This document shows positions 1 through 64,000 of a stretch of 64,000 nucleotides of DNA, one piece after another. The stretch's first letter is position 1. Every line of letters starts with the position of its first letter. The DNA lies in assembly GCF_024623725.1 (NCBI RefSeq), contig NZ_JANKHG010000018.1, positions 1-64,000 on the forward strand, given 5' to 3'. Origin of the DNA: Limnobacter parvus (GTDB lineage: Bacteria > Pseudomonadota > Gammaproteobacteria > Burkholderiales > Burkholderiaceae_B). The translations under genes were made by a program, and so were the position numbers. The notes beneath the pieces are model-generated. The model did not search any database, was not told where the DNA came from, and worked only from the letters and a program-made list of their open reading frames with translations.

Positions 1-83
1 AATGTTGTCTTGCCATGGTCTACGTGACCAATCGTTCCAACGTTTACGTGTGGCTTCTTACGCTCAAACTTTTCTTTTGCCAT
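1..83 (-). CDS. tuf: Elongation factor Tu, N-terminal fragment
   Basis: Read on the minus strand from the ATG at 83, the frame gives [20 protein letters not shown], followed by the P-loop HVDHGKTT, the invariant start of EF-Tu. EF-Tu is the GTPase that delivers aminoacyl-tRNA to the ribosome. Only about 27 codons are inside the window; the gene runs off the left edge. Three tRNA genes lie just upstream on the same strand, the usual tRNA-tuf arrangement in beta- and gammaproteobacteria, so tuf is probably co-transcribed with them. Confidence 0.96.
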
Positions 84-131
84 GACGACCTCGGTGCGAG
101 CACCCAAACTGGGGAGTGCGGTTAAACGGTA

Positions 132-206
<75 letters not shown>

Positions 207-223
207 ATCTTTCTATAAAAGCC

Positions 224-297
224 TGGAGCGGGTGAAGGGAATCGAACCCTCGTCATAAGCTTGGAAGGCTTCAGCTCTACCATTGAGCTACACCCGC
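224..297 (-). tRNA. tRNA-Gly (anticodon TCC)
   Basis: Minus-strand cloverleaf with acceptor GCGGGTG pairing with CACCCGC. The anticodon loop is CTTCCAA with anticodon TCC, the T-loop is GTTCGATTC, and the CCA end is encoded. It is the middle gene of the Tyr-Gly-Thr-tuf array and is probably processed from one precursor. Confidence 0.97.
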
Positions 298-350
298 ACA
301 CCTTGTGACCCCCTTTTCAGGGGCACACTCGGTTAAACTGCTTGAATTCT

Positions 351-436
351 TGGTGGAGAGAGCTGGATTCGAACCAGCGTAGGCGTACGCCAACAGATTT
401 ACAGTCTGCCTCCTTTAGCCACTCGGACATCTCTCC
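351..436 (-). tRNA. tRNA-Tyr (anticodon GTA)
   Basis: Minus-strand class II tRNA of 86 bases. Acceptor GGAGAGA pairs with TCTCTCC, the anticodon loop CTGTAAA carries GTA, a long variable arm follows (GGCGTACGCC region), and CCA is encoded. It is the first gene of the tRNA-tuf array; the promoter should lie in 437-486, beside the start of the divergent permease gene. Confidence 0.97.
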
Positions 437-486
437 AAAAGAGAACCCCGGATTATGTATGCTTTTTCACACAACGTCAACACCTC

Positions 487-1710
487 ATGCCCCCTTTCCG
501 ACTTATTTGTATATTAATTCTTGGTTTTTCCAGCGGCCTGCCTTTGGCCTTGACCGGTAGCACGCTTCAAGCGTGGCTGGCGGTTGAAAATGTAGACATT
601 AAGACCATTGGTTTGTATGCAGTGGTGGGATTCCCCTACACCTACAAATTTCTATGGTCGCCTTTCCTTGATTATCTAAAGCCTGGTTTTTTTGATCAGC
701 GGCGTGGCTGGATCGCAATCATGCAGCTTGCCTGTGCAGCCTTGATTGCCGCCATGGCATTCGTGGATGCGCATTCGGCCTGGACTGTGGCGGCAGTGGC
801 CGTGGCGATTGCTTTTTGTTCGTCAACCCAGGACATGGCGATCGACGCCTATAGAACCGACCTGCTTCCTGCCCAGGAAAGGGGGTTGGGTGCCGCGTAT
901 TATGTGACGGGCTACAGAGTCGCGATGCTGGTTTCTGGCGGCTTGGCCTTGATTCTGGCTGGGGAGTTTCTGGGCTGGACTGGCACCTACCTGCTGATGG
1001 CGGGCCTGATTGCGGCCTGCGCGGTAATTACAGCATTCAGCCCCACTGCGGACACACCCGAGGACCTTGCCAGACGAGAGGTAAAAAGGAAGTTGTTCGA
1101 CATTGTGAAAGAGTCCACACGCAACTTTTTGAACAAAGAAGCTGCAATCTGGATTCTGCTGTTGATTGTGCTTTACAAGGTGGGCGATGCATTTGCAGGC
1201 TCGCTAACCACTGCTTTTTTGCTGAAAGGGCTTGGGTTCACCCTGACTGAAGTGGGTGCAGTGAACAAAACAGTGAGCCTGATCGCTACCTTGATGGGAG
1301 CATTTCTGGGCGGCGCCTTAATGACACGGATGGGCCTGTATGGGTCGTTGATGCTGTTCGGAATTTTTCAGGCGGTGTCGAATTTGTCGTTCTGGGTGCT
1401 GTCGATTATGGAGCCCAACATTTGGGCCATGGGCAGCGCAGTATTTGTTGAGAACCTGTGCGGTGGCATGGGCACTGCTGCATTTGTCGGCCTGCTGACC
1501 AGCCTGTGCAGCAAAGAATTTTCAGCAACGCAGTACGCGCTGCTTTCCTCACTTGCAGCAATGGGTCGGGTGTATCTGGCCGCCCCGGCTGGCTATGTGG
1601 TTGCGGGATACGGATGGAGCGATTTCTTTATTTTCTCGACTGCGGCGGCCATTCCTGGATTAATCGCGCTTTACCTGCTCAGGTCGAGTATCAAGAAATT
1701 GACGCGGTGA
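487..1710 (+). CDS. ampG: AmpG-type muropeptide MFS permease
   Basis: A 407-residue, strongly hydrophobic protein with about twelve membrane segments. The N-terminus (GFSSGLPLALTGSTLQAWL) and the segment YKFLWSPFLD are typical of AmpG, the inner-membrane importer of anhydromuropeptides in cell-wall recycling. It lacks the extra length of the roughly 490-residue E. coli AmpG. No clear ribosome binding site precedes the ATG. It is divergent from the tRNA array, and its 3' end overlaps the convergent AraC-family gene by 51 bases. An AmpG-related permease with another substrate cannot be excluded. Confidence 0.85.
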   Translation: MPPFRLICILILGFSSGLPLALTGSTLQAWLAVENVDIKTIGLYAVVGFPYTYKFLWSPFLDYLKPGFFDQRRGWIAIMQLACAALIAAMAFVDAHSAWTVAAVAVAIAFCSSTQDMAIDAYRTDLLPAQERGLGAAYYVTGYRVAMLVSGGLALILAGEFLGWTGTYLLMAGLIAACAVITAFSPTADTPEDLARREVKRKLFDIVKESTRNFLNKEAAIWILLLIVLYKVGDAFAGSLTTAFLLKGLGFTLTEVGAVNKTVSLIATLMGAFLGGALMTRMGLYGSLMLFGIFQAVSNLSFWVLSIMEPNIWAMGSAVFVENLCGGMGTAAFVGLLTSLCSKEFSATQYALLSSLAAMGRVYLAAPAGYVVAGYGWSDFFIFSTAAAIPGLIALYLLRSSIKKLTR

Positions 1711-2682
1711 GCAGCCATGCCACTTCTGAAAGGCGTGAATGAATGCAGACGGCGACGAGTAACCTAGCCGGGACGACACTTCCGACACGCTAAGACCTGT
1801 GGAGGTGAGTAATTCTTCGGCCATGGTTTGCCGAACTTCGGTGAGCAGGTCGCGGTAGCTGGTGCCCTCAGTGGTTAATCGGCGGCGCAGCGTGCGTTCA
1901 GTCATGAAATGGTCGGTGGCAATTTGTGCCAGGCTGGGCGATGAAGAAATATCAGCCAGCAATTTGTTGCGCAACCATGCAGAAACACCGCCCCGTTGCA
2001 TGCGTCGCGACAACAAACTTTCGAGCTGCACTTCACAGAACTTGGCACTGGTTTCGTTCGATTTTGGCAGCGGCAGGTTCAGCCATTGCTCATCAAAAGT
2101 AGCGCGATTGAATTCTGTATTGAATTGCGGCACGCAGGCAAACATGGCTTCGTATTGGGACATGGGCGCATTGGGCGCGAAGGTGAATTCCATGGCACGC
2201 AAAGGCAAGCTGACACCGAACAGCTCACGTTGCAAAACCTGAATGGCGGAGCTGTCTCGCTCGGCCACAAATGCACGCACAGCAGGCGGAAGATGATCGA
2301 CTGACAACACAATGGATGCAACGCCAGCAGATTGTTTTAGCTCTACTTTTGAAAATGCGAATGTAAGGTCGAGGTAACGCAAGCCCAACTCAACTGCCTG
2401 TCGAAAAGTCGGACTGGTAATAAGCGCATAACCCCAAATACCATAGGTGGTTAAGTGATATTCAGACCCAGCCATCAACCCCAAACCCGGCACTTTGCCG
2501 TGCAAACGGACCAGGTTGTGTATGACTTGTAGCTCCTGATCTGGATCGATTTCAAGATGAGGATCCGCGAGTTGTGCAGGCAAAATGGAAGAGCCTGTAA
2601 GCAATGCATTCAGGGGAGAGCCCAAACGCATACCCAGATCGCATAAAATTTTGACGCTGACAACGGTTCGACGTGCTGGCAT
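1660..2682 (-). CDS. AraC-family transcriptional regulator (AraC-type ligand domain)
   Basis: About 340 residues from the ATG at 2682; a TTG at 2712 would add ten. The N-terminal two thirds resemble the arabinose-binding-like domain of OruR/ArgR-type AraC regulators. The last 100 residues hold two helix-turn-helix motifs (SLAQIATDHFMTERTLRRRL and SVSEVSSRLGYSSPSAFIHA), followed by the SPRQF signature. It is transcribed away from the hydrolase/SDR pair, with a perfect palindrome between them, so it probably controls those genes. AraC proteins usually bind direct repeats, so the palindrome could belong to another regulator. The ligand is unknown. Confidence 0.9.
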   Translation of the reverse strand: MPARRTVVSVKILCDLGMRLGSPLNALLTGSSILPAQLADPHLEIDPDQELQVIHNLVRLHGKVPGLGLMAGSEYHLTTYGIWGYALITSPTFRQAVELGLRYLDLTFAFSKVELKQSAGVASIVLSVDHLPPAVRAFVAERDSSAIQVLQRELFGVSLPLRAMEFTFAPNAPMSQYEAMFACVPQFNTEFNRATFDEQWLNLPLPKSNETSAKFCEVQLESLLSRRMQRGGVSAWLRNKLLADISSSPSLAQIATDHFMTERTLRRRLTTEGTSYRDLLTEVRQTMAEELLTSTGLSVSEVSSRLGYSSPSAFIHAFQKWHGCSPRQFLDTRPEQVKRD

Positions 2683-2714
2683 AACGAAAATAGTTTTGTC
2701 CGGAAATGTCAATT

Positions 2715-2736
2715 GAACTTGATTGTAATCAAGTTC
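2715..2736. promoter_or_regulatory. Perfect 22-bp palindrome, probable operator
   Basis: Two 10-base arms, GAACTTGATT and its exact complement, flank a central GT. The site lies in the 110-bp space between the AraC-family gene and the hydrolase gene, 57 bases before the hydrolase start. If the regulator starts at the TTG at 2712 instead of the ATG at 2682, the site abuts its start codon. Sixteen bases of it (TGATTGTAATCAAGTT) recur at 46744-46759 at the start of bcsB. Confidence 0.65.
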
Positions 2737-2792
2737 GCCGATGCTAGGGTACTTCTACACTCTATTCAAACACAACGATCAGGAGACTCGAT

Positions 2793-3689
2793 TTGAACAC
2801 GCTGCTGAATGAGTTTGGATGGGCTGGCCCAGGCGCACACGCGCTTCGCGCAAAACATGCGTTGAACACATCGACATTTGTGCACTGCATGGGCATTGAT
2901 GTGCACGTGAGCATTGAGGGCAGTGGGCCTGATGTGGTGATGATTCATGGCTTTGCTGCGAGCCTGCACACATGGGACGATGTGTGCAGCCACATGAGCA
3001 AGCAGTTCAGAATAATTCGATTCGATTTACCACCCTTTGGACTGACTGGCCCGGTGCTGGACGAACACGGGAAAGTGCGCAAGATGGATGTGGCTTTTTA
3101 TCAGCGATTTGTTGATGCACTGCTGGATGAACTGCAAGTTAAAAAGTGCGTGATGATCGGGAATTCATTCGGTGGATTTTTGAGTTGGGACCAAGCCCAA
3201 CGCCACCCTGAACGCGTGCGCGGCTTGATTATTTCAGATGCGGTGGGGTACCACGCCCCCTTGCCGATTTACATTACCTTGTTCACCATTAAACCGATTG
3301 CCTGGCTTACCCAGTACACAGTGCCTGCCTTCTTGTTGCGCATGGCAGTTCGCGATGTGTATGGCGACAAACGGAAATTGAAGAAAGAGGTTCTGAACCG
3401 ATATCTGGAGCTGTTCATGCACAAGCCCAACCGCAGTGCGGTGGGCAAGATGGTGGGCGTGTTTACCGATGGTGAATTGGGCCCTGAACGATTGCCGGAA
3501 ATTCAGTGCAAAACACTGATTGTGTGGGGCGGAAACGATCGTTGGGTCAGCATAGAAATGGCGGTGAAATTCAACAAAGACATTCCAAATTCAGAATTAA
3601 AGATTTACCGCGAAATTGGACACATTCCGATGGAAGAAGCACCGGATCGTTTTGCTGCAGACTGCATCGATTTCATTGAAAAAATATGA
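2793..3689 (+). CDS. Alpha/beta-fold hydrolase
   Basis: A 298-residue protein with the alpha/beta hydrolase plan: oxyanion segment IHGFAAS (51-57), nucleophile elbow GNSFGG with Ser125, acid Asp249 in WGGNDRW and His277 in EIGHIPMEE. The start is a TTG supported by AGGAG at 2781-2785, seven bases upstream; the first in-frame ATG would remove 32 residues. The SDR gene follows 22 bases after its stop, so the two are probably co-transcribed. An esterase, lipase or C-C hydrolase acting on a hydrophobic substrate is likely, but the substrate cannot be read from the sequence. Confidence 0.88.
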   Translation: MNTLLNEFGWAGPGAHALRAKHALNTSTFVHCMGIDVHVSIEGSGPDVVMIHGFAASLHTWDDVCSHMSKQFRIIRFDLPPFGLTGPVLDEHGKVRKMDVAFYQRFVDALLDELQVKKCVMIGNSFGGFLSWDQAQRHPERVRGLIISDAVGYHAPLPIYITLFTIKPIAWLTQYTVPAFLLRMAVRDVYGDKRKLKKEVLNRYLELFMHKPNRSAVGKMVGVFTDGELGPERLPEIQCKTLIVWGGNDRWVSIEMAVKFNKDIPNSELKIYREIGHIPMEEAPDRFAADCIDFIEKI

Positions 3690-3711
3690 TTTTAATTATT
3701 TGGACTTCATC

Positions 3712-4533
3712 ATGAAAAGCAAAGTGGTTTTTATTACAGGCGGTGCACGCGGTTTGGGCGCTGGTTTGGCCGCGCGCGTATTGATCAAAGGCGGAAAAGC
3801 CTTCATTGTGGATGTGAATGCAGATGCAGTGTTTCAACAGGTGGACGCTTTGGGCGGCGAGGCGATTGCAGGCTGCAGGGCCAACGTATGCAATCAGGTT
3901 GAACTTGAATTGGCCATGGCCGAATGCAAAGAAAGGTTTGGCCGAATTGATGTGATTGTGGCCAATGCGGGTATTCTAAAAATGGGTTCAATTGAAAACA
4001 TGAATCCTGCAGATTTTGATGCAGTGATGCAGGTGAATGTGAATGGTGTGTTCAACACAATTCGTGCCGGCATTCCCTATTTGCGAGAGACAAAAGGTTA
4101 CTTGCAAGTGATTTCATCTCTTGCTGCCGCGATTCACACGCCGCTGATGGGGCACTACGCTGCGTCCAAAGCTGCGGTGGAGGCATTGGCGGATGTGGCA
4201 CGACAAGAACTGGCACTGGACGGTATTGATGTAGGTTGCGTGCACCCTACTTTCACGAATACTGCCATGATTAAGGAGGTGAACGCGGGCGTACTGTGGG
4301 GTGGGCACAAAGGCGCTTTTGGTGCAGTGGAGCCCGAACAGGTCATTGATGCGATGTACCGGGGAATTGAAAAACGCCAGCGCAAAATTATTGCGCCAAA
4401 GACGATTACACCTTTGGTTTTGGCACCCGGTTTGTTTCACCGGGTGGCTGAGAAACTAAGCCGCATGCAAGGCTCCGAAAAAGCCTTGCGGAAGTTCAAA
4501 GACGATGAAGCAAAAACGGTTATTCGACCGTAA
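3712..4533 (+). CDS. Short-chain dehydrogenase/reductase
   Basis: A 273-residue classical SDR. The nucleotide-binding motif TGGARGLG is at 9-16, an NAG motif follows strand 4, and the catalytic set is Ser135/136, Tyr149 and Lys153 (YAASK). The frame is open upstream to 3616, but the ATG at 3712 fits the SDR N-terminus. It follows the hydrolase and probably acts in the same pathway, for instance oxidation of an alcohol released by it; this is inference. Its last 14 bases overlap glmS, which is convergent. Confidence 0.9.
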
Positions 4534-6361
4534 CCGACTTCGCAAGGTTGCGGGGCTTATCAACATCCGTGCCCTTGACCAAGGCCACGTGATAAGACAA
4601 CAACTGCAAAGGCAGGGTGTGCAAAATGGGCGACAAGTGCCCGGCATGATCAAGCAAATTGATGACGTGCACACCATCGGCTTTTTCAATTTTGGTGTCG
4701 CGGTCGGCAAAAATATAGAGTTCGCCACCACGCGCGCGCACCTCTTGCAAATTCGATTTTAATTTTTCAATCAAGGTGTCTTTCGGAGCAACGGCAACCA
4801 CGGGCATGTCGGCATCTACAAGTGCTAGCGGGCCGTGCTTTAACTCGCCAGCGGCATATGCTTCTGCGTGAATGTAACTGATCTCTTTCAGCTTAAGCGC
4901 ACCTTCCATGGCGATTGGATAATGCACGCCACGCCCCAGGAAAAGTGCGTGCCGCTTTTCTGCAAAACTCGCGGCCAATTCCTTGATTTCAGGTTCAAGT
5001 GCAAGGATGTTCTGCATGGCCAAAGGCAAATGCCGAAGCTGAGTGATTAACGTCTTCTCTTGATCAGCAGACAATTTGCCACGCAGCTTGGCCATAACCA
5101 TGGTGAAGGTAAACAGCGCGGCCAACTGAGTGGTGAATGCTTTGGTGGAAGCCACGCCGATTTCTGGGCCTGCGCGTGTAAGAAACCTTAATTTACTAGC
5201 GCGAATCAGCGCAGATTCTGGCACATTACAAATGGACAAGGCGTTCACCATGCCTTGAGATTTGGCGTGTTCCAGCGCTGCCAATGTATCGGCTGTTTCG
5301 CCAGATTGCGAAATGGTAATCACCAAGGTGTTGGGCAAACTGACACTGGTACGGTAGCGATATTCACTGGCAATTTCCACGCTGGTAGGCAAGGCGGCAA
5401 TTGATTCAAGCCAGTAACGCGCAACCAAAGCGGCGTGGTAACTTGTGCCACAAGCCAATATCAGCACCTGCTGAATACCGGGAAGAACATCGCCCGCTTC
5501 GGCGCCAAACAGCTCGGGCTTGACGGCCGACGCATTGCTGACCATTTCCAATGTGGCGGCAATGGCGCCGGGTTGCTCATAAATTTCTTTTTGCATGTAG
5601 TGGGCGTAGGGACCCAGTTCCACCGCATCGGCTGACAACTGACTTTCGATAATAGGCCGCTCGACGGTGTTGCCAGCCTCATCGTAAAAAGACACGCCTG
5701 TAGTTTCTAACTGAACCACGTCGCCTTCTTCAAGGTAAGTAATCAGCTTTGTGTATGCCACCAAAGCGGAGGCATCCGAGGCCAGAAAGAATTCGCCTTC
5801 GCCATGCCCAACCAGCAATGGTGCGCCTTTCTTGGAGGCCACCAAATTCAATCGTGCCGTGTTGCAAATCACTGCGATGGCAAACGCTCCTTCCAGTTGC
5901 TTGACTGTGGCCTGCACCGCAGCCAACAATGGCAGGCCTTGCACCAAGTGCTTGTGGCACAGATGGGCTATTACTTCTGTGTCGGTGTCGGATTGAAATA
6001 CATAGCCCTGCGCGGTGAGTGCCCTACGAATGTCTTCGTGATTTTCAATGATGCCGTTGTGCACCACACTGACTGAAATGCCCTGCCCTTCACTGACGTG
6101 CGGGTGAGCGTTGCGTTCGCTGGGCACGCCGTGCGTGGCCCAACGTGTGTGGGCAATGCCCATGCGGGCGGCCAGTGTTTTGGTGGTGGAATCGAGTTCA
6201 ACAACGCGGCCCACACTGCGTGCGCGTTGAATGGATTGATCGCTATTGGACTGAATGGCCAAACCTGCGGAATCGTATCCGCGGTATTCGAGTTTTTTCA
6301 GGCCATCAATCAACACTGGCACGCTGTTGGTTTTTGAAAGTACGCCGACTATTCCGCACAT
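4520..6361 (-). CDS. glmS: Glucosamine-6-phosphate synthase (isomerizing)
   Basis: 613 residues, close to the 609 of E. coli GlmS. The enzyme makes glucosamine-6-phosphate from fructose-6-phosphate and glutamine, the entry step to UDP-GlcNAc. The N-terminal glutaminase domain begins MCGIVGV with catalytic Cys2. Two SIS sugar-isomerase domains follow, with SQSGETADT and the tail [10 protein letters not shown] bearing the conserved C-terminal lysine. It starts 16 bases after glmU, so glmUS form an operon. I see no glmS ribozyme upstream. Confidence 0.98.
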
Positions 6362-6377
6362 GGTGGGAGGTATTCCT

Positions 6378-7745
6378 TTATTTTTTGGTTGATTTGACCG
6401 GGCGCTTCCAGCCCGTGATCGTAACTTGCTTCGCGCGTGAAACAGTCAACGCATGTTCAGGTGCATCCTTGGTCAGCGTGGTGCCAGCACCGAGTGTGGC
6501 ACCTTTTTTCACGGTGACTGGCGCAACCAGCTGGGTGTCGGAGCCAATAAATACGTCGTCTTCAATGATGGTGAGGTGTTTGTTCGCCCCATCGTAATTG
6601 CAGGTGATGGTGCCTGCACCCACGTTTACGCGCTCGCCAATTTGCGCATCACCGATGTAGGCCAGGTGATTGGCCTTGGACTGGTGGGCAATGCTTGCAT
6701 TTTTCACCTCGACGAAATTGCCGATGTGTACTTCATTGCCCAGCTTGGCACCGGGGCGCAGGCGTGCGTAGGGGCCAATGACGGCATTTTCACCCACGGT
6801 TGCATCTGCCAAATGGGAGTAAGCCTCTACGCGCGTACCCGCCGCAATGGTGACGTTATTCAGAACACAGTAGGGGCCAATCGACACATTGTTGCCCAAG
6901 CTCACCTTGCCCTGAAACACACAGCCCACGTCGATGGACACGTCAGTGCCGCAGACCAGATCGCCGCGCAAATCAATTCGTGCGGGGTCGAGCAATTGCA
7001 CACCTTCCAGCATCAGTTTTTCAGCTTGGTGCAACTGCCAAATTCGCTCAAGTTCTGCCTGCTGAATGCGAGAGTTCACGCCAGAGACTTCCCAACTGTT
7101 TGCAGGCTGCGAAGTGCGCACCAGCAAGCCCTCGGCATGCGCCATGGCAATGATGTCGGTGAGGTAGTACTCGCCTTGAGCATTGTTGTTACTGAGCTGG
7201 CTGACCCATTGCTTAAGCTGCACCGTGGGGCAAGCCAAAATGCCGGTATTGACTTCCGTGATGGCCTGCTGGGCGAGCGTGGCGTCTTTCTGTTCGACAA
7301 TGCCAACCACTGCGCCTTCTGCATCGCGAAGAATGCGCCCATAGCCTTGCGGATTTGGCATGTTCAATGTCATCAAACCCAGCTGACCAGCCTGTGCGGC
7401 CTTCACCAGGGGTCGTAAAGAATCAAACTGAATAAGCGGCACATCGCCGTACAAAATCAGCGTAACCGGGTGGTCTGCCAAGGCGGAGCTGGCACATTGA
7501 ACGGCATGGCCCGTGCCAAGCTGCTCGGTTTGTTCTGCAAAATGAACGCTGGAATTCGACGCCAAGTGTTGCTTTACTTCGTGCGCACCATGACCAACCA
7601 CAACCACCACATGTGGGTTTTCATATTGTGAAGCAGTACCCAAAACGCGCGACAGCATGGACTGCCCACCCACAGCGTGAAGCACCTTGGGCAAGGCGGA
7701 TTTCATTCGCGTGCCCTTGCCTGCAGCCAGAATCAAAATATTCAT
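6378..7745 (-). CDS. glmU: Bifunctional GlcN-1-P acetyltransferase / GlcNAc-1-P uridyltransferase
   Basis: 455 residues from the ATG at 7745; an upstream TTG at 7757 is less likely. The N-terminal uridyltransferase domain has LAAGKGTRM at 6-14, the nucleotide-sugar pyrophosphorylase signature. The C-terminal half is a left-handed beta-helix of hexapeptide repeats that carries the acetyltransferase site (LRPGAKLG...NHLAYIGD). It makes UDP-GlcNAc for peptidoglycan and LPS. It sits between the FIST gene (14-base gap) and glmS. Confidence 0.98.
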
Positions 7746-7759
7746 ATTCGTAATCAAAT

Positions 7760-9031
7760 TTAGAAAAATAAGGCCAACACGCCCGTGTACCCATACAGGG
7801 CACCCCGGAAAATTTCACCATTGGCAGAAAACCCGATCAAGGGAATGTCGCCAAGTTGTTCGCGCACAATTTGTTGCTCGACGCCTTGCAAGCCAAAAAG
7901 TGCTGCGCCTCGCCCATTGCATGCAATGTACACTGCACCACGCGGTTTGCGCTGAGAATGGATTCCAGAAAAACCAGCAGCCTGAAGTTCGTTCAGCTTG
8001 GGTGCCGGTGCATCCAAGTCTTCACGAAGTTCAGCACACATGCGGGTTAGGTCCATTCGGGCTGAGTTTTCATCGCGTGTGCAAAATGAAAGGCGGTCAC
8101 CCAGCTTGAAGTCTTCGGCCACGGCCAGAGATTTCTTGTTGGGGTCCATGCCCACAACCGGGCGAACCTTAAGTTGATGCGCTTCCGAGCGACCTGCTGA
8201 AATGCCCCTTAAGGCCACTGCCTCGGCCAGCGATTGGTCGGTTAGGCCTACAAACAAACCGTGGGCGAATCGTTTGGCCAACACATCGGCGGCCTGATTG
8301 GCCGGATTTTCTTCATCGGTGTCGGGCTGCAAGCCAAGGTCGGTGAGCAAGACATCGAGTGCAGGAAGACCATCGAGTTCTTCAACAAAATTACCGCGCA
8401 AGCCAGTAATTTCATGTTCAGCACCCACCACTTGTACGCCTTGGGTCATACGCACCTCGATGGGCAGGCCACTGGCAAACACCACGCCAGATACCCCGCC
8501 AGACAAAGGCTCGATTGCAATGTGCGTTTTTGCCGCGCCTGCGCAAACAAGCCCACCGAATATTTGACGGGTGCTGACTTTCAATGACAAGTCATCAAGC
8601 AGGTCGTCGATGTCTTCTGTCAAAGGATCGATGTGTATTAGCGCAGAAGACATGGCTTCCCGACCCGAGGCGGTGAGTGTGCCAGGCTTTGGAAGGGGCA
8701 CCTTGCCTGAAAAAACACGAGCAGAGTCTGCAGGAAATTCCATCAACATGACGGCCAATGCGGGTTCTTGGTAGTACTCCACGCCACTGCTGCAAACCCC
8801 GGGCGCAATGCCACCCACCCAGTCTTTGAAACCGGTTCGCTGTTTTAAACCTTGCAAAATTTGCGGCATGGTTTCTGCAAATGCTTCAGTGGCGTAAATC
8901 AGGCCCAGCTTCTGTGGCCGAGTGATGTCGCTTGCGAACTGCTCCAGTTGCATTTGGCCTTCGAGCTGCACCAACACGAGTTCAAGTGCTTCCCTCCAGT
9001 TGGGGTGTGTGGCGTGGCCAAATCGAAACAT
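7760..9031 (-). CDS. FIST-domain signal sensor protein
   Basis: 423 residues covering FIST N and FIST C. The N-terminal part shows [11 protein letters not shown] and the C-terminal part shows SANGEIFRG followed by [10 protein letters not shown], the characteristic FIST end. FIST domains are predicted small-ligand sensors, often fused to or encoded near signalling proteins. This one stands alone, with no kinase or cyclase domain. It begins one base after the phaM stop, so the two are translationally coupled. The ligand and the link to granule metabolism or amino-sugar synthesis are unknown. Confidence 0.85.
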
Positions 9032-9703
9032 CTAAGTCCTTGTGCGCGTGGTGCGAGCCTTGGTGGTAGTGCTGCTTGCCGGCTTTTTACGCGGAGTTGA
9101 CGCGCGCTTGACCTTGGGTTTTGCTGCAGCGGCTGCAACTTTCTTAGCCGCAGCTTCGCCGTCGGGATTCAGTCCAGGGGCTGTAATGGCTGCCGCCGCC
9201 ACTTTGTTGAACTGATCTTGCAACAAGCCCCACCATGCGGTTGCGTTGGACATCATGGCTTTGGATGATTCTTGCGAGGCAGCGCTTGCATCACTGTCCG
9301 CTGGCTCTGGATCGGGATCTGGCATGCGGGGTGCCACGGGCTCAACTCGAGGGACCGGCGGCGGGGCCACTGCAGCCTGCATGGCGTTTCGAATCAGTTC
9401 GTCATTCACGGCTTTGTTGACATCGCTTGGGCGATCGCCACCCAAACCCAAGTTCGAGCTAAAAGACTTGATGGTCGCAATGGTGCCGCGCTGCACTTCC
9501 AACCCTTGAATTGTGGCGCGCAACATGCTGAGGTTGACATTCAACCACTGCTCGACTGCTTTCAAATCGGAAATCCGTTTGTCGAGCTCGTCGAGATCGG
9601 TGGTGGGATTCATTACGCTGGGGATTGGTAAATTTCCCCAGATTTTTTTTACAAAATCAAAACCATCGGTGACCGACAGATTGGGTATTCGTTTGTTCGA
9701 CAT
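9032..9703 (-). CDS. phaM: PhaM-type polyhydroxyalkanoate granule regulator
   Basis: 223 residues. The N-terminal region (FDFVKKIWGNLPIPSVMNPT, then DLDELDKRISDLKAVEQWL) matches PhaM of betaproteobacteria, which activates PHA synthase and tethers granules to the nucleoid. The C-terminal 60 residues are Ala/Lys/Arg/Thr-rich and histone H1-like, suited to DNA binding. The GGGGGAG ribosome site is strong. A phaC synthase is not in this window, but the presence of phaM implies PHB storage. It lies 39 bases after argB. Confidence 0.88.
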   Translation of the reverse strand: MSNKRIPNLSVTDGFDFVKKIWGNLPIPSVMNPTTDLDELDKRISDLKAVEQWLNVNLSMLRATIQGLEVQRGTIATIKSFSSNLGLGGDRPSDVNKAVNDELIRNAMQAAVAPPPVPRVEPVAPRMPDPDPEPADSDASAASQESSKAMMSNATAWWGLLQDQFNKVAAAAITAPGLNPDGEAAAKKVAAAAAKPKVKRASTPRKKPASSTTTKARTTRTRT

Positions 9704-9742
9704 ATCTCCCCCTGCGTGTTTCGCGGATTGGCCCGCGCGTAA

Positions 9743-10630
9743 TCAGTGGCTTCGGATCATGGTGCCAATACCCTGATCGGTGAGAATTTCGAGCAACAGA
9801 CAGTGCGGCACACGACCATCTACCACGTGAACCGAGTTTACTCCGCTTTTTGCCGCCTCGATGGCTGAGGACAGTTTGGGTAGCATGCCACCTGAAATGG
9901 TGCCGTCTTCAAACAGCTCATCAATGCGCTTGGCGGTCAGCCCGGTCAACAGCTTGCCGTCTTTGTCCAGAACACCAGGCGTGTTGGTCATCATGATCAA
10001 CTTTTCAGCTTTCAATATTTCAGCGATTTTGCCAGCCACCAAGTCTGCGTTGATGTTGTAGGCCATGCCGTCTTCACCGAAACCGATGGGTGAAATGACA
10101 GGAATAAAAGCATCGTCTTGCAAGGCTTTCACAATGGCGGGGTCAATGGATGCAATCTCACCCACAAAACCGATGTCGTGAAATTTTCCAGGTTCGCTTT
10201 TGTCAGCCAGTTTCATGCGGCGTGCCTGAATAAGGCCACCATCTTTACCAGTCAGCCCCACGGCTTTGCCGCCGTGTTCATTGATCATCATGACGATGTC
10301 TTGTTGCACCTGGCCACCGAGTACCCACTCCACCACTTCCATGGTTTCCTCGTCGGTTACACGCATGCCCTGAATGAATGTGCCCTGCTTGCCGATACGG
10401 CGCAAAGCCTCATCGATTTGTGGGCCCCCACCATGCACCACGATCGGGTTGATGCCCACAAGCTTGAGCAGCACCACATCGTGCGCAAATGATTTTTGCA
10501 GGTTGACATCAGTCATGGCGTTGCCACCGTACTTCACCACCACGGTTTTGCCATGGAAACGGCGAATGTAAGGCAGCGCCTCGGACAAAACTTTGGCTTT
10601 GATGGCTGGGGTAAGAATGTCGGTGGTCAT
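9743..10630 (-). CDS. argB: N-acetylglutamate kinase
   Basis: 295 residues from the ATG at 10630; the frame extends to 10666 without a better start. It contains VVKYGGNAM near the N-terminus, VVHGGGPQI, and a C-terminal [15 protein letters not shown], all typical of ArgB, which phosphorylates N-acetylglutamate in arginine biosynthesis. The amino-acid kinase fold is complete. It lies 88 bases downstream of hslU on the same strand, a neighbourhood common in Burkholderiales. Confidence 0.97.
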
Positions 10631-10718
10631 GGGCTGTCCGGGTAGAAATGTGGGCACAAAAAACATTTTAAAGCCAATCTACCCGGACAAATGATGCGGC
10701 AATGCCGATCAGCCGATT

Positions 10719-12050
10719 CTAGAGAATGAATTGCGCGAGATCTTCCGATTTGGCGGCTTCACCCAGGCGGGAATCAACAAATTCAGCTGTAATTGTTACA
10801 GCTTTCGGCTGGCCATTGGCATCAAAAGCTACTTCTTCCAAAAGACGCTCCATCACTGTGTACAAACGTCGAGCACCAATGTTTTCGGTTTTCTCGTTCA
10901 CAGTAAATGCTATCTCGGCCAGCCTGCGCACGCCTTCGTCGGTGAATTCCAGTTCTACACCGTCGGTGGCCAGCAAGGCTTTGTACTGCTCGGTCAAACA
11001 GGCGTCCGTGCTGGTCAGAATTCGCTTGAAATCGTCCACGGTAAGCGATTCCAGTTCAACCCGGATCGGGAAGCGACCCTGAAGTTCAGGAATAAGGTCC
11101 GAAGGACGGGACAAGTGGAATGCGCCGCTGGCCACAAACAAAATATGGTCTGTTTTTATCATGCCGTACTTGGTGTTGACCGTGGTGCCTTCAACCAATG
11201 GCAACAAATCGCGCTGCACACCCTGGCGAGACACATCGGTGCCACGGCCATCGGCCTTGGTGGCGATTTTGTCGATTTCATCGAGAAACACGATACCGTC
11301 TTGTTCAACGCGAACAATTGCTTTAGCGCGCACTTCTTCTTCATTTACTCGCTTGGCCGCTTCTTCATCTTGAATGACCTTCAGTGCCTCAGACACTTTC
11401 ATTTTGCGCAACTTTTTCTTGCCGCCCGACATGTTTTGAAACATGGATTGCAATTGCCCGGTCAGCTCTTCCATGCCGGGGGGACCAACCACATCCAAAT
11501 TGGGTGACGTTGCAGCCACTTCGATTTCAATTTCTTTGTCGTCGAGTTCGCCTGCGAATAACTTTTCACGAAAACGAATCCGCGTGCGGTTTTCGTCGGG
11601 TTCCGGCGCTTTTTCTGTGAATCCGAAATCGCGTGCGGGAGGCAGCAAAGCATCCAGTACACGATCAAAAGCGGCTGTCTTGGCTTCTTCAACCACACCG
11701 CCCTGCGCTTCTTCGCGCACCTGCTTCAATGCAATTTCCATCAAGTCGCGAATGATGGTGTCGACATCGCGACCCACATAACCCACCTCAGTGAACTTGG
11801 TGGCCTCGATCTTTATGAAAGGCGCATTGGCAAGCCTGGCAAGGCGACGTGCAATCTCGGTTTTGCCCACACCTGTGGGGCCGATCATCAAAATGTTTTT
11901 GGGTGTAATTTCTTGGCGCAAAGGCATGGCCACTTGCATGCGGCGCCAACGGTTGCGAAGTGCCACAGCGACAGCGCGTTTCGCAGCATCTTGGCCGACA
12001 ATGTTCTTGTTGAGTTCTTCAACAATGTTTGCGGGGGTCAATTGAGTCAT
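10719..12050 (-). CDS. hslU: HslUV protease ATPase subunit
   Basis: 443 residues from the ATG at 12050, the same length as E. coli HslU. The Walker A motif is GPTGVGKT and Walker B is [10 protein letters not shown]; the C-terminus EDLAQFIL is the tail that inserts into HslV. The AAA+ unfoldase feeds substrates to the HslV peptidase. Its start overlaps the hslV stop by ATGA (12047-12050). Confidence 0.98.
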
Positions 12051-12583
12051 GGCAGCACTTCGATGGTGTGGTGTTGGTTGGTGTAAATACACAATTCGCC
12101 GGCAATCGTAAGTGCTTTCTTCACGATTTCTTCGGGCTGCAATTCGGTGTTTTCAAGCAATGCTTTGGCTGCGGAATGTGCATACGCGCCGCCGCTGCCG
12201 ATGGCCACCAGACCTTGCTCGGGTTCCAGTACATCACCGTTGCCGGTAATAATAAGGGAATGATTTTCATCGGCCACGGCCAGCATGGCTTCTAGCCTGC
12301 GCAGCATGCGATCGGTGCGCCATTCCTTGGCCAGCTCTACCGCAGCACGCAGCAAGTGGCCCGAGTGTTTTTCAAGTTGTGCCTCAAAATGCTCAAACAG
12401 CGTAAACGCGTCGGCCGTGCCGCCCGCAAACCCAGCGAGAATTTTATTGTGATGCAAGCGGCGAACCTTGCGCGCTGAGCCTTTGACCACAATGTGGCCC
12501 AAAGTAACCTGCCCGTCGCCACCAAGTGCAACCTTGCTGCCCCGGCGTACGGACAAAATGGTGGTTCCGTGATATTGCTCCAT
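12047..12583 (-). CDS. hslV: HslUV protease peptidase subunit
   Basis: 178 residues. The N-terminus is MEQYHG followed by TTILSVRRG, so a six-residue propeptide is removed to expose the catalytic Thr7. [14 protein letters not shown] in the second half is characteristic of HslV, the proteasome-beta-like dodecamer. It overlaps hslU by four bases, giving translational coupling. The heat-shock role is known for the family; I did not identify a sigma-32 promoter in the 58 bases before it. Confidence 0.98.
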
Positions 12584-12641
12584 GCCTTTCCTTAGTTGGG
12601 TGTGTTGCCCTTTGGCGGGCTGATTCTTGATTTGGGGACGA

Positions 12642-13643
12642 TCAGGGCAGGATCAAGTCTTGCTTGATGACGGGCTCGACGTTAACAAATGCAGTGAGCT
12701 CGATGGCCGCTTCATTGGCCTGGTCAATTGACATGAATGGCCCTACCAGGACGCGGTGAACCCCCGACTCAGACAAAATTTGGCTGACCTTGCCAAAACT
12801 TTCATGATTGGTGGAAACCTGATTCACCAAGGCTTCGGCGTTGCTTTTGCTGCCGAATGCGCCAATTTGAAGGTAGAGCGGTGTCCGGTGAGCAGGCACC
12901 AAGGCTGATGGCTTAGGCATGCCAACTTGCTCAACACGCACGCCATTGTTGGCCAGCTGCCTGCCATTTTTATCGGCGTGGTATTGGGCAATTGCATCGG
13001 GTGTCATTTTTTCAACCAGCACGTCTGCACTGCCTTGTCGAATGTAGTCGAGTTGAAAAGCCGCGGCGTAGCTTAGGTCGATAATTCGGCCCCGCAAGAA
13101 GGGGCCTCGGTCGTTCACACGAACAATGACAGACTTGCCATTGGTCAGATTGGTCACCTTGGCATAACTGGGCAGCGGCAAAGTGGGGTGCGCCGCTGTC
13201 ATTTGATGCATGTCGTAAATTTCACCGTTGGCAGTTTTGGCACCATGAAATTTCTTGCCATACCAACTGGCTCGTCCTTTTTGGGTGTAAGGCTCTTCCA
13301 ACGATGTTTGCGGTTTGAAGCTTTGACCCATGACGGTGTATGGCCGAGTGTTGCGAATCGCAATGGGCTCCAACTGGGGGACTGCGGACGGCAGATCGTC
13401 CAGGTTGGCTGGGCGAAGATCGCCGGGGCCATCGTCCAAGTAGTATCCACCACCTTGGGGCGCAGGCTCCCAATTTTCATGTTTGACCGGCGGTGGCGCA
13501 CTGGGCTTGCTTGCAATTTGACGCGGCGCAGGAGGGGGGCTTGGCTGATCCAGAGGAACACTCGAACAGGCACCAAGTCCCAACGCCAAGCTGGCCACTG
13601 CCAGACCGCGAATCAAGCTACCCCAACAGACCACTGCCCCCAT
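12642..13643 (-). CDS. rlpA: RlpA-like septal lytic transglycosylase lipoprotein
   Basis: 333 residues from the ATG at 13643, with a GGGGG ribosome site; a GTG two codons upstream is also open. A lipoprotein signal ends LGLGAC with acylated Cys26. A Pro-rich linker is followed by the double-psi beta-barrel domain ([34 protein letters not shown]) and a C-terminal SPOR domain of about 75 residues. The family cleaves denuded glycan strands at the septum. It follows dsbA after 17 bases and probably shares its transcript. Confidence 0.95.
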
Positions 13644-13660
13644 GCTCACCCCCTAACCGA

Positions 13661-14302
13661 TTAAGCCTGACGCTGACGCTTGATCAGCGTTTCCGCAACC
13701 CGAATTGCATTGTCTTCAGAACCCGCAATGGACGCAGAGGTGAAAAACTTGCCATCAATGCCCAGAGTGGGCACACCATCGGCACCGTAGTTTTCAAACA
13801 AGGCTTTGGCTTGTGCACATTTGGCGTTCACACCAAAGGACTTGAATACGTTAGCAAACTCTTCTCGCTTAAGGCCTATTGACTCGGCGAAATCGAAAAT
13901 TTGGGCGTCGTTGGCCAATTGCTTTTTGTCTTTGTGCATGGCCTCGAACACTTTGATGTTCGCCACATCCAGCTTTCCCATCGCTTCAAGAGTGTAATAC
14001 AGACGCTGATGGCCTTGGAAGTTGACTCGCTGGCTTTGGAACACAATTGGCACCTTGGTGAACACCACGTCGCTGGGCAGCTTTTTGGCCCAAGCATTCA
14101 CTTTGGGCTCAAAGTTGTAGCAATGAATACATCCATACCAGAAAAACTCAACCACATCGATTTTTCCTGGAGTAGAGCGCGGCACTTCTTTGCTGACCTT
14201 GCGAAAGGCTCCAGAATCCTGAGCGATGACCGGCGACAAACCGCCGAGCGAGCCCACCACACCCAATGCCACCGCACTTTGAATTAATTCACGACGCTTC
14301 AT
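13661..14302 (-). CDS. dsbA: Periplasmic thiol:disulfide oxidoreductase DsbA
   Basis: 213 residues with a signal peptide ending near PVIAQDS. The redox motif Cys58-Ile-His-Cys61 lies in FFWYGCIHCYNF and the cis-proline loop is GVPTLGID. It introduces disulfides into exported proteins. GGAGTAAAAAC gives a clear ribosome site. It sits between a SPOR-domain gene (4-base gap) and rlpA, a grouping common in Burkholderiales. Confidence 0.96.
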   Translation of the reverse strand: MKRRELIQSAVALGVVGSLGGLSPVIAQDSGAFRKVSKEVPRSTPGKIDVVEFFWYGCIHCYNFEPKVNAWAKKLPSDVVFTKVPIVFQSQRVNFQGHQRLYYTLEAMGKLDVANIKVFEAMHKDKKQLANDAQIFDFAESIGLKREEFANVFKSFGVNAKCAQAKALFENYGADGVPTLGIDGKFFTSASIAGSEDNAIRVAETLIKRQRQA

Positions 14303-14306
14303 GTTT

Positions 14307-14885
14307 TTACTCCTTGACTACAGTTGCTTCGAATCCACCTTTGGTAAGCGGGATTCGGGCTTGATAGGCTTCATTCGCACTGACGAAGGGGCCAACACGA
14401 ACGCGATTCACAATATTTCCGTTGACCTCACCCACAGCGATTTCCGATTCAGTTCCAACGAAGGCCAACTGCGCCCGCAATTGCTCCGCATCTTCCCGAT
14501 TCCTGAAACTACCCAACTGCAAGAAGTAGACGGTCTGGGCAACAGGTTCAACTTGCTCGGTTGGAGTGGAGTCGGCGGTCTGAGGTTCCGTTCCCTGCTG
14601 GAATGGGTCTGCAGTTACCACATTGCCTTGATTAGCATTGGCTTTTCCATAAATTGCAGAATTCGGATCGGGGGGGTTATTGCCAGGGCCTGGCGACACC
14701 TTGGCCACCGCGCCCTGCGTTTCAGCCCCCGAGAAAGGCAATTCAGACTTGCTGACAAAGAGGGCCACGCCCAACGCGATTAGCAGTCCAAACACCATGC
14801 CGAATACGAAAGCCGGAATGGCGTTGCCCTTGGATTTGTGGGCTTGGGGTTTTGCTTTTGATTGAGCCGATTTTGATTGTGCCAT
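14307..14885 (-). CDS. SPOR-domain membrane protein (FtsN-like)
   Basis: 192 residues from the ATG at 14885; the frame is open to 15023 but has no family-like sequence there. A short Lys-rich cytoplasmic tail, one membrane helix (FVFGMVFGLLIALGVALFV), an Ala/Pro-rich linker and a C-terminal SPOR domain (VYFLQLGSFRNREDAEQLRA ... VRVGPFVS) make an FtsN-like bitopic protein. SPOR domains bind denuded septal peptidoglycan. First gene of the SPOR-dsbA-rlpA group. Confidence 0.9.
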   Translation of the reverse strand: MAQSKSAQSKAKPQAHKSKGNAIPAFVFGMVFGLLIALGVALFVSKSELPFSGAETQGAVAKVSPGPGNNPPDPNSAIYGKANANQGNVVTADPFQQGTEPQTADSTPTEQVEPVAQTVYFLQLGSFRNREDAEQLRAQLAFVGTESEIAVGEVNGNIVNRVRVGPFVSANEAYQARIPLTKGGFEATVVKE

Positions 14886-15057
14886 TGGGGGTTTGAACCT
14901 GTCCTTGAAAAACTCACCCTGAATTATGCCCGAAGGCGACCCGCAGATGCGACCCAAACGCGCCGGGCACTGAATGGGATTGTCCTCATGCTGTAAAGTG
15001 TAGCCTGCGTGGGCAATGCCCATATTTCAATCAAAAAGTCGCCAAAAAAGGTGTTTT

Positions 15058-16578
15058 GTGGGTCTAGACTATCTAAAACGCATACTGACTGCGAAAGTTT
15101 ACGATGTGGCCATCGAAACTCCACTGGAGCGTGCGCATTCTTTGTCGATACGCACCGGCAATGAGGTGTTGCTCAAGCGCGAGGACATGCAAAAGGTGTT
15201 CAGCTTCAAGCTGCGCGGTGCTTACAACAAGATGGCGCACCTTACCCCGATTCAGCTTGAACGCGGCGTGATTGCTGCATCTGCAGGCAACCATGCGCAG
15301 GGCGTGGCCTTGTCTGCGGCCAAAATGAATTGCCTGGCCACCATTGTGATGCCCACCACCACCCCCGCCCTGAAAATTGATGCGGTTAAACGCTTTGGCG
15401 GCGACTGGGTGAATGTGGTGCTGTTTGGTGAGAGTTACAGCGATGCGGCAGGCCACGCCGCCGAATTGGCAAAAGCAAAAGGGTTAACCTTCGTACACCC
15501 ATTTGATGACCCTGACGTCATTGCGGGCCAAGGCACCGTGGGCATGGAAATTCTGCGCCAGCACCAAAACCCGATTCATGCCATTTTTATTGCCATTGGT
15601 GGCGGTGGTTTGGCTGCGGGTGTGGGTGCTTATGTAAAGCAACTGCGCCCAGATATTAAAATCATTGGCGTGCAAACCATAGATTCCGACGCCATGGCCC
15701 AAAGCATGGAGAACCACCAACGCGTGACTTTGGCTGAGGTGGGCCTGTTTTCCGACGGTACCGCAGTGAAACTGGTGGGCGAAGAAACCTTCCGCCTGTG
15801 CGAGAAATATGTGGACGGCATTGTGCGGGTAACAACCGATGAAGCTTGTGCCGCCATTAAGGACGTGTTTCAAGACACCCGCAGCATTCTGGAACCCGCC
15901 GGTGCATTGGCTGTGGCGGGCTTGAAGCAATACGCCGCTGAAATGGGTTTGCAAAACCAGACACTGGTTGCGATTTCCTGTGGCGCCAACATGAACTTTG
16001 ACCGCCTGCGCTTTGTGGCAGAACGTGCCGAAGTGGGCGAACAGCGCGAAGCAATTTTCGCGATTACAGTGCCGGAAGAACGCGGCAGTTTCAGGAAATT
16101 TTGTGACCTGCTGGGCCCCACGAATGTGACTGAATTCAACTACCGCATGTCCGATTCAGCCAAGGCCAATATTTTTGTGGGCATTCAAATCGGCAACCGG
16201 GCGCAGGCTGATGAGCTGCAACAACGCTTTATCGCCTCAGGCTTTGATGCTCTGAACCTGACCGACGATGAAATGGCTAAGCTGCACTTGCGCCACATGG
16301 TGGGCGGCCGTTCGAATTTGGCTGACCATGAACTGGTGTACCGCTTTGAATTTCCCGAGCGGCCTGGTGCACTGACCAAATTCCTGACCGCTTTGAACCC
16401 TGGCTGGAACATCAGTCTGTTTCACTACCGCAACCATGGTGCTGACTATGGCCGCATTCTGGTGGGCATTCAAGTGCCACCCGCGGACCATGCTGAGTTC
16501 GACAAGTTTGTGAAACAGTTGGGCTACCCGGCGGTGAACGAAACCGAGAACCCGGCGTACAAGCTGTTTTTGAAGTGA
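15058..16578 (+). CDS. ilvA: Biosynthetic threonine deaminase
   Basis: 506 residues from the GTG at 15058, which has AAAAAAGG eight bases upstream and gives the usual start GLDYLKRIL. An in-frame ATG at 15016 would add 14 atypical residues. The PLP lysine is Lys51 in SFKLRGAYNKM, and the glycine loop is IGGGGLAAG. The C-terminal third has two ACT-like regulatory subdomains (IFAITVPEERGSF and YRFEFPERPGAL), so feedback inhibition by isoleucine is expected. It is divergent from the SPOR gene. Confidence 0.96.
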   Translation: MGLDYLKRILTAKVYDVAIETPLERAHSLSIRTGNEVLLKREDMQKVFSFKLRGAYNKMAHLTPIQLERGVIAASAGNHAQGVALSAAKMNCLATIVMPTTTPALKIDAVKRFGGDWVNVVLFGESYSDAAGHAAELAKAKGLTFVHPFDDPDVIAGQGTVGMEILRQHQNPIHAIFIAIGGGGLAAGVGAYVKQLRPDIKIIGVQTIDSDAMAQSMENHQRVTLAEVGLFSDGTAVKLVGEETFRLCEKYVDGIVRVTTDEACAAIKDVFQDTRSILEPAGALAVAGLKQYAAEMGLQNQTLVAISCGANMNFDRLRFVAERAEVGEQREAIFAITVPEERGSFRKFCDLLGPTNVTEFNYRMSDSAKANIFVGIQIGNRAQADELQQRFIASGFDALNLTDDEMAKLHLRHMVGGRSNLADHELVYRFEFPERPGALTKFLTALNPGWNISLFHYRNHGADYGRILVGIQVPPADHAEFDKFVKQLGYPAVNETENPAYKLFLK

Positions 16579-16815
16579 TGACGATGCTTCGCAAAGCTTG
16601 AAGTCGCTTGGTGCAGATTGAATGCCTGATGCTTCATGGCCTTGTCGGGCTTTGGTTCCCTTATTTGATTCTTGCTCGGTGCATGCGAAACGCCAAGCGT
16701 GTTCGCATCATGCCCTTCGGGCCTGCACCTCGCATTAAATCAAACCGGGAAGCCCGCCTTGAATCGGCCACAAAGCATCAGGCACACAACATTTCCTAGC
16801 GCCTTCGGATCTTGC
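16579..16815. other. Non-coding spacer between convergent ilvA and ttcA
   Basis: No convincing gene. Most of the spacer is an imperfect palindrome (16623-16784), described separately. I see no simple terminator with a T-run on either strand, so the palindrome may itself end transcription from both sides. Confidence 0.7.
16623..16784. repeat. Imperfect 162-bp palindrome between convergent genes
   Basis: Arms pair around a centre near 16703. TGCCTGATGCTT (16623) pairs with AAGCATCAGGCA (16773), TGGCC (16637) with GGCCA (16766), GGGCTT (16647) with AAGCCC (16750), TTTGATT (16664) with AATCAAA (16738), and GGTGCA (16678) with TGCACC (16724). A second, local hairpin is TGCGAA-ACGC-CAA-GCGT-G-TTCGCA at 16684-16707. 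It lies between the 3' ends of ilvA and ttcA. Confidence 0.75.
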
Positions 16816-17688
16816 TTAACACTCGTCATCCGCATCAAACGCCGTGTCGCCCGCGCCGTCCTCGAGCACTGCGCCGGGGCGAATGGTTTCAAACGGAAAC
16901 AGCTTGCGGTCCATCAGGTGCGAAGGCACCACGGTGGACAAGGATGTGAACAGATTGGCGATCCAGCGCGGGTTGTGTTTTTCCCACTGCTTGAGCAAGG
17001 CGGCCATTTCCTTGCGCTTCAAGTTTTCCTGGCTGCCGCAAAGGTTGCACGGAATAATCGGAAAGCTTTTTTCTTCAGCATAGCGGGCCAAATCACTTTC
17101 ACGGCAATAAGCCAGGGGGCGAATAATGGTGTGCTCGCCATTGTCGCTGACGAGCTTGGGTGGCATGCCTTTCATGCGGCCACCGTAAAACAAATTCAAC
17201 AACAAAGTTTGCAATATGTCGTCTTTGTGATGGCCCAAGGCCACTTTGGTGGCACCCAACTCAGTCGCAACACGGTACAAAATTCCACGGCGCAAACGTG
17301 AACACAAGGAGCAGGTGGTTTTGCCTTCAGGAATGACACGCTTCACGATTGAATATGTGTCTTGTTCTTCAATGTGAAAAGGCACATTGATGCTGCGCAA
17401 ATAATTGGGCAACACCTCTTCCGGGAAACCGGGCTGCTTTTGATCCAGGTTCACCGCAATGATGTCGAAGTGAATGGGCGCGCGCTGGCGAAGCAGCAAC
17501 AAAACATCGAGCAAGCCATAGCTGTCTTTGCCACCGGAGACACACACCATGACTTTGTCGCCGTCTTCAATCATGTTGAAGTCAGCGATGGCTTGACCCA
17601 CCTGTTTGGTCAAGCGCTTTTCAAGTTTGTTGAATTCAAACGCTTCTTTTTGCTCGGCCTTGTTGGGGAAAATGGTGATGGTTTGCAT
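16816..17688 (-). CDS. ttcA: tRNA 2-thiocytidine(32) synthetase
   Basis: 290 residues. The PP-loop SGGKDS is at 51-56. Two CxxC pairs, Cys127/Cys130 (TTCSLCSR) and Cys215/Cys218 (IPCNLCGS), match the iron-sulfur ligands of TtcA, which thiolates cytidine 32 in certain tRNAs. The C-terminal 20 residues are acidic. It follows folB after two bases and probably belongs to the SDR-folB-ttcA operon. Confidence 0.97.
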
Positions 17689-17690
17689 GG

Positions 17691-18095
17691 TTAAATACTC
17701 AGCGAAGATTTGAAGCGGAATACCTCCACACCGGCTGATTCACAGTCGGGGTACACCTCGGATTTTTCAGCGCGCACGCGGGCTGCCAGTACTTTGGGGT
17801 GATCAAGCACGAGGGCCAGGGTTTTGTCGACCAGCGTTTCAAGCAAGCCAATGTGGCCCGACTGGATAAGGCCGTGAATACCGGGTCGAACGAAGTCATA
17901 ATCGACCACGTCAACCAACAAATCGCGCTCGGAAGGCGTGGAAGCGCACTTCACCCAGAAATCGATATTGATGCGCACAGCCTGCGTGCGCCCCAACTCC
18001 TGGGGAAAAACGCCGATGGCTGCCGACACGTCGAAATCGCGTATGAATACGCGGCGGCAATCGGCCAAGCGAGGGTCAAAAAACCAGTCTGTCAT
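17691..18095 (-). CDS. folB: Dihydroneopterin aldolase
   Basis: 134 residues with the FolB fold: [20 protein letters not shown] at the start, [11 protein letters not shown] for the substrate loop, and [20 protein letters not shown] carrying the conserved lysine. It converts dihydroneopterin to hydroxymethyl-dihydropterin in folate synthesis. It overlaps the upstream SDR gene by ATGA, which supports a pterin role for that SDR. Confidence 0.94.
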
Positions 18096-18874
18096 GGTGT
18101 CATCATGCTGAAATCGCGCGCCATGGGCACCAAATGCTGCCCACCATCCACAAGAATGGTGGTGCCAGTGATTGCGCGGCTTTGCACCAAAAACAGCACC
18201 GTGTTGGCAATGTCTTGGGGCTCGGAAGATTTATTCAAGGGCGAAATTCGGTGGGTGTTCTCGAATTGCGCGTCGGTTTGTAAATGCGATATCAAAGTTA
18301 GGCCGGGGGCCACGCCCACCACGCGCACTTTGGGCGCCAGTTCCATGGCCAGCATGGTGGTGGCAGTTTCAAGCCCGGCTTTGGTCAGCGTGTAGCTTAA
18401 AAAATCGGGGTTCAGGTTTTTCAGTTTTTGATCAAGCAAATTCACTACAACTGCCTGTTCGTAGTCTGGCACGTGGTGAAACAAGCGCTTGGCCAATTGA
18501 ATGGGTGCAGCCAAATTGGATGCCATGTGCCGGTGGAACAGTGCAGGTTGAAAATTTTCACCTGAATCAAATTCAAACAAGGAAGCATTGTTGACCACGC
18601 AGCGGATGGGGCCAGCTTTCTCGGCTTCATCAAACAGAGCGTCCACTTCGTCAGGCTTCTCAAGATCGGCCTGAACCACCACGCACTGAACGCCAAAAGC
18701 CTGGATTTCCACTGCGGTGTCTCGGGCCTCGTTCAGGGAGCTTCGGCAATGCAACACAATCGACCAGCCAGCGCGCGCCAATTCAAGCGCAATGGCTTTG
18801 CCCAATCGCTTCGCGCCGCCTGTTACCAAGGCGAACTGCGGTGAGGATGATGTCGATAGTTTTAATTGCGTCAT
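18092..18874 (-). CDS. SDR oxidoreductase, pteridine-reductase-like
   Basis: 260 residues. The motif TGGAKRLGKAIA followed by HCRSSLNEA resembles FolM/PTR1 pteridine reductases, where the Arg after TGxxx and the H-x-R-S segment bind NADPH. Tyr and Lys of the SYTLTK catalytic motif and an NNAS motif are present. Coupling to folB by a four-base overlap supports reduction of dihydropterins. FolM is the most likely assignment, but a general SDR is possible. Confidence 0.8.
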   Translation of the reverse strand: MTQLKLSTSSSPQFALVTGGAKRLGKAIALELARAGWSIVLHCRSSLNEARDTAVEIQAFGVQCVVVQADLEKPDEVDALFDEAEKAGPIRCVVNNASLFEFDSGENFQPALFHRHMASNLAAPIQLAKRLFHHVPDYEQAVVVNLLDQKLKNLNPDFLSYTLTKAGLETATTMLAMELAPKVRVVGVAPGLTLISHLQTDAQFENTHRISPLNKSSEPQDIANTVLFLVQSRAITGTTILVDGGQHLVPMARDFSMMTP

Positions 18875-18982
18875 CGGTTAGAATCTAAAACGTATCAAAG
18901 CGAACATGAATATTGCTGCAATGTTGCCCCAAGGCTTTGATTTTTAAAAGAACAACCCTCTATTCTAAACCAGACCTGCCCC

Positions 18983-20080
18983 ATGCTGTCGAATTTTAAT
19001 CAAGCCACTCGCTTTGATGCATTCATGCACTTTGCCCTGTACCACCCGCAACACGGGTATTACAGCCGGGGCGACCGCATTTTTGGCCGCGATGGCGACT
19101 TCATAACCGCGCCCGAACTAAGCCCCCTGTTTGGTCAAACCATTGGCAAGGCAATTCGTGGTGTACTGCCACGCTGCAACGGCGTGGTGTATGAGTTTGG
19201 CGCGGGCACAGGGCAACTGGCCTGTGATGTATTGAGCAGTGCGGGCGACTTGGTTACGCAATACAACATTGTTGATTTGTCAGGGGGCCTGAAAACAGTT
19301 CAACTTGCAAGGCTGACCGCGCAGCATGGCCCGGAAGTACTCAAGAAAATTCAATGGCTGAGCAAGCTGCCAGAACGTATCCAAGGCGTGGTGCTTGGCA
19401 ACGAAATTCTGGATGCAACCCCGGTGCGGCGATTCAAATGGCACAGCAACGGGCCACTGGAAGCCTGGGTCCAATATATTGACGATCGATTGCAGTTTGT
19501 ATGGAAACCAGCCGACCCACTGTTTGCCACGGAAATTCAAAAAATGAACGCCTTGTATGGCCCATGGCCTGAGGGGTTCGAATCAGAAATTGCAGAACAG
19601 AGCACTGCTTGGGTGCGCACAATTACCGAACGGTTAAACGGCGTGGCCTTGTTGATTGACTATGGTTTTCACGCCGCCATGTACTACCACCCCACCCGCA
19701 GCCAGGGCACCTTGCGTGCCACCAGCCGCCACACGGCGCACGATGATTTTTTGGTGAAGGTGGGGGAACAGGATTTGACTGCGCATGTGAACTTCAGCGC
19801 AGTGTATGAGGCGCTAAGCAGCTGCGCAGGCGAACTGGAAGGCTATTGCCACCAAGGGGAATTTTTGCTGGGACATGGCATTCTGGATTTGGCAGCGCAA
19901 CAAGCAGAATTTACACACCCTACACTTGGGGTACTGCTGCGCCAAAACCTCAATACGCTATTGAACGAAGCGGACATGGGTGAGGCATTCAAGGTAATTT
20001 GCTGGAGCAAAAGCGTGAATGCCGACGACACAGCGTTAAACAGTGTGTTCCTGAAGCACGATCGAAGCGGAGATCTTTAG
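18983..20080 (+). CDS. MidA-family SAM-dependent methyltransferase
   Basis: 365 residues. N-terminal FMHFALYHPQHGYYSRG and FITAPELSPLFGQTIG, followed by the SAM motif VYEFGAGTGQLACDVL, match the DUF185/NDUFAF7 (MidA) family, arginine methyltransferases that act in complex I assembly in mitochondria; the bacterial substrate is not established. It is divergent from the folate SDR, and its last four bases overlap the convergent SPOR gene. Confidence 0.9.
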   Translation: MLSNFNQATRFDAFMHFALYHPQHGYYSRGDRIFGRDGDFITAPELSPLFGQTIGKAIRGVLPRCNGVVYEFGAGTGQLACDVLSSAGDLVTQYNIVDLSGGLKTVQLARLTAQHGPEVLKKIQWLSKLPERIQGVVLGNEILDATPVRRFKWHSNGPLEAWVQYIDDRLQFVWKPADPLFATEIQKMNALYGPWPEGFESEIAEQSTAWVRTITERLNGVALLIDYGFHAAMYYHPTRSQGTLRATSRHTAHDDFLVKVGEQDLTAHVNFSAVYEALSSCAGELEGYCHQGEFLLGHGILDLAAQQAEFTHPTLGVLLRQNLNTLLNEADMGEAFKVICWSKSVNADDTALNSVFLKHDRSGDL

Positions 20081-20796
20081 GACTCGCAAGGCTTTAATTC
20101 ACCCTTGCGATTCAAATTGAAAATAGCGCGCATTGAATCCAGTTGCGCGGGCGTACCCCGCAGTTCAAAAAACACACGCACTGGACCGAGGCGTTCACGA
20201 ATTTGTACACCCTCGACACCGCGGCGGGCCAACTCGTCTTTCTGAATGTTTGCCCGATCCTCATCACGAAACAGCCCCAGTGAAATCGTGCCCTGCAGAG
20301 GGCCAGGGGTTGTGATGTAAAACATGTCGGTGATGCCCTTGCCCGACAACTGCTCAATACCCACGCCACTGTTCACCATGTCTTGCGGCAGGTACACCAC
20401 GTAGCCCACCGGAACCTGCCGCTCAAGCCGGTCTGTTTCACCGCCCCAATTGGCCAGCGAATCTTGCACACGTGCTGATTCACTTTGCAACAACGGCCCC
20501 CAAACCAAGCATTCCTGATTGTTTTTGGGATCGTCGAACACCTGCTTGCTGGCTGTTTCAATTGCGGAATCCAGCTGCGCCTGCCCTTGCTTCAAATTAA
20601 TTTTCGGGGCCACTGGGGCAGGTGTTCGCACCACCTCGACGGCTTCCTGCCAAGGCCGCTCCACTGATACCCATTCTGCGCGCAAGCCCGGGCTTTCAAT
20701 GGTTTTAATATTCCCCCCACTGCCACCAAACCCCCAAGCCAACAAACCCAGATTGCCTGCAATCAGAAGGCCCAACAAAGCACGCCATCTGTTCAT
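20077..20796 (-). CDS. SPOR-like membrane protein of the birA-coaX operon
   Basis: 239 residues with an N-terminal membrane helix (LLGLLIAGNLGLLAWGF). The C-terminal region (VGYVVYLP ... GTISLGLFRDEDRANIQKDE) resembles a degenerate SPOR repeat. It overlaps coaX by ATGA. A SPOR gene after birA-coaX is common in betaproteobacteria; a septal or envelope role is inferred from the domain only. Confidence 0.75.
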   Translation of the reverse strand: MNRWRALLGLLIAGNLGLLAWGFGGSGGNIKTIESPGLRAEWVSVERPWQEAVEVVRTPAPVAPKINLKQGQAQLDSAIETASKQVFDDPKNNQECLVWGPLLQSESARVQDSLANWGGETDRLERQVPVGYVVYLPQDMVNSGVGIEQLSGKGITDMFYITTPGPLQGTISLGLFRDEDRANIQKDELARRGVEGVQIRERLGPVRVFFELRGTPAQLDSMRAIFNLNRKGELKPCES

Positions 20797-21608
20797 CGCG
20801 AACCACGCCTGCTTAACTGGTAATCAAAAACCAGGCCTTTGAATACGGCATGTTCCAGCACAAAGGCTTGCGGCAAACTAGTTTGCATCGTTGAAGCAAA
20901 GCCACCACAAAACCACACTGCGGGCAGCTCGCCATGGCGGGTTTGCAACTCTTGGGCCAACGACTCAACCAACGCGACCTGCATTCTGCCTACCCCCTCA
21001 CCAATGGCTTGTTGCGTGTTGGTGGGCCACACACCACCTGCAACGGGAATCTGTAATTCAACCTGTGGCAACTCTGCTGTATTGGCATTCAAACTGCGCA
21101 ACATGGTTTGTACACCGGGCACGATGAAACCGCCTTGGTGCTGCCAGTTGGCAGTTTTCACAACAACGTCCAGCGTGGTAGCGGTGCCAAAACTGACGAG
21201 TAAATTGACCCTGAAACGACTGATCTGCGTCAGCGCAAGGCACGCCGCCCAGCGGTCTTTCCCCAAAGCGGCAGGGTTGTCGTAGGTCGATTGCAACTGC
21301 GTGTTCGTGTTCACCGCCAACACATGCAAAGGCACCTGGTAGGCATCACACAACTGGCGCACTGCCTGCTCGAAATCGGGACCCAACACATTGCTCAAGA
21401 CCACGGCTTCAAATGAAAAATCTTGCTTCTTCAAGACCTGCCCGAGTTGGTCTTGGATCAAGTTCAATGAATTGCAAAATGGCTTGAAGCCTGAAGTGGG
21501 ATGACTAAAAAATTCATTCTTCGACCCAAAAGGCTGGGCTGGCTCGGTATGAACGCACCATTTCACAAGCGTATTCCCTGCATCAATGCACAACAAGGCG
21601 CCGCTCAC
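20793..21608 (-). CDS. coaX: Type III pantothenate kinase
   Basis: 271 residues. Motifs are CIDAGNTLVKW (nucleotide-binding), GKDRWAACLAL and SFGTATTLDVV, all typical of CoaX, the first enzyme of coenzyme A synthesis. The start is GTG and overlaps the birA stop (GTGA), so translation is coupled. birA-coaX adjacency is a known conserved arrangement. Confidence 0.95.
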   Translation of the reverse strand: MSGALLCIDAGNTLVKWCVHTEPAQPFGSKNEFFSHPTSGFKPFCNSLNLIQDQLGQVLKKQDFSFEAVVLSNVLGPDFEQAVRQLCDAYQVPLHVLAVNTNTQLQSTYDNPAALGKDRWAACLALTQISRFRVNLLVSFGTATTLDVVVKTANWQHQGGFIVPGVQTMLRSLNANTAELPQVELQIPVAGGVWPTNTQQAIGEGVGRMQVALVESLAQELQTRHGELPAVWFCGGFASTMQTSLPQAFVLEHAVFKGLVFDYQLSRRGSR

Positions 21609-22357
21609 GCGTTCACCCGCAAAGACAGATCGCCCGCATTCAACGCCCTCAATCCACCGGTGGTGTTCACCAAATATGCGCCGTGTTCGTTAATTCCCAT
21701 GGCCTTGCCCATGTAGCAAACTTCGCCTTGATCCAGCACCTGCACCTCGCGACCCAACCATGCATCACGTTGTGTAAACAGGTTAAACACTGCGGCTACA
21801 CCCTGTTGTTGGGCCTGATTGATCAAATTCAAAACCGAAGGAATGATGCTCTGCGCCAAAGTGAGCGCAGACGGGGTTGCGCCTTCTGGCAAGCTGGCTG
21901 CCAGACTTGTAGCGCCTTGCCCAGAAAGCGCATCGGGCACATTCATAGGCAATAGATTAAGCCCTACACCCATCACTGTGACAGGTCCGCCATCGGTTTG
22001 AAACGATTCACACAACACGCCACCGAGTTTTTGATCGTCAATCAGCAAATCATTGGGCCATTTCAAGCGAACGGGCAAATTCAGCATTTCCAGCACCTGC
22101 GCCACGGCCACCCCCACACACAGGGGCAGGAAGGGAAGTTGGTACCCCGCCAATGGCATCCCTAACGACAAACACAGGCTTGCGCCCGGCGCGGACTGCC
22201 AGCTACGCCCAGAACGCCCGCGGCCAGCCGTTTGCGCATGCGCCAGCACAGCAACACATCCGGACACGCGGCTCTGTTGGTAAGCGCGTGTCAGGTAATC
22301 ATTTGTAGAGTCGACCGAATCGAGTTCGATCCAGTGCACATCGGCTTGGGTTAACAT
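21605..22357 (-). CDS. birA: Biotin--[acetyl-CoA carboxylase] ligase
   Basis: 250 residues. Biotinyl-AMP loop GRGRSGRSW, substrate motif LKWPNDLL and GVLCES match the catalytic domain. There is no N-terminal helix-turn-helix domain, so this is a monofunctional ligase without the repressor role of E. coli BirA. First gene of birA-coaX-SPOR. Confidence 0.95.
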   Translation of the reverse strand: MLTQADVHWIELDSVDSTNDYLTRAYQQSRVSGCVAVLAHAQTAGRGRSGRSWQSAPGASLCLSLGMPLAGYQLPFLPLCVGVAVAQVLEMLNLPVRLKWPNDLLIDDQKLGGVLCESFQTDGGPVTVMGVGLNLLPMNVPDALSGQGATSLAASLPEGATPSALTLAQSIIPSVLNLINQAQQQGVAAVFNLFTQRDAWLGREVQVLDQGEVCYMGKAMGINEHGAYLVNTTGGLRALNAGDLSLRVNA

Positions 22358-22446
22358 CGAATGAGGGGTACATCTGGGTAAATGACAGATTTGCGCTCAT
22401 ATTACCCCCCCAACGTGCCATAAAACCAAGGAATTGTTCAAACTCC

Positions 22447-23592
22447 ATGCCGCCAATCCATTCCAGCCTGCTGAAAAGAACTCCGTACACCGGGATTCTG
22501 ATGTTTGCGAGCTTGTATGCATGCGTGGTGATCCACCTAAGCCTTTTTCCCTACAGCGGTTGGCGACACATCGGCATTGGCCCGCTGGAGTTTCTGTTTG
22601 GACCCTGGATCCCCGTGCACCAAACAGTGCTTTGGGGCGACATCATGATCAACACCTTGGGTTACATCCCCTTGGGTTTTTTGATGTTGCTGGGTCTGAA
22701 TAAACAACCCCGCACCTTCGACAAGATTTTGGCGGTCTTGTTGTGCATGTTGATTTCATTTGCGCTGGAGTCGGTGCAAACCTTTTTACCCAGCCGCGTA
22801 CCTTCGAAAATGGATTTGGCAACAAACACCATGGGCGCTGCACTGGGCGTGATGATTGGCATCTATGTCACCGCACAACATCGAATCGCCCCCTCGCTGA
22901 ATCGCCGCCTGGAGCATTGGCTCATTCAGCGCGCATGGATTGGGATGGGGTTGCTTAGCCTGTGGTTCATCAGCATATTTCCGCCCCAAAACCCAACGTT
23001 CAGCACCGGTTTGTGGCTGGGAAACTTGTTTGAAATTCCCGACCCTTTGCAACAAGGCACGCCCTTCGGAATTCCACTGGAGGTTTTACTGCACATTGAA
23101 ACCATGGCGCCTACATTCATTAATTACTGTTTTTTAATGTGCGCCTGGATGATTGGCCTTGCACAAACCCACGCCGGGTCTCCGCGCGCACGCCTTTTGA
23201 TTGTTTTGATAATTCTGACCTTGTTAATTCGCCTGCTCGATTACCTGGTTCTGGCACCCATGCCAGCATGGAGCTATTTGGTCCAGCGCTGGTTTGAAGC
23301 CAACAGCCTGGGGCTGGCAATTGCTTTTGTGGCGTCCCTGGCAATTTCAATGATGCCAGTGTTGCCGCACCACATGGCGCGAATCGGCTTGATTCACCTT
23401 CTTGCCGGCTGGCTGATCACCCTGCTGCTGCCTGGCGTGCACGATCCGGAACTGGGTGACCCAGGTACCGGGGTTTTGGCGATTTTCAGAACTTTGCAAG
23501 AGGCTGGCCGTTGGGTCAGTGAATTGTGGCCCATTCTGGCAGTGACTGTTTTAACGTTTTTGAGCCTGCCCGAACGGCGTTTTCGGCGATAA
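22447..23592 (+). CDS. VanZ-family membrane protein with extended C-terminus
   Basis: 381 residues, almost wholly hydrophobic. The N-terminal 140 residues carry VanZ-like features: GDIMINTLGYIPLGFLMLLG, a FALESVQTFLPSRVPSKMDL segment and NTMGAALGVMIG. VanZ domains are often near 150 residues. Here a second hydrophobic region with about seven predicted helices follows. VanZ proteins are linked to teicoplanin resistance in Gram-positives, but the role in proteobacteria is not known. Divergent from birA. Confidence 0.8.
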   Translation: MPPIHSSLLKRTPYTGILMFASLYACVVIHLSLFPYSGWRHIGIGPLEFLFGPWIPVHQTVLWGDIMINTLGYIPLGFLMLLGLNKQPRTFDKILAVLLCMLISFALESVQTFLPSRVPSKMDLATNTMGAALGVMIGIYVTAQHRIAPSLNRRLEHWLIQRAWIGMGLLSLWFISIFPPQNPTFSTGLWLGNLFEIPDPLQQGTPFGIPLEVLLHIETMAPTFINYCFLMCAWMIGLAQTHAGSPRARLLIVLIILTLLIRLLDYLVLAPMPAWSYLVQRWFEANSLGLAIAFVASLAISMMPVLPHHMARIGLIHLLAGWLITLLLPGVHDPELGDPGTGVLAIFRTLQEAGRWVSELWPILAVTVLTFLSLPERRFRR

Positions 23593-23632
23593 TAGAAAGC
23601 AACCCTGAGCACCCACGCGGATTCCACCAGCC

Positions 23633-23944
23633 ATGAGCTACTTCCAGAAGCATGTTTTCTTTTGCACGAACCAGCGGCCCAACAACGAAAGTTGTTGCGC
23701 GGATTGCCATGCATCGGCAGCCCACGCGCATGCCAAAGAACGCATCAAGAAACTGGGCTTGAATGGTCAGGGTAAAATTCGGATGAATAAGGCAGGTTGT
23801 CTTGACCGATGTGATGAAGGCCCAGTGCTGGTGGTGTACCCCGAAGGAATTTGGTACACCTACGTGGACATCACCGATGTGGACGAAATCATCGATTCCC
23901 ACTTGGTGGGCGGTCAAATTGTTGAACGCCTTCGACTGCCATGA
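23633..23944 (+). CDS. Thioredoxin-like [2Fe-2S] ferredoxin
   Basis: 103 residues. The early Cys in VFFCTNQR and the CCADCH segment, plus the later pair in GCLDRCDEG, followed by PVLVVYPEGIWYTYVD, match the small thioredoxin-fold ferredoxins related to NuoE and to Aquifex Fd. The electron partner is unknown. Its stop overlaps the start of the hydrolase by ATGA. Confidence 0.88.
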   Translation: MSYFQKHVFFCTNQRPNNESCCADCHASAAHAHAKERIKKLGLNGQGKIRMNKAGCLDRCDEGPVLVVYPEGIWYTYVDITDVDEIIDSHLVGGQIVERLRLP

Positions 23945-24579
23945 ATCCAAAAACACGACATGAGTTGTGGGAAGGCAAGGCTGGTCCCATTGAAGTGTCC
24001 ATTGACGAACCAGCTGAAGATGTTAAAGGGCTGGCAGTAATTGCGCACCCGCACCCTTTGTTTGGCGGCACCAAAGACAACAAAGTGGTGCAAACGCTGG
24101 CGCGCGCTTTTCTTCAACTGGGTTATGTCACAGTGCGCTTCAACTTCCGAGGCGTGGGTCAAAGTGCCGGAGCGCACGACAATGGCGACGGTGAAACAAG
24201 CGACATGGTTCAACTAACTCATGAAGCCAAGGTTAAGCTGCTGCCCGCAACACTACAAAATCAGCCAGTTGCCATGGCAGGTTTTTCGTTTGGTGCTTTT
24301 GTGACCACCCACGCTGCGGAGCAGCTGCGTAAAGCAGACGTAGCAATTGGCAAAATGGTGCTGGTGGGCACAGCAACAAGCCGCTTTACCGTTGCACCCG
24401 TACCCGAGGACACCCTGGTGATTCACGGCGAGGTCGACGACACCGTGCCACTGACCGATGTACTGCGCTGGGCGGGGCAAACCAATGTTCCCGTGGTGGT
24501 AATGCCCGGGGTGGAACACTTTTTTCATGGAAAACTGCCTCAACTTAAAGAGCTGGTTGTGCGTTACTACCCTAGCTGA
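23941..24579 (+). CDS. Small alpha/beta hydrolase
   Basis: 212 residues. HPHPLFGG supplies the oxyanion region, RFNFRGVGQSAG precedes the nucleophile elbow GFSFGA, and IHGEVDD and EHFFHG give the acid and His. This matches the COG2945-type hydrolases of proteobacteria. It overlaps the ferredoxin gene by four bases. Substrate unknown. Confidence 0.88.
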   Translation: MNPKTRHELWEGKAGPIEVSIDEPAEDVKGLAVIAHPHPLFGGTKDNKVVQTLARAFLQLGYVTVRFNFRGVGQSAGAHDNGDGETSDMVQLTHEAKVKLLPATLQNQPVAMAGFSFGAFVTTHAAEQLRKADVAIGKMVLVGTATSRFTVAPVPEDTLVIHGEVDDTVPLTDVLRWAGQTNVPVVVMPGVEHFFHGKLPQLKELVVRYYPS

Positions 24580-24627
24580 ACGCCAACAAACATGTTTTTC
24601 CATTTTTAAAATACAGGAGCTTTTTAC

Positions 24628-25818
24628 TTGTTTAATTCAGGAATTTCCCGATTCAAGCGCCACTTGGGCCAATTGTCCTTGATCGTGGGCCTTGGCTTTG
24701 GCGCAAGCCAGGCGATTGCCCAGTCCAGCGTTATGCCGCCCCCGCCTGAAATTGGCGCGAAAGGTTACATGTTGCTCGACCTGACCACCGGGCAAACTTT
24801 GGCTGAATTTAACAGCCGGGAACGCCTTGACCCTGCTTCACTGACCAAATTGATGACTGCCTACATGGCATTTGCAGCGCTGGAAAGCAAACAAATCCGC
24901 ATGGACCAGCAAGTGCCAGTTTCGCCATTCGCATGGAAAGCCGAGGGTTCGCGCATGTTCATTGAGCCCAACAAGCCAGTGACCGTAGAAGAACTGCTGT
25001 ATGGCGTGATTGTGCAATCGGGCAATGATGCAAGCCGCGCCATTGCTGAATTACTGGCTGGCGATGAAAACAATTTTGCGACGCTGATGAATCAGCAGGC
25101 CAAACGCTTGGGTCTGACAGACACCAACTTCAGAAACGCAACTGGTCTACCCGATCCTCAGCATTACACGACCGCACGCGATTTGGGAATTTTGGCCAAA
25201 CGGATTATTCTGGATTTTCCGGAATACTACAAAACAATGTACTCCACCAAGGAATACACCTACAACGGGATTCGCCAGCCCAACCGCAACCGCCTGCTTT
25301 GGATTGACTCCTCGGTCGACGGCATGAAAACCGGCCACACCAATGCAGCAGGCTACTGCCTGGTGAGTTCAGCCAATCGCACACTGCCCAATGGCGTAGA
25401 CCGTCGCTTGCTTTCCGTAGTACTGGGTACCACGTCTGATCAGGCACGCACCCAGGAAAGCTTGAAACTGATGAACTATGGCTACCAAATGTTTGAAACC
25501 GTGAAACTGTATTCAGCCAAGCAAGCCATCAGCACCAGCGAAGTATTCAAGGGCCAGGAAAAAGAGGTAAAACTGGGGGTGAACAAAGACCTGTTAATCA
25601 ACGTTCCCCGCGGCATGGCCAAACAACTTAAAGCCACTGTCGAGAAGAAAAGCACTTTGATTGCGCCTATTCCTGCGGGTACAGAACTGGGCTCATTGAA
25701 GCTGACCTTGAACGGAGAAACAATCGGCACGGTGCCTTTGCTAGCGCTGACAACCATTGAGGAAGCAGGCCTGTTCGGGCGTGTGGTGGATTCGGCAAAA
25801 CTTTGGTTTGAAGAGTAA
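24628..25818 (+). CDS. dacA: D-alanyl-D-alanine carboxypeptidase (PBP5/6 type)
   Basis: 396 residues with a signal peptide ending ASQAIAQ. Active-site motifs are Ser71-Leu-Thr-Lys74, SGN at 131-133 and Lys234-Thr-Gly. A C-terminal beta domain and an amphipathic anchor (GRVVDSAKLWFE) follow. It trims the terminal D-Ala of peptidoglycan stem peptides. The start is TTG, supported by AGGAG eight bases upstream. It could equally be called dacC. Confidence 0.95.
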   Translation: MFNSGISRFKRHLGQLSLIVGLGFGASQAIAQSSVMPPPPEIGAKGYMLLDLTTGQTLAEFNSRERLDPASLTKLMTAYMAFAALESKQIRMDQQVPVSPFAWKAEGSRMFIEPNKPVTVEELLYGVIVQSGNDASRAIAELLAGDENNFATLMNQQAKRLGLTDTNFRNATGLPDPQHYTTARDLGILAKRIILDFPEYYKTMYSTKEYTYNGIRQPNRNRLLWIDSSVDGMKTGHTNAAGYCLVSSANRTLPNGVDRRLLSVVLGTTSDQARTQESLKLMNYGYQMFETVKLYSAKQAISTSEVFKGQEKEVKLGVNKDLLINVPRGMAKQLKATVEKKSTLIAPIPAGTELGSLKLTLNGETIGTVPLLALTTIEEAGLFGRVVDSAKLWFEE

Positions 25819-25821
25819 GCA

Positions 25822-26106
25822 ATGAGCGAGACAACACCCGGCCAAGGCAAGCAAAGCCTGATCGAATTTCCATGCGATTTTCCGATCAAGGTGATGGGCA
25901 AAAATGTACCGGAGTTTTCTCAGGTCATTTGCGATTTGCTGCTTTCCTTAAACCCAAGCTTTGATGTTTCGGGCGTAGAAATGCGTCCGAGCAGCAAAGG
26001 CAACTACTTGAGCCTGACCTGCAATGTGCCAGTGAACAGCCAAGAGGAGCTGGACGCCATTTACCGCGCACTTTCGGGGCATGAACTCGTGTCGGTCGTG
26101 CTTTAA
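25822..26106 (+). CDS. ybeD: DUF493 (YbeD-family) protein
   Basis: 94 residues. LIEFPCDFPIKVMGKN and SSKGNYLSLTCNVPVNSQEELDAIYRALSGHELVSVVL match the UPF0250/YbeD family, ACT-like small proteins. It begins three bases after the carboxypeptidase stop, a conserved dacA-ybeD pairing (upstream of lipB in E. coli, not seen here). It overlaps the convergent pyrE by four bases. Confidence 0.92.
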   Translation: MSETTPGQGKQSLIEFPCDFPIKVMGKNVPEFSQVICDLLLSLNPSFDVSGVEMRPSSKGNYLSLTCNVPVNSQEELDAIYRALSGHELVSVVL

Positions 26107-26810
26107 AGCACACCGTAGCGGGCGCGGTATTCCTTTACCTTTTCATACCAGCCAGCCAAGCGAACATTGGCTGCTTGCCGTGTTAATAGATAGCGCAACA
26201 AGTCTTGCAGGTTGGCAATTGCTATTACGGGAATGCCATAAAGCTGTTCTACTTCCTGAACAGCCGAGTGTTCTGTGTCTTGCCCGTCGCGCACACCCTT
26301 TTCCATGCGGTCCAATGCGATTAACACCGCCGCCGGTTCGGCACCGTTTGCACGGATAATTTCCACCGATTCGCGAACCGATGTGCCTGCTGAAATAACA
26401 TCATCAACAATCACAACACGACCTTCAAGCGGTGCCCCAACCAGTGAGCCACCCTCGCCATGGTCTTTTACTTCCTTGCGGTTAAATGCATAGGGCACAT
26501 CGCGGCCGCGCCGGGCCATTTCCATGGTTGCACCCGCCACCAATGGAATACCCTTGTACGCCGGGCCAAACAACATGTCGAACTCAATTCCACGCTCAGC
26601 GGTTTGCTCCAACAAAGTTTGTGCGTAAAATTCACTAAGCTTTTGAAGTGATGAACCCGAGTTGAACAAACCCGCATTGAAAAAATAAGGCGACATTCTG
26701 CCTGCCTTGGTTTTGAATTCACCGAAGCGCAACACCTGCTTTTCGACAGCGAACTGCAAAAACTGATCGGAAAGCACCTGCAAATTTTGATTTGAATCGA
26801 CCACGATCAA
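26103..26810 (-). CDS. pyrE: Orotate phosphoribosyltransferase
   Basis: Up to 235 residues. QVLRFGEFKTKAGRMSPYFFNAGLFN and the PRPP loop VVIVDDVISAGTSVRE identify PyrE, which makes OMP in pyrimidine synthesis. There is no early ATG. The frame opens with TTG at 26810, then GTG at 26804 and GTG at 26777; the last would give a length nearer to the 213 residues of E. coli PyrE, so the start is uncertain. Divergent from xth by about 24 bases. Confidence 0.95.
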   Translation of the reverse strand: MIVVDSNQNLQVLSDQFLQFAVEKQVLRFGEFKTKAGRMSPYFFNAGLFNSGSSLQKLSEFYAQTLLEQTAERGIEFDMLFGPAYKGIPLVAGATMEMARRGRDVPYAFNRKEVKDHGEGGSLVGAPLEGRVVIVDDVISAGTSVRESVEIIRANGAEPAAVLIALDRMEKGVRDGQDTEHSAVQEVEQLYGIPVIAIANLQDLLRYLLTRQAANVRLAGWYEKVKEYRARYGVL

Positions 26811-26833
26811 TCCCTAAAAACAGACTTCAAACA

Positions 26834-27616
26834 ATGACCCGCATTATCTCAGCAAATCTGAATGGAATTCGTTCTGCACACACAAAAGGATTTTTCGACT
26901 GGATGAACCAAAGCCAGGCCGATGTGGTGTGTGTTCAGGAAATTAAAGCCCACCTTGCCGACCTGGGGCCCCAACACCTGCAACCTGGTGAATACACTGG
27001 CTACTTTCAGGCAGCGGAGAAAAAGGGCTACAGCGGGGTGGGACTTTACAGCAAAATAAAACCACTTAACGTGACTTATGGCCTAAATAATGCTGAATTC
27101 GACGCAGAAGGACGCATGGTGACTGCGGAATTCGAGAACCTGATTGTGTCGTCCATTTACTTTCCATCGGGCAGCAGCTCAGAAGAACGCCAGGAAGCCA
27201 AATTCCGGTTTTTAGATCATTTTGCTGAAGTTTTCGATGAATTTGAGAGCAAGAAGAAGCCTGTTGTGTTGTGTGGCGACTGGAATATTGCCCACAAGGA
27301 AATTGACCTGAAGAACTGGAAAGGCAACTTGAAGAACAGCGGTTTTTTGCCTGAAGAACGCGCGTGGATTGGAAACGCCATGGAAAAACGCGGTTGGGTT
27401 GATGCTTACCGCGTGCTTTACCCCGAAGAAACGGAAGGCTGCTACACCTGGTGGAGCAACCGAGGCCAGGCCTATGCCAAGAACGTGGGGTGGCGGATTG
27501 ACTACCAGATGGTCAGCCCTGCTTTGCGGGATTCGATTCGCGAAGTGAGTGTGTACAAGGCGCAAAAGTTTTCGGACCATGCGCCGCTGATTGCAGATTA
27601 CGACCATCCGCTATGA
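26834..27616 (+). CDS. xth: Exodeoxyribonuclease III (AP endonuclease)
   Basis: 260 residues from the ATG at 26834. Metal and catalytic motifs are SANLNGIRSA, VVCVQEIKA, CGDWNIAHKEID, WRIDYQMVS and SDHAPL, in the order of the EEP nuclease superfamily. It removes AP sites and 3' blocks. The frame is open 14 codons upstream, but homologues start at MTRIISANLNG. Confidence 0.96.
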   Translation: MTRIISANLNGIRSAHTKGFFDWMNQSQADVVCVQEIKAHLADLGPQHLQPGEYTGYFQAAEKKGYSGVGLYSKIKPLNVTYGLNNAEFDAEGRMVTAEFENLIVSSIYFPSGSSSEERQEAKFRFLDHFAEVFDEFESKKKPVVLCGDWNIAHKEIDLKNWKGNLKNSGFLPEERAWIGNAMEKRGWVDAYRVLYPEETEGCYTWWSNRGQAYAKNVGWRIDYQMVSPALRDSIREVSVYKAQKFSDHAPLIADYDHPL

Positions 27617-27707
27617 CCGGTCTGTTTCTGGGCTCCAAAACCGCGAGACCGCTGATTCAACAATCAAATCCGGACCCCGAATCGGCGCGAGTCACAATCT
27701 TTCGCCC

Positions 27708-27895
27708 GAAAACCTGTTGACCCCTTTTTGAAGTTCACACTGACTCACCGAGGTCGGCAAAACTGATGGCCGATCCTCGGTGTCGACCTTTGGTCGAACG
27801 TGGCGTGTGAATTCAAACGGGCAGGTTTTCTTGAAGGCGAAGCGATTGGAACAACGCTGCCGATTGGGCGTCAAACCCAGCGCTTAATTGCGTGG
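27708..27895 (+). repeat. Structured repeat unit, left copy
   Basis: Begins GAAAACC and runs to the centre of symmetry. Hairpin A at 27746-27782 has stem CACCGAGG/CCTCGGTG continued by TCGGC/GCCGA. Hairpin B at 27783-27797 is TCGACC-TTT-GGTCGA. The 13-mer GGTTTTCTTGAAG is at 27824-27836. In transcript sense it lies 92 bases after the xth stop, so it would be in the xth 3' UTR. Confidence 0.8.
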
Positions 27896-28083
27896 CTGTA
27901 GAGCGTCGCTGGCGCAGATTCATGCCAACTCGGCAATGGGCTTGCCTGTTCCGAACTTCAAGAAAACCGCCCCATATGAATCCATTCGCAGCGTTCGGCT
28001 GAAAGCCGGCACCGAGACTCGGCCATCTTTTTTGCCGAGCTCGGTGAGCAAGAATTGATTCAATAAGGGATCAAGCGGTTTTC
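27896..28083 (-). repeat. Structured repeat unit, right (inverted) copy
   Basis: Reading the minus strand from 28083 gives GAAAACC, then hairpin A (28010-28046; CACCGAG/CTCGGTG then CTCGGC/GCCGAG), then hairpin B (CGGCT-TTC-AGCCG), then the same 13-mer GGTTTTCTTGAAG (28-base offset region, plus strand 27956-27968). Alignment to the left copy needs at most about one gap over the outer 130 bases. In transcript sense it begins 37 bases after the gatB stop. Confidence 0.8.
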
Positions 28084-28119
28084 AGTGAGGAAGCAGGCAA
28101 CGCTGACGAGTTGGCAAAA

Positions 28120-29559
28120 TCACGCGCTCAACTTCGCTTTCAAAATCTCGTTCACCTGCGCCGGGTTGGCCTTCCCACGCGCCGCGCGCATGATCTGCCC
28201 CACCAGGAAGTTAAACGAGGCTTCCTTGCCAGCTTTGTATTCCTCCACCGGGCCTGGGTGCGCTGCAAGCACATCGTCAATCATTTTCTCGACCGCGCCA
28301 GAATCGGAAATTTGCTCCAGCCCCTCGCCTTTGATGCACGCATCAACATCACTGTACTTGCCATCCCACAAAGCGGCAAAAACCACTTTTGCAGTTTTGT
28401 TGTTCAAGGTACCATCCACCACGCGCTTCACCAGTGCCGCCATTAGTTCAGGGACAATCGGCGACTCGGCCGGTGATTTATCATCGCGGTTAAGGCTGGC
28501 CGAGAACTCACCCAGCAACCAGTTGGCCAGGGGCTTGGCTTTGTCATTGCCAGCCACCTCCAATGCGCTTTCGAAATAATTGGTCATTGCGCGGCTGGCA
28601 GTCAAAGTAACAGCGTCGTATTCGCTCAGGCCCAATTCGGCGGTGTAACGCGCCTGCTTCTGGCCCGGCAGTTCAGGCATTTCAGCGCGCACTTGCTCAA
28701 CCCACTCGGCAGAAATAACAAGCGGTGGCAGATCGGGGTCGGGGAAATAACGGTAGTCTTCCGAGTCTTCCTTGCTGCGCATGGAACGGGTTTCGTTGCG
28801 ATCCGGGTCGTAAAGCCGTGTTTCCTGCTTGATGACACCACCATCCTCAATGATCTCGATTTGGCGCTGCGCTTCATACAAAATGGCGGCCTGCAAAAAC
28901 TTGAAGCTGTTCAGGTTCTTGATTTCGCAACGCGTGCCCAGCTTGGTTTCACCTTTGGGGCGCACCGACACGTTGGCATCGCAACGGAAACTGCCTTCCT
29001 GCATATTGCCGTCGCAAATGCCCAGCCAAGTAACCAAAGTGTGTAGAGTTTTGGCATAAGCCACCGCTTCCTCGGCCGAGCGCATGTCGGGCTCGGTCAC
29101 AATTTCAAGCAAGGGCGTGCCCGCGCGGTTCAGGTCGATGCCCGATTGACCCGCGAAGTCTTCATGCAGGCTTTTGCCCGCATCTTCTTCGAGGTGAGCG
29201 CGCACCAGTCGCACGGTTTTCATTTGATCGCCCAGCAAGAAGCTGACTGTGCCGCCCTGCACCACCGGAATTTCAAACTGGCTGATTTGGTAGCCTTTGG
29301 GCAAGTCGGGGTAGAAATAATTTTTGCGGGCGAATACAGAATGTTCGGCCACCTTGGCCCCCACCGCCAATCCGAACTGAATGGCGCGCTGTACTGCAGC
29401 TTTGTTCATCACTGGCAGTACGCCCGGCAATGCCAAATCCACGGCGCAGGCTTGCGCGTTGGGTTCAGCGCCGAAGGCGGTACTTGCGCCAGAGAAAATT
29501 TTTGACTCTGTTGTTAACTGGGTGTGGGTTTCAAGACCCACCACAATTTCCCATTGCAT
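28120..29559 (-). CDS. gatB: Asp/Glu-tRNA amidotransferase subunit B
   Basis: 479 residues from the ATG at 29559; the frame is open to 29661. It starts [15 protein letters not shown], contains [20 protein letters not shown] and GEFSASLNR, and ends with the tail domain [20 protein letters not shown]. GatB phosphorylates the misacylated tRNA in the GatCAB complex. Last gene of gatC-gatA-gatB, 13 bases after gatA. Confidence 0.98.
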
Positions 29560-29572
29560 GGTGCGATCCTTG

Positions 29573-31069
29573 TTAAAACGGTGTGCGAAGGTGCCAATCG
29601 GTGGCGGTTTGGTAGTAATCTGCCAGCGCCAGCAATTCCCCTTCCTTGAAATAATTGCCAATCAGCTGCATGCCAACCGGGCGATTCTTGTCGCCAAAAC
29701 CCACCGGCACACTCATGCCGGGCAAACCAGCCAGGCTGGTACTTAGCGTATAAATATCGGCCAGGTACATTTGAACCGGGTCGGCAGATTTTTCGCCCAA
29801 ATTCCACGCAACCGTAGGGCTAACCGGCCCGGCGATGAAGTCGCACTGTTGAAAAGCGGCTTGAAAGTCTTGTGCAATCAGGCGACGAATTTTCTGGGCC
29901 TGCAAATAGTACGCATCGTAATAACCGTGCGAGAGCACATAGGCACCCACCATGATGCGGCGCTGCACTTCCAAACCGAATCCTTCACTGCGCGAATTCT
30001 CGTACATGGATTTCAAATCGGTGTAATTGGCAGCGCGGTGACCATAGCGCACGCCATCAAAGCGCGACAGGTTGGAACTGGCCTCGGCGGGTGCAATCAC
30101 GTAATAAGCTGGAATCGACAATTCCGTGCGGGGCAGGCTGATACTCACCAAGGTTGCGCCCATGGCTTCCAATTGCTTCAGCGCATCATCAATTGGCGCA
30201 CGCACATCGGCGGCCAAACCCTCACCAAAAAATTCTGAGGGCAAACCAATGCGAACACCAGCGAGTGGATTTGCTGCATCTCCGCCGCGCAAGGGCTTTC
30301 CGAAACCAGCGGTGAAATCTTCATTGACGCCTTGGGAAGCAGCCGGACGCTGCACACTGGTGCTGTCTTTCACATCAAAGCCCACCATGGCGTTCAACAC
30401 CAGTGCGCAATCGCGTGCGCTGTGGGCCATCGGACCGGCTTGGTCCAAGCTGCTGGCGTAGGCAATCATGCCGTAACGGCTGCAACTGCCATAAGTTGGC
30501 TTAATGCCCGTAATGCCACACAGCGAAGCGGGCTGGCGAATTGAGCCGCCTGTGTCGGTACCCGTGGTAAAAGGCACCACACCGGCAGCTACGGCAACAG
30601 CCGAGCCGCCAGAGGAACCACCGGGTACGGCCAGTGTGTCCCAAGGATTCAAGCAAGGGCCATAGGCACTTTTTTCATTCGAGGAACCCATGGCGAATTC
30701 ATCACAATTCACCTTGCCAATGTTCACGGTACCTGCTGCATTCAGGCGGGCCACCACTTCGGCATCAAACGGGCTTTGGTAGCCTGCCAGCATTTTCGAG
30801 CCCGCAGTGCTGGTCCAGCCTTGGGTGACAAAAATGTCTTTGTGCGCGGTAGGAATGCCCAGCAAGGCACCGGTTTCGCCTGCAGCCAGGCGCGCATCGG
30901 CGGCCTTGGCTTGTTCAAGCGTCAGGTCATCGCGAATGTCGACGAATGCGTTCAATTTGGATTGTTGCCCCGCTTCACGCAACGCTTGCTGCGCCAACTC
31001 GGTGGCGCTGGCCTTTTTCTCGTCCAGCAAAGTGCGCAGCTGGGAAATGCTTTGAAGTTTGGAAGACAT
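29573..31069 (-). CDS. gatA: Asp/Glu-tRNA amidotransferase subunit A
   Basis: 498 residues from the ATG at 31069 (GTG at 31081 also open). The amidase catalytic triad is Lys77 (AHKDIF), Ser152 (PGGSSGGS) and Ser176 ([10 protein letters not shown]). It releases ammonia from glutamine for transfer to Glu-tRNA(Gln) or Asp-tRNA(Asn). The gap to gatC is 88 bases. Confidence 0.98.
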
Positions 31070-31157
31070 GCTTAAAACCACATTCCAATGTCAGATTTTT
31101 AAAATTAGGGGGACCACGCTATTCATGAAGAACTCACGACATAAGGCAGTGAAAAAA

Positions 31158-31457
31158 TTACTCGATCACCTTGGGCACCAGAAACAGCCCCTTCTCGGCC
31201 GCGGGCGCATTGGCCATATTGGCGCTGCGGTTGTCGGCCTCCGAAACGGCATCTTCGCGCAAGCGCAAGGCGATGGGTTGAATCAACGAAATTGGGTGCG
31301 CCAAGGGTTCAACACCGTCGGTGTTCTCGCTGCTTAAGCGATCGGCCAATTGCATGATGTTGTTCAATTGTTGCTCAAGGGCTTGGGCTTGCTCGGGTGC
31401 TACTTTCAAGCGCGACAAAGCCGCAATTTTTGCAATTTGCCCAGAATCCAGGGACAT
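31158..31457 (-). CDS. gatC: Asp/Glu-tRNA amidotransferase subunit C
   Basis: 99 residues from the ATG at 31457, preceded by GGCGGAG. IAKIAALSRLKV, DRLSSENTDGVEPLAHP and LREDAVSEADNRS are the standard GatC landmarks. GatC wraps and stabilises GatA-GatB. First gene of the operon, divergent from mreB. Confidence 0.96.
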   Translation of the reverse strand: MSLDSGQIAKIAALSRLKVAPEQAQALEQQLNNIMQLADRLSSENTDGVEPLAHPISLIQPIALRLREDAVSEADNRSANMANAPAAEKGLFLVPKVIE

Positions 31458-32734
<1,277 letters not shown>

Positions 32735-32799
32735 GTAGAGTACAAACGGTTCGAACTCTGGCTTCTGACACGGCTTGGCATTGAACCGGCGAAAAGCCT

Positions 32800-33795
32800 A
32801 TGGAGTACACACCACCACCGTTGTTCAAACAGGGACCATCCGCACGTGTGCGGCTGGTCTTCTTTGTTGCGCTTTCGGTGGGGCTTTTGTTTGCTGATGC
32901 GCGCTTTGGTGCTATGGAAGTGGTGCGCAAAGTGGTGGGCACCGTGCTGTACCCAGTACAGAAGGTTGCCAGCCTACCAGTTGAATGGGGTCGTGCTGGA
33001 ATCGACTACATTTCCACGCTGGACACACTTCAGTCTGAAAACAAAGAACTGATTCGCGAACAGATTCAAGACAAGCAGAAGCTGCATGAACTGGAAACAG
33101 TGAAGCAGGAGAACGAGAAGCTTCGCAAACTGATGAATGTGGGCAACACCTTGCAGGTGAAACGCTCCATTCTCAGTGAAATTGTCAGCGATGCTCGCGA
33201 TCCTTTTTCCCGCAAAATCATCATCGGAAAGGGTTTGATTCAGGGTGTCAAAGAAGGCATGCCTGTAATTGACGAACTGGGCTTGCTGGGCCAGGTAACA
33301 CGCGCCTTCCCAAGCCGCGCTGAAGTCAGCCTGATTACGGACAAAGAACAAATAATCCCTGTGGAAAGCCTGCGAAATGGCTTACGAAGCGTGGCGTATG
33401 GTGGCCTGGATGGTGGGCTGATCGAACTTCGCTTTATGGCAGCCAATGCCGACATCGAGAACAACGACCTGTTGGTGACCTCTGGACTTGATGGAGTTTA
33501 CCCGCGGGGCATTCCAGTGGCGCGGGTTATTCGCGTGGAAAGAAACTCGCGTTATGCCTTTGCCAGCATTTTCTGTGAACCAATTGCTGGTGTAGAGCGC
33601 CATCGTTTTGTATTGGTGCTGGATACCTTTCGGGACACAACAAGTTCAAACGTTGAGAACGCCCCCACCACAGAAGGCGAAGCACCTGCAGAGAATGCGC
33701 CAACCACGGCGCCCCCCGCCGCCGCCGCAACAACTGCCCCGAGCACCGCCTTGCCGTTGCCCAGCAACAACCTGAGGGCAGGAAATGGCAATTAA
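32800..33795 (+). CDS. mreC: Rod-shape protein MreC
   Basis: 331 residues: short cytoplasmic start, one membrane helix (VRLVFFVALSVGLLFAD), a coiled coil around 72-110 (ENKELIREQIQDKQKLHELE), the beta-domain core (GLDGVYPRGIPVARVI) and a disordered Ala/Thr/Pro tail after about residue 285. MreC activates PBP2 in the elongasome. It overlaps mreD by 11 bases. Confidence 0.96.
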   Translation: MEYTPPPLFKQGPSARVRLVFFVALSVGLLFADARFGAMEVVRKVVGTVLYPVQKVASLPVEWGRAGIDYISTLDTLQSENKELIREQIQDKQKLHELETVKQENEKLRKLMNVGNTLQVKRSILSEIVSDARDPFSRKIIIGKGLIQGVKEGMPVIDELGLLGQVTRAFPSRAEVSLITDKEQIIPVESLRNGLRSVAYGGLDGGLIELRFMAANADIENNDLLVTSGLDGVYPRGIPVARVIRVERNSRYAFASIFCEPIAGVERHRFVLVLDTFRDTTSSNVENAPTTEGEAPAENAPTTAPPAAAATTAPSTALPLPSNNLRAGNGN

Positions 33796-34309
33796 CCCAT
33801 TTGGCGATTCGGAAATTCTGCGACCGGTGAATCCTTGGTTCATCGCTTTTTCGCTGTTTGCAGCAATGTTGTTCAAATTTATACCAATTGATCGCAATTG
33901 GATTACCCCCGACATGCTGGCCTTGGTGCTCGTGTTCTGGAACATTCGGCAACCGCGCCGAATTGGAATTGGCGTTGCATGGTGTTTTGGTGCTGCCATC
34001 GACGTGCATTCTGCCAGTGTGTTTGGCGAACATGCGTTGGCCTATACCTTGTTGTCTTACTTTGCGATCACGATTCATCGCAGGGTGATGTGGTTCTCGC
34101 CACTGATGCAGGCCGCCCACATTTTTCCCCTGCTTCTGGCGGCGCAAGCCATCACGGTGATCATTCGAGTGATGTTCGGCGGCACGTTTCCGGGCGCCTA
34201 CATTTTTGCCGAAAGCGCTCTGACTGCGGCCCTGTGGCCGCTGATGCATTTTCTGTTGCTTGCACCACAAAAGCTACCGCAAAATCGAGACAATGACCGC
34301 CCAATATGA
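33785..34309 (+). CDS. mreD: Rod-shape membrane protein MreD
   Basis: 174 residues with about five membrane helices. WFIAFSLFAAMLFKFIP and the charged loop WNIRQPRRIGIGVAW are typical of MreD, which bridges MreC and the wall synthases. It overlaps both neighbours (11 bases with mreC, ATGA with mrdA), so the cluster is translationally coupled. Confidence 0.93.
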   Translation: MAINPFGDSEILRPVNPWFIAFSLFAAMLFKFIPIDRNWITPDMLALVLVFWNIRQPRRIGIGVAWCFGAAIDVHSASVFGEHALAYTLLSYFAITIHRRVMWFSPLMQAAHIFPLLLAAQAITVIIRVMFGGTFPGAYIFAESALTAALWPLMHFLLLAPQKLPQNRDNDRPI

Positions 34310-36219
34310 CCGAATTCACCCATCCACAACAGGCCATTAAACGATTCCGGTTTCGGCTGTTTCTGGCTGGCCTGTTTGTGGTGCTCCTGTTCATGGTGCT
34401 GGTGGCACGTTTGCTTTGGCTACAGGTTATTAGTTACGAGAAGTACCAATCCAAAGCAGAAGACAATCGAATTACCATCGTTCCGCTGGTTCCAAACCGC
34501 GGACTGATACTGGACCGCAACGGGGTGGTACTGGCCAACAATTATTCGGCCTACACACTCGAAATTACGCCTTCCAAAATCGAAAATCTCAATGAGATGA
34601 TTGACGACTTGGGCAAGATAGTGGAAATTTCTTCGCTGGATCGCCGCCGGTTCAAGAAGCTGCGGGCTGAATCCAAACGCTTTGAATCCATCCCGATTCG
34701 CACCCGACTGACCGATGAAGAAGTTGCGCGCTTTGCCGTCCAAAGCTTTCGCTTTCCCGGCGTTGAAATTCGCGCAAGACTTTTCCGGCAATACCCCTAC
34801 GGTGCGCACGCAGCCCACTTGCTGGGTTACATTGGCCGCATTTCGGCGCGCGACCAAGACCGGATAGAAGAACTCAACCAAACCAACAATTATCGGGGCA
34901 CCGCTTACATCGGCAAAGACGGACTCGAGAAGCGCTATGAAACCGAGTTGCATGGCCGCACTGGCTTTGAAGAAGTGGAAACCTCGGCAGGCGGTCGCGC
35001 AGTTCGGGTTCTTTCTCGCTCACCCGCCGTGCCGGGTGAAAACCTGATGCTGTCGATCGACATTCGCCTGCAAGATGCGGCGGAAAAAGCCCTGGCGGGC
35101 AAACGGGGCGCGCTGGTGGCGATCGACCCACGCAATGGCGACATTCTTGCCATGGTGAGCGCACCCAGTTTCGACCCCAATTTATTTGTCGAAGGCATTG
35201 ATTCAGAAAACTGGAAATTGCTGAATGAAAGCATTGACCGCCCTCTGCTGAACCGCCCGCTTTCAGGTACCTACCCACCAGGCTCTACTTTCAAACCGTT
35301 CATGGCTTTGGCCGCGCTTGAAAAAGGATTTCGTACCGCATCCACCACCCTGCGCGACCCGGGGTATTACGATTTCGGTTCGCGCCGTTTTATGGACGAC
35401 AAAATTGGCGGTCACGGCCTTGTCGACATGTACAAATCGATTGCGGAATCATGCAACACCTATTACTACATGTTGGGTAGCGACATGGGCATCGACATTA
35501 TTTCCGAATTCATGGGCAGGTTCGGATTCGGGTCGCGCACTGGCATTGATCTGGATGGTGAACGCACTGGTGTGCTGCCTTCACGGGAATGGAAAGCGAA
35601 TGCATTCAAGAAGGCGGAGGCCCAACGCTGGTATTCAGGCGAAACCGTGTCGGTGGCAATTGGTCAGGGTTACAACAATTACACCCCGCTTCAATTGGCC
35701 CACGCCACGGCCGTATTGGCCAGCGGAGGCATGAATGCCACGCCGCGATTGGTACGTGCGTTTCAAAACCCGGTCAGCGGGAAAGTAACGGAAAAACCCT
35801 TGGAGGCATTTCGTCAGCTTGATTTGAAACAAGCCCATGTGGACACCGTGAAATTGGGCATGCGTGGTGCCGTGCTGGAAGGTACGGCACGTTTGGTGTT
35901 CAAGAACTCCCCCTATGAAGTTGCAGGCAAAACTGGCACTGCGCAGGTCTTTGGCCTTAAGCAAGGCGAAACCTACAAGGAACGCTCGGCCTCGGCGGAA
36001 CGCCTTCGAGACCACGGCTGGTTCATTGCCTTTTCACCGATGGAACAACCAAGAATTGCGCTGGCGGCGATTGTAGAAAACGGCGGCTTTGGCAGCCAAT
36101 CCGCCGCGCCTGCAATCAAACAGGTTCTGGACACATTTTGGGCACAGGAAGCCCAAAGCGATCCTTCGATCATGTTGCCGACACCACCGCTAGCTCCGAC
36201 CGAGGAGGCAGCCCCATGA
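34306..36219 (+). CDS. mrdA: Penicillin-binding protein 2
   Basis: 637 residues: N-terminal membrane helix, dimerisation (pedestal) domain and transpeptidase domain. Active-site motifs are Ser327-Thr-Phe-Lys330 (PPGSTFKP), SCN (AESCNTYYY) and KTGTAQ. It cross-links lateral peptidoglycan with RodA. Its stop overlaps the rodA start by ATGA. Confidence 0.97.
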   Translation: MTEFTHPQQAIKRFRFRLFLAGLFVVLLFMVLVARLLWLQVISYEKYQSKAEDNRITIVPLVPNRGLILDRNGVVLANNYSAYTLEITPSKIENLNEMIDDLGKIVEISSLDRRRFKKLRAESKRFESIPIRTRLTDEEVARFAVQSFRFPGVEIRARLFRQYPYGAHAAHLLGYIGRISARDQDRIEELNQTNNYRGTAYIGKDGLEKRYETELHGRTGFEEVETSAGGRAVRVLSRSPAVPGENLMLSIDIRLQDAAEKALAGKRGALVAIDPRNGDILAMVSAPSFDPNLFVEGIDSENWKLLNESIDRPLLNRPLSGTYPPGSTFKPFMALAALEKGFRTASTTLRDPGYYDFGSRRFMDDKIGGHGLVDMYKSIAESCNTYYYMLGSDMGIDIISEFMGRFGFGSRTGIDLDGERTGVLPSREWKANAFKKAEAQRWYSGETVSVAIGQGYNNYTPLQLAHATAVLASGGMNATPRLVRAFQNPVSGKVTEKPLEAFRQLDLKQAHVDTVKLGMRGAVLEGTARLVFKNSPYEVAGKTGTAQVFGLKQGETYKERSASAERLRDHGWFIAFSPMEQPRIALAAIVENGGFGSQSAAPAIKQVLDTFWAQEAQSDPSIMLPTPPLAPTEEAAP

Positions 36220-37346
36220 ACAGGCACATGCGCCGCCCCATGCAGCGCGAGCCATTCTGGCCGCGTGTGAAACCCTTTTTGACCGTTTTCGACCCAGTTC
36301 TTAGTACCATTCTGTTGTCGCTGGTGGTGTTTGCGCTGATCACACAATACAGCGCAGCCTTTGATTTCGAGGGTCGGTTTGCCGATCATTCCCGCAACCT
36401 TTTGATTGCGTTTTTCGTGATGTGGGTGACTGCAAACCTGAAGCCGCAATTTTTAATGCGGATTGCCGTGCCCCTTTATGTGGTGGGCGTGGTGCTGTTG
36501 ATCGGAGTTGAATTGTTTGGCGACATCTCCAAAGGTGCACAACGGTGGCTAAACCTGGGGTTTATCCGAATTCAACCTTCTGAAATCATGAAAATTGCCA
36601 TGCCCTTGATGCTGGCCTGGTTTTTCCAGCAGCGGGAAAATGTCTCCAGTTGGCGCGAATTTGCAGTGGCGACCGTTATCTTGGCCATTCCCGGCATATT
36701 GATCTTGAAGCAACCTGACCTGGGTACGGCGCTGTTGGTGTTGGGCTCGGGCTTCTTTGTGATCTTCTTCGCCGGCCTTTCGTGGAAAGTGATGGCATGG
36801 CTTACCGGCCTTTTCCTGGCCAGCCTGCCCATGTTCTGGACCATGATGCATGAATACCAGCGCCAGCGCGTGCTTACCTTGCTTGACCCCACACAAGACC
36901 CGTTGGGCAAAGGCTTTCACATTATTCAATCCACTGTTGCGGTGGGCTCAGGCGGCTTTACCGGCAAAGGTTTTCTACAGGGTACACAAACCCACCTTGA
37001 GTTCATCCCCGAACGCACTACTGACTTTATTTTTGCAGTGTTGGCGGAAGAATTTGGCCTGCTAGGTTGCTTGGTATTGTTAACCCTGTATACCTGCCTG
37101 ATCGTTCGGGGGCTGGTGATTGCAGGCAATGCGCCTACCTTGTTTTCCCGTTTGATGGCCGGTGCCATGGCGCTGATCTTTTTCACCTATGCCTTTGTGA
37201 ACATTGGCATGGTCAGCGGTATCTTGCCGGTGGTAGGCGTGCCCCTGCCTTTGATGAGTTATGGCGGTACTGCCATGGTTACACTGGGGATGGGCGCAGG
37301 TATTTTAATGAGCATTCAAAACAACAAAAAACTGATTCAAACCTAA
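36216..37346 (+). CDS. rodA: Rod-shape glycosyltransferase RodA (SEDS)
   Basis: 376 residues from the ATG at 36216, with GAGGAGG upstream; the frame opens earlier at 36138 inside mrdA. About ten membrane helices with the SEDS motifs KGAQRWLNLGFIRIQPSEIMK, KQPDLGTALL and PLMSYGGTAM. It polymerises lipid II for cell elongation as partner of PBP2. Confidence 0.97.
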   Translation: MNRHMRRPMQREPFWPRVKPFLTVFDPVLSTILLSLVVFALITQYSAAFDFEGRFADHSRNLLIAFFVMWVTANLKPQFLMRIAVPLYVVGVVLLIGVELFGDISKGAQRWLNLGFIRIQPSEIMKIAMPLMLAWFFQQRENVSSWREFAVATVILAIPGILILKQPDLGTALLVLGSGFFVIFFAGLSWKVMAWLTGLFLASLPMFWTMMHEYQRQRVLTLLDPTQDPLGKGFHIIQSTVAVGSGGFTGKGFLQGTQTHLEFIPERTTDFIFAVLAEEFGLLGCLVLLTLYTCLIVRGLVIAGNAPTLFSRLMAGAMALIFFTYAFVNIGMVSGILPVVGVPLPLMSYGGTAMVTLGMGAGILMSIQNNKKLIQT

Positions 37347-37358
37347 GCCACAGCAACT

Positions 37359-38204
37359 ATGATTTCCGCTCATCAAGACTGGTTGCAAAACAACGTACCC
37401 GCTCATTTCAAACCGTTCATCGCGCGCTGGCGCGACGGGCAAAGCGCACCTTCACAGCGTTTCTGCAACTGGTACCTGAACGACGAACACCTGGGGCACT
37501 TGGACCGGCAGCACTTGCACCTGTTGCTGCCCGCATTCGAGGCAGCGGACTTGCCGTTGACGCAGAGCCTGCGTGGGTTTGATTTATTCACTGACACGAA
37601 CGCGCAAGCACTAAGTGCCGCATTCGCTTCGATTGCCAACCGCCTTCGCGCCTTGGGCTTGGTACCCGGCTGGCGCGATGAGGAACAACTGGTGCTCAGC
37701 CCGAGGGGGCAAATCCTGGCCACTGCCGAGCGGGCTTTGTTCAAAACCCTGGGACTTAGAAGCCGTGCAGTGCATGTGCATGTAGAAAACCACTTGGGAC
37801 ATATATGGGTCGGTGTACGGGCCACCAGCAAACATGAAAATCCCGGCATGCTGGACAACCTGGCAGCGGGCGGGATTGCCAGCGCGGAAACCGTTGAAAG
37901 CACTTTGTGGCGTGAACTGGATGAAGAAGCCGGGCTAAATTCAGACGATTTTTCGTGGATTAAGCCCTTGGTTCCCCATGAACTGGTGTTAAGTCGGCCC
38001 TTGCTGTATGGTGGCTGGCATCATGAAACCGTGATTCTGTTTCACGGCCAGTTAAAGCTAGGCCACCGCCCCTGTAACCGCGATGGCGAAGTGGGTGCAT
38101 TCCAGTTAATGCGCCCCAAGGCCTGCGTTGAAGCAGTCAACGCCTGGCAGTTCACGCCCGATGCAGCCCTGTGCTGCGCACTGGCGTTGAGCGCCACCAA
38201 ATAA
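37359..38204 (+). CDS. DUF4743-Nudix hydrolase
   Basis: 281 residues. The first 120 residues are a DUF4743-like domain, followed by a Nudix domain with a complete box: G-GIASA-E-TVESTLW-RELDEEAGL. This architecture is found in thiamine-diphosphate phosphatases related to yeast Tnr3 and plant TDP pyrophosphatases, which degrade damaged thiamine diphosphate; that role is inferred from the family. It starts 12 bases after rodA, but the link to shape genes is probably positional. Confidence 0.87.
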   Translation: MISAHQDWLQNNVPAHFKPFIARWRDGQSAPSQRFCNWYLNDEHLGHLDRQHLHLLLPAFEAADLPLTQSLRGFDLFTDTNAQALSAAFASIANRLRALGLVPGWRDEEQLVLSPRGQILATAERALFKTLGLRSRAVHVHVENHLGHIWVGVRATSKHENPGMLDNLAAGGIASAETVESTLWRELDEEAGLNSDDFSWIKPLVPHELVLSRPLLYGGWHHETVILFHGQLKLGHRPCNRDGEVGAFQLMRPKACVEAVNAWQFTPDAALCCALALSATK

Positions 38205-38221
38205 ATACGAAAGGAACAAAC

Positions 38222-40138
38222 ATGTTGTTGGGTTTAAAAGCAGCCACGTACCGCATCGGCACCACCGTTCTGCTGGATCAAGTTGATTTTTCGATTGAAG
38301 AACGCGAGCGCGTGGCCCTGGTGGGCCGCAATGGCACGGGCAAAAGTACGCTGTTCCGCATTTTGACAGGCGAAACAACGCCTGAAGATGGCTTGGTGAT
38401 CAAGCAAGACGGGCTGCGCATGACCTGCCTGGAACAGGCCGTGCCGCAAGAACACAATGAAACGATTTTTGACGTGGTGGCCCAAGGTTTTGGTGCACTG
38501 GGCAAACACATCAGCATTAGCCGCACCCTGGGTCCGCTTGACCACGATTCACTGAACCCCGAACAAGCAAAAATTCTTGAAGATGCACAGCACGAGTTGG
38601 GCGAGCACCACGGCTGGCACCTTGAAAGTGAAGTGGATCAAATTTTAAGCCGCATGAAATTGCCACCTGATTTGCCCTTTGCAAAACTATCGGGTGGCAT
38701 GAAGCGCAAGGTGATGCTGGCCAAAGCCATGGTCAGTAACCCCGATGTGCTGCTTCTGGACGAACCCACCAACCACCTGGACATTCCCAGCATTGAATTG
38801 CTGGAGGAACAGGTGCGCCAGTTCAAAGGCGCGGTTATTTTCGTGAGCCACGACCGTTCATTCATGCGCAAGCTGGCCACCCGCGTGTGCGACCTGGACC
38901 GCGGCATGCTGAAAAGCTGGTCGGGCGGTTACGAAGGCTACTTGAAAGGCAAAGCCGAGTTTTTGCATGCGCAAGAAAAAGCCCACGCCCTGTTTGACAA
39001 AAAACTGGCCGAGGAAGAAGTGTGGATTCGCCGTGGCATTGAAGCGCGCCGAACACGCAATGAGGGCCGTGTGCGCGCCTTGATGGAGATGCGCAAGCAG
39101 TTTTCAGACCGCCGCAATGTGGTGGGCACCGCCAAGGTACAGGTGCAGGAAGCCGAACGAAGCGGTAAATTGGTGGCGGAACTGACTGACATCAGCAAGC
39201 AATTGGGCGACTTGCCGATTCTGCGCAATTTCACCAACACAATTATGCGGGGTGAAAAAATTGGTTTTCTGGGCCCCAACGGCATTGGCAAAACCACAGC
39301 ACTGAAGGTGCTGCTGGGCCAACTGCCACCTGATTCAGGCCATGTAAAGCTGGGCACAAAACTGGAAATTGCTTACTTCGACCAGTTGCGCAGCCAGTTC
39401 AATGAAGAAGACACTGCGGTTGAAATTATTGGCGCAGGCAAAGAATTCATTACCATCGACGGCCAGGCCAAGCATGTAATTGGTTACTTGCAAGACTTTC
39501 TGTTCACGCCAGACCGGGCGCGCCAGCCAGTGAGAAGCTTGTCGGGTGGTGAACGCGCGCGGCTGATTTTGGCGCAGCTTTTTTCCACGCCGTCGAACGT
39601 GATGGTGCTGGATGAACCCACCAACGACCTGGACATTGAAACACTTGAACTGCTGGAAGAAAAGTTGATGGCCTACCAGGGCACGCTGATTCTGGTCAGC
39701 CACGACCGGGAATTTCTGAACCAGATTGTGACCCGCTGCCTGGTGTTTGAAGGTGATGGCGTGGTGGGTGATTACGTGGGTGGCTATGACGACTGGTTGC
39801 GCCAGCGCACCACCGACCCATGGGCCAATGTGGGCAAAGAACGCATTGAAACCCAATCACAGCCTGCTTTGAACACCGCTGCGGCTACTGTCACCCCGGT
39901 TGCCGAACCCGCAAAGAAAGCCAAAAAACTGGGCTACAAAGAGCAGCGCGAGCTTGAAATGTTGCCCGCCTTGATTGAAAAACTGGAAACCGAACAAACT
40001 GAACTGGTAGCAAAAATTGGCGACCCCGGGTTTTATCAGCAAGAAGCCAGTGTAATTACAGCAGCTCAGGCGCGCATGGCTGCGGTGGAAAGTGAGTTAC
40101 AAACTGCCTATGCGCGGTGGGAAGAACTGGACGCTTGA
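38222..40138 (+). CDS. uup: ABC-F ATPase Uup
   Basis: 638 residues from the ATG at 38222 (AAAGGA upstream). Two ABC cassettes: Walker A GRNGTGKST and GPNGIGKTT, signatures LSGGMKRKV and LSGGERARL, separated by a charged linker. A C-terminal coiled coil of about 70 residues (KKLGYKEQRELEMLP onwards) is the Uup DNA/ribosome-binding tail. ABC-F proteins have no membrane domains and act on ribosomes. Confidence 0.95.
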   Translation: MLLGLKAATYRIGTTVLLDQVDFSIEERERVALVGRNGTGKSTLFRILTGETTPEDGLVIKQDGLRMTCLEQAVPQEHNETIFDVVAQGFGALGKHISISRTLGPLDHDSLNPEQAKILEDAQHELGEHHGWHLESEVDQILSRMKLPPDLPFAKLSGGMKRKVMLAKAMVSNPDVLLLDEPTNHLDIPSIELLEEQVRQFKGAVIFVSHDRSFMRKLATRVCDLDRGMLKSWSGGYEGYLKGKAEFLHAQEKAHALFDKKLAEEEVWIRRGIEARRTRNEGRVRALMEMRKQFSDRRNVVGTAKVQVQEAERSGKLVAELTDISKQLGDLPILRNFTNTIMRGEKIGFLGPNGIGKTTALKVLLGQLPPDSGHVKLGTKLEIAYFDQLRSQFNEEDTAVEIIGAGKEFITIDGQAKHVIGYLQDFLFTPDRARQPVRSLSGGERARLILAQLFSTPSNVMVLDEPTNDLDIETLELLEEKLMAYQGTLILVSHDREFLNQIVTRCLVFEGDGVVGDYVGGYDDWLRQRTTDPWANVGKERIETQSQPALNTAAATVTPVAEPAKKAKKLGYKEQRELEMLPALIEKLETEQTELVAKIGDPGFYQQEASVITAAQARMAAVESELQTAYARWEELDA

Positions 40139-40172
40139 TTCATTGATGCTGGTTTGGCTAGCTAGCGCGTGT

Positions 40173-41033
40173 TTAAGGCAAGCGACTTGGCTGGCCGCCA
40201 GGGCTTAAAGTCATACCCAAAGAATGCCAGACTTCAATCGCTTCCTTGTAGGCGCCAGCAAGTTGCAGGCGCATTCCATAGAACAACTGGCTTTCGGGCA
40301 GTGTGCCCGGCAAGTCGGGAACGCGCGCTTCCAGCAAACTACGCGCGGTTTCTTCACTGGCGATTTGAAAGCTTCCGCTGACTACACGCCCGCCGGTCAG
40401 GCGCCGCACTTCCCATGTGAAGCTTTGACCCCAATCGAATTTGGCTGCGGGTGGAAAACTGACGTATTTGCTTTCCAGTGGCTCAACCCAAAAGCGCTTG
40501 CCCTTGGCATCGAAAATAATCAAATTACCTTCGCGCGGTAAATCACCCTGGAAAATAAATTCAGGAGTGCGGGTTAGCAGCAAAGAACCATCAATAGGCT
40601 GAGTCACCTGAAGCACAGGCTTTGCTTCTGATTCTGCGCTGCTGATCAGCGCTGTGTCGCGTGGCCGCGCATAAACGCTGGTCCATTGCTCAATCAGATC
40701 CAGTTGCGATTGCTCCAGTGGAAACACTTTTACAGCGGGCCCACTGAGCACACGAATTGTGTCTGATATTACCTTGAGTTTTGCAGGGCCATTGAAAACC
40801 CGCCGATTGCCGGTGTTCAACACCACCACCGAAAACCGCTGCCCCTTGGGCACATTGACCGTGTGGCCTTGCAGCAGGCGCTGCGTGGGCAAGGCGCTGT
40901 AGCGTTGCCCCTTGAGATTGGTAACCACCACATTTTCACCGGCTGCCAGCACGAACACGACTGCTTGATTGGCATGCGCCACGCCAGCCAGGCAACACCA
41001 TGCAGCCAACAAGTACGTAAGCGCAGCTTTCAA
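40173..41033 (-). CDS. Uncharacterised exported protein coupled to pldA
   Basis: 286 residues from a TTG at 41033. This start gives a TTGA overlap with the pldA stop, a GGTGGG ribosome site six bases upstream, and a clean signal peptide (MKAALTYLLAAWCCLAGVAHA). A TTG two codons upstream is also open. The first half has short beta-rich repeats with Gly-Gln turns, loosely FecR-like (GENVVVTNLKGQRYSALPTQ). The middle has TRTPEFIFQGDLPREGNL, and the C-terminus has a TPR-like helix pair (YGMRLQLAGAYKEAIEVW). I do not recognise the family. It is likely periplasmic and works with or near OMPLA. Confidence 0.75.
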   Translation of the reverse strand: MKAALTYLLAAWCCLAGVAHANQAVVFVLAAGENVVVTNLKGQRYSALPTQRLLQGHTVNVPKGQRFSVVVLNTGNRRVFNGPAKLKVISDTIRVLSGPAVKVFPLEQSQLDLIEQWTSVYARPRDTALISSAESEAKPVLQVTQPIDGSLLLTRTPEFIFQGDLPREGNLIIFDAKGKRFWVEPLESKYVSFPPAAKFDWGQSFTWEVRRLTGGRVVSGSFQIASEETARSLLEARVPDLPGTLPESQLFYGMRLQLAGAYKEAIEVWHSLGMTLSPGGQPSRLP

Positions 41034-42118
41034 TACCAACCCACCAATGACAAACCAACGCCCAAATAATCAGACTTGTAGTTGTAATCAATCAAACTTT
41101 CGCCATAGCCGGTGAAATATTGAAGATGGCCTCGCAAATTGCTGGTCAGCGGGAATGCCCAGTCGAACTGCACTGCGCCGCGAGATTGATCACCACCGCG
41201 AAAATTGTGTCGGGTCAGCAATGAATATTCATGGCCGTCCCGTTTGTGAACCAACAACATGTCGCCACGGCCCATGAATTCGCTGATGTCCGGGTTGTCG
41301 TCCTCGGCGGCATCTTCTTCAATACGCAACCAAGGCCGGAACTGAACCATTGTGTTTTCACGCTCAAAACCGACCATGCCAATTATTCGGTTCCAGGAAC
41401 GCGACAAAGGCAATGCACGCCCGTTTGATTGGTGATTCAAGCTTAAACCCAACAGGCGTGGCTCCCATCCGGTGACCTCGGCGAAGTCGGTCCAGCTTGA
41501 ACGCCAGGTGAATATCAGTTCCGGTTCATAGTTGGTTTCCCGAAACGGCCGCGACACGTCCGAATTAAAGGATTGCCAGCGGCTGGATTGCGTATAACCA
41601 AACCACAGATCGCCATTGTCACCAAACATGTTTTCCATCACCTTGGTTTTCAAGCTGACCTGAAACTTCAATTCGTTGCGGTCCAGGTTTTCGGGTGCAT
41701 CGCCCGGCTGAACTGTGTTGTCGGGGTTTGGGCTGGTGGGGCGCAAATTGGGCGACTTGTTGTGAAACACGGGCAACAGGTACACAGGCTGGTAAGGCCG
41801 AATTGAAAAGGTGCCACGCTTGGAGGCGGGCGCCAATTCCCAACGGCGATCAAGCCAGCTCAGGGTTGTGTCGTCACTGCTTTTGTACAGCAACAAGCCA
41901 CCGTCAATGGCTGCAGCGGCCTCTGGGGCTGCGCCATCTTTCACCACAAGGCTGCGGCCTGTGGCATCATCGAAGCAGCGAAGCCGCAGTTGGTCGTCTT
42001 CAAGAAACAAGCAGGAACGAAGCGCTTCTTCATCCAGGGTCTTGTTCTGAATTTCCTGGGCGTTGGCCTGGATTGCGACGCCGAGCAGGCCGAGCGTTAG
42101 AAAAATGGTTTTGTTCAT
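41030..42118 (-). CDS. pldA: Outer-membrane phospholipase A (OMPLA)
   Basis: 362 residues with signal peptide (cleavage near QANAQ) and a C-terminal beta-barrel. The catalytic site is His229-Gln-Ser231 in SLNHQSNG, with Asn243 twelve residues later, the same spacing as E. coli His142/Ser144/Asn156. An extra N-terminal region of about 120 residues precedes the barrel. The enzyme hydrolyses phospholipids that reach the outer leaflet. Divergent from the MerR gene. Confidence 0.93.
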   Translation of the reverse strand: MNKTIFLTLGLLGVAIQANAQEIQNKTLDEEALRSCLFLEDDQLRLRCFDDATGRSLVVKDGAAPEAAAAIDGGLLLYKSSDDTTLSWLDRRWELAPASKRGTFSIRPYQPVYLLPVFHNKSPNLRPTSPNPDNTVQPGDAPENLDRNELKFQVSLKTKVMENMFGDNGDLWFGYTQSSRWQSFNSDVSRPFRETNYEPELIFTWRSSWTDFAEVTGWEPRLLGLSLNHQSNGRALPLSRSWNRIIGMVGFERENTMVQFRPWLRIEEDAAEDDNPDISEFMGRGDMLLVHKRDGHEYSLLTRHNFRGGDQSRGAVQFDWAFPLTSNLRGHLQYFTGYGESLIDYNYKSDYLGVGLSLVGWY

Positions 42119-42142
42119 AATCCGTTACGGCGTGATTCTTGG

Positions 42143-42182
42143 TTGGCTAGATACTCTCACATTTGGTTACAATTCTTACATG
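42143..42182 (+). promoter_or_regulatory. Putative leaderless promoter of the MerR gene
   Basis: A TACAAT -10 hexamer at 42168-42173 lies seven bases before the A of the ATG at 42180, where transcription should begin. A TTGGCT at 42143-42148 may be the -35, with a long 19-base spacer as is usual for MerR-controlled promoters. No Shine-Dalgarno is present. Confidence 0.5.
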
Positions 42183-43064
42183 GTTTCATTTCGCTTCAAA
42201 AAATCGTCGGCAAACAAAGACACTTCCGCAAGTGGGCAGGGCCGTGAGTTCACCATTGATGAGTTGGCACGCACTGCCAACACAACGGTACGAAACGTGC
42301 GCGCCTACCAAGACCGGGGGTTGCTAGCACCACCAGAAAAGCGTGGCCGCGTTGGTTTTTACAACGAAGACCACCTTTCACGCCTGAAACTGATCGGGCA
42401 AATGCTGGGTCGCGGTTACACCTTGAGCAATATTCAGGAAATGCTTGATGCAATCGACAAAGGTTATGACCTTCGCCAGTTGCTTGGCTTAACGCATGCC
42501 ATCACCAGTCCGTGGACCGACGAAATTCCAAAAAATTACAATCCTGTGCATTTGGCCACATTGTTTGGCACTAATTTAAGCCGGGGGGCCTTGGCCAAGA
42601 CAATCGAATTGGGTTTACTGGAACCCGACGGCCTGCGTTACCGGGCGCCCAGTCCTAAAATTCTGCATGCGGGTGCTGAAATGGCGAGTGCAGGCATTCC
42701 GCTGGTCGACCTGCTCGATCTGATTCATTCATTGCGTGGTCACCTGGAAAGCTTCTGCGACCAGGCCGTGTCGCTGTTCGTCAAGGAACTGGACCAATAC
42801 GGCGACAACCTGCCACCCAAAGAAGAATTACCCAGACTGGCGCAGTTGATCTGGAAAATACGGCCCTTGGCCATGACAGCAATTGAATCCGAGGTGTCCC
42901 GGGCCTTACAAAAATCGGCCAGCAAGTTTGTGGACGACCGGATTGTTGGGTTGATCGACAAGATGGCAGAGGAAATGCCAGACAACCTGGCGCTGCAACC
43001 CACAGGCGTAATTCCCACAGTGGGGGAGCCTGAAACCCCTTCTGCTGAAAAGCAAAAGAAGTAG
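42180..43064 (+). CDS. MerR-family transcriptional regulator
   Basis: 294 residues from the ATG at 42180; the frame opens at 42063 but that part is inside pldA. The N-terminal winged helix (FTIDELARTANTTVRNVRAY, RVGFYNEDHLSRLKLIGQML) is MerR-type. The C-terminal 190 residues are not a known metal site: no Cys pair is visible, so an organic ligand or none is expected. It may control itself and pldA across the 61-base divergent gap. Confidence 0.9.
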   Translation: MVSFRFKKSSANKDTSASGQGREFTIDELARTANTTVRNVRAYQDRGLLAPPEKRGRVGFYNEDHLSRLKLIGQMLGRGYTLSNIQEMLDAIDKGYDLRQLLGLTHAITSPWTDEIPKNYNPVHLATLFGTNLSRGALAKTIELGLLEPDGLRYRAPSPKILHAGAEMASAGIPLVDLLDLIHSLRGHLESFCDQAVSLFVKELDQYGDNLPPKEELPRLAQLIWKIRPLAMTAIESEVSRALQKSASKFVDDRIVGLIDKMAEEMPDNLALQPTGVIPTVGEPETPSAEKQKK

Positions 43065-43089
43065 TGGCTTGCCCTGCGTTTCCTGAAAA

Positions 43090-46000
43090 TTACAACAGCA
43101 GGATTAACTGATTGCCTTCCGGTGTTGCCTGGTAGCTAAAGCGTTGCGACACCACACGCATGAACACCAGGCCCATGCCGCCCTCGGGCAATTCACTCAA
43201 TGACAAATCATCCTGGAATGATTGCTCATTGCGCATTTTGTCAAACACTGCAGACGGAATCGCACTGCCAGTGTCCCGCAACATCACGCCCACAATCTGC
43301 TGAAATGCGACCACAACAAGCTGCACCGGGGCGGGTTTCTTGCTTTTAAAGCCATGCACCATGACATTGGTCAGGGCTTCTGAAACCACCAGGTCGGTGT
43401 TGTAACATATGTCTTCAGGGTAAGCCATTCCTTCAACAAACGCGCGCACAGCATGGCTTAACACGCCAATATTGACTGTGTCTGCGACCGCATCAAAAGC
43501 CATGTGATCGAGGTATTCGCCTGTCTTCAAAGCCTTAGGGTAGGTCGTGAATTCATCGTTCAATGCCAAACCCGTTGTTTGTAATGTGACCAGCAATTGT
43601 TGCAGTTGATCAGGGGGCAAGGTAAGGCGAGTAGGCTCAAAACTTTCACGCCACTGCAAACCCAACAACGCCACGTCCGATTCCATCTCGATTTGCAGAC
43701 GACCGCTGTCCAGCAGTCGTGAAAACTCTTTGTGCATCAGGTTGCCCGAGGCCTCGATGGCAAGTATCTGGTTTTTCCAAACCTGTTCATCGGCCACCCC
43801 GAGTGCCTGCGCACATTCTTTCGGGTAAAAATACAGGCGACTCCCGGGTGAGATCACGCCCTGATAAATCACCTTGCCCTCGCGGGGGGTCGCCTGCTGC
43901 TGACCATGTTCACCCAGGAACATTGGCTCGAAACCAGGCTGGGCCAAAACCATGGACCAGTCACCAATGCCGGCAACCAACAAGGTACCTTGATCAAGAT
44001 TGATGAGACCGTACAACAAATCGAATTGAGGCGCCTCTTCGCCCAAGGTGGGCGAAATGCTGGAGAGCTGGGCGAGCACTTGCTCAGGGTTGGCCAGGTA
44101 ACGACGCACCTTGGCGCTCGTGGTTTCTACTGGAAACAAAACCCGGGTAGCGCGAGCCATGGAAAACCAGCGGGCCAGTGCCATGGTTTGCAAGGCAGTG
44201 GCGGTGTCGTCACCAGGCATGGACAACATGAAAAACCCGTGTTCATTCGGCTGTGTTTCCAGCACGCCCATTTGCTTGCCGCACACATAGCCCAAGGGCT
44301 GGTACAGGGTTTGAATGGCAAAGGGCCATGGATCTGATTTGCTTTTGGGCAACAAGGCACGCTGAATGCGAGACACCTCGCGCATGTCTCGCTGAAGGGC
44401 TTCGTACAAATGACTCAATTCGCTGTGGCGACGCTCAAGCCCGGTGTGCAGGTTGGCAATGCGCGCAGCGGTTTTCAGGCGCACTTTCAACTCGCTGGGA
44501 TTTACTGGTTTGGTCATGAAGTCGTCGGCACCAACCCGAAGGCTGTTCAAAAGGTCGTCCCGCGAGGCATATCCAGTAATCATGATGATGTAGGTGTAGG
44601 CGTTTTGCTTTTGGGAACGGACCTGCTCGCACAACTCAATGCCGCTCATTCCGGGCATGTCCCAATCTGTCAGCACGAAATCCGGCTGAAACTTCTCGAT
44701 CAGAACAAGCGCTTCATGACCATTCTTTGCGGAGTGAACCTTGTAACCCCAACTTTGCAGCATGGCCTCGAAAATACGCAAAAAGCTGCGGGAGTCGTCA
44801 ACAATCACGATCGACTTGGCTGAATCGTCGGACAACGGTGCAGCAACTTCGTTTTGCATTTCCTGCAAACGGAAAACAAGTTCAGGCACCTGGCGGTCGG
44901 AATCGCCCTCCTCCACGCGATCAAGCAGGCCGGGGCGCGGTGCCAGCATTAAAATGGAAACGTCGTCTTCAAAGCCTTTTTGCTGAACAACAGCCCCACC
45001 CCAATGTTGCACCCGCATTTGAATGCGTTCGGGTAAATCGGTACAACGACCCAGTCGCGTTTGTTGTTTCACAAATTCGAGCAGGCGATCTTCCCCAAAT
45101 CCCTCAGAATCTGCAGAAAGAACTTCGGTGACCCCGTCGGAATACAAAATCAAGGCATCGTCATCGCCCAGGACCAGGTCAACATCTTGAAACTCGTCAA
45201 AATCAAACAAACCGACCGGGTAGCCACCGTCTCCCAGAATCTCAACTCTTTTACCGTCCCGCAGCAGCAAAGGCGAAGGGTGCCCCGCTTGGCACAGCGA
45301 CACCTGTCGGGTGCGGGCATCGATCAACCCGTAGATCATGGTGAAATACGAAAGGTCTGATTCTGTTTGTTGAAACAACAGGTTCAAACGTGCAACAACA
45401 TCGCGTGGCCGGGAAACTAGACGCTGGCCATCCGCATCCACACCTTGATCGAAAACAATGCTGGAGCTCGAATGATCGGCAAACATTTGGACCAACTGCA
45501 TCGACTTCACCGCAGCTGGAATGCCATGACCCGAAACATCGAGCAGGTAGAAACCGTACACCTGGGGAGTTAATTCGAACACATGCAGATGATCACCCGA
45601 CACATACTTGGAAGGCACAGACAACCATTTGTAATTCACACCGGGAAAAGGGCTGTCGACTTCGGGTAGATAGCTGCGCTGCAGCCCGGACACAGCCCGA
45701 AGATCGTGAGCGATTACATCATGTGCCCGGGAAAGTTCTTCAGTTTTGTTGGCAAGGCGCGCCTGCAGTTCAATACGACGCACAGCCGATTGCAGCCGGG
45801 CTTCCAGTTCGTTGCCGTCCACAGGTTTGGCTAAAACATCGTCTGCGCCAGCGCCCAGGGCTTCGATCAAAAACTCTTCGTCGTTTTGGGCCGACATCAA
45901 AATGATGTAGGTGTATTGCCCCAACTCGAGATTGCGCAGCGTGATACACAGCTCGGTACCTTGCATACCGGGCATTTGCCAATCAGCAAGCACCAACTGA

Positions 46001-46164
46001 ATTTTTTCTTGCTTGATCAACTCGATGGCATCATGGCCATTCGCAGCGAACTCGACAGGGTAGCCCCACTTCGCAACCATGTGAACCAGCAGGTTGCGCT
46101 CTACGACTGAATCATCAACGACCAAAACTTTGGGCAGTGGTTTGACCAGGTTGATTTCAGTCAC
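43090..46164 (-). CDS. Dual REC-PP2C response regulator with HATPase (HsbR-like)
   Basis: 1024 residues, GTG start. REC1 (12-130) has Asp61 and Lys113. A SpoIIE-type PP2C phosphatase (about 165-410) has all metal motifs: LLDVSGHG (Asp209), YSDGVTE (Asp343) and EDDVS (Asp401). REC2 (452-570) has Asp500 and Lys552. A second PP2C-like domain (about 600-838) has lost them: the Asp209 position is Ser648 and SDG is replaced by PKE at 781-783. A RsbW/HATPase kinase domain (about 885-1024) has Glu929, Asn933 and GGMGL at 995-999. Such proteins (re)phosphorylate and dephosphorylate STAS proteins in partner switching. It starts six bases after the STAS gene. Confidence 0.92.
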   Translation of the reverse strand: MTEINLVKPLPKVLVVDDSVVERNLLVHMVAKWGYPVEFAANGHDAIELIKQEKIQLVLADWQMPGMQGTELCITLRNLELGQYTYIILMSAQNDEEFLIEALGAGADDVLAKPVDGNELEARLQSAVRRIELQARLANKTEELSRAHDVIAHDLRAVSGLQRSYLPEVDSPFPGVNYKWLSVPSKYVSGDHLHVFELTPQVYGFYLLDVSGHGIPAAVKSMQLVQMFADHSSSSIVFDQGVDADGQRLVSRPRDVVARLNLLFQQTESDLSYFTMIYGLIDARTRQVSLCQAGHPSPLLLRDGKRVEILGDGGYPVGLFDFDEFQDVDLVLGDDDALILYSDGVTEVLSADSEGFGEDRLLEFVKQQTRLGRCTDLPERIQMRVQHWGGAVVQQKGFEDDVSILMLAPRPGLLDRVEEGDSDRQVPELVFRLQEMQNEVAAPLSDDSAKSIVIVDDSRSFLRIFEAMLQSWGYKVHSAKNGHEALVLIEKFQPDFVLTDWDMPGMSGIELCEQVRSQKQNAYTYIIMITGYASRDDLLNSLRVGADDFMTKPVNPSELKVRLKTAARIANLHTGLERRHSELSHLYEALQRDMREVSRIQRALLPKSKSDPWPFAIQTLYQPLGYVCGKQMGVLETQPNEHGFFMLSMPGDDTATALQTMALARWFSMARATRVLFPVETTSAKVRRYLANPEQVLAQLSSISPTLGEEAPQFDLLYGLINLDQGTLLVAGIGDWSMVLAQPGFEPMFLGEHGQQQATPREGKVIYQGVISPGSRLYFYPKECAQALGVADEQVWKNQILAIEASGNLMHKEFSRLLDSGRLQIEMESDVALLGLQWRESFEPTRLTLPPDQLQQLLVTLQTTGLALNDEFTTYPKALKTGEYLDHMAFDAVADTVNIGVLSHAVRAFVEGMAYPEDICYNTDLVVSEALTNVMVHGFKSKKPAPVQLVVVAFQQIVGVMLRDTGSAIPSAVFDKMRNEQSFQDDLSLSELPEGGMGLVFMRVVSQRFSYQATPEGNQLILLL

Positions 46165-46170
46165 TTTCGA

Positions 46171-46509
46171 TTAAGCCTGCTGAAGAAACGCGATGGCGTG
46201 CGGCATGTCTTCAATCAAAGAAAACTGGCGGTCCATTCTGGACAACTCAAACATCATGCGAACTGATTTGTTCATGCCCACCAAGGCCAGTTTGCCCTGA
46301 TGGTTCGAAATGTTTTTTAACAAAGCAACCAGAGAACCCAAGCCACCTGAATCCACCAATTTAACGGCGCCGATGTCCAGTGCAAACTTGGACACGGAAT
46401 CGAGTTTGTCAACCACGGCATTTCGAACGATTGTTCCCACCGCGCTGTCTAGCCGAACGGCTTCCACACGCAAAACGAAAACGTCGCCGACCTCTTCAGT
46501 TGAAACCAT
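46171..46509 (-). CDS. STAS anti-anti-sigma-type protein (HsbA-like)
   Basis: 112 residues with the STAS fold. The phosphoacceptor region reads KLVDSGGLGSLVALL, with a single Ser in DSGGLG where most members have DSSGLG or DSTGLG; the first Ser position is kept. It has a strong ribosome site (AGGGCGGA) and is followed at once by the dual REC-PP2C-HATPase gene, its likely kinase and phosphatase. It is divergent from the cellulose operon. The output partner (anti-sigma factor or diguanylate cyclase) is not in the window. Confidence 0.9.
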   Translation of the reverse strand: MVSTEEVGDVFVLRVEAVRLDSAVGTIVRNAVVDKLDSVSKFALDIGAVKLVDSGGLGSLVALLKNISNHQGKLALVGMNKSVRMMFELSRMDRQFSLIEDMPHAIAFLQQA

Positions 46510-46742
46510 ATATTCCGCCCTAAAACTCTAAATTATTCGCATACAAAGTGTGCGCAGTACGACACTTCACATAATAATTGTATAAATCTTGCTCAATAGA
46601 GTGAGCATATACAAAAACAATAGGATAACGTACCTAGATGTAGTGGATAAATTCCATCAAACTATTAAAAACCAACTAATTAATAAATATTGTTTAACCA
46701 CAGTGGATTGCGAAGAAAGAACCTAACTTCTATTTCGCTTTG
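46510..46742. promoter_or_regulatory. AT-rich divergent region between STAS gene and bcs operon
   Basis: 233 bases, much richer in A and T than the flanking genes, with no gene. A hairpin-forming repeat GCTCA-ATAGAG-TGAGC is at 46591-46606. Several -10-like stretches (TATAAA at 46581, TATTAT on the minus strand) exist, but none with a matching -35. The last bases run into the 16-mer shared with the AraC/hydrolase operator. Confidence 0.55.
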
Positions 46743-49013
46743 ATGATTGTAATCAAGTTGACCAAACCCCAGTATATGCGACCATTTATTGCCCTTGCAG
46801 TTTGCCTAGCTTGCCTGTCCAGCCACGCGCAAGAAAACGCCACAACCACGGTGACCACACCCACATCCGCTCAAGATTCGGCGCCGGTGGCGGAACGGGC
46901 GCGGGTATTGACCTTTGCCCAAATGGGTCAGGCAGACGGCGTGCGCTTAAGTGGAAGCAGTCGATTCATTGAACTCAATTCCGGCATTCGCCTGGATGAA
47001 CTTGTAACCAGGGCCAGCTTAAGTCTCAAAGTGCTTTATCCACAGGGCATGCGGCACGACCAATCCTTTATTCGGGTGTACGTGAACAATCAGTTGTCGG
47101 GAATTTCGCAGCTGAATTCAAACCGAGCTGGCGTGCCACACACCATGGACATTGAATTGGACCCGGTTCTTTTCTCTGATTTCGCCTCAGTAAGAATTGA
47201 ATACGATGGAACGTACGACACAGAATGCGTCGACCCCAACAATCCAACCTTGCGATTTGACATTCGCCCTGAAAGTACCTTGTCGATTGTTTCTACTCCG
47301 CTAAATCTGGTGAATGATCTGGCACTTTTGCCTGCACCTTTTTTTGATCCACGCGACAACCGCAAGCTGCGTTTGCCTTTGGTGCTACCCACGGAACAAA
47401 CTGAAACCAGCACAAAAGCCGCCGGGGTTTTGGCCTCGTGGATGGGCGCGCAGGCTTTTTACAGACAAGCCGAGTTCGATTTAATTGATTCAGCGTCACC
47501 AACTCGCCACACCATAATTTTGACCACGGGTCAAAAAATGCCGGAAGGCATGAGCGCCACTGACATTGAAGGCCCAACCTTGATGATGGCGAACTCAGCC
47601 GAGAACCCATGGATCAAACACCTTTACGTGATGGGCCGCACTGATGAAGAATTGCTTCAGGCTGTGTATGGTCTGGTGATAGAAGGGCAAGTACTGAGTG
47701 GCCAAAAAGCCCTGGTCAAGAAAGTGGATCTGGGTGCGCCGCGCAAGCCCTATGATGCGCCTCGCTACGTGTCCACTGAACGCCCTGTGCGCTTTGGCGA
47801 ACTGATTGATTTTCAGGGTCAACTGGAAGTCAGTTCCGACAAGCCACGAGCCGCGGTCAGTTTGCGCCTTCCACCTGATCTGTTCAGTTGGGCAGGCCGC
47901 AACATTCCGATGGACCTGAAGTACCGTTACACCGCGCCTTCCAAGTGGAATGACTCGCTGTTGAACATTGAAATCAATAACTCCTTGATTCAGTCGTTTC
48001 GCCTTGCACCGCGTTCAGAACAGGTACAAAACAAGATCAACATCAACTTGCTGGGACAAGCCGAACTGACCAGTGAGGAATCACTTCAGATTCCGGCATT
48101 TCGCGTGGGTGGTAACAACGAGCTGGCCTTCTCATTTGGATTCATGGCGGAAGGTGGTGGCAATTGCACCCGCGTCACTCAAGTGGCACGCGGATCGATT
48201 GATCCGGAATCCACGCTTGATTTTTCCGATTTGCCGCACTACACCCGCATGCCCAACCTGACAGCGTTTGCCAACGGTGGATACCCATTCACCATCATGG
48301 CTGACCTTTCCGACACCGTTGTGGTGTTGCCCGCAAACCCCACCCCGCTTGAAATCAAGTCTTATTTGAATGTCATGGGCTTGTTCGGACAATGGACGGG
48401 TTTGCCGGCAACCCGCACCAGCGTGCTGGTCACTGACTCACCAGAAAATATTGGCAACAAACACTGGTTGGCCTTGGGTACAAGTGATCGACTGGGCTGG
48501 CTTAATACTGCCGAGATGAACTTGCCAATGGTGTTGAATTCTACTGAACGCAGCATGGGGCTACCACCTGCATTCCAGTGGCTAAAAGGCCTTTGGCAAA
48601 GTGATTCGGAACTTCAACCCACAGAGCAGGCCCGGGCACTGATCCAAACGGCTGGTTCACTGGGTGCGATCATGGGATTCGAATCGCATTTGGCTGACAA
48701 AAAAGCGGGACTGGTCATTACAGGAACCGATCAGGACAGCTTCGAGCGCGCCGTGGCTGCTTTGTCGGATTATGGTGATGTTGCACAAATCAAAGGCAGT
48801 GTAAGTTTGATCCGCAGCGATGAAATTCAAAGTTACAGCCTTGGGAACACTTACATTAGTGGTGCCTTGCCTTGGTGGCTGCGTTTGCGGATTGCATTCT
48901 CGGAATACCCCGCCCTGATTGCAGTGGGTGGCGCACTGGCCGGTGTAATTCTGGCCATTCTGGCATTTGGCTGGCTGTCGAGCCGGGCATCGCGCCGCAC
49001 GAAGGGCGGTTAA
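46743..49013 (+). CDS. bcsB: Cellulose synthase periplasmic subunit BcsB
   Basis: 756 residues from the ATG at 46743. A second ATG at 46776 gives an ideal signal peptide (MRPFIALAVCLACLSSHAQ) and is also plausible. Large periplasmic carbohydrate-binding/flavodoxin-like region, including FDIRPESTLSIVSTPLNLVN and LALGTSDRLGWLN, then one C-terminal membrane helix (ALIAVGGALAGVILAILAFG) with a basic tail. BcsB anchors and guides the glucan leaving BcsA. First gene of the nine-gene operon; no good ribosome site is visible for either start. Confidence 0.95.
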   Translation: MIVIKLTKPQYMRPFIALAVCLACLSSHAQENATTTVTTPTSAQDSAPVAERARVLTFAQMGQADGVRLSGSSRFIELNSGIRLDELVTRASLSLKVLYPQGMRHDQSFIRVYVNNQLSGISQLNSNRAGVPHTMDIELDPVLFSDFASVRIEYDGTYDTECVDPNNPTLRFDIRPESTLSIVSTPLNLVNDLALLPAPFFDPRDNRKLRLPLVLPTEQTETSTKAAGVLASWMGAQAFYRQAEFDLIDSASPTRHTIILTTGQKMPEGMSATDIEGPTLMMANSAENPWIKHLYVMGRTDEELLQAVYGLVIEGQVLSGQKALVKKVDLGAPRKPYDAPRYVSTERPVRFGELIDFQGQLEVSSDKPRAAVSLRLPPDLFSWAGRNIPMDLKYRYTAPSKWNDSLLNIEINNSLIQSFRLAPRSEQVQNKININLLGQAELTSEESLQIPAFRVGGNNELAFSFGFMAEGGGNCTRVTQVARGSIDPESTLDFSDLPHYTRMPNLTAFANGGYPFTIMADLSDTVVVLPANPTPLEIKSYLNVMGLFGQWTGLPATRTSVLVTDSPENIGNKHWLALGTSDRLGWLNTAEMNLPMVLNSTERSMGLPPAFQWLKGLWQSDSELQPTEQARALIQTAGSLGAIMGFESHLADKKAGLVITGTDQDSFERAVAALSDYGDVAQIKGSVSLIRSDEIQSYSLGNTYISGALPWWLRLRIAFSEYPALIAVGGALAGVILAILAFGWLSSRASRRTKGG

Positions 49014-49014
49014 G

Positions 49015-50166
49015 ATGGTGCAGTGGTATCAGGGCGCGCGGCGACTTTTCGTGGGCACATTGTTGCTGGCATCCGCCGCTGCTTGCAGTGCTGCGCCACC
49101 TTCGGGCTGGCCTGGCTGGGAGGGTTTCAAAGCGGCGTTCGTGAGTGAAGACGGCCGTGTGATTGATCGCAGCCAGGAAGACCTGCGTACCGTGTCCGAA
49201 GGTCAATCTTATGGACTGTTTTTTGCCTTGGTTGCGCAAGACCGAAAGGCATTCGATTCCATATTGAAGTGGACAGAGAACAACCTGAGTGCAGGTGACA
49301 TGGGCAAACAATTGCCGGCCTGGATTTGGGGCAAGCAGGGCGATTCATGGGGGGTGATCGACGCAAACAGTGCGTCAGATGCAGACCTGTGGATTGCCTA
49401 TGCACTGCTGGAAGCCAGCCGGGTGTGGTGCCATCAACCGTACGCGGACAAAGCGCGCGATTTGGGCAATTTGATTTTGAGCAAAGAAAGCATTGATGTG
49501 AATGGACTGGGCTTGAGCATTCTGCCCGGCCACACCGGGTTTGTTCAGGAAGACGGTGCGATCAAGCTGAATCCAAGCTATTTGCCACCCTTCATGATGG
49601 CCCGATTTGCCGATGCATGGGCTGACGATGCCCGCTGGGCACAAGTGTACCTGGCCAGCCAAAAACTGTTGCTGCAAACCGGTGCCACAGGAAGCTATCC
49701 GGACTGGGTGCTTTACAACAACGGGCAAATGACCTTGCCTGAAGATGAACAGCGGGGCGACTACGACGCCATTCGAACCTACATGTGGATTGGGATGAGC
49801 CACAACGGCGACCCGGTGACCAACGCGCTGTTGAAACAACTATCACCGACTATTGGGCTGTTGCTCAAGCGCCAGAACATGCCTGAATGGTTTGAACCGC
49901 TGGGGAAAAATGTGTCTACGCAGGCCGGACCTGCCGGTTTTCAGGTCGCCATGGCGCCGTTCCTGCAAGCCGCAGGGTTGCCGGACCAAGCCAAAAAATT
50001 CAACGCAAGAAGCCTGAAAAAAGCCAACAAGGACAGCTGGCTGGCCTACGGCTACTACAATGGCGCCTTGAGCCTGTTCGGCCAGGGCTACATGGACAAG
50101 TTGTATCAATTCAACGCAACTGGCGAGTTGTTGCCCCGTGGTAAAGAGGTACCTTCCTGTGGCTAA
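49015..50166 (+). CDS. bcsZ: Periplasmic endo-1,4-beta-glucanase BcsZ (GH8)
   Basis: 383 residues from the ATG at 49015, one base after the bcsB stop. Signal peptide with Cys24, possibly a lipoprotein although the lipobox is weak. GH8 features: Glu62 in SEGQSYGLFF (general acid), SASDADLWIAYAL, and DYDAIRTYMWIGM. It trims cellulose during export. Unusually it stands between bcsB and bcsC, as in E. coli, but bcsA is far downstream. Confidence 0.95.
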   Translation: MVQWYQGARRLFVGTLLLASAAACSAAPPSGWPGWEGFKAAFVSEDGRVIDRSQEDLRTVSEGQSYGLFFALVAQDRKAFDSILKWTENNLSAGDMGKQLPAWIWGKQGDSWGVIDANSASDADLWIAYALLEASRVWCHQPYADKARDLGNLILSKESIDVNGLGLSILPGHTGFVQEDGAIKLNPSYLPPFMMARFADAWADDARWAQVYLASQKLLLQTGATGSYPDWVLYNNGQMTLPEDEQRGDYDAIRTYMWIGMSHNGDPVTNALLKQLSPTIGLLLKRQNMPEWFEPLGKNVSTQAGPAGFQVAMAPFLQAAGLPDQAKKFNARSLKKANKDSWLAYGYYNGALSLFGQGYMDKLYQFNATGELLPRGKEVPSCG

Positions 50167-52555
50167 GCATGACCTGATCCGTCCACGCCTGTGTGGGCTT
50201 GCACTGGCTATCCAAGCGTGTTGCGCTGCATTGCCTTTAAGTGTTCCTGCCACGGCCCATGCGGCGGTTGACACCCGACAAACCAATATTCTGGCGTTGA
50301 ATGACAAAGGTGTTTACTGGTACGAGCGGTTTCGATTCGATCTAGCTGCTCAGTCGTTCAATAAAATTTTACTGATCGAACCCAGAAATGCCTCGGCGCT
50401 ACGCTGGCAGGGTCTTGTTGACTTGGCGCGCGGCGACATTCAAGCGGCCAACGTATGGCTTGGAAAATTGCAGGTGGTGCATGGCAACCATCCCTTTGCC
50501 ATCGAGCTTCAACAAGCGATTACGCTGGCCGCAGAAAAGCGGCAACAGTACGCGGAACTGCGCTATTTGGCAGATTCAGAGGTTGTTCCAGCGAACCTGA
50601 CTGAACGACTTAGACAGCTCTTGCCGCAGCCCCCCTTGGGCGAGGCCGCTGTTCAAATTTACCGCCTGATGAACCGCACAGCCGATGGGCGCACATACGC
50701 CCGCCAACAAGTTGCTGAACTTGCACGCAGGTTTCCGAACGACAAGCGCTACAAAACATTGTTGGCTGAACTCGGGGATGCGGTCGGCAACACTGCGCAA
50801 GCAGCAGGCACACGTCCAGCAACACCGCGACCCAATCCCCGTCAACCGGCAACAAGTGCTGCACCTGTTGCGGCAGTGATCGCCCAGCCTGTCGAGGTGG
50901 TACCTGCCGAGGACACTGAACCGGTGCTGTCGAATTTTGAGTTGGGCCAGCGATTGAGCGATCAGGCCCAAAAGAAAATCGAGGCCAAGGAAGCAAGCGC
51001 TGCAGCCAAGTTGCTTCAAGAGGCGGTCAACCTGAACCCGGACTACCCCTGGTTTCGCTACGACCTTGCCGTGTTGCTCGATGAGCAGGGCGACAAGGAA
51101 AGCAAATTGGCGGCGCAAAAAGTGATGGCGGATGGCCTGGCCCTTGAAAAGGGCCAGGAAATGCGCTTTGCCTCGGCACTTTTGGCAGCCAGACAAGACA
51201 GGCAAACCGATGCGATTGCCTTGCTTGAACCGGTGCCTCGCGACAAATGGACCGAGGGCATGAGCGCCCTTGAGAAACGGGTGTTGTACGGCCGACACCT
51301 TGACAAACTGCGCGCACTTGAACAGACCGGGCAGTTCAACGCCCTGGCCAGCGCCGTGGGGGAAACACCCACCTGGCGGGCTGAACCTGAAATACTGGCA
51401 TTTGAAAAAGACCTTCGCCGCAAACAGCAGATTCGACTCCGAATGGGATTTGAGAATTCCCTTATCGACGGCGACGCGGGCGTCTCGAGAATCGACAGCG
51501 AGGAGATACCACTACAGCTTGACGTGCCGATGGACTTTGAACGCACCCTGTTCTTTCGGGCCGACTCACTCAACACGCGGTCGGGACGGGCTGACCCGGC
51601 CACTGCAGCCAACTTTGCCAAGCTGGGTACCACCCTGCCCACTGACCCTGCGATTGTACCCGGTCGACTTGATCAAAATTACCGTGGCCATGTTGTGGGG
51701 ATGGGCATTCAAACCGATCAATACCGGGTTGATCTGGGCACCACCGTGGGCAATTTTCCGGTCAACGACTGGGTGGGTGGTCTGCAATGGTTCACCAACC
51801 TTGGCGATGGTTCGCTGCGTCTGGAACTGGCCCGGCGCATGGTCAATGGCAGTGTACTGTCGACCACCGGGGCGATCGATCCACTGACGGGTGAAAGTTG
51901 GGGCGGCGCCAGACGCAACGGTGTCAGCGCTGTTTATTACGAAGCATTTAACCCCACATTTGATTTCGTGGGCATTGCGCGCGCAAACCTGATTACCGGC
52001 AAAAACATTCCGGACAACACCGAATTCAACCTGCAAGGTATTCTGGGTAAAACAGTCTTCCAGCGGCAAGGCCATGAGGTGGAAATCGGTGCTTCGCTGT
52101 TTCTGTGGACTTTCGAGAAAAACTTGCGCTTCTACACATTTGGGCAAGGGGGTTATTACAGCCCACAAGCCTTCGGATCGCTGTCTTTTCCGATCACATG
52201 GACTGGCAACATGAATGGCTGGTCCTGGCAAGCTCAAGCCAGAATTGGCGCCAGCGAATCACGCGAAGACGACACCGATCTCTATCCACTGAACCCCGAA
52301 CTGGCTGCCGCCGCTGCTGCACAGGGCAACCCAACAGTTCAAATTGGTGGGCCCGGTGGTGGCACCAGCACAGGTTTGCGCCTTGCGCTGGAAAAACAGG
52401 TGACCACAAACCTGGTCGCGGGCGGCTACTTTGAAATTGACCGGTCGGAAGGTTACAACCCGGACCGCATGCAGGTGTACCTGAAATACTCCTTCGGTGA
52501 TTTCTTTGAACTCAGTGTTCCACCGGAAGGCATTTCACCGTACTCGAGGTTCTGA
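50159..52555 (+). CDS. bcsC: Cellulose export outer-membrane protein BcsC
   Basis: 798 residues from the GTG at 50159 (AAAGAGG ten bases upstream; GTG at 50138 also open), overlapping bcsZ by eight bases. Signal peptide to about AHAAVD, TPR region through about residue 300, then the BcsC C-terminal domain and beta-barrel ending SPYSRF. At about 800 residues it is much shorter than the 1157 of E. coli BcsC, so there are fewer TPRs. It forms the outer-membrane pore for cellulose. Confidence 0.92.
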   Translation: MAKHDLIRPRLCGLALAIQACCAALPLSVPATAHAAVDTRQTNILALNDKGVYWYERFRFDLAAQSFNKILLIEPRNASALRWQGLVDLARGDIQAANVWLGKLQVVHGNHPFAIELQQAITLAAEKRQQYAELRYLADSEVVPANLTERLRQLLPQPPLGEAAVQIYRLMNRTADGRTYARQQVAELARRFPNDKRYKTLLAELGDAVGNTAQAAGTRPATPRPNPRQPATSAAPVAAVIAQPVEVVPAEDTEPVLSNFELGQRLSDQAQKKIEAKEASAAAKLLQEAVNLNPDYPWFRYDLAVLLDEQGDKESKLAAQKVMADGLALEKGQEMRFASALLAARQDRQTDAIALLEPVPRDKWTEGMSALEKRVLYGRHLDKLRALEQTGQFNALASAVGETPTWRAEPEILAFEKDLRRKQQIRLRMGFENSLIDGDAGVSRIDSEEIPLQLDVPMDFERTLFFRADSLNTRSGRADPATAANFAKLGTTLPTDPAIVPGRLDQNYRGHVVGMGIQTDQYRVDLGTTVGNFPVNDWVGGLQWFTNLGDGSLRLELARRMVNGSVLSTTGAIDPLTGESWGGARRNGVSAVYYEAFNPTFDFVGIARANLITGKNIPDNTEFNLQGILGKTVFQRQGHEVEIGASLFLWTFEKNLRFYTFGQGGYYSPQAFGSLSFPITWTGNMNGWSWQAQARIGASESREDDTDLYPLNPELAAAAAAQGNPTVQIGGPGGGTSTGLRLALEKQVTTNLVAGGYFEIDRSEGYNPDRMQVYLKYSFGDFFELSVPPEGISPYSRF

Positions 52556-53962
52556 ATGATCGACCTGCCCAAACCCGGTGCGTATGTGGTGCGTGCTCCA
52601 AACGCGAAAAGCTTTTCGCAAGGCCTTGTTCAATACTGGTTGAACTCGCAAGAAGAAACCCCCTTCAAGGCATGCCTGTGGCTGACCGCGAGCCCTCACA
52701 AAGAGGTTAGAAGCCTGCTGGAGCCTTACCTGCGCAAGCGTTCCAAAGCCCTGAAAGGCCTGGACGTGGTGTCAGTCAAAAATTTGCCGGGCAAAACAGG
52801 AAGCCAGAATGGCGTGCGTCAACTGTGCCGCTCCATGGACTCCCTGTGTGTGCTGCAACCCGCTCTGGTCGTTCTTGAGCATGCGGACATGTGGTTTGAC
52901 CATGGCGACGAACTGCTTCATGAGCGAAACCCCATGTCGCAAATGCGCCTATTGAACCAATGGGCACTGCACGCGCAAGCGCACGTTGTGACGCCAGTTC
53001 AAGGTGATCTACCCGACTGGGGCGTGTTTGCCGACGGGCTGGCCGATGTGACCGATCAGGGTGATTTTGAATTTCGCCCTTGGTGGCCCACACAGTGGGG
53101 ATTGCAAACCAATTTGTGGACAGACAATGCCTTGCTGCCCCAATTGAAAATCCACCATGTGCTGGACAGCCAGACTTTCAGCGGACTGAACGAATTGGCC
53201 CAGGCCTGCCACAGCCTTCGATTTGGTAACAATGAGATGGAAGGTATCCATGTTCAAGCCCATGGCGATATAAGCCGGCAAGAAGCGTCGGTTTTGCTTC
53301 GCATGGGTGCGGACTCCGTGTGGTTGCAACAGGAAAGTATTGAAAACTGGCTCGGATTTTCTTCAGAGAAAATTACTAAAACCAGGCCGCAGGAACTCCC
53401 GAGAGGTTCGCACTCGGCAAACTTTGCACGCGACCTTCACGAGGTATTCATGCCAGGCCTGCTGACGGTGATACCGAACCCCACTTTTGCCGTTCACGGC
53501 CTCATGATGATGCAGTTGGCAAAGCGGTGGTCAGTTTCCTGCACCATGACACGACTTTCCCTGATGCGGCACATGACCGCGCAAACAGCACTTCGACTGG
53601 CCAACTGGTCACAGGCCACTTGCATGTTCACAGCCACCCGCGAGGCAATTTATGTTTTGAAATTGTGGGCAGTGGAGCCTGATGAAACCACCTATCGCGC
53701 CTGGCTTGAATCCTGTTTCAGGGAGAACATTGCAGTGCTGTTCAGTGGCGACATTCAGTTTCTAGGTGAACAGACCCAGGCCGACCTGCTGTCCGATTTG
53801 TACAAAGAACTGGAGCCCCTGTCTGTTGAAGATCTGATGGGCCATGATTTTAATGAGCCCGCCAAACTTGCAGAGCTTTGGAACGACGCACCTGAAGCGT
53901 TGAGCAACGACAGGCCCTGGACTAAACGAATGGGCCAATTGTTGCGAGGGGTGCCGTCATGA
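52556..53962 (+). CDS. bcsE: Cellulose regulator BcsE
   Basis: 468 residues, starting right after the bcsC stop. It aligns by eye with BcsE (LLRMGADSVWLQQ and SFRFGNN-type segments; degenerate receiver and GGDEF-like halves). In E. coli BcsE, an RxGD I-site in the C-terminal domain binds c-di-GMP. I do not see RxGD here; the closest are RMGAD in the middle and SGD near the end. It overlaps bcsF by four bases. E. coli BcsE is about 520 residues. Confidence 0.85.
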   Translation: MIDLPKPGAYVVRAPNAKSFSQGLVQYWLNSQEETPFKACLWLTASPHKEVRSLLEPYLRKRSKALKGLDVVSVKNLPGKTGSQNGVRQLCRSMDSLCVLQPALVVLEHADMWFDHGDELLHERNPMSQMRLLNQWALHAQAHVVTPVQGDLPDWGVFADGLADVTDQGDFEFRPWWPTQWGLQTNLWTDNALLPQLKIHHVLDSQTFSGLNELAQACHSLRFGNNEMEGIHVQAHGDISRQEASVLLRMGADSVWLQQESIENWLGFSSEKITKTRPQELPRGSHSANFARDLHEVFMPGLLTVIPNPTFAVHGLMMMQLAKRWSVSCTMTRLSLMRHMTAQTALRLANWSQATCMFTATREAIYVLKLWAVEPDETTYRAWLESCFRENIAVLFSGDIQFLGEQTQADLLSDLYKELEPLSVEDLMGHDFNEPAKLAELWNDAPEALSNDRPWTKRMGQLLRGVPS

Positions 53963-54168
53963 TCGTAATCACCTTGGTAATCAGCGGCCTGTTGCTAGGT
54001 ATTCTGGTTACAATTCTGATGGTTGGAAAAATGATGAGAAGTCCAGGCACTCGAATCTGGTTAAGCGACTGGGCCAATTGGAGCAACAATCAGTTGCCAG
54101 ACGACTGCGACCAGCTCGTGCGACATGGCAAGTGGATTGCAGGCCCTGATGAGGAAGAGGACGCATGA
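53959..54168 (+). CDS. bcsF: Membrane partner BcsF
   Basis: 69 residues: one N-terminal membrane helix (VITLVISGLLLGILVTILMVG) and a short soluble tail ending in acidic EEEDA. Size and place between bcsE and bcsQ fit BcsF, which recruits BcsE to the membrane in E. coli. It overlaps bcsE by four bases at its start and bcsQ by four at its end. Confidence 0.85.
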   Translation: MIVITLVISGLLLGILVTILMVGKMMRSPGTRIWLSDWANWSNNQLPDDCDQLVRHGKWIAGPDEEEDA

Positions 54169-54908
54169 TCATTCTTGCCCTGGTTTCCCCCTCGGGCGGC
54201 GCAGGCCGCACAAGCTTGTCGATTGCAGTGGCAAATCACCTGTGCATGTTGGGTCGAAATGTGGTGTTGGTACAAGCTGACCCCGCCAACAACATTGAAT
54301 TCCAATTGGGCTACACTGCTGCCACCGCGCACGGATTGGGGCAGGTGATATTGCAGGGTGCTGAACACCTGCCAAACTCCTTGAAAACAACGGACGCTGG
54401 TTTTCAACTGCTGCCCTTCGGCCAGCTGAGCATTGCGCAGCAATTGGCAGTTGATCGCGCCCTGATGGAGCGCCCGGAACGGCTGGCTGAGCTTTTGCGA
54501 CACCCGGCGATCAAAGACAACGCGGTTGTAGTTATTGACCTTCCCCGCTGGCCAGCGCCCTGGTGCTTGAAAACCATGGCGATGTCCGACTTGAATCTGG
54601 TTACCCTGGTGCCAGACTCCGCGTCCATATTGGGCATCGACGCCATGCTGCCACACCTGCTGAAAAGCCGTGGTGCATCCTATTTTTTGATGAACCGGTT
54701 CGACTCGGCAAAGGTGTTGCATCTGGACCTGTGGACCTTGTGCAAAATGAAATTAAGCCACCGCTTGCTGCCTTTTTACCTGCATGAAGACCAAGCCTTG
54801 TCGGAAAGCATGGCCGCAGGTTTGCCGTTGGCCGATTATGCGCCGCGCTCGCAACTGGTGGACGATCAGCAAAAACTGTGCAACTGGATAGATTCGGAGA
54901 TCGGATGA
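54165..54908 (+). CDS. bcsQ: Cellulose-associated ParA/MinD-like ATPase BcsQ
   Basis: 247 residues. The Walker A loop reads PSGGAGRTS (9-17): Arg15 replaces the P-loop lysine and Ser10 the ParA signature lysine. The rest matches BcsQ (VVLVQADP, LLPFGQLSIAQQ, RLLPFYLHEDQALSE). E. coli BcsQ also lacks a canonical loop, as I recall it. BcsQ with BcsR supports assembly and polar placement of the synthase. Overlaps bcsA by ATGA. Confidence 0.92.
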   Translation: MIILALVSPSGGAGRTSLSIAVANHLCMLGRNVVLVQADPANNIEFQLGYTAATAHGLGQVILQGAEHLPNSLKTTDAGFQLLPFGQLSIAQQLAVDRALMERPERLAELLRHPAIKDNAVVVIDLPRWPAPWCLKTMAMSDLNLVTLVPDSASILGIDAMLPHLLKSRGASYFLMNRFDSAKVLHLDLWTLCKMKLSHRLLPFYLHEDQALSESMAAGLPLADYAPRSQLVDDQQKLCNWIDSEIG

Positions 54909-57382
54909 GCAAGTCATCGAACTGGATCAACCGGCTGGAGCGCTTGCTTGATTTGCGCGAATACCCCAACTTAAGTGGCGGCGTGCGGCTTAAGCGCCTG
55001 TTTCAGGCCCTGTGGCTGCGTCCTAACAGCCTGAACCGTGCCTTGGCGAGCACCGAGCGTACGCACCCCTTGAAAGCGGCGTTCCGGGTTTTTCTGGTGG
55101 CTTTGTATGATCTGTTCAGCCCAGTGCTTGCTGTGTTCCGGTTCACCATTCAGCGACCATTAAAAGCTTTCCAGCGCGGACTGGGCCGACTGGCAGACCG
55201 CTTTGTTGTTGCTGCCAGGCTTGAACAGAAAATCGAATACACCAGTGCTTTCATACTTCGATTTAAAGTGATGGGCTGGTTGCTGGGCTTGTCCGCCCTG
55301 GCGCTGTTCCTGTTCACAGCACAAGCCTCGTTGCCACTGGCCGGGCAATGGGTTTTTATTGTGGTGTGTTACCTGTTCGCCATGTTATTTAAACGGCTGC
55401 CCGAGCGGTTCGCCAACCTATGCCTGATGGCATTGACCATGCTGCTGCTGGCACGCTATGTGTTCTGGCGCTTCACCAGCTCGCTCGACCTTGAAACAGG
55501 CGCTGAAATATTTTTGGGCTACACCCTGGTGATCGCCGAATCCTACACCTGGATTATTCTGATTTTCGGTTTTATTCAAACTGCTTGGCCCTTAAAGCGC
55601 AAGCCCATGCCACTGGAATTGAATTTAAGCGACTGGCCCACCGTCGATGTGTTCATTCCCAGTTACAACGAACCTTTGTCGGTGGTGCGCCCAACCGTGT
55701 ATGCAGCCAAGGGGCTGGATTGGCCGCTGGAAAAAATAACGGTGTACATTCTGGACGATGGTCACCGCCCCGCCTTTGAGGAATTTGCCAAACAGGCGGG
55801 TGTGGAATACATTTCGCGCCCGGACAATTCACACGCCAAGGCAGGCAACATCAACTATGCCTTGAAGCACACCCATGGCAAGTACATCGCAATTTTTGAT
55901 TGCGACCACATTCCAACCCGGTCTTTTCTACAAACCTGTATGGGCTGGTTTAGCCGCGACCCAAAATGCGTGCTGGTGCAAACACCCCACCATTTTTTTT
56001 CAGCTGATCCATTCGAACGCAACTTCAACTCATTTCGGCAAATGCCCAATGAAGGGTCGCTTTTCTACGGTTTGATTCAAGACGGAAACGACTATTGGAA
56101 TGCCTCATTTTTTTGCGGAAGTTGTGCCGTGATTGAACGAAAAGCCCTGCTAGAAGTGGGTGGCATTGCCGTTGAGACAGTGACGGAAGACGCGCACACC
56201 GCACTGAAATTACACAGCCTGGGCTACAACAGCGTTTACCTGAACAACATCCAGGCCGCTGGCCTGGCCACGGAAACCCTGGCTGGACACATTGGCCAGC
56301 GAATTCGCTGGGCACGGGGAATGGCCCAAATATTCCGGACCGACAACCCCATGTTCAAAAAAGGTCTTAGCATTTTTCAGCGCATTTGTTATTCAAATGC
56401 CATGTTGCATTTTTTCTATGGCATACCCCGCATGATTTTCCTGATCATGCCGATGGCCTATCTGTTCTTTGAGCAACACCTGATCAACGCCGCCGCGCTG
56501 ACCATCCTGAGCTACGCGTTGCCGCAACTGATTATTTCCAGCTACACCAACTCGGTTATTCAAGGCCAATACCGTCGGTCGTTTTGGTCTGAAGTGTATG
56601 AAACCGTGTTGTCCTGGTACATTATTCTGCCCACCACATTGGCCTTCATCAACCCCAAACTGGGCAAGTTCAACGTGACCTCCAAAGGTGGCTTGATTGA
56701 AAAAAGCTACTTTGATTCCAACATTGCCAAACCGTATTTGATCTTGCTTTTGATCAACCTGCTGGGTTTCGTTGTGGGTCTGTTCCGGCTGTTTGTATTC
56801 AACACGCACGAAACCGGCACGGTGTTGATGAACCTGTTGTGGTGTGGTTTTAACCTGGCAATTTTGGGGGCTGCTGTGGGCGTGGCCACCGAGTCGGTCC
56901 AGAAGCATGTGCACCACCGGGTTCGAATGATCATGCCCGCATTTTTAAAACTGCCCGGTGGATACACCGTGAGTTGCTACACCGAAGAATACTCAGCCGC
57001 TGGCTTAACACTGGCTGTTGCAGACACCACCGGCATCCGTGAGTTCAGCGAGGTTCAGGTGGGCCTGCATCGCGGTGACCGTGAATTCCTGTTCCCCGCC
57101 AAAGTGCACTTTACTGAAAGCGGCCGCGTGGAGGCGCTGTTCACCAACCTGACACCCGAACAGGAAACCCAACTGATTCAATGCACCTTCGGACGTGCCG
57201 ATGCCTGGCTAAATTGGCAGGAAGACCCAACACGCGACCGTGCCTTGGGCGGCCTGAAAGATGTGTTTGCAAAGGGCATAACGGGCTATGTGCGCCTATT
57301 TGCCTGGATCAAAGGCGGTGCAGTGATCTTGGGCAATCGCCTGATGGGTAACAAGGCCCAAAACGAGAAGTGGGAGAACTAG
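54905..57382 (+). CDS. bcsA: Cellulose synthase catalytic subunit BcsA
   Basis: 825 residues from the ATG at 54905. GT2 motifs: Asp284-Asp-Gly (ILDDGHRP), Asp332-Cys-Asp334 (FDCDHIP), Asp429 (TEDAHTALKLH) and Gln465-Arg-Ile-Arg-Trp469 (GQRIRWARG). Membrane helices flank the glycosyltransferase, and a C-terminal PilZ region begins near residue 660. The PilZ motif RxxxR reads HVHHR (668-672), and the D/NxSxxG motif reads EYSAAG (695-700). The catalytic site is intact but c-di-GMP binding may be altered. Polymerises UDP-glucose. Confidence 0.97.
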   Translation: MSKSSNWINRLERLLDLREYPNLSGGVRLKRLFQALWLRPNSLNRALASTERTHPLKAAFRVFLVALYDLFSPVLAVFRFTIQRPLKAFQRGLGRLADRFVVAARLEQKIEYTSAFILRFKVMGWLLGLSALALFLFTAQASLPLAGQWVFIVVCYLFAMLFKRLPERFANLCLMALTMLLLARYVFWRFTSSLDLETGAEIFLGYTLVIAESYTWIILIFGFIQTAWPLKRKPMPLELNLSDWPTVDVFIPSYNEPLSVVRPTVYAAKGLDWPLEKITVYILDDGHRPAFEEFAKQAGVEYISRPDNSHAKAGNINYALKHTHGKYIAIFDCDHIPTRSFLQTCMGWFSRDPKCVLVQTPHHFFSADPFERNFNSFRQMPNEGSLFYGLIQDGNDYWNASFFCGSCAVIERKALLEVGGIAVETVTEDAHTALKLHSLGYNSVYLNNIQAAGLATETLAGHIGQRIRWARGMAQIFRTDNPMFKKGLSIFQRICYSNAMLHFFYGIPRMIFLIMPMAYLFFEQHLINAAALTILSYALPQLIISSYTNSVIQGQYRRSFWSEVYETVLSWYIILPTTLAFINPKLGKFNVTSKGGLIEKSYFDSNIAKPYLILLLINLLGFVVGLFRLFVFNTHETGTVLMNLLWCGFNLAILGAAVGVATESVQKHVHHRVRMIMPAFLKLPGGYTVSCYTEEYSAAGLTLAVADTTGIREFSEVQVGLHRGDREFLFPAKVHFTESGRVEALFTNLTPEQETQLIQCTFGRADAWLNWQEDPTRDRALGGLKDVFAKGITGYVRLFAWIKGGAVILGNRLMGNKAQNEKWEN

Positions 57383-57386
57383 GGCC

Positions 57387-59090
57387 GTGCTGTTGTGGAA
57401 CCTTTATTTCCTGATCAAATTTGGCTTGCATTTTGCAGGCCAGCTTACCTTGAGCCCACTGTGGAACCTGGGTCTGTTTGCACTACTGATCATCACAAAC
57501 CCGGCCGCCTATCAAAACAGGCAACTGTTAAGCGTACTCCGTTACCTGGTGTTCACCGGCCCTGCCATTGCACTGCTGTTGCATGAATTGGGTTTGGTGG
57601 TTTCGCTGGCACTGGTGGATCAAATCAAAGCACTGTTTGGCTTTTCACTGGATTACCTGTGGGAATTGCTAAAACGCACCATTCAGCCTTGGATGCTGTG
57701 GAGCGCGCTGCTCGCATTCATGCTGATTCGCGTTCTGGACCGTTACCTGCGCATTAGTACCATTGTGGCATTCGGCTTGTTGGGCCTGCTGGCACTGCAG
57801 GCCTTGCCGTTCCTGCAAAAGCAAACCGAAACCGGCAACGTCATTGCCAATGCGGAACCGCAAATACAGGCGCGGGAGAACCTGTCGCCAGCCGAGCGCC
57901 TTGCTTTGGGCCAACTTGAATTTCAAAAATTGCGCGTGGCGCGCGACCAGGAAAACCAAACCAAATTGCGCGACGATGAAAACGAAGGTGCAGGCCCAGG
58001 TGCTGTACTCAGTGGATTTTTTGACCGGCAACGCACCGTGGCACTTTCGCCATTTGCGCCTGCAATTGCGCCCGACTTTGATGTGGTGGTGCTGCAAATT
58101 TGCTCCTTGTCCTGGGCTGATCTTCAGTACGCGAAGCAAAGCCAGCACCCGGCTATTCGACAAGCTGATTTCATTTTCGAGAACTTCAATTCCGCCACCA
58201 GCTATTCTGGCCCTGCAGCCATTCGACTGTTGCGCGGAAAATGCGGACAAGCCAGACACGATGAACTGTACGGCGCCCCAACTAGCAGCTGCATGTTGTT
58301 TGAGCAATTGCGCAACTCGGGGTTTGAAATTGAAATGGGCCTGAATCACGATGGCAAGTTTCAGGACTTCAGTCAATTAGTCAAAACCAATATGGGTGGC
58401 ACAGTGAAGCAATCTGTAGCCCACAACGAAGTACCAGAGGGCGTTGAAGCATTTGACGGCTCGGTGGTGGGCCGCGACGGTGACTACTTGCGCGCCTGGT
58501 GGAAAAAGCGGCTTGAACAAAGTGGCCCCGCCGTGGCGTACTACTACAACAGCATCACCCTGCACGACGGAAACCGCTTGCCCAACAACAACATGAACAG
58601 CCTGAACAGCTACCCATTGCGCCTGGAACGTGTGTTGAATGACATTCAATCGGTGTTGGGAGAAATCAAACGAAGCGAACGCAAAGCGTTGGTGATGGTG
58701 GTACCGGAACACGGCGCTGGCTTAACGGGCGAATACGGGCAACTTGTGGGGTTACGTGAACTGCCCACACCGGCCATCACCAAAGTGCCCGTGTTTGGTT
58801 ATTGGGTTGCACCGGGCTATGTGCCGGCAGCGACCGGGCCTTTTTCAGTGAAACAATCAGTCAGCTACACCGCCTTGAGCGAGTTGCTGGCCCGCTGGCT
58901 GGCACAACCCAGCGAGCAACAGCTTCAGCCCGCTTGGCCGGTGTTGTTGAGTGACTTGACCAACACACGGTTGGTTTCTCAACAGGGCAATATCACCGTG
59001 ATGGAAAGTCAGGGTTCATACTGGATCAAGGCACCAGGGGCGGCTTGGAAAGTATTGGGGCCCGCACAAACCATTGCGACGGCAAACTGA
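57387..59090 (+). CDS. bcsG: Cellulose phosphoethanolamine transferase BcsG
   Basis: 567 residues, GTG start. An N-terminal region of about five membrane helices (to about residue 145) is followed by a periplasmic alkaline-phosphatase-fold domain. Motifs match E. coli BcsG: ICSLSWADL (zinc Cys), NSATSYSGPAAIRLLR (nucleophile Ser region), NSITLHDGNR and VPEHGAGLTGEYG. It adds phosphoethanolamine from phospholipid to glucose units, so the product should be pEtN-cellulose. Confidence 0.95.
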   Translation: MLLWNLYFLIKFGLHFAGQLTLSPLWNLGLFALLIITNPAAYQNRQLLSVLRYLVFTGPAIALLLHELGLVVSLALVDQIKALFGFSLDYLWELLKRTIQPWMLWSALLAFMLIRVLDRYLRISTIVAFGLLGLLALQALPFLQKQTETGNVIANAEPQIQARENLSPAERLALGQLEFQKLRVARDQENQTKLRDDENEGAGPGAVLSGFFDRQRTVALSPFAPAIAPDFDVVVLQICSLSWADLQYAKQSQHPAIRQADFIFENFNSATSYSGPAAIRLLRGKCGQARHDELYGAPTSSCMLFEQLRNSGFEIEMGLNHDGKFQDFSQLVKTNMGGTVKQSVAHNEVPEGVEAFDGSVVGRDGDYLRAWWKKRLEQSGPAVAYYYNSITLHDGNRLPNNNMNSLNSYPLRLERVLNDIQSVLGEIKRSERKALVMVVPEHGAGLTGEYGQLVGLRELPTPAITKVPVFGYWVAPGYVPAATGPFSVKQSVSYTALSELLARWLAQPSEQQLQPAWPVLLSDLTNTRLVSQQGNITVMESQGSYWIKAPGAAWKVLGPAQTIATAN

Positions 59091-59107
59091 GGGCACAAGG
59101 AAACCAC

Positions 59108-59320
59108 ATGGCAAAGTTTAACCCCAACGATCCACCTGCTTTGTTCATGCCACCCGCCGACATGGCACACGACATCTACGCCCTCAGCGCGCAGCTAGAG
59201 GGCTTTGATTACAACATGTACCAAGACATTCAACTGGACCAGGCTGTGTACGATTCATTCCAGCGCTGGCCATTTCTGTTCAATATTGCGATGGCGTCGC
59301 GCGCTATCGACGACGCGTAG
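59108..59320 (+). CDS. bcsR: BcsR-like small protein
   Basis: 70 residues from the ATG at 59108 (AAGG upstream); the frame is also open from 59045. The core DIYALSAQLEGFDYNMYQDI and QRWPFLFNIAMAS matches the pattern of BcsR (YhjR), a small protein with DI-AL, DY-DI and WPLL landmarks that binds BcsQ. In E. coli bcsR precedes bcsQ; here it closes the operon. It overlaps the convergent acyltransferase by 17 bases. Confidence 0.75.
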   Translation: MAKFNPNDPPALFMPPADMAHDIYALSAQLEGFDYNMYQDIQLDQAVYDSFQRWPFLFNIAMASRAIDDA

Positions 59321-60689
59321 CCGCTGCCTGTTCAAGCTCAAGCAAACCATCTTCCAGAAATTGCAGCAGGCGTTGCATGGAAGGCATGGTGCGGCGGCAG
59401 GCCACCAAACCAAATTCCAGCTTTCCGGCATAACTGTTCAGGGTAATGTTTAAAGCCTGGCCATCCAGCAGCAATGAAACCGGGTAAACGCCGTCTACTT
59501 CTGCACCGTTGAAATACAGGGTGTGCTTGGGCCCAGGCACATTCGAAATCACGATGTTGAACGCTTGCAGCTTGGGTGCCAAACCAGTCAGCATGTTGAA
59601 GCCACTGATGCCCATCATCGTGGTGACATAATTCATGATTTCGGTTTGATTCATGCTGGCAAAGCGTTCCTTGGAATGGTTCACCGAGCGTGCAATGGTT
59701 TCAATCCGCTCCACCGGATCTTCGGTGTCGGTGGCCAAATTGGCCAACAACAAGGCCACATGGTTGCCAGTGGCGGTGTCGTCTTTGCGGAGCGATACCG
59801 GCACCATGGCCACCAGCGGGCGGGCCGGCAAGGCATTCAGTTCCCCCAGGTAGGAACGCAAGGCCGAACCACACATGGCCAACACCACATCGTTCAAAGT
59901 CAGGTTCAAGCCCGTGGCACAGGCCTTGATTCGTTCCATCGACCACGATTGCGCCGCCACCCGGCGCGAGGCGGTAATGCGGCGGTTCAACACACTGCGG
60001 GGTGCCTGAATCACTGACACAAAATCGGGATCAGCCACACTGGTTTGCCAAAGCGAACGGCCCACTTCCTTCACCACCTTGGGCAAGCTGAGCAACTGGG
60101 TTTTGGCGGTGCTTGCAACTTGACTCAGCAAGGTGACCAAGCCTTCGGCAGCGTCTGAACGCTGTACTGAACCGCGCAGGTTCGGATTGGCCCACAGCGG
60201 CGGAATATCCATAATCTCCGGGCTATCGGCCATTGAACGCTGTAACATTTTCATGCAGGCCACGCCATCGACCAGGGCATGGTGTACTTTGGTGTACAAG
60301 GCCACTCGGCCGTCTTCCAGACCATCAATGACATAGGCCTCCCAGAGGGGTTTGCCACGGTCTAGCGGTGAAGCATGCAGTTTGGAAGTCAATTCCAGCA
60401 GTTCGCGAATGCGGCCGGGCTTGGGCAGTGACAAATGAATGAAATGCGCCTCGAGATCGAATTCATCGTCTTCCATCCAAAACCACATGCCCAAACGCGA
60501 CTTCAAACGCAAATTAAAGGGCGCCACAGGCTGCGTGAACGTTCGCATGTCGGCCACCACCTTGTGAACGTAATCCGCAGTGTTTTGGCCTTTGCCGGGC
60601 TTCAACAAAACAAGCCCGCCCACATGCATGGGCTGGTTGCGGCGCTCCAGCCACAAGAACAGTTGGTCGTTGGGGGTCAGGGCCTTCAT
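59304..60689 (-). CDS. Wax ester synthase / diacylglycerol acyltransferase
   Basis: 461 residues. The acyltransferase motif HHxxxDG is His136-His137-Ala-Leu-Val-Asp141-Gly142. N-terminal LTPNDQLFLWLERRNQPMHVG, and later MVPVSLRKDD and SNVPGP, are standard WS/DGAT landmarks. It esterifies fatty alcohols or diacylglycerol with acyl-CoA to form storage lipid. With phaM this suggests both PHB and neutral-lipid storage. Convergent with the bcs operon. Confidence 0.94.
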   Translation of the reverse strand: MKALTPNDQLFLWLERRNQPMHVGGLVLLKPGKGQNTADYVHKVVADMRTFTQPVAPFNLRLKSRLGMWFWMEDDEFDLEAHFIHLSLPKPGRIRELLELTSKLHASPLDRGKPLWEAYVIDGLEDGRVALYTKVHHALVDGVACMKMLQRSMADSPEIMDIPPLWANPNLRGSVQRSDAAEGLVTLLSQVASTAKTQLLSLPKVVKEVGRSLWQTSVADPDFVSVIQAPRSVLNRRITASRRVAAQSWSMERIKACATGLNLTLNDVVLAMCGSALRSYLGELNALPARPLVAMVPVSLRKDDTATGNHVALLLANLATDTEDPVERIETIARSVNHSKERFASMNQTEIMNYVTTMMGISGFNMLTGLAPKLQAFNIVISNVPGPKHTLYFNGAEVDGVYPVSLLLDGQALNITLNSYAGKLEFGLVACRRTMPSMQRLLQFLEDGLLELEQAAATRRR

Positions 60690-60771
60690 GGGAGTGTCTC
60701 CGGATTGTTTTTATTTTCTAATTGTTTGGTACTTCATCAAGTGCCCTGCTGGATGCGGCCCGGCAGCAATT

Positions 60772-61575
60772 TCAACGAATCTGGCGTTTTGCAAATGGCA
60801 TGGTCGGCTGTTTGCTGTTTTTCGCAACTGAAATACGCTGGTTCTTGAAGCCCAGTACGCGGCGCTGCCAGCGGCGTTCCTGGGTTAAATGCGCGTCTTC
60901 ATCAATGCCGAAAATACGCTGCAGCATGAACTTGCTTGCTGCCACTGAATCGGGCGAGCGCGTCAAAATTTCTTGCACCAGTGCCTGCACCTTTTCTTCG
61001 GGGTTGTCCACGGCATGGGTCACCAAACCCAATTCCTTGGCTTGCAAGCCACTCAACACGCGGCCTGTCATGGTCAATTCCTTGGCCACATCCACAGGCA
61101 ACAGTTCACGAACCAGTGCTGCGCCACCCATGTCGGGCACCAGGCCCCATTTGGCTTCCAGAATCGACAACTGCGAATCGGGTGTACACACCCGAATGTC
61201 CGCACCCATGGCCAGCTGAATGCCGGCACCAAAGCAATTGCCATGAATTTGTGCAATCACCGGCACACCCAAGTCCCGCCAGCCCATGCTCCAGGTTTGA
61301 AAAATATTGCGCATGGGCAACCACAGGTTGGCGTACATCACCACGGCGGTTCTCGGGTTACTCATCACCGACTTCACATCAAGACCAGCACAAAATGAAG
61401 GGCCTTCGCCTTTCAGAATCACTGCGCGCAGGGTTTTGTGACTGGCCAGTTGCAACTGCACTTTTCGCACCGCTTTCAGCATGGGCCAATCCACACCGTT
61501 GTGCTTCTCGGGTCGATTCAAGGCCACGGTGGCCACGGTGTTGTCGTTGTTGAACTGCAGGTTGACTCTGTCCAT
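60772..61575 (-). CDS. Crotonase-family enoyl-CoA hydratase/isomerase
   Basis: 267 residues from the ATG at 61575; the frame is open to 61671. The oxyanion segments are SFCAGLDVKSV and HGNCFGAGIQLAMGADIRV. The acidic pair Glu140 and Asp148 (LEAKWGLVPDMGG), eight residues apart, resembles delta3,5-delta2,4-dienoyl-CoA isomerases more than simple hydratases. It precedes the WS/DGAT gene on the same strand by 82 bases, consistent with fatty-acid metabolism. Exact reaction uncertain. Confidence 0.85.
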   Translation of the reverse strand: MDRVNLQFNNDNTVATVALNRPEKHNGVDWPMLKAVRKVQLQLASHKTLRAVILKGEGPSFCAGLDVKSVMSNPRTAVVMYANLWLPMRNIFQTWSMGWRDLGVPVIAQIHGNCFGAGIQLAMGADIRVCTPDSQLSILEAKWGLVPDMGGAALVRELLPVDVAKELTMTGRVLSGLQAKELGLVTHAVDNPEEKVQALVQEILTRSPDSVAASKFMLQRIFGIDEDAHLTQERRWQRRVLGFKNQRISVAKNSKQPTMPFAKRQIR

Positions 61576-61672
61576 GGTAATCTCGGCTGGTTTTTTAATA
61601 ATGACGGAAAGCGGCGAACATTGACAATTCGGCGCGCCAACCATCTTAACCTTGAACATTCTGAAACCCAAT

Positions 61673-62272
61673 ATGATCTTTAAAGTGTTGGCTCTGCTTT
61701 TGGCGCTGGCAGGCTTTTACGTCAGCCCTTATGGTCCAGGTATTGGTAACGGCCCCAATGCCTCGGAAAGCCAAAACAAACCGGGCTCGGCCACGTCGGG
61801 TAGTTTTTACCTGGCCACCGTAACCCGTGTGGCAGATGGTGACACCATTACTGTGCGCAACCGCGACGGTGCCACCCACAAAATCCGGATGCACGCCATA
61901 GACGCACCGGAATTGAACCAGGCAGGCGGCGAACAATCCAAAAACTGGCTGACTCAGCAGGTGTTGAATAAAAATGTGAAGATCGTGGTGAACAACACCG
62001 ACCGATACAAGCGCCAAGTGGCCAAGGTGGTGCTGCCGATCAAGGGGTGCGAGCAACGCCTGTGCGAAGGCGAAATCGATCTTAACCTGAAAGCGATTGA
62101 GGCAGGGCATGCATGGTGGTACAAGGAATTCGCGCGCAGCCAAAGCAGTGAAGACCGTGCGCTGTACGGTGAAGCCGAGGACCAGGCCCGCAACAGCCGC
62201 AAAGGTTTGTGGCAACAAACAGCGCCACTCGCCCCCTGGCAATGGCGCACCGAACAACGCAACCAACGCTAG
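61673..62272 (+). CDS. Exported staphylococcal-nuclease-like protein
   Basis: 199 residues from the ATG at 61673; a TTG at 61652 is also open. N-terminal hydrophobic signal or anchor (VLALLLALAGFYVSPYG), then an SNase domain: RVADGDTITV, IRMHAIDAPELNQ (Arg and Glu near the site), and DRYKRQVAKV (second Arg). It probably cleaves nucleic acid in the periplasm or outside. It starts 97 bases from the divergent crotonase and ends six bases before the thioesterase. Confidence 0.88.
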   Translation: MIFKVLALLLALAGFYVSPYGPGIGNGPNASESQNKPGSATSGSFYLATVTRVADGDTITVRNRDGATHKIRMHAIDAPELNQAGGEQSKNWLTQQVLNKNVKIVVNNTDRYKRQVAKVVLPIKGCEQRLCEGEIDLNLKAIEAGHAWWYKEFARSQSSEDRALYGEAEDQARNSRKGLWQQTAPLAPWQWRTEQRNQR

Positions 62273-62278
62273 GCCACC

Positions 62279-62671
62279 ATGAAAGAAATTTATTCCACCA
62301 CCGTTGCTTTGCGTTGGGGCGACATGGACCAAATTGGCCACGTAAACAACACCGTCTATTTCCGTTGTTTCGAGCAAGCGCGCGTTGAATGGATCGACCT
62401 GTTCCCCGAAAGCGCCGACAACAACCCCGCCTATGTGGTGATTGTTCACACCGAGTGCAGCTTTTTAAAAGAGCTGAAAGCACCGGGCGTCGTTGAGGTA
62501 AAAATATTTGCTGGCGACATGGGCCGCAGCAGCCTGGTGCAACATTATGAAATGCGCCGCACCGACGCACCCGATGTATTGGTGGCCACAGGCAGCGCAA
62601 AAATGGTGTGGGTAAGCCCGGAAACAGGCCGTTCAACACCCATTCCAGAGCGCTTTAAAACCAGCCTTTAG
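62279..62671 (+). CDS. Hotdog-fold acyl-CoA thioesterase
   Basis: 130 residues of the 4HBT/YbgC-FadM type. LRWGDMDQIGHVNNTVYFR holds the motif with catalytic Asp17. It hydrolyses acyl-CoA thioesters; the chain length is unknown. It follows the nuclease gene after six bases and is near WS/DGAT and the crotonase, fitting lipid turnover. Confidence 0.92.
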   Translation: MKEIYSTTVALRWGDMDQIGHVNNTVYFRCFEQARVEWIDLFPESADNNPAYVVIVHTECSFLKELKAPGVVEVKIFAGDMGRSSLVQHYEMRRTDAPDVLVATGSAKMVWVSPETGRSTPIPERFKTSL

Positions 62672-62741
62672 TACGGGTAAACCCGAATCATTCTCTAGAA
62701 GTTATTCTCAGTTTTAGGTATTGTCGCCCTGAAATTTTATT

Positions 62742-62761
62742 GTTACATTGCTCAATGTCAC
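62742..62761. promoter_or_regulatory. Inverted repeat upstream of the metal-dependent hydrolase
   Basis: ACATTG (62745-62750) and CAATGT (62753-62758) flank CT, with outer GT and AC matching after one mismatch. It lies 46 bases before the ATG at 62807 and about 22 bases before a TACAAT at 62783-62788, the position of an operator overlapping the -35. Confidence 0.5.
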
Positions 62762-62806
62762 GGTTTATCGTGTCGACAACAATACAATAAAAGTAGGAGC
62801 CAAACC

Positions 62807-63727
62807 ATGAAAAACATCATGCCTGTACGCCGCGATGTCAAATTGAATCTTCCCGAAGAGAAGGTATCCAATTGGCATGAACAAGGCCCCCACGTGACCC
62901 ATTTCATGAACGCCCTGTCGCTGTTCTTCCCTGCTGGCGAGCGCATGTTCATGGACGCTGTGCGCAACTACCGCGATGAAATTACCGACCCCGAATTGAA
63001 AAAAGCCGTAGTGGCCTTTATTGGGCAGGAAGCCATGCACAGCCGCGAGCATGTGGAATACAACGAAATGTTGGACCGTGCCGGCCTGCCTGCTTCGCAG
63101 TTGGACAATTTCCTGTGGGGCTTTTTGGCCTTCATCAAAAAAACGCTGGGCAAGCGCTTGACACTGGCAGGCACCATTGCACTGGAACACTACACCGCGC
63201 TGATGGCCGACCAATTGCTGCGCAATCCCGATGTGCTGGGCGAAAAATCCGACCCCGCCTACAAGCAAATGTGGATGTGGCACGCCTACGAAGAAACCGA
63301 ACACAAAGCCGTGGCTTACGATGTGTGGAACCATGTGCTGCCCAATACCGTGCGCAACCGATTCAGCCGCCGCCTGGCCATGGTGCTGGCCACTGCCATA
63401 TTCTGGCCACTGGTAATGACCTTCCATGTGCGCCTGGTAATGGCCGACAAAACAATCAAAGGCGGCCACTTGAAAGGCTTCTGGACTGTCACCAAGATGT
63501 TGTGGGGCAACAAGGTGGGCGTGCTGCGCAAGCCGGTTGCCAACGGCGAATTCATGGACTATTTCAAAGCCGACTTCCATCCCTGGATGCACGACAACAG
63601 CCGGTTCTTGACAGAAATCGACAACTTCGTGGCCACCGTGGAAGGCTCAGGCCGCAAGCCCAACACTGAAATTGCCAATGCAATTCGCGCCCGCATGAAC
63701 AGCCAGTTAAAGGCCAATGCAGCATAA
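62807..63727 (+). CDS. Metal-dependent hydrolase, PF10118 type
   Basis: 306 residues, mostly helical. Metal-binding motifs in ferritin-like order: FIGQEAMHSREH, IALEHYTALM and WHAYEETEHKAVAYD, which would supply Glu/His pairs of a di-iron-like site. This matches the predicted metal-dependent hydrolase family COG3687 that often neighbours fatty-acid genes. TAGGAG lies seven bases before the ATG. Function not established. Confidence 0.88.
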   Translation: MKNIMPVRRDVKLNLPEEKVSNWHEQGPHVTHFMNALSLFFPAGERMFMDAVRNYRDEITDPELKKAVVAFIGQEAMHSREHVEYNEMLDRAGLPASQLDNFLWGFLAFIKKTLGKRLTLAGTIALEHYTALMADQLLRNPDVLGEKSDPAYKQMWMWHAYEETEHKAVAYDVWNHVLPNTVRNRFSRRLAMVLATAIFWPLVMTFHVRLVMADKTIKGGHLKGFWTVTKMLWGNKVGVLRKPVANGEFMDYFKADFHPWMHDNSRFLTEIDNFVATVEGSGRKPNTEIANAIRARMNSQLKANAA

Positions 63728-63783
63728 GATTTGTTGACGTTTAAAAAGCCGAAGATTTCGTGACAGAAAACTTGGGATGATCA

Positions 63784-63821
63784 ACCGGTGGGAGAAGTGA
63801 GCAGCCCACCGGTCTTTTTTT
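63784..63821 (+). terminator. Rho-independent terminator after the metal-dependent hydrolase
   Basis: Stem ACCGGTGGG (63784-63792) pairs perfectly with CCCACCGGT (63805-63813), with a 12-base loop and a run of seven T from 63815. It ends plus-strand transcription 57 bases after the hydrolase stop and abuts the end of the convergent permease gene. Confidence 0.9.
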
Positions 63822-64000
63822 AACCACGCTGGGTGTAGTAGTCGCTTTTTTCGTATTTCGCAAACGCATGCATGTAGGCCACTTTGAAAATCGCAGCCAG
63901 CGGCAGTGCCAAAAACACACCGACCAGGCCAAATATGGCGCCGAAAAACGCCAGCGCGAAAATCACAGCAAGTGCCGACAGACCGATTTTATCGCCCACC
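63820..64000 (-). CDS. AI-2E-family transporter, C-terminal fragment
   Basis: 60 codons inside the window on the minus strand, running off the right edge. They read VGDKIGLSALAVIFALAFFG, then FGLVGVFLALPLAAIFKVAY, and end with a polar tail EKSDYYTQRG. This is the conserved last part of the PerM/AI-2E permease family (PF01594). The TAA stop is at 63820-63822. The substrate is not predictable. Confidence 0.85.
   Translation of the reverse strand, partial: VGDKIGLSALAVIFALAFFGAIFGLVGVFLALPLAAIFKVAYMHAFAKYEKSDYYTQRG

Follow-up and report, generated by a model that had tools for sequence, protein, structure and literature searches.

Paired, forked palindromic repeats between the convergent xth-like and gatB-like genes of Limnobacter parvus are one copy of a family found only in Limnobacter among the genomes searched

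The palindromic repeats known from bacterial intergenic regions tend to be short, and many of them are tied to RAYTs. The Y and Z motifs of the REPs of Escherichia coli face each other in BIMEs, and both BIMEs and REPINs are located near the 3' ends of genes. Bidirectional intrinsic terminators, situated between convergent genes, consist of one short hairpin whose pairing is symmetric on both strands, and the MITEs ERIC, NEMIS and Correia are short, palindromic, non-autonomous and multicopy elements. REPs are described as being 20-40 bp long (PMC3733652), and BIMEs and REPINs as dispersed, extragenic, inverted doublets able to fold in ssDNA or mRNA, with REP doublets reported to behave as a unit and proposed to spread as an inverted doublet (PMC3116915). 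Finally, the abstract of a work on stem-loop sequence families gives 92 of them from 40 bacterial genomes, mostly intergenic and with a common predicted fold (PMC2267715).

The feature analyzed here belongs to a family of paired, forked palindromic repeats which, within the genomes searched, is specific to Limnobacter, and represents a single copy of it. It occupies the spacer between two convergent genes, which we take to be xth and gatB in line with a preliminary description of this DNA, in a window (the whole stretch analyzed) comprising positions 1 to 64,000 of the L. parvus contig NZ_JANKHG010000018.1. Direct reading of the sequence places two inverted forked hairpins, units A and B, in the spacer, with the following layout:

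26792..27616, plus strand: xth-like gene, its stop codon 58 nt ahead of unit A, with orthologues in 15 of 16 genus genomes
27675..27869, plus strand: unit A, 195 nt, composed of an outer stem, a lower stem and two apical hairpins (from the sequence, an alignment of 21 full copies and the fold)
27708..27836, plus strand: core of unit A, matched by covariance model R1 with 147 bits
27746..27782, plus strand: hairpin A of unit A (from the sequence; helix 4 of the pairing analysis)
27783..27797, plus strand: hairpin B of unit A (from the sequence; helix 5 of the pairing analysis)
27870..27923, no strand: variable spacer of 54 nt between units A and B (from the alignment of copies)
27924..28115, minus strand: unit B, 192 nt, in inverted orientation and with the other type of stem (from the sequence and the alignment)
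27956..28083, minus strand: core of unit B, matched by covariance model R1 with 142.8 bits
27996..28008, minus strand: hairpin B of unit B (from the sequence; helix 5 of the pairing analysis)
28010..28046, minus strand: hairpin A of unit B (from the sequence; helix 4 of the pairing analysis)
28120..29661, minus strand: gatB-like gene, its stop codon 4 nt from unit B; relatives were found

The closest named record of the gatB-like protein belongs to Limnobacter sp. CACIAM 66H1 (97%). An inverted-repeat search at the spacer returned arms of 93 nt with 78% complementarity, and the units extend somewhat beyond the arms of the preliminary description, reaching 195 nt (A) and 192 nt (B) when the outer stems are included. 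In the predicted fold of the reference A unit (from locus L005), the outer arms pair as well, and almost all of the unit forms one stem with two apical hairpins, at about -112 kcal/mol. The layout proposed in the preliminary description was borne out in its details: the centre of symmetry at 27895.5 agrees with arms at 27708-27836 (plus strand) and 27956-28083 (minus strand), GAAAACC opens both arms, each arm carries hairpin A followed by hairpin B, and the 13-mer GGTTTTCTTGAAG is present at 27824-27836 and, inverted, at 27956-27968. The swapped G-C pair that it reported in hairpin A is also real, being one among many two-sided changes in the family.

The Limnobacter units resemble BIMEs and REPINs in being dispersed, extragenic, inverted doublets (a facing arrangement is seen in 41 of 42 close doublets, and the sites lie between called genes) and in having unlike motifs that face each other near gene 3' ends. 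With dispersed, intergenic, unlike inverted units placed mostly at the 3' ends of genes, a BIME-like repeat is the favoured one among the options initially listed. They differ in length, with 192-195 nt and a forked tip compared to the 20-40 bp of a REP, and in diversity, with stems of at least four types (A, B, C and a partner, P) and several tip types, assigned by short patterns and by eye (A unit L013 of L. parvus, missed by the pattern, was set by eye), and with hairpins and tips replaced in place. A further difference is that 15 of the 16 genus genomes lack a Y1 transposase: a whole-genome transposase search limited to PF01797 found it in G008, and it was absent from the genome of L. parvus and the other unit-rich genomes, which disfavours a RAYT/Y1 transposase as the mobilizer.

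Bidirectional intrinsic terminators share with the pair the position between convergent genes and the two-strand symmetry, but the Limnobacter pair consists of two separate 195-nt forks, and its terminator signal does not rise above chance. The scan of positions 27300-28400, where 1.8 sites would be expected by chance, yielded one weak minus-strand site at 27683-27667, which shares 9 nt with the outer end of unit A. With no GC stem plus T-run on both strands, the earlier suggestion of a bidirectional terminator is not supported in this intrinsic sense. Like the family, the MITEs mentioned above are palindromic, non-autonomous and multicopy, but the Limnobacter pair is made of two unlike, complex ends; no clean insertion with a target duplication emerged from the xth-gatB spacers compared, and no parent transposase from the proteins between paired units or the PF01797 search of the own genome. 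The stem-loop families are likewise intergenic repeats with a shared fold; a fixed pairing of unlike units is absent from the abstract of that work, which served for the comparison (PMC2267715).

A DNA search with the 391-bp structure recovered 10 further full-length copies in the own genome of L. parvus (G000), with 70-82% identity, and many half copies. The covariance model of the arm (R1), built from 71 core units, gave 59 matches in the same genome at E values up to 0.01, two of which overlap on opposite strands and the weakest of which scores 32 bits; homologous units are thus plainly present outside the xth-gatB spacer. Among the genus relatives, the model matched 30 times in G007, 32 in G012, 87 in G009 and 88 in G008. 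The DNA search matched 12 of 60 relatives, the own genome counted, all of them Limnobacter, and left four of the 16 genus genomes without a match (G002 and G010, both incomplete, G014 and G015). When the model was run with stricter filters against 300 order-level genomes, two matched, namely the own genome and G004, both Limnobacter, the latter with just two diverged units. Distant-mode searches of the phage and plasmid collections and a near-mode search of a 4-kb region against plasmids gave no matches, and a phage or plasmid origin was rejected, as neither collection contained a match. Rfam returned nothing at the gathering score and nothing up to an E value of 5, which dismisses identity with an Rfam family, and no description of the family was found among the open-licence papers listed for Limnobacter, for BIMEs located at convergent genes and for intergenic repeats that evolve in concert. 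Within this scope, the initial impression that no described family fits still holds.

The two diverged units of G004 (L196 and L197), a genus member otherwise without the family, possibly represent an early stage of the family; the outer stem of one of them contains direct repeats. A unit-like structure present at the same site in L. parvus (L203, C7:219102-219228) and in G009 (L265) has hairpin A between an A-run and a T-run, in the manner of a bidirectional terminator. Its A-rich loop is similar too, and the structure may point to the origin of the hairpin.

Throughout the family, a unit of about 195 nt can fold into a long stem topped by two apical hairpins, and this pairing is kept across copies. 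For 71 units and a structure of 43 pairs, the share of paired cells is 93.6%, versus 83.9 +/- 0.3 in shuffled controls; none of 500 shuffles reached any of five measures, and slid controls brought pairing down to 33-55%; a base misplaced near columns 76-77 in some rows of alignment A1 lowers the pairing counts there. Given the full-length copies, the 59 model matches and pairing above all shuffles, the inverted structured pair is not a product of chance. Two-sided compensatory changes occur in 28 of the 43 pairs (296 cells), and two unpaired features are nearly constant, namely an AAAA stretch within the hairpin A loop and a TTGAA motif next to the lower stem. The compensatory changes noticed in the preliminary description are real and extend to the family, but its step from them to structural selection calls for caution: sites exchange hairpins and entire tips, and template switching, a described process, can repair stems (PMC8794818). 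Such repair may share the credit for the kept stems.

If selection acted on one transcribed strand, G-U pairs would be expected to outnumber A-C mismatches. In the 114 well-aligned units of a set of 168 (54 less well aligned units left out), A-C mismatches number 86 and G-U pairs 39, and 61 and 39, respectively, without two columns dominated by one change; in all 168 units, among which two G009 units are present twice, the figures are 214 and 133. The stems of the own-genome tRNAs (26 distinct tRNAs from 30 loci) gave 23 G-U and 2 A-C, in a position-based control, since program-drawn brackets probably cannot show A-C by construction. The greater tolerance of G-U than of A-C that marks cis-acting RNAs is thus absent from the units (39 versus 61). 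As the mismatches lack a G-U bias, selection on one transcribed strand is unlikely, and the earlier proposal of a structured RNA, in its usual one-strand sense, does not agree with stems in which, unlike those of the own-genome tRNAs, A-C is no rarer than G-U. These counts fit folded DNA or a barrier that both strands require.

Pair-type, sense, shared-site and similarity counts are based on 55 of the 59 own-genome matches, the remaining four being fragments or collapsed copies (C1:373750, C7:11444 and two overlapping matches at C7:533169-533315). Among the close doublets of L. parvus and G009, 39 of the 41 that face each other combine one A with one B, i.e. 14 of 14 close pairs in the former and 25 of 27 in the latter, where one B-B pair and one diverged A-A pair depart from the rule. 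The close doublets of G009 comprise 27 plus-minus, no minus-plus and one minus-minus arrangement, the last (L255) formed by two C units with a short gene between them. Units of type C that appeared as singles mostly proved not to be solo units: they face a forked unit, P, which model R1 misses. Across from the C unit, a P motif is present in 10 of 12 C loci of L. parvus and 10 of 20 of G009, and a P-like fork was seen by eye in all 11 folded C loci. The units therefore occur in inverted pairs whose members differ in type, either A with B or C with P, facing each other. Three loci (L004, L006 and L010) were handled mirrored, with the A/B order flipped, which, given the symmetric geometry, leaves the convergence, sense and unlike-pair counts unaffected.

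Gene contexts, taken from a simple codon-score gene caller, place 28 of the 41 own-genome loci between convergent and 12 between tandem genes, with none between divergent ones (L136 holds two sites), and the 59 sites of G009 are 39 convergent, 17 tandem, two divergent and one open. The 56 gene junctions of the window, used as background, comprise 10 convergent and 9 divergent ones, from which the G009 sites differ (Fisher, 2e-7); when only window junctions with spacers of at least 30 nt are considered (4 of 23 convergent), the difference persists (8e-5). In terms of orientation, 112 of 142 units lie in sense behind a gene, with the core starting at a median of 88 nt past the stop codon, 26 are not in sense behind the nearest gene and four are far from any gene. 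A simple scan found a T-run terminator between gene and unit in four of the 112 sense units.

The xth-gatB site was compared in 15 genus genomes and one named record. The full pair is present in L. parvus, G008 and G009; A occurs without B in G011 and, with another tip, in G012; in G003, A stands at a contig end; a remnant of B alone is found in G005, G006, G007 and G013, as well as in the named record (L049), whose spacer is the same as that of G005; G004, G014 and G015 have no element, and the site is unreadable in G001 and G010. Because four genus genomes retain the remnant only, the copy at this site is dispensable. The element-free spacers measure 22, 22 and 103 bp and belong to distant genomes, in which the insertion point is not fixable.

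An occupied counterpart in G009 exists for 37 of the 41 own-genome loci, with flanks about 74-86% identical, the criterion being at least 1000 aligned nt to a G009 locus fetched for holding a unit, and a few loci relying mostly on one flank. The 47 orthologous unit pairs from these two genomes include 37 with the same stem label and 10 that differ or are unlabelled, and orthologous units are no more alike than random cross-genome unit pairs. Tip similarity is higher within each of the two genomes than between orthologues for B (0.74 and 0.69 versus 0.64) and for C (0.74 and 0.81 versus 0.71), and shows almost no excess for A (0.75 and 0.73 versus 0.74). By eye, 9 of the 47 pairs have quite different tip types in the two genomes (e.g. 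L200/L270 and L141/L293). G008 and G009 are closer to each other; of the 30 cores compared between them, 23 reach an identity of 85% or more, and four (L341, L347, L349 and L355) keep the lower stem but change hairpin A or the whole tip. The 30 cores average 0.90 identity versus 87% in the flanks, a value biased upward, since they are the best 30 of 88 units; within the set, L344 and L354 were assigned to one G009 unit and L343 was compared with a unit of another type.

As occupied loci are shared and tips differ between orthologues, the positions of the units are inherited, while the tips undergo replacement on the spot. The sharing of sites between genomes disfavours frequent jumping in recent times as the main process. 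For the distant pair L. parvus/G009, repeated insertion at preferred places may account for the shared sites, an explanation against which the core identity in G008/G009 speaks. Pairs also decay through deletion. In L146 and L147 (C7:533169 and C1:373750 of L. parvus), a deletion across the centre has left one hairpin made of half A and half B.

Some pairs enclose genes. On C8 of L. parvus, two cores lie 1.2 kb apart (C8:129819-131311, in locus L129, C8:128500-133000), and the two genes between these A and B units encode an NlpC/P60 protein of 186 aa and a lipoprotein-like protein of 171 aa. The NlpC/P60 cargo is present at the same site in G009 (L291) and G001 (L302), and elsewhere this site carries a bare pair (G008 and G011), B alone (G003) or A alone (G006 and G012). 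The two cargo proteins diverge more between species than the neighbouring genes do; that they form an effector with its immunity protein is a guess. In G009, a Peptidase_C92-like protein of 183 aa and an unknown protein of 204 aa are located between B and A units (L283:1575-2737), the L. parvus counterpart being a bare pair (L004). The proteins enclosed by paired units are thus NlpC/P60, C92 and two without a Pfam match, and no recognized transposase lies inside any unit pair among the loci read. A dedicated enzyme that recognizes folded forks and swaps tips between dispersed copies, with the forks serving also as a cargo-docking cassette, seems to us very unlikely; if it were so, unlike paired forks would take up cargo such as the NlpC/P60 and lipoprotein-like pair.

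The explanation that we consider fairly probable is a repeat of the BIME/REPIN kind that represents a new, RAYT-independent type, whose members stay similar by being copied from one another and whose position makes it a 3' boundary. It is REPIN-like in its doublet style, is regarded as RAYT-independent because Y1 is absent from 15 of 16 genus genomes, and shows no terminator signal above chance at the xth-gatB pair. Early in the history of the genus, the pair would have spread as a non-autonomous element, in the manner of a REPIN but without RAYT; the PF01797 search in 15 of the 16 genus genomes and the proteins between paired units revealed no mobilizer. Dispersed copies would then have been kept alike by copying, with gene conversion or with template switching taking place at the folded tips, and the pair would act in a setting in which both strands matter, whether as a folded DNA structure or as a barrier that is read from either side. 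Judging from sequence and position, its role is probably that of a 3' boundary between neighbouring transcription units. Mobilization of the family by a RAYT would agree with the same genomic style, i.e. inverted, unlike, extragenic units at 3' ends, but is extremely improbable, with PF01797 confined to G008 and units several times longer than 20-40 bp REPs.

An element of the 3'-UTR acting as RNA, in which the unit read in sense ends or stabilizes the upstream mRNA as a two-ended terminator or exonuclease block, would account for the 112 of 142 units in sense behind a stop codon, the enrichment between convergent genes, the very stable predicted folds and the stems kept through two-sided changes. 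It is nevertheless unlikely in view of the mismatch spectrum, where G-U is not favoured over A-C (39 versus 61, or 39 versus 86 with the two columns, compared to 23 versus 2 in tRNA), of a terminator signal at the pair no higher than chance and of the T-run terminators already standing between gene and unit at 4 of 112 sites. A barrier needed in both reading directions would, however, explain the symmetry, so that this rival is weakened rather than dismissed. We find it similarly doubtful that A and B derive from the two ends of a formerly autonomous transposon or MITE, now passive and functionless, whose pairing is kept only by palindrome repair. The unlike inverted ends, the variable middle, the two cases with genes between the ends, the deleted or half copies and the described ability of template switching to repair stems (PMC8794818) are what such degeneration would leave, but 37 of 41 loci are occupied in a species with flanks about 74-86% identical, the G008/G009 cores (0.90, from the upward-biased best 30 of 88) are set against flanks of 87%, and palindrome repair alone would not keep the constant unpaired AAAA and TTGAA.

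On the preferred reading of a RAYT-independent, BIME/REPIN-like family, what is new is the occurrence of large, forked, unlike pairs at shared gene ends in most members of the genus, without RAYT and with tips replaced in place. The family provides a natural test of the origin of compensatory changes, whether from selection on the fold or from copying and template switching, and a clean system for the role of such elements between convergent genes.
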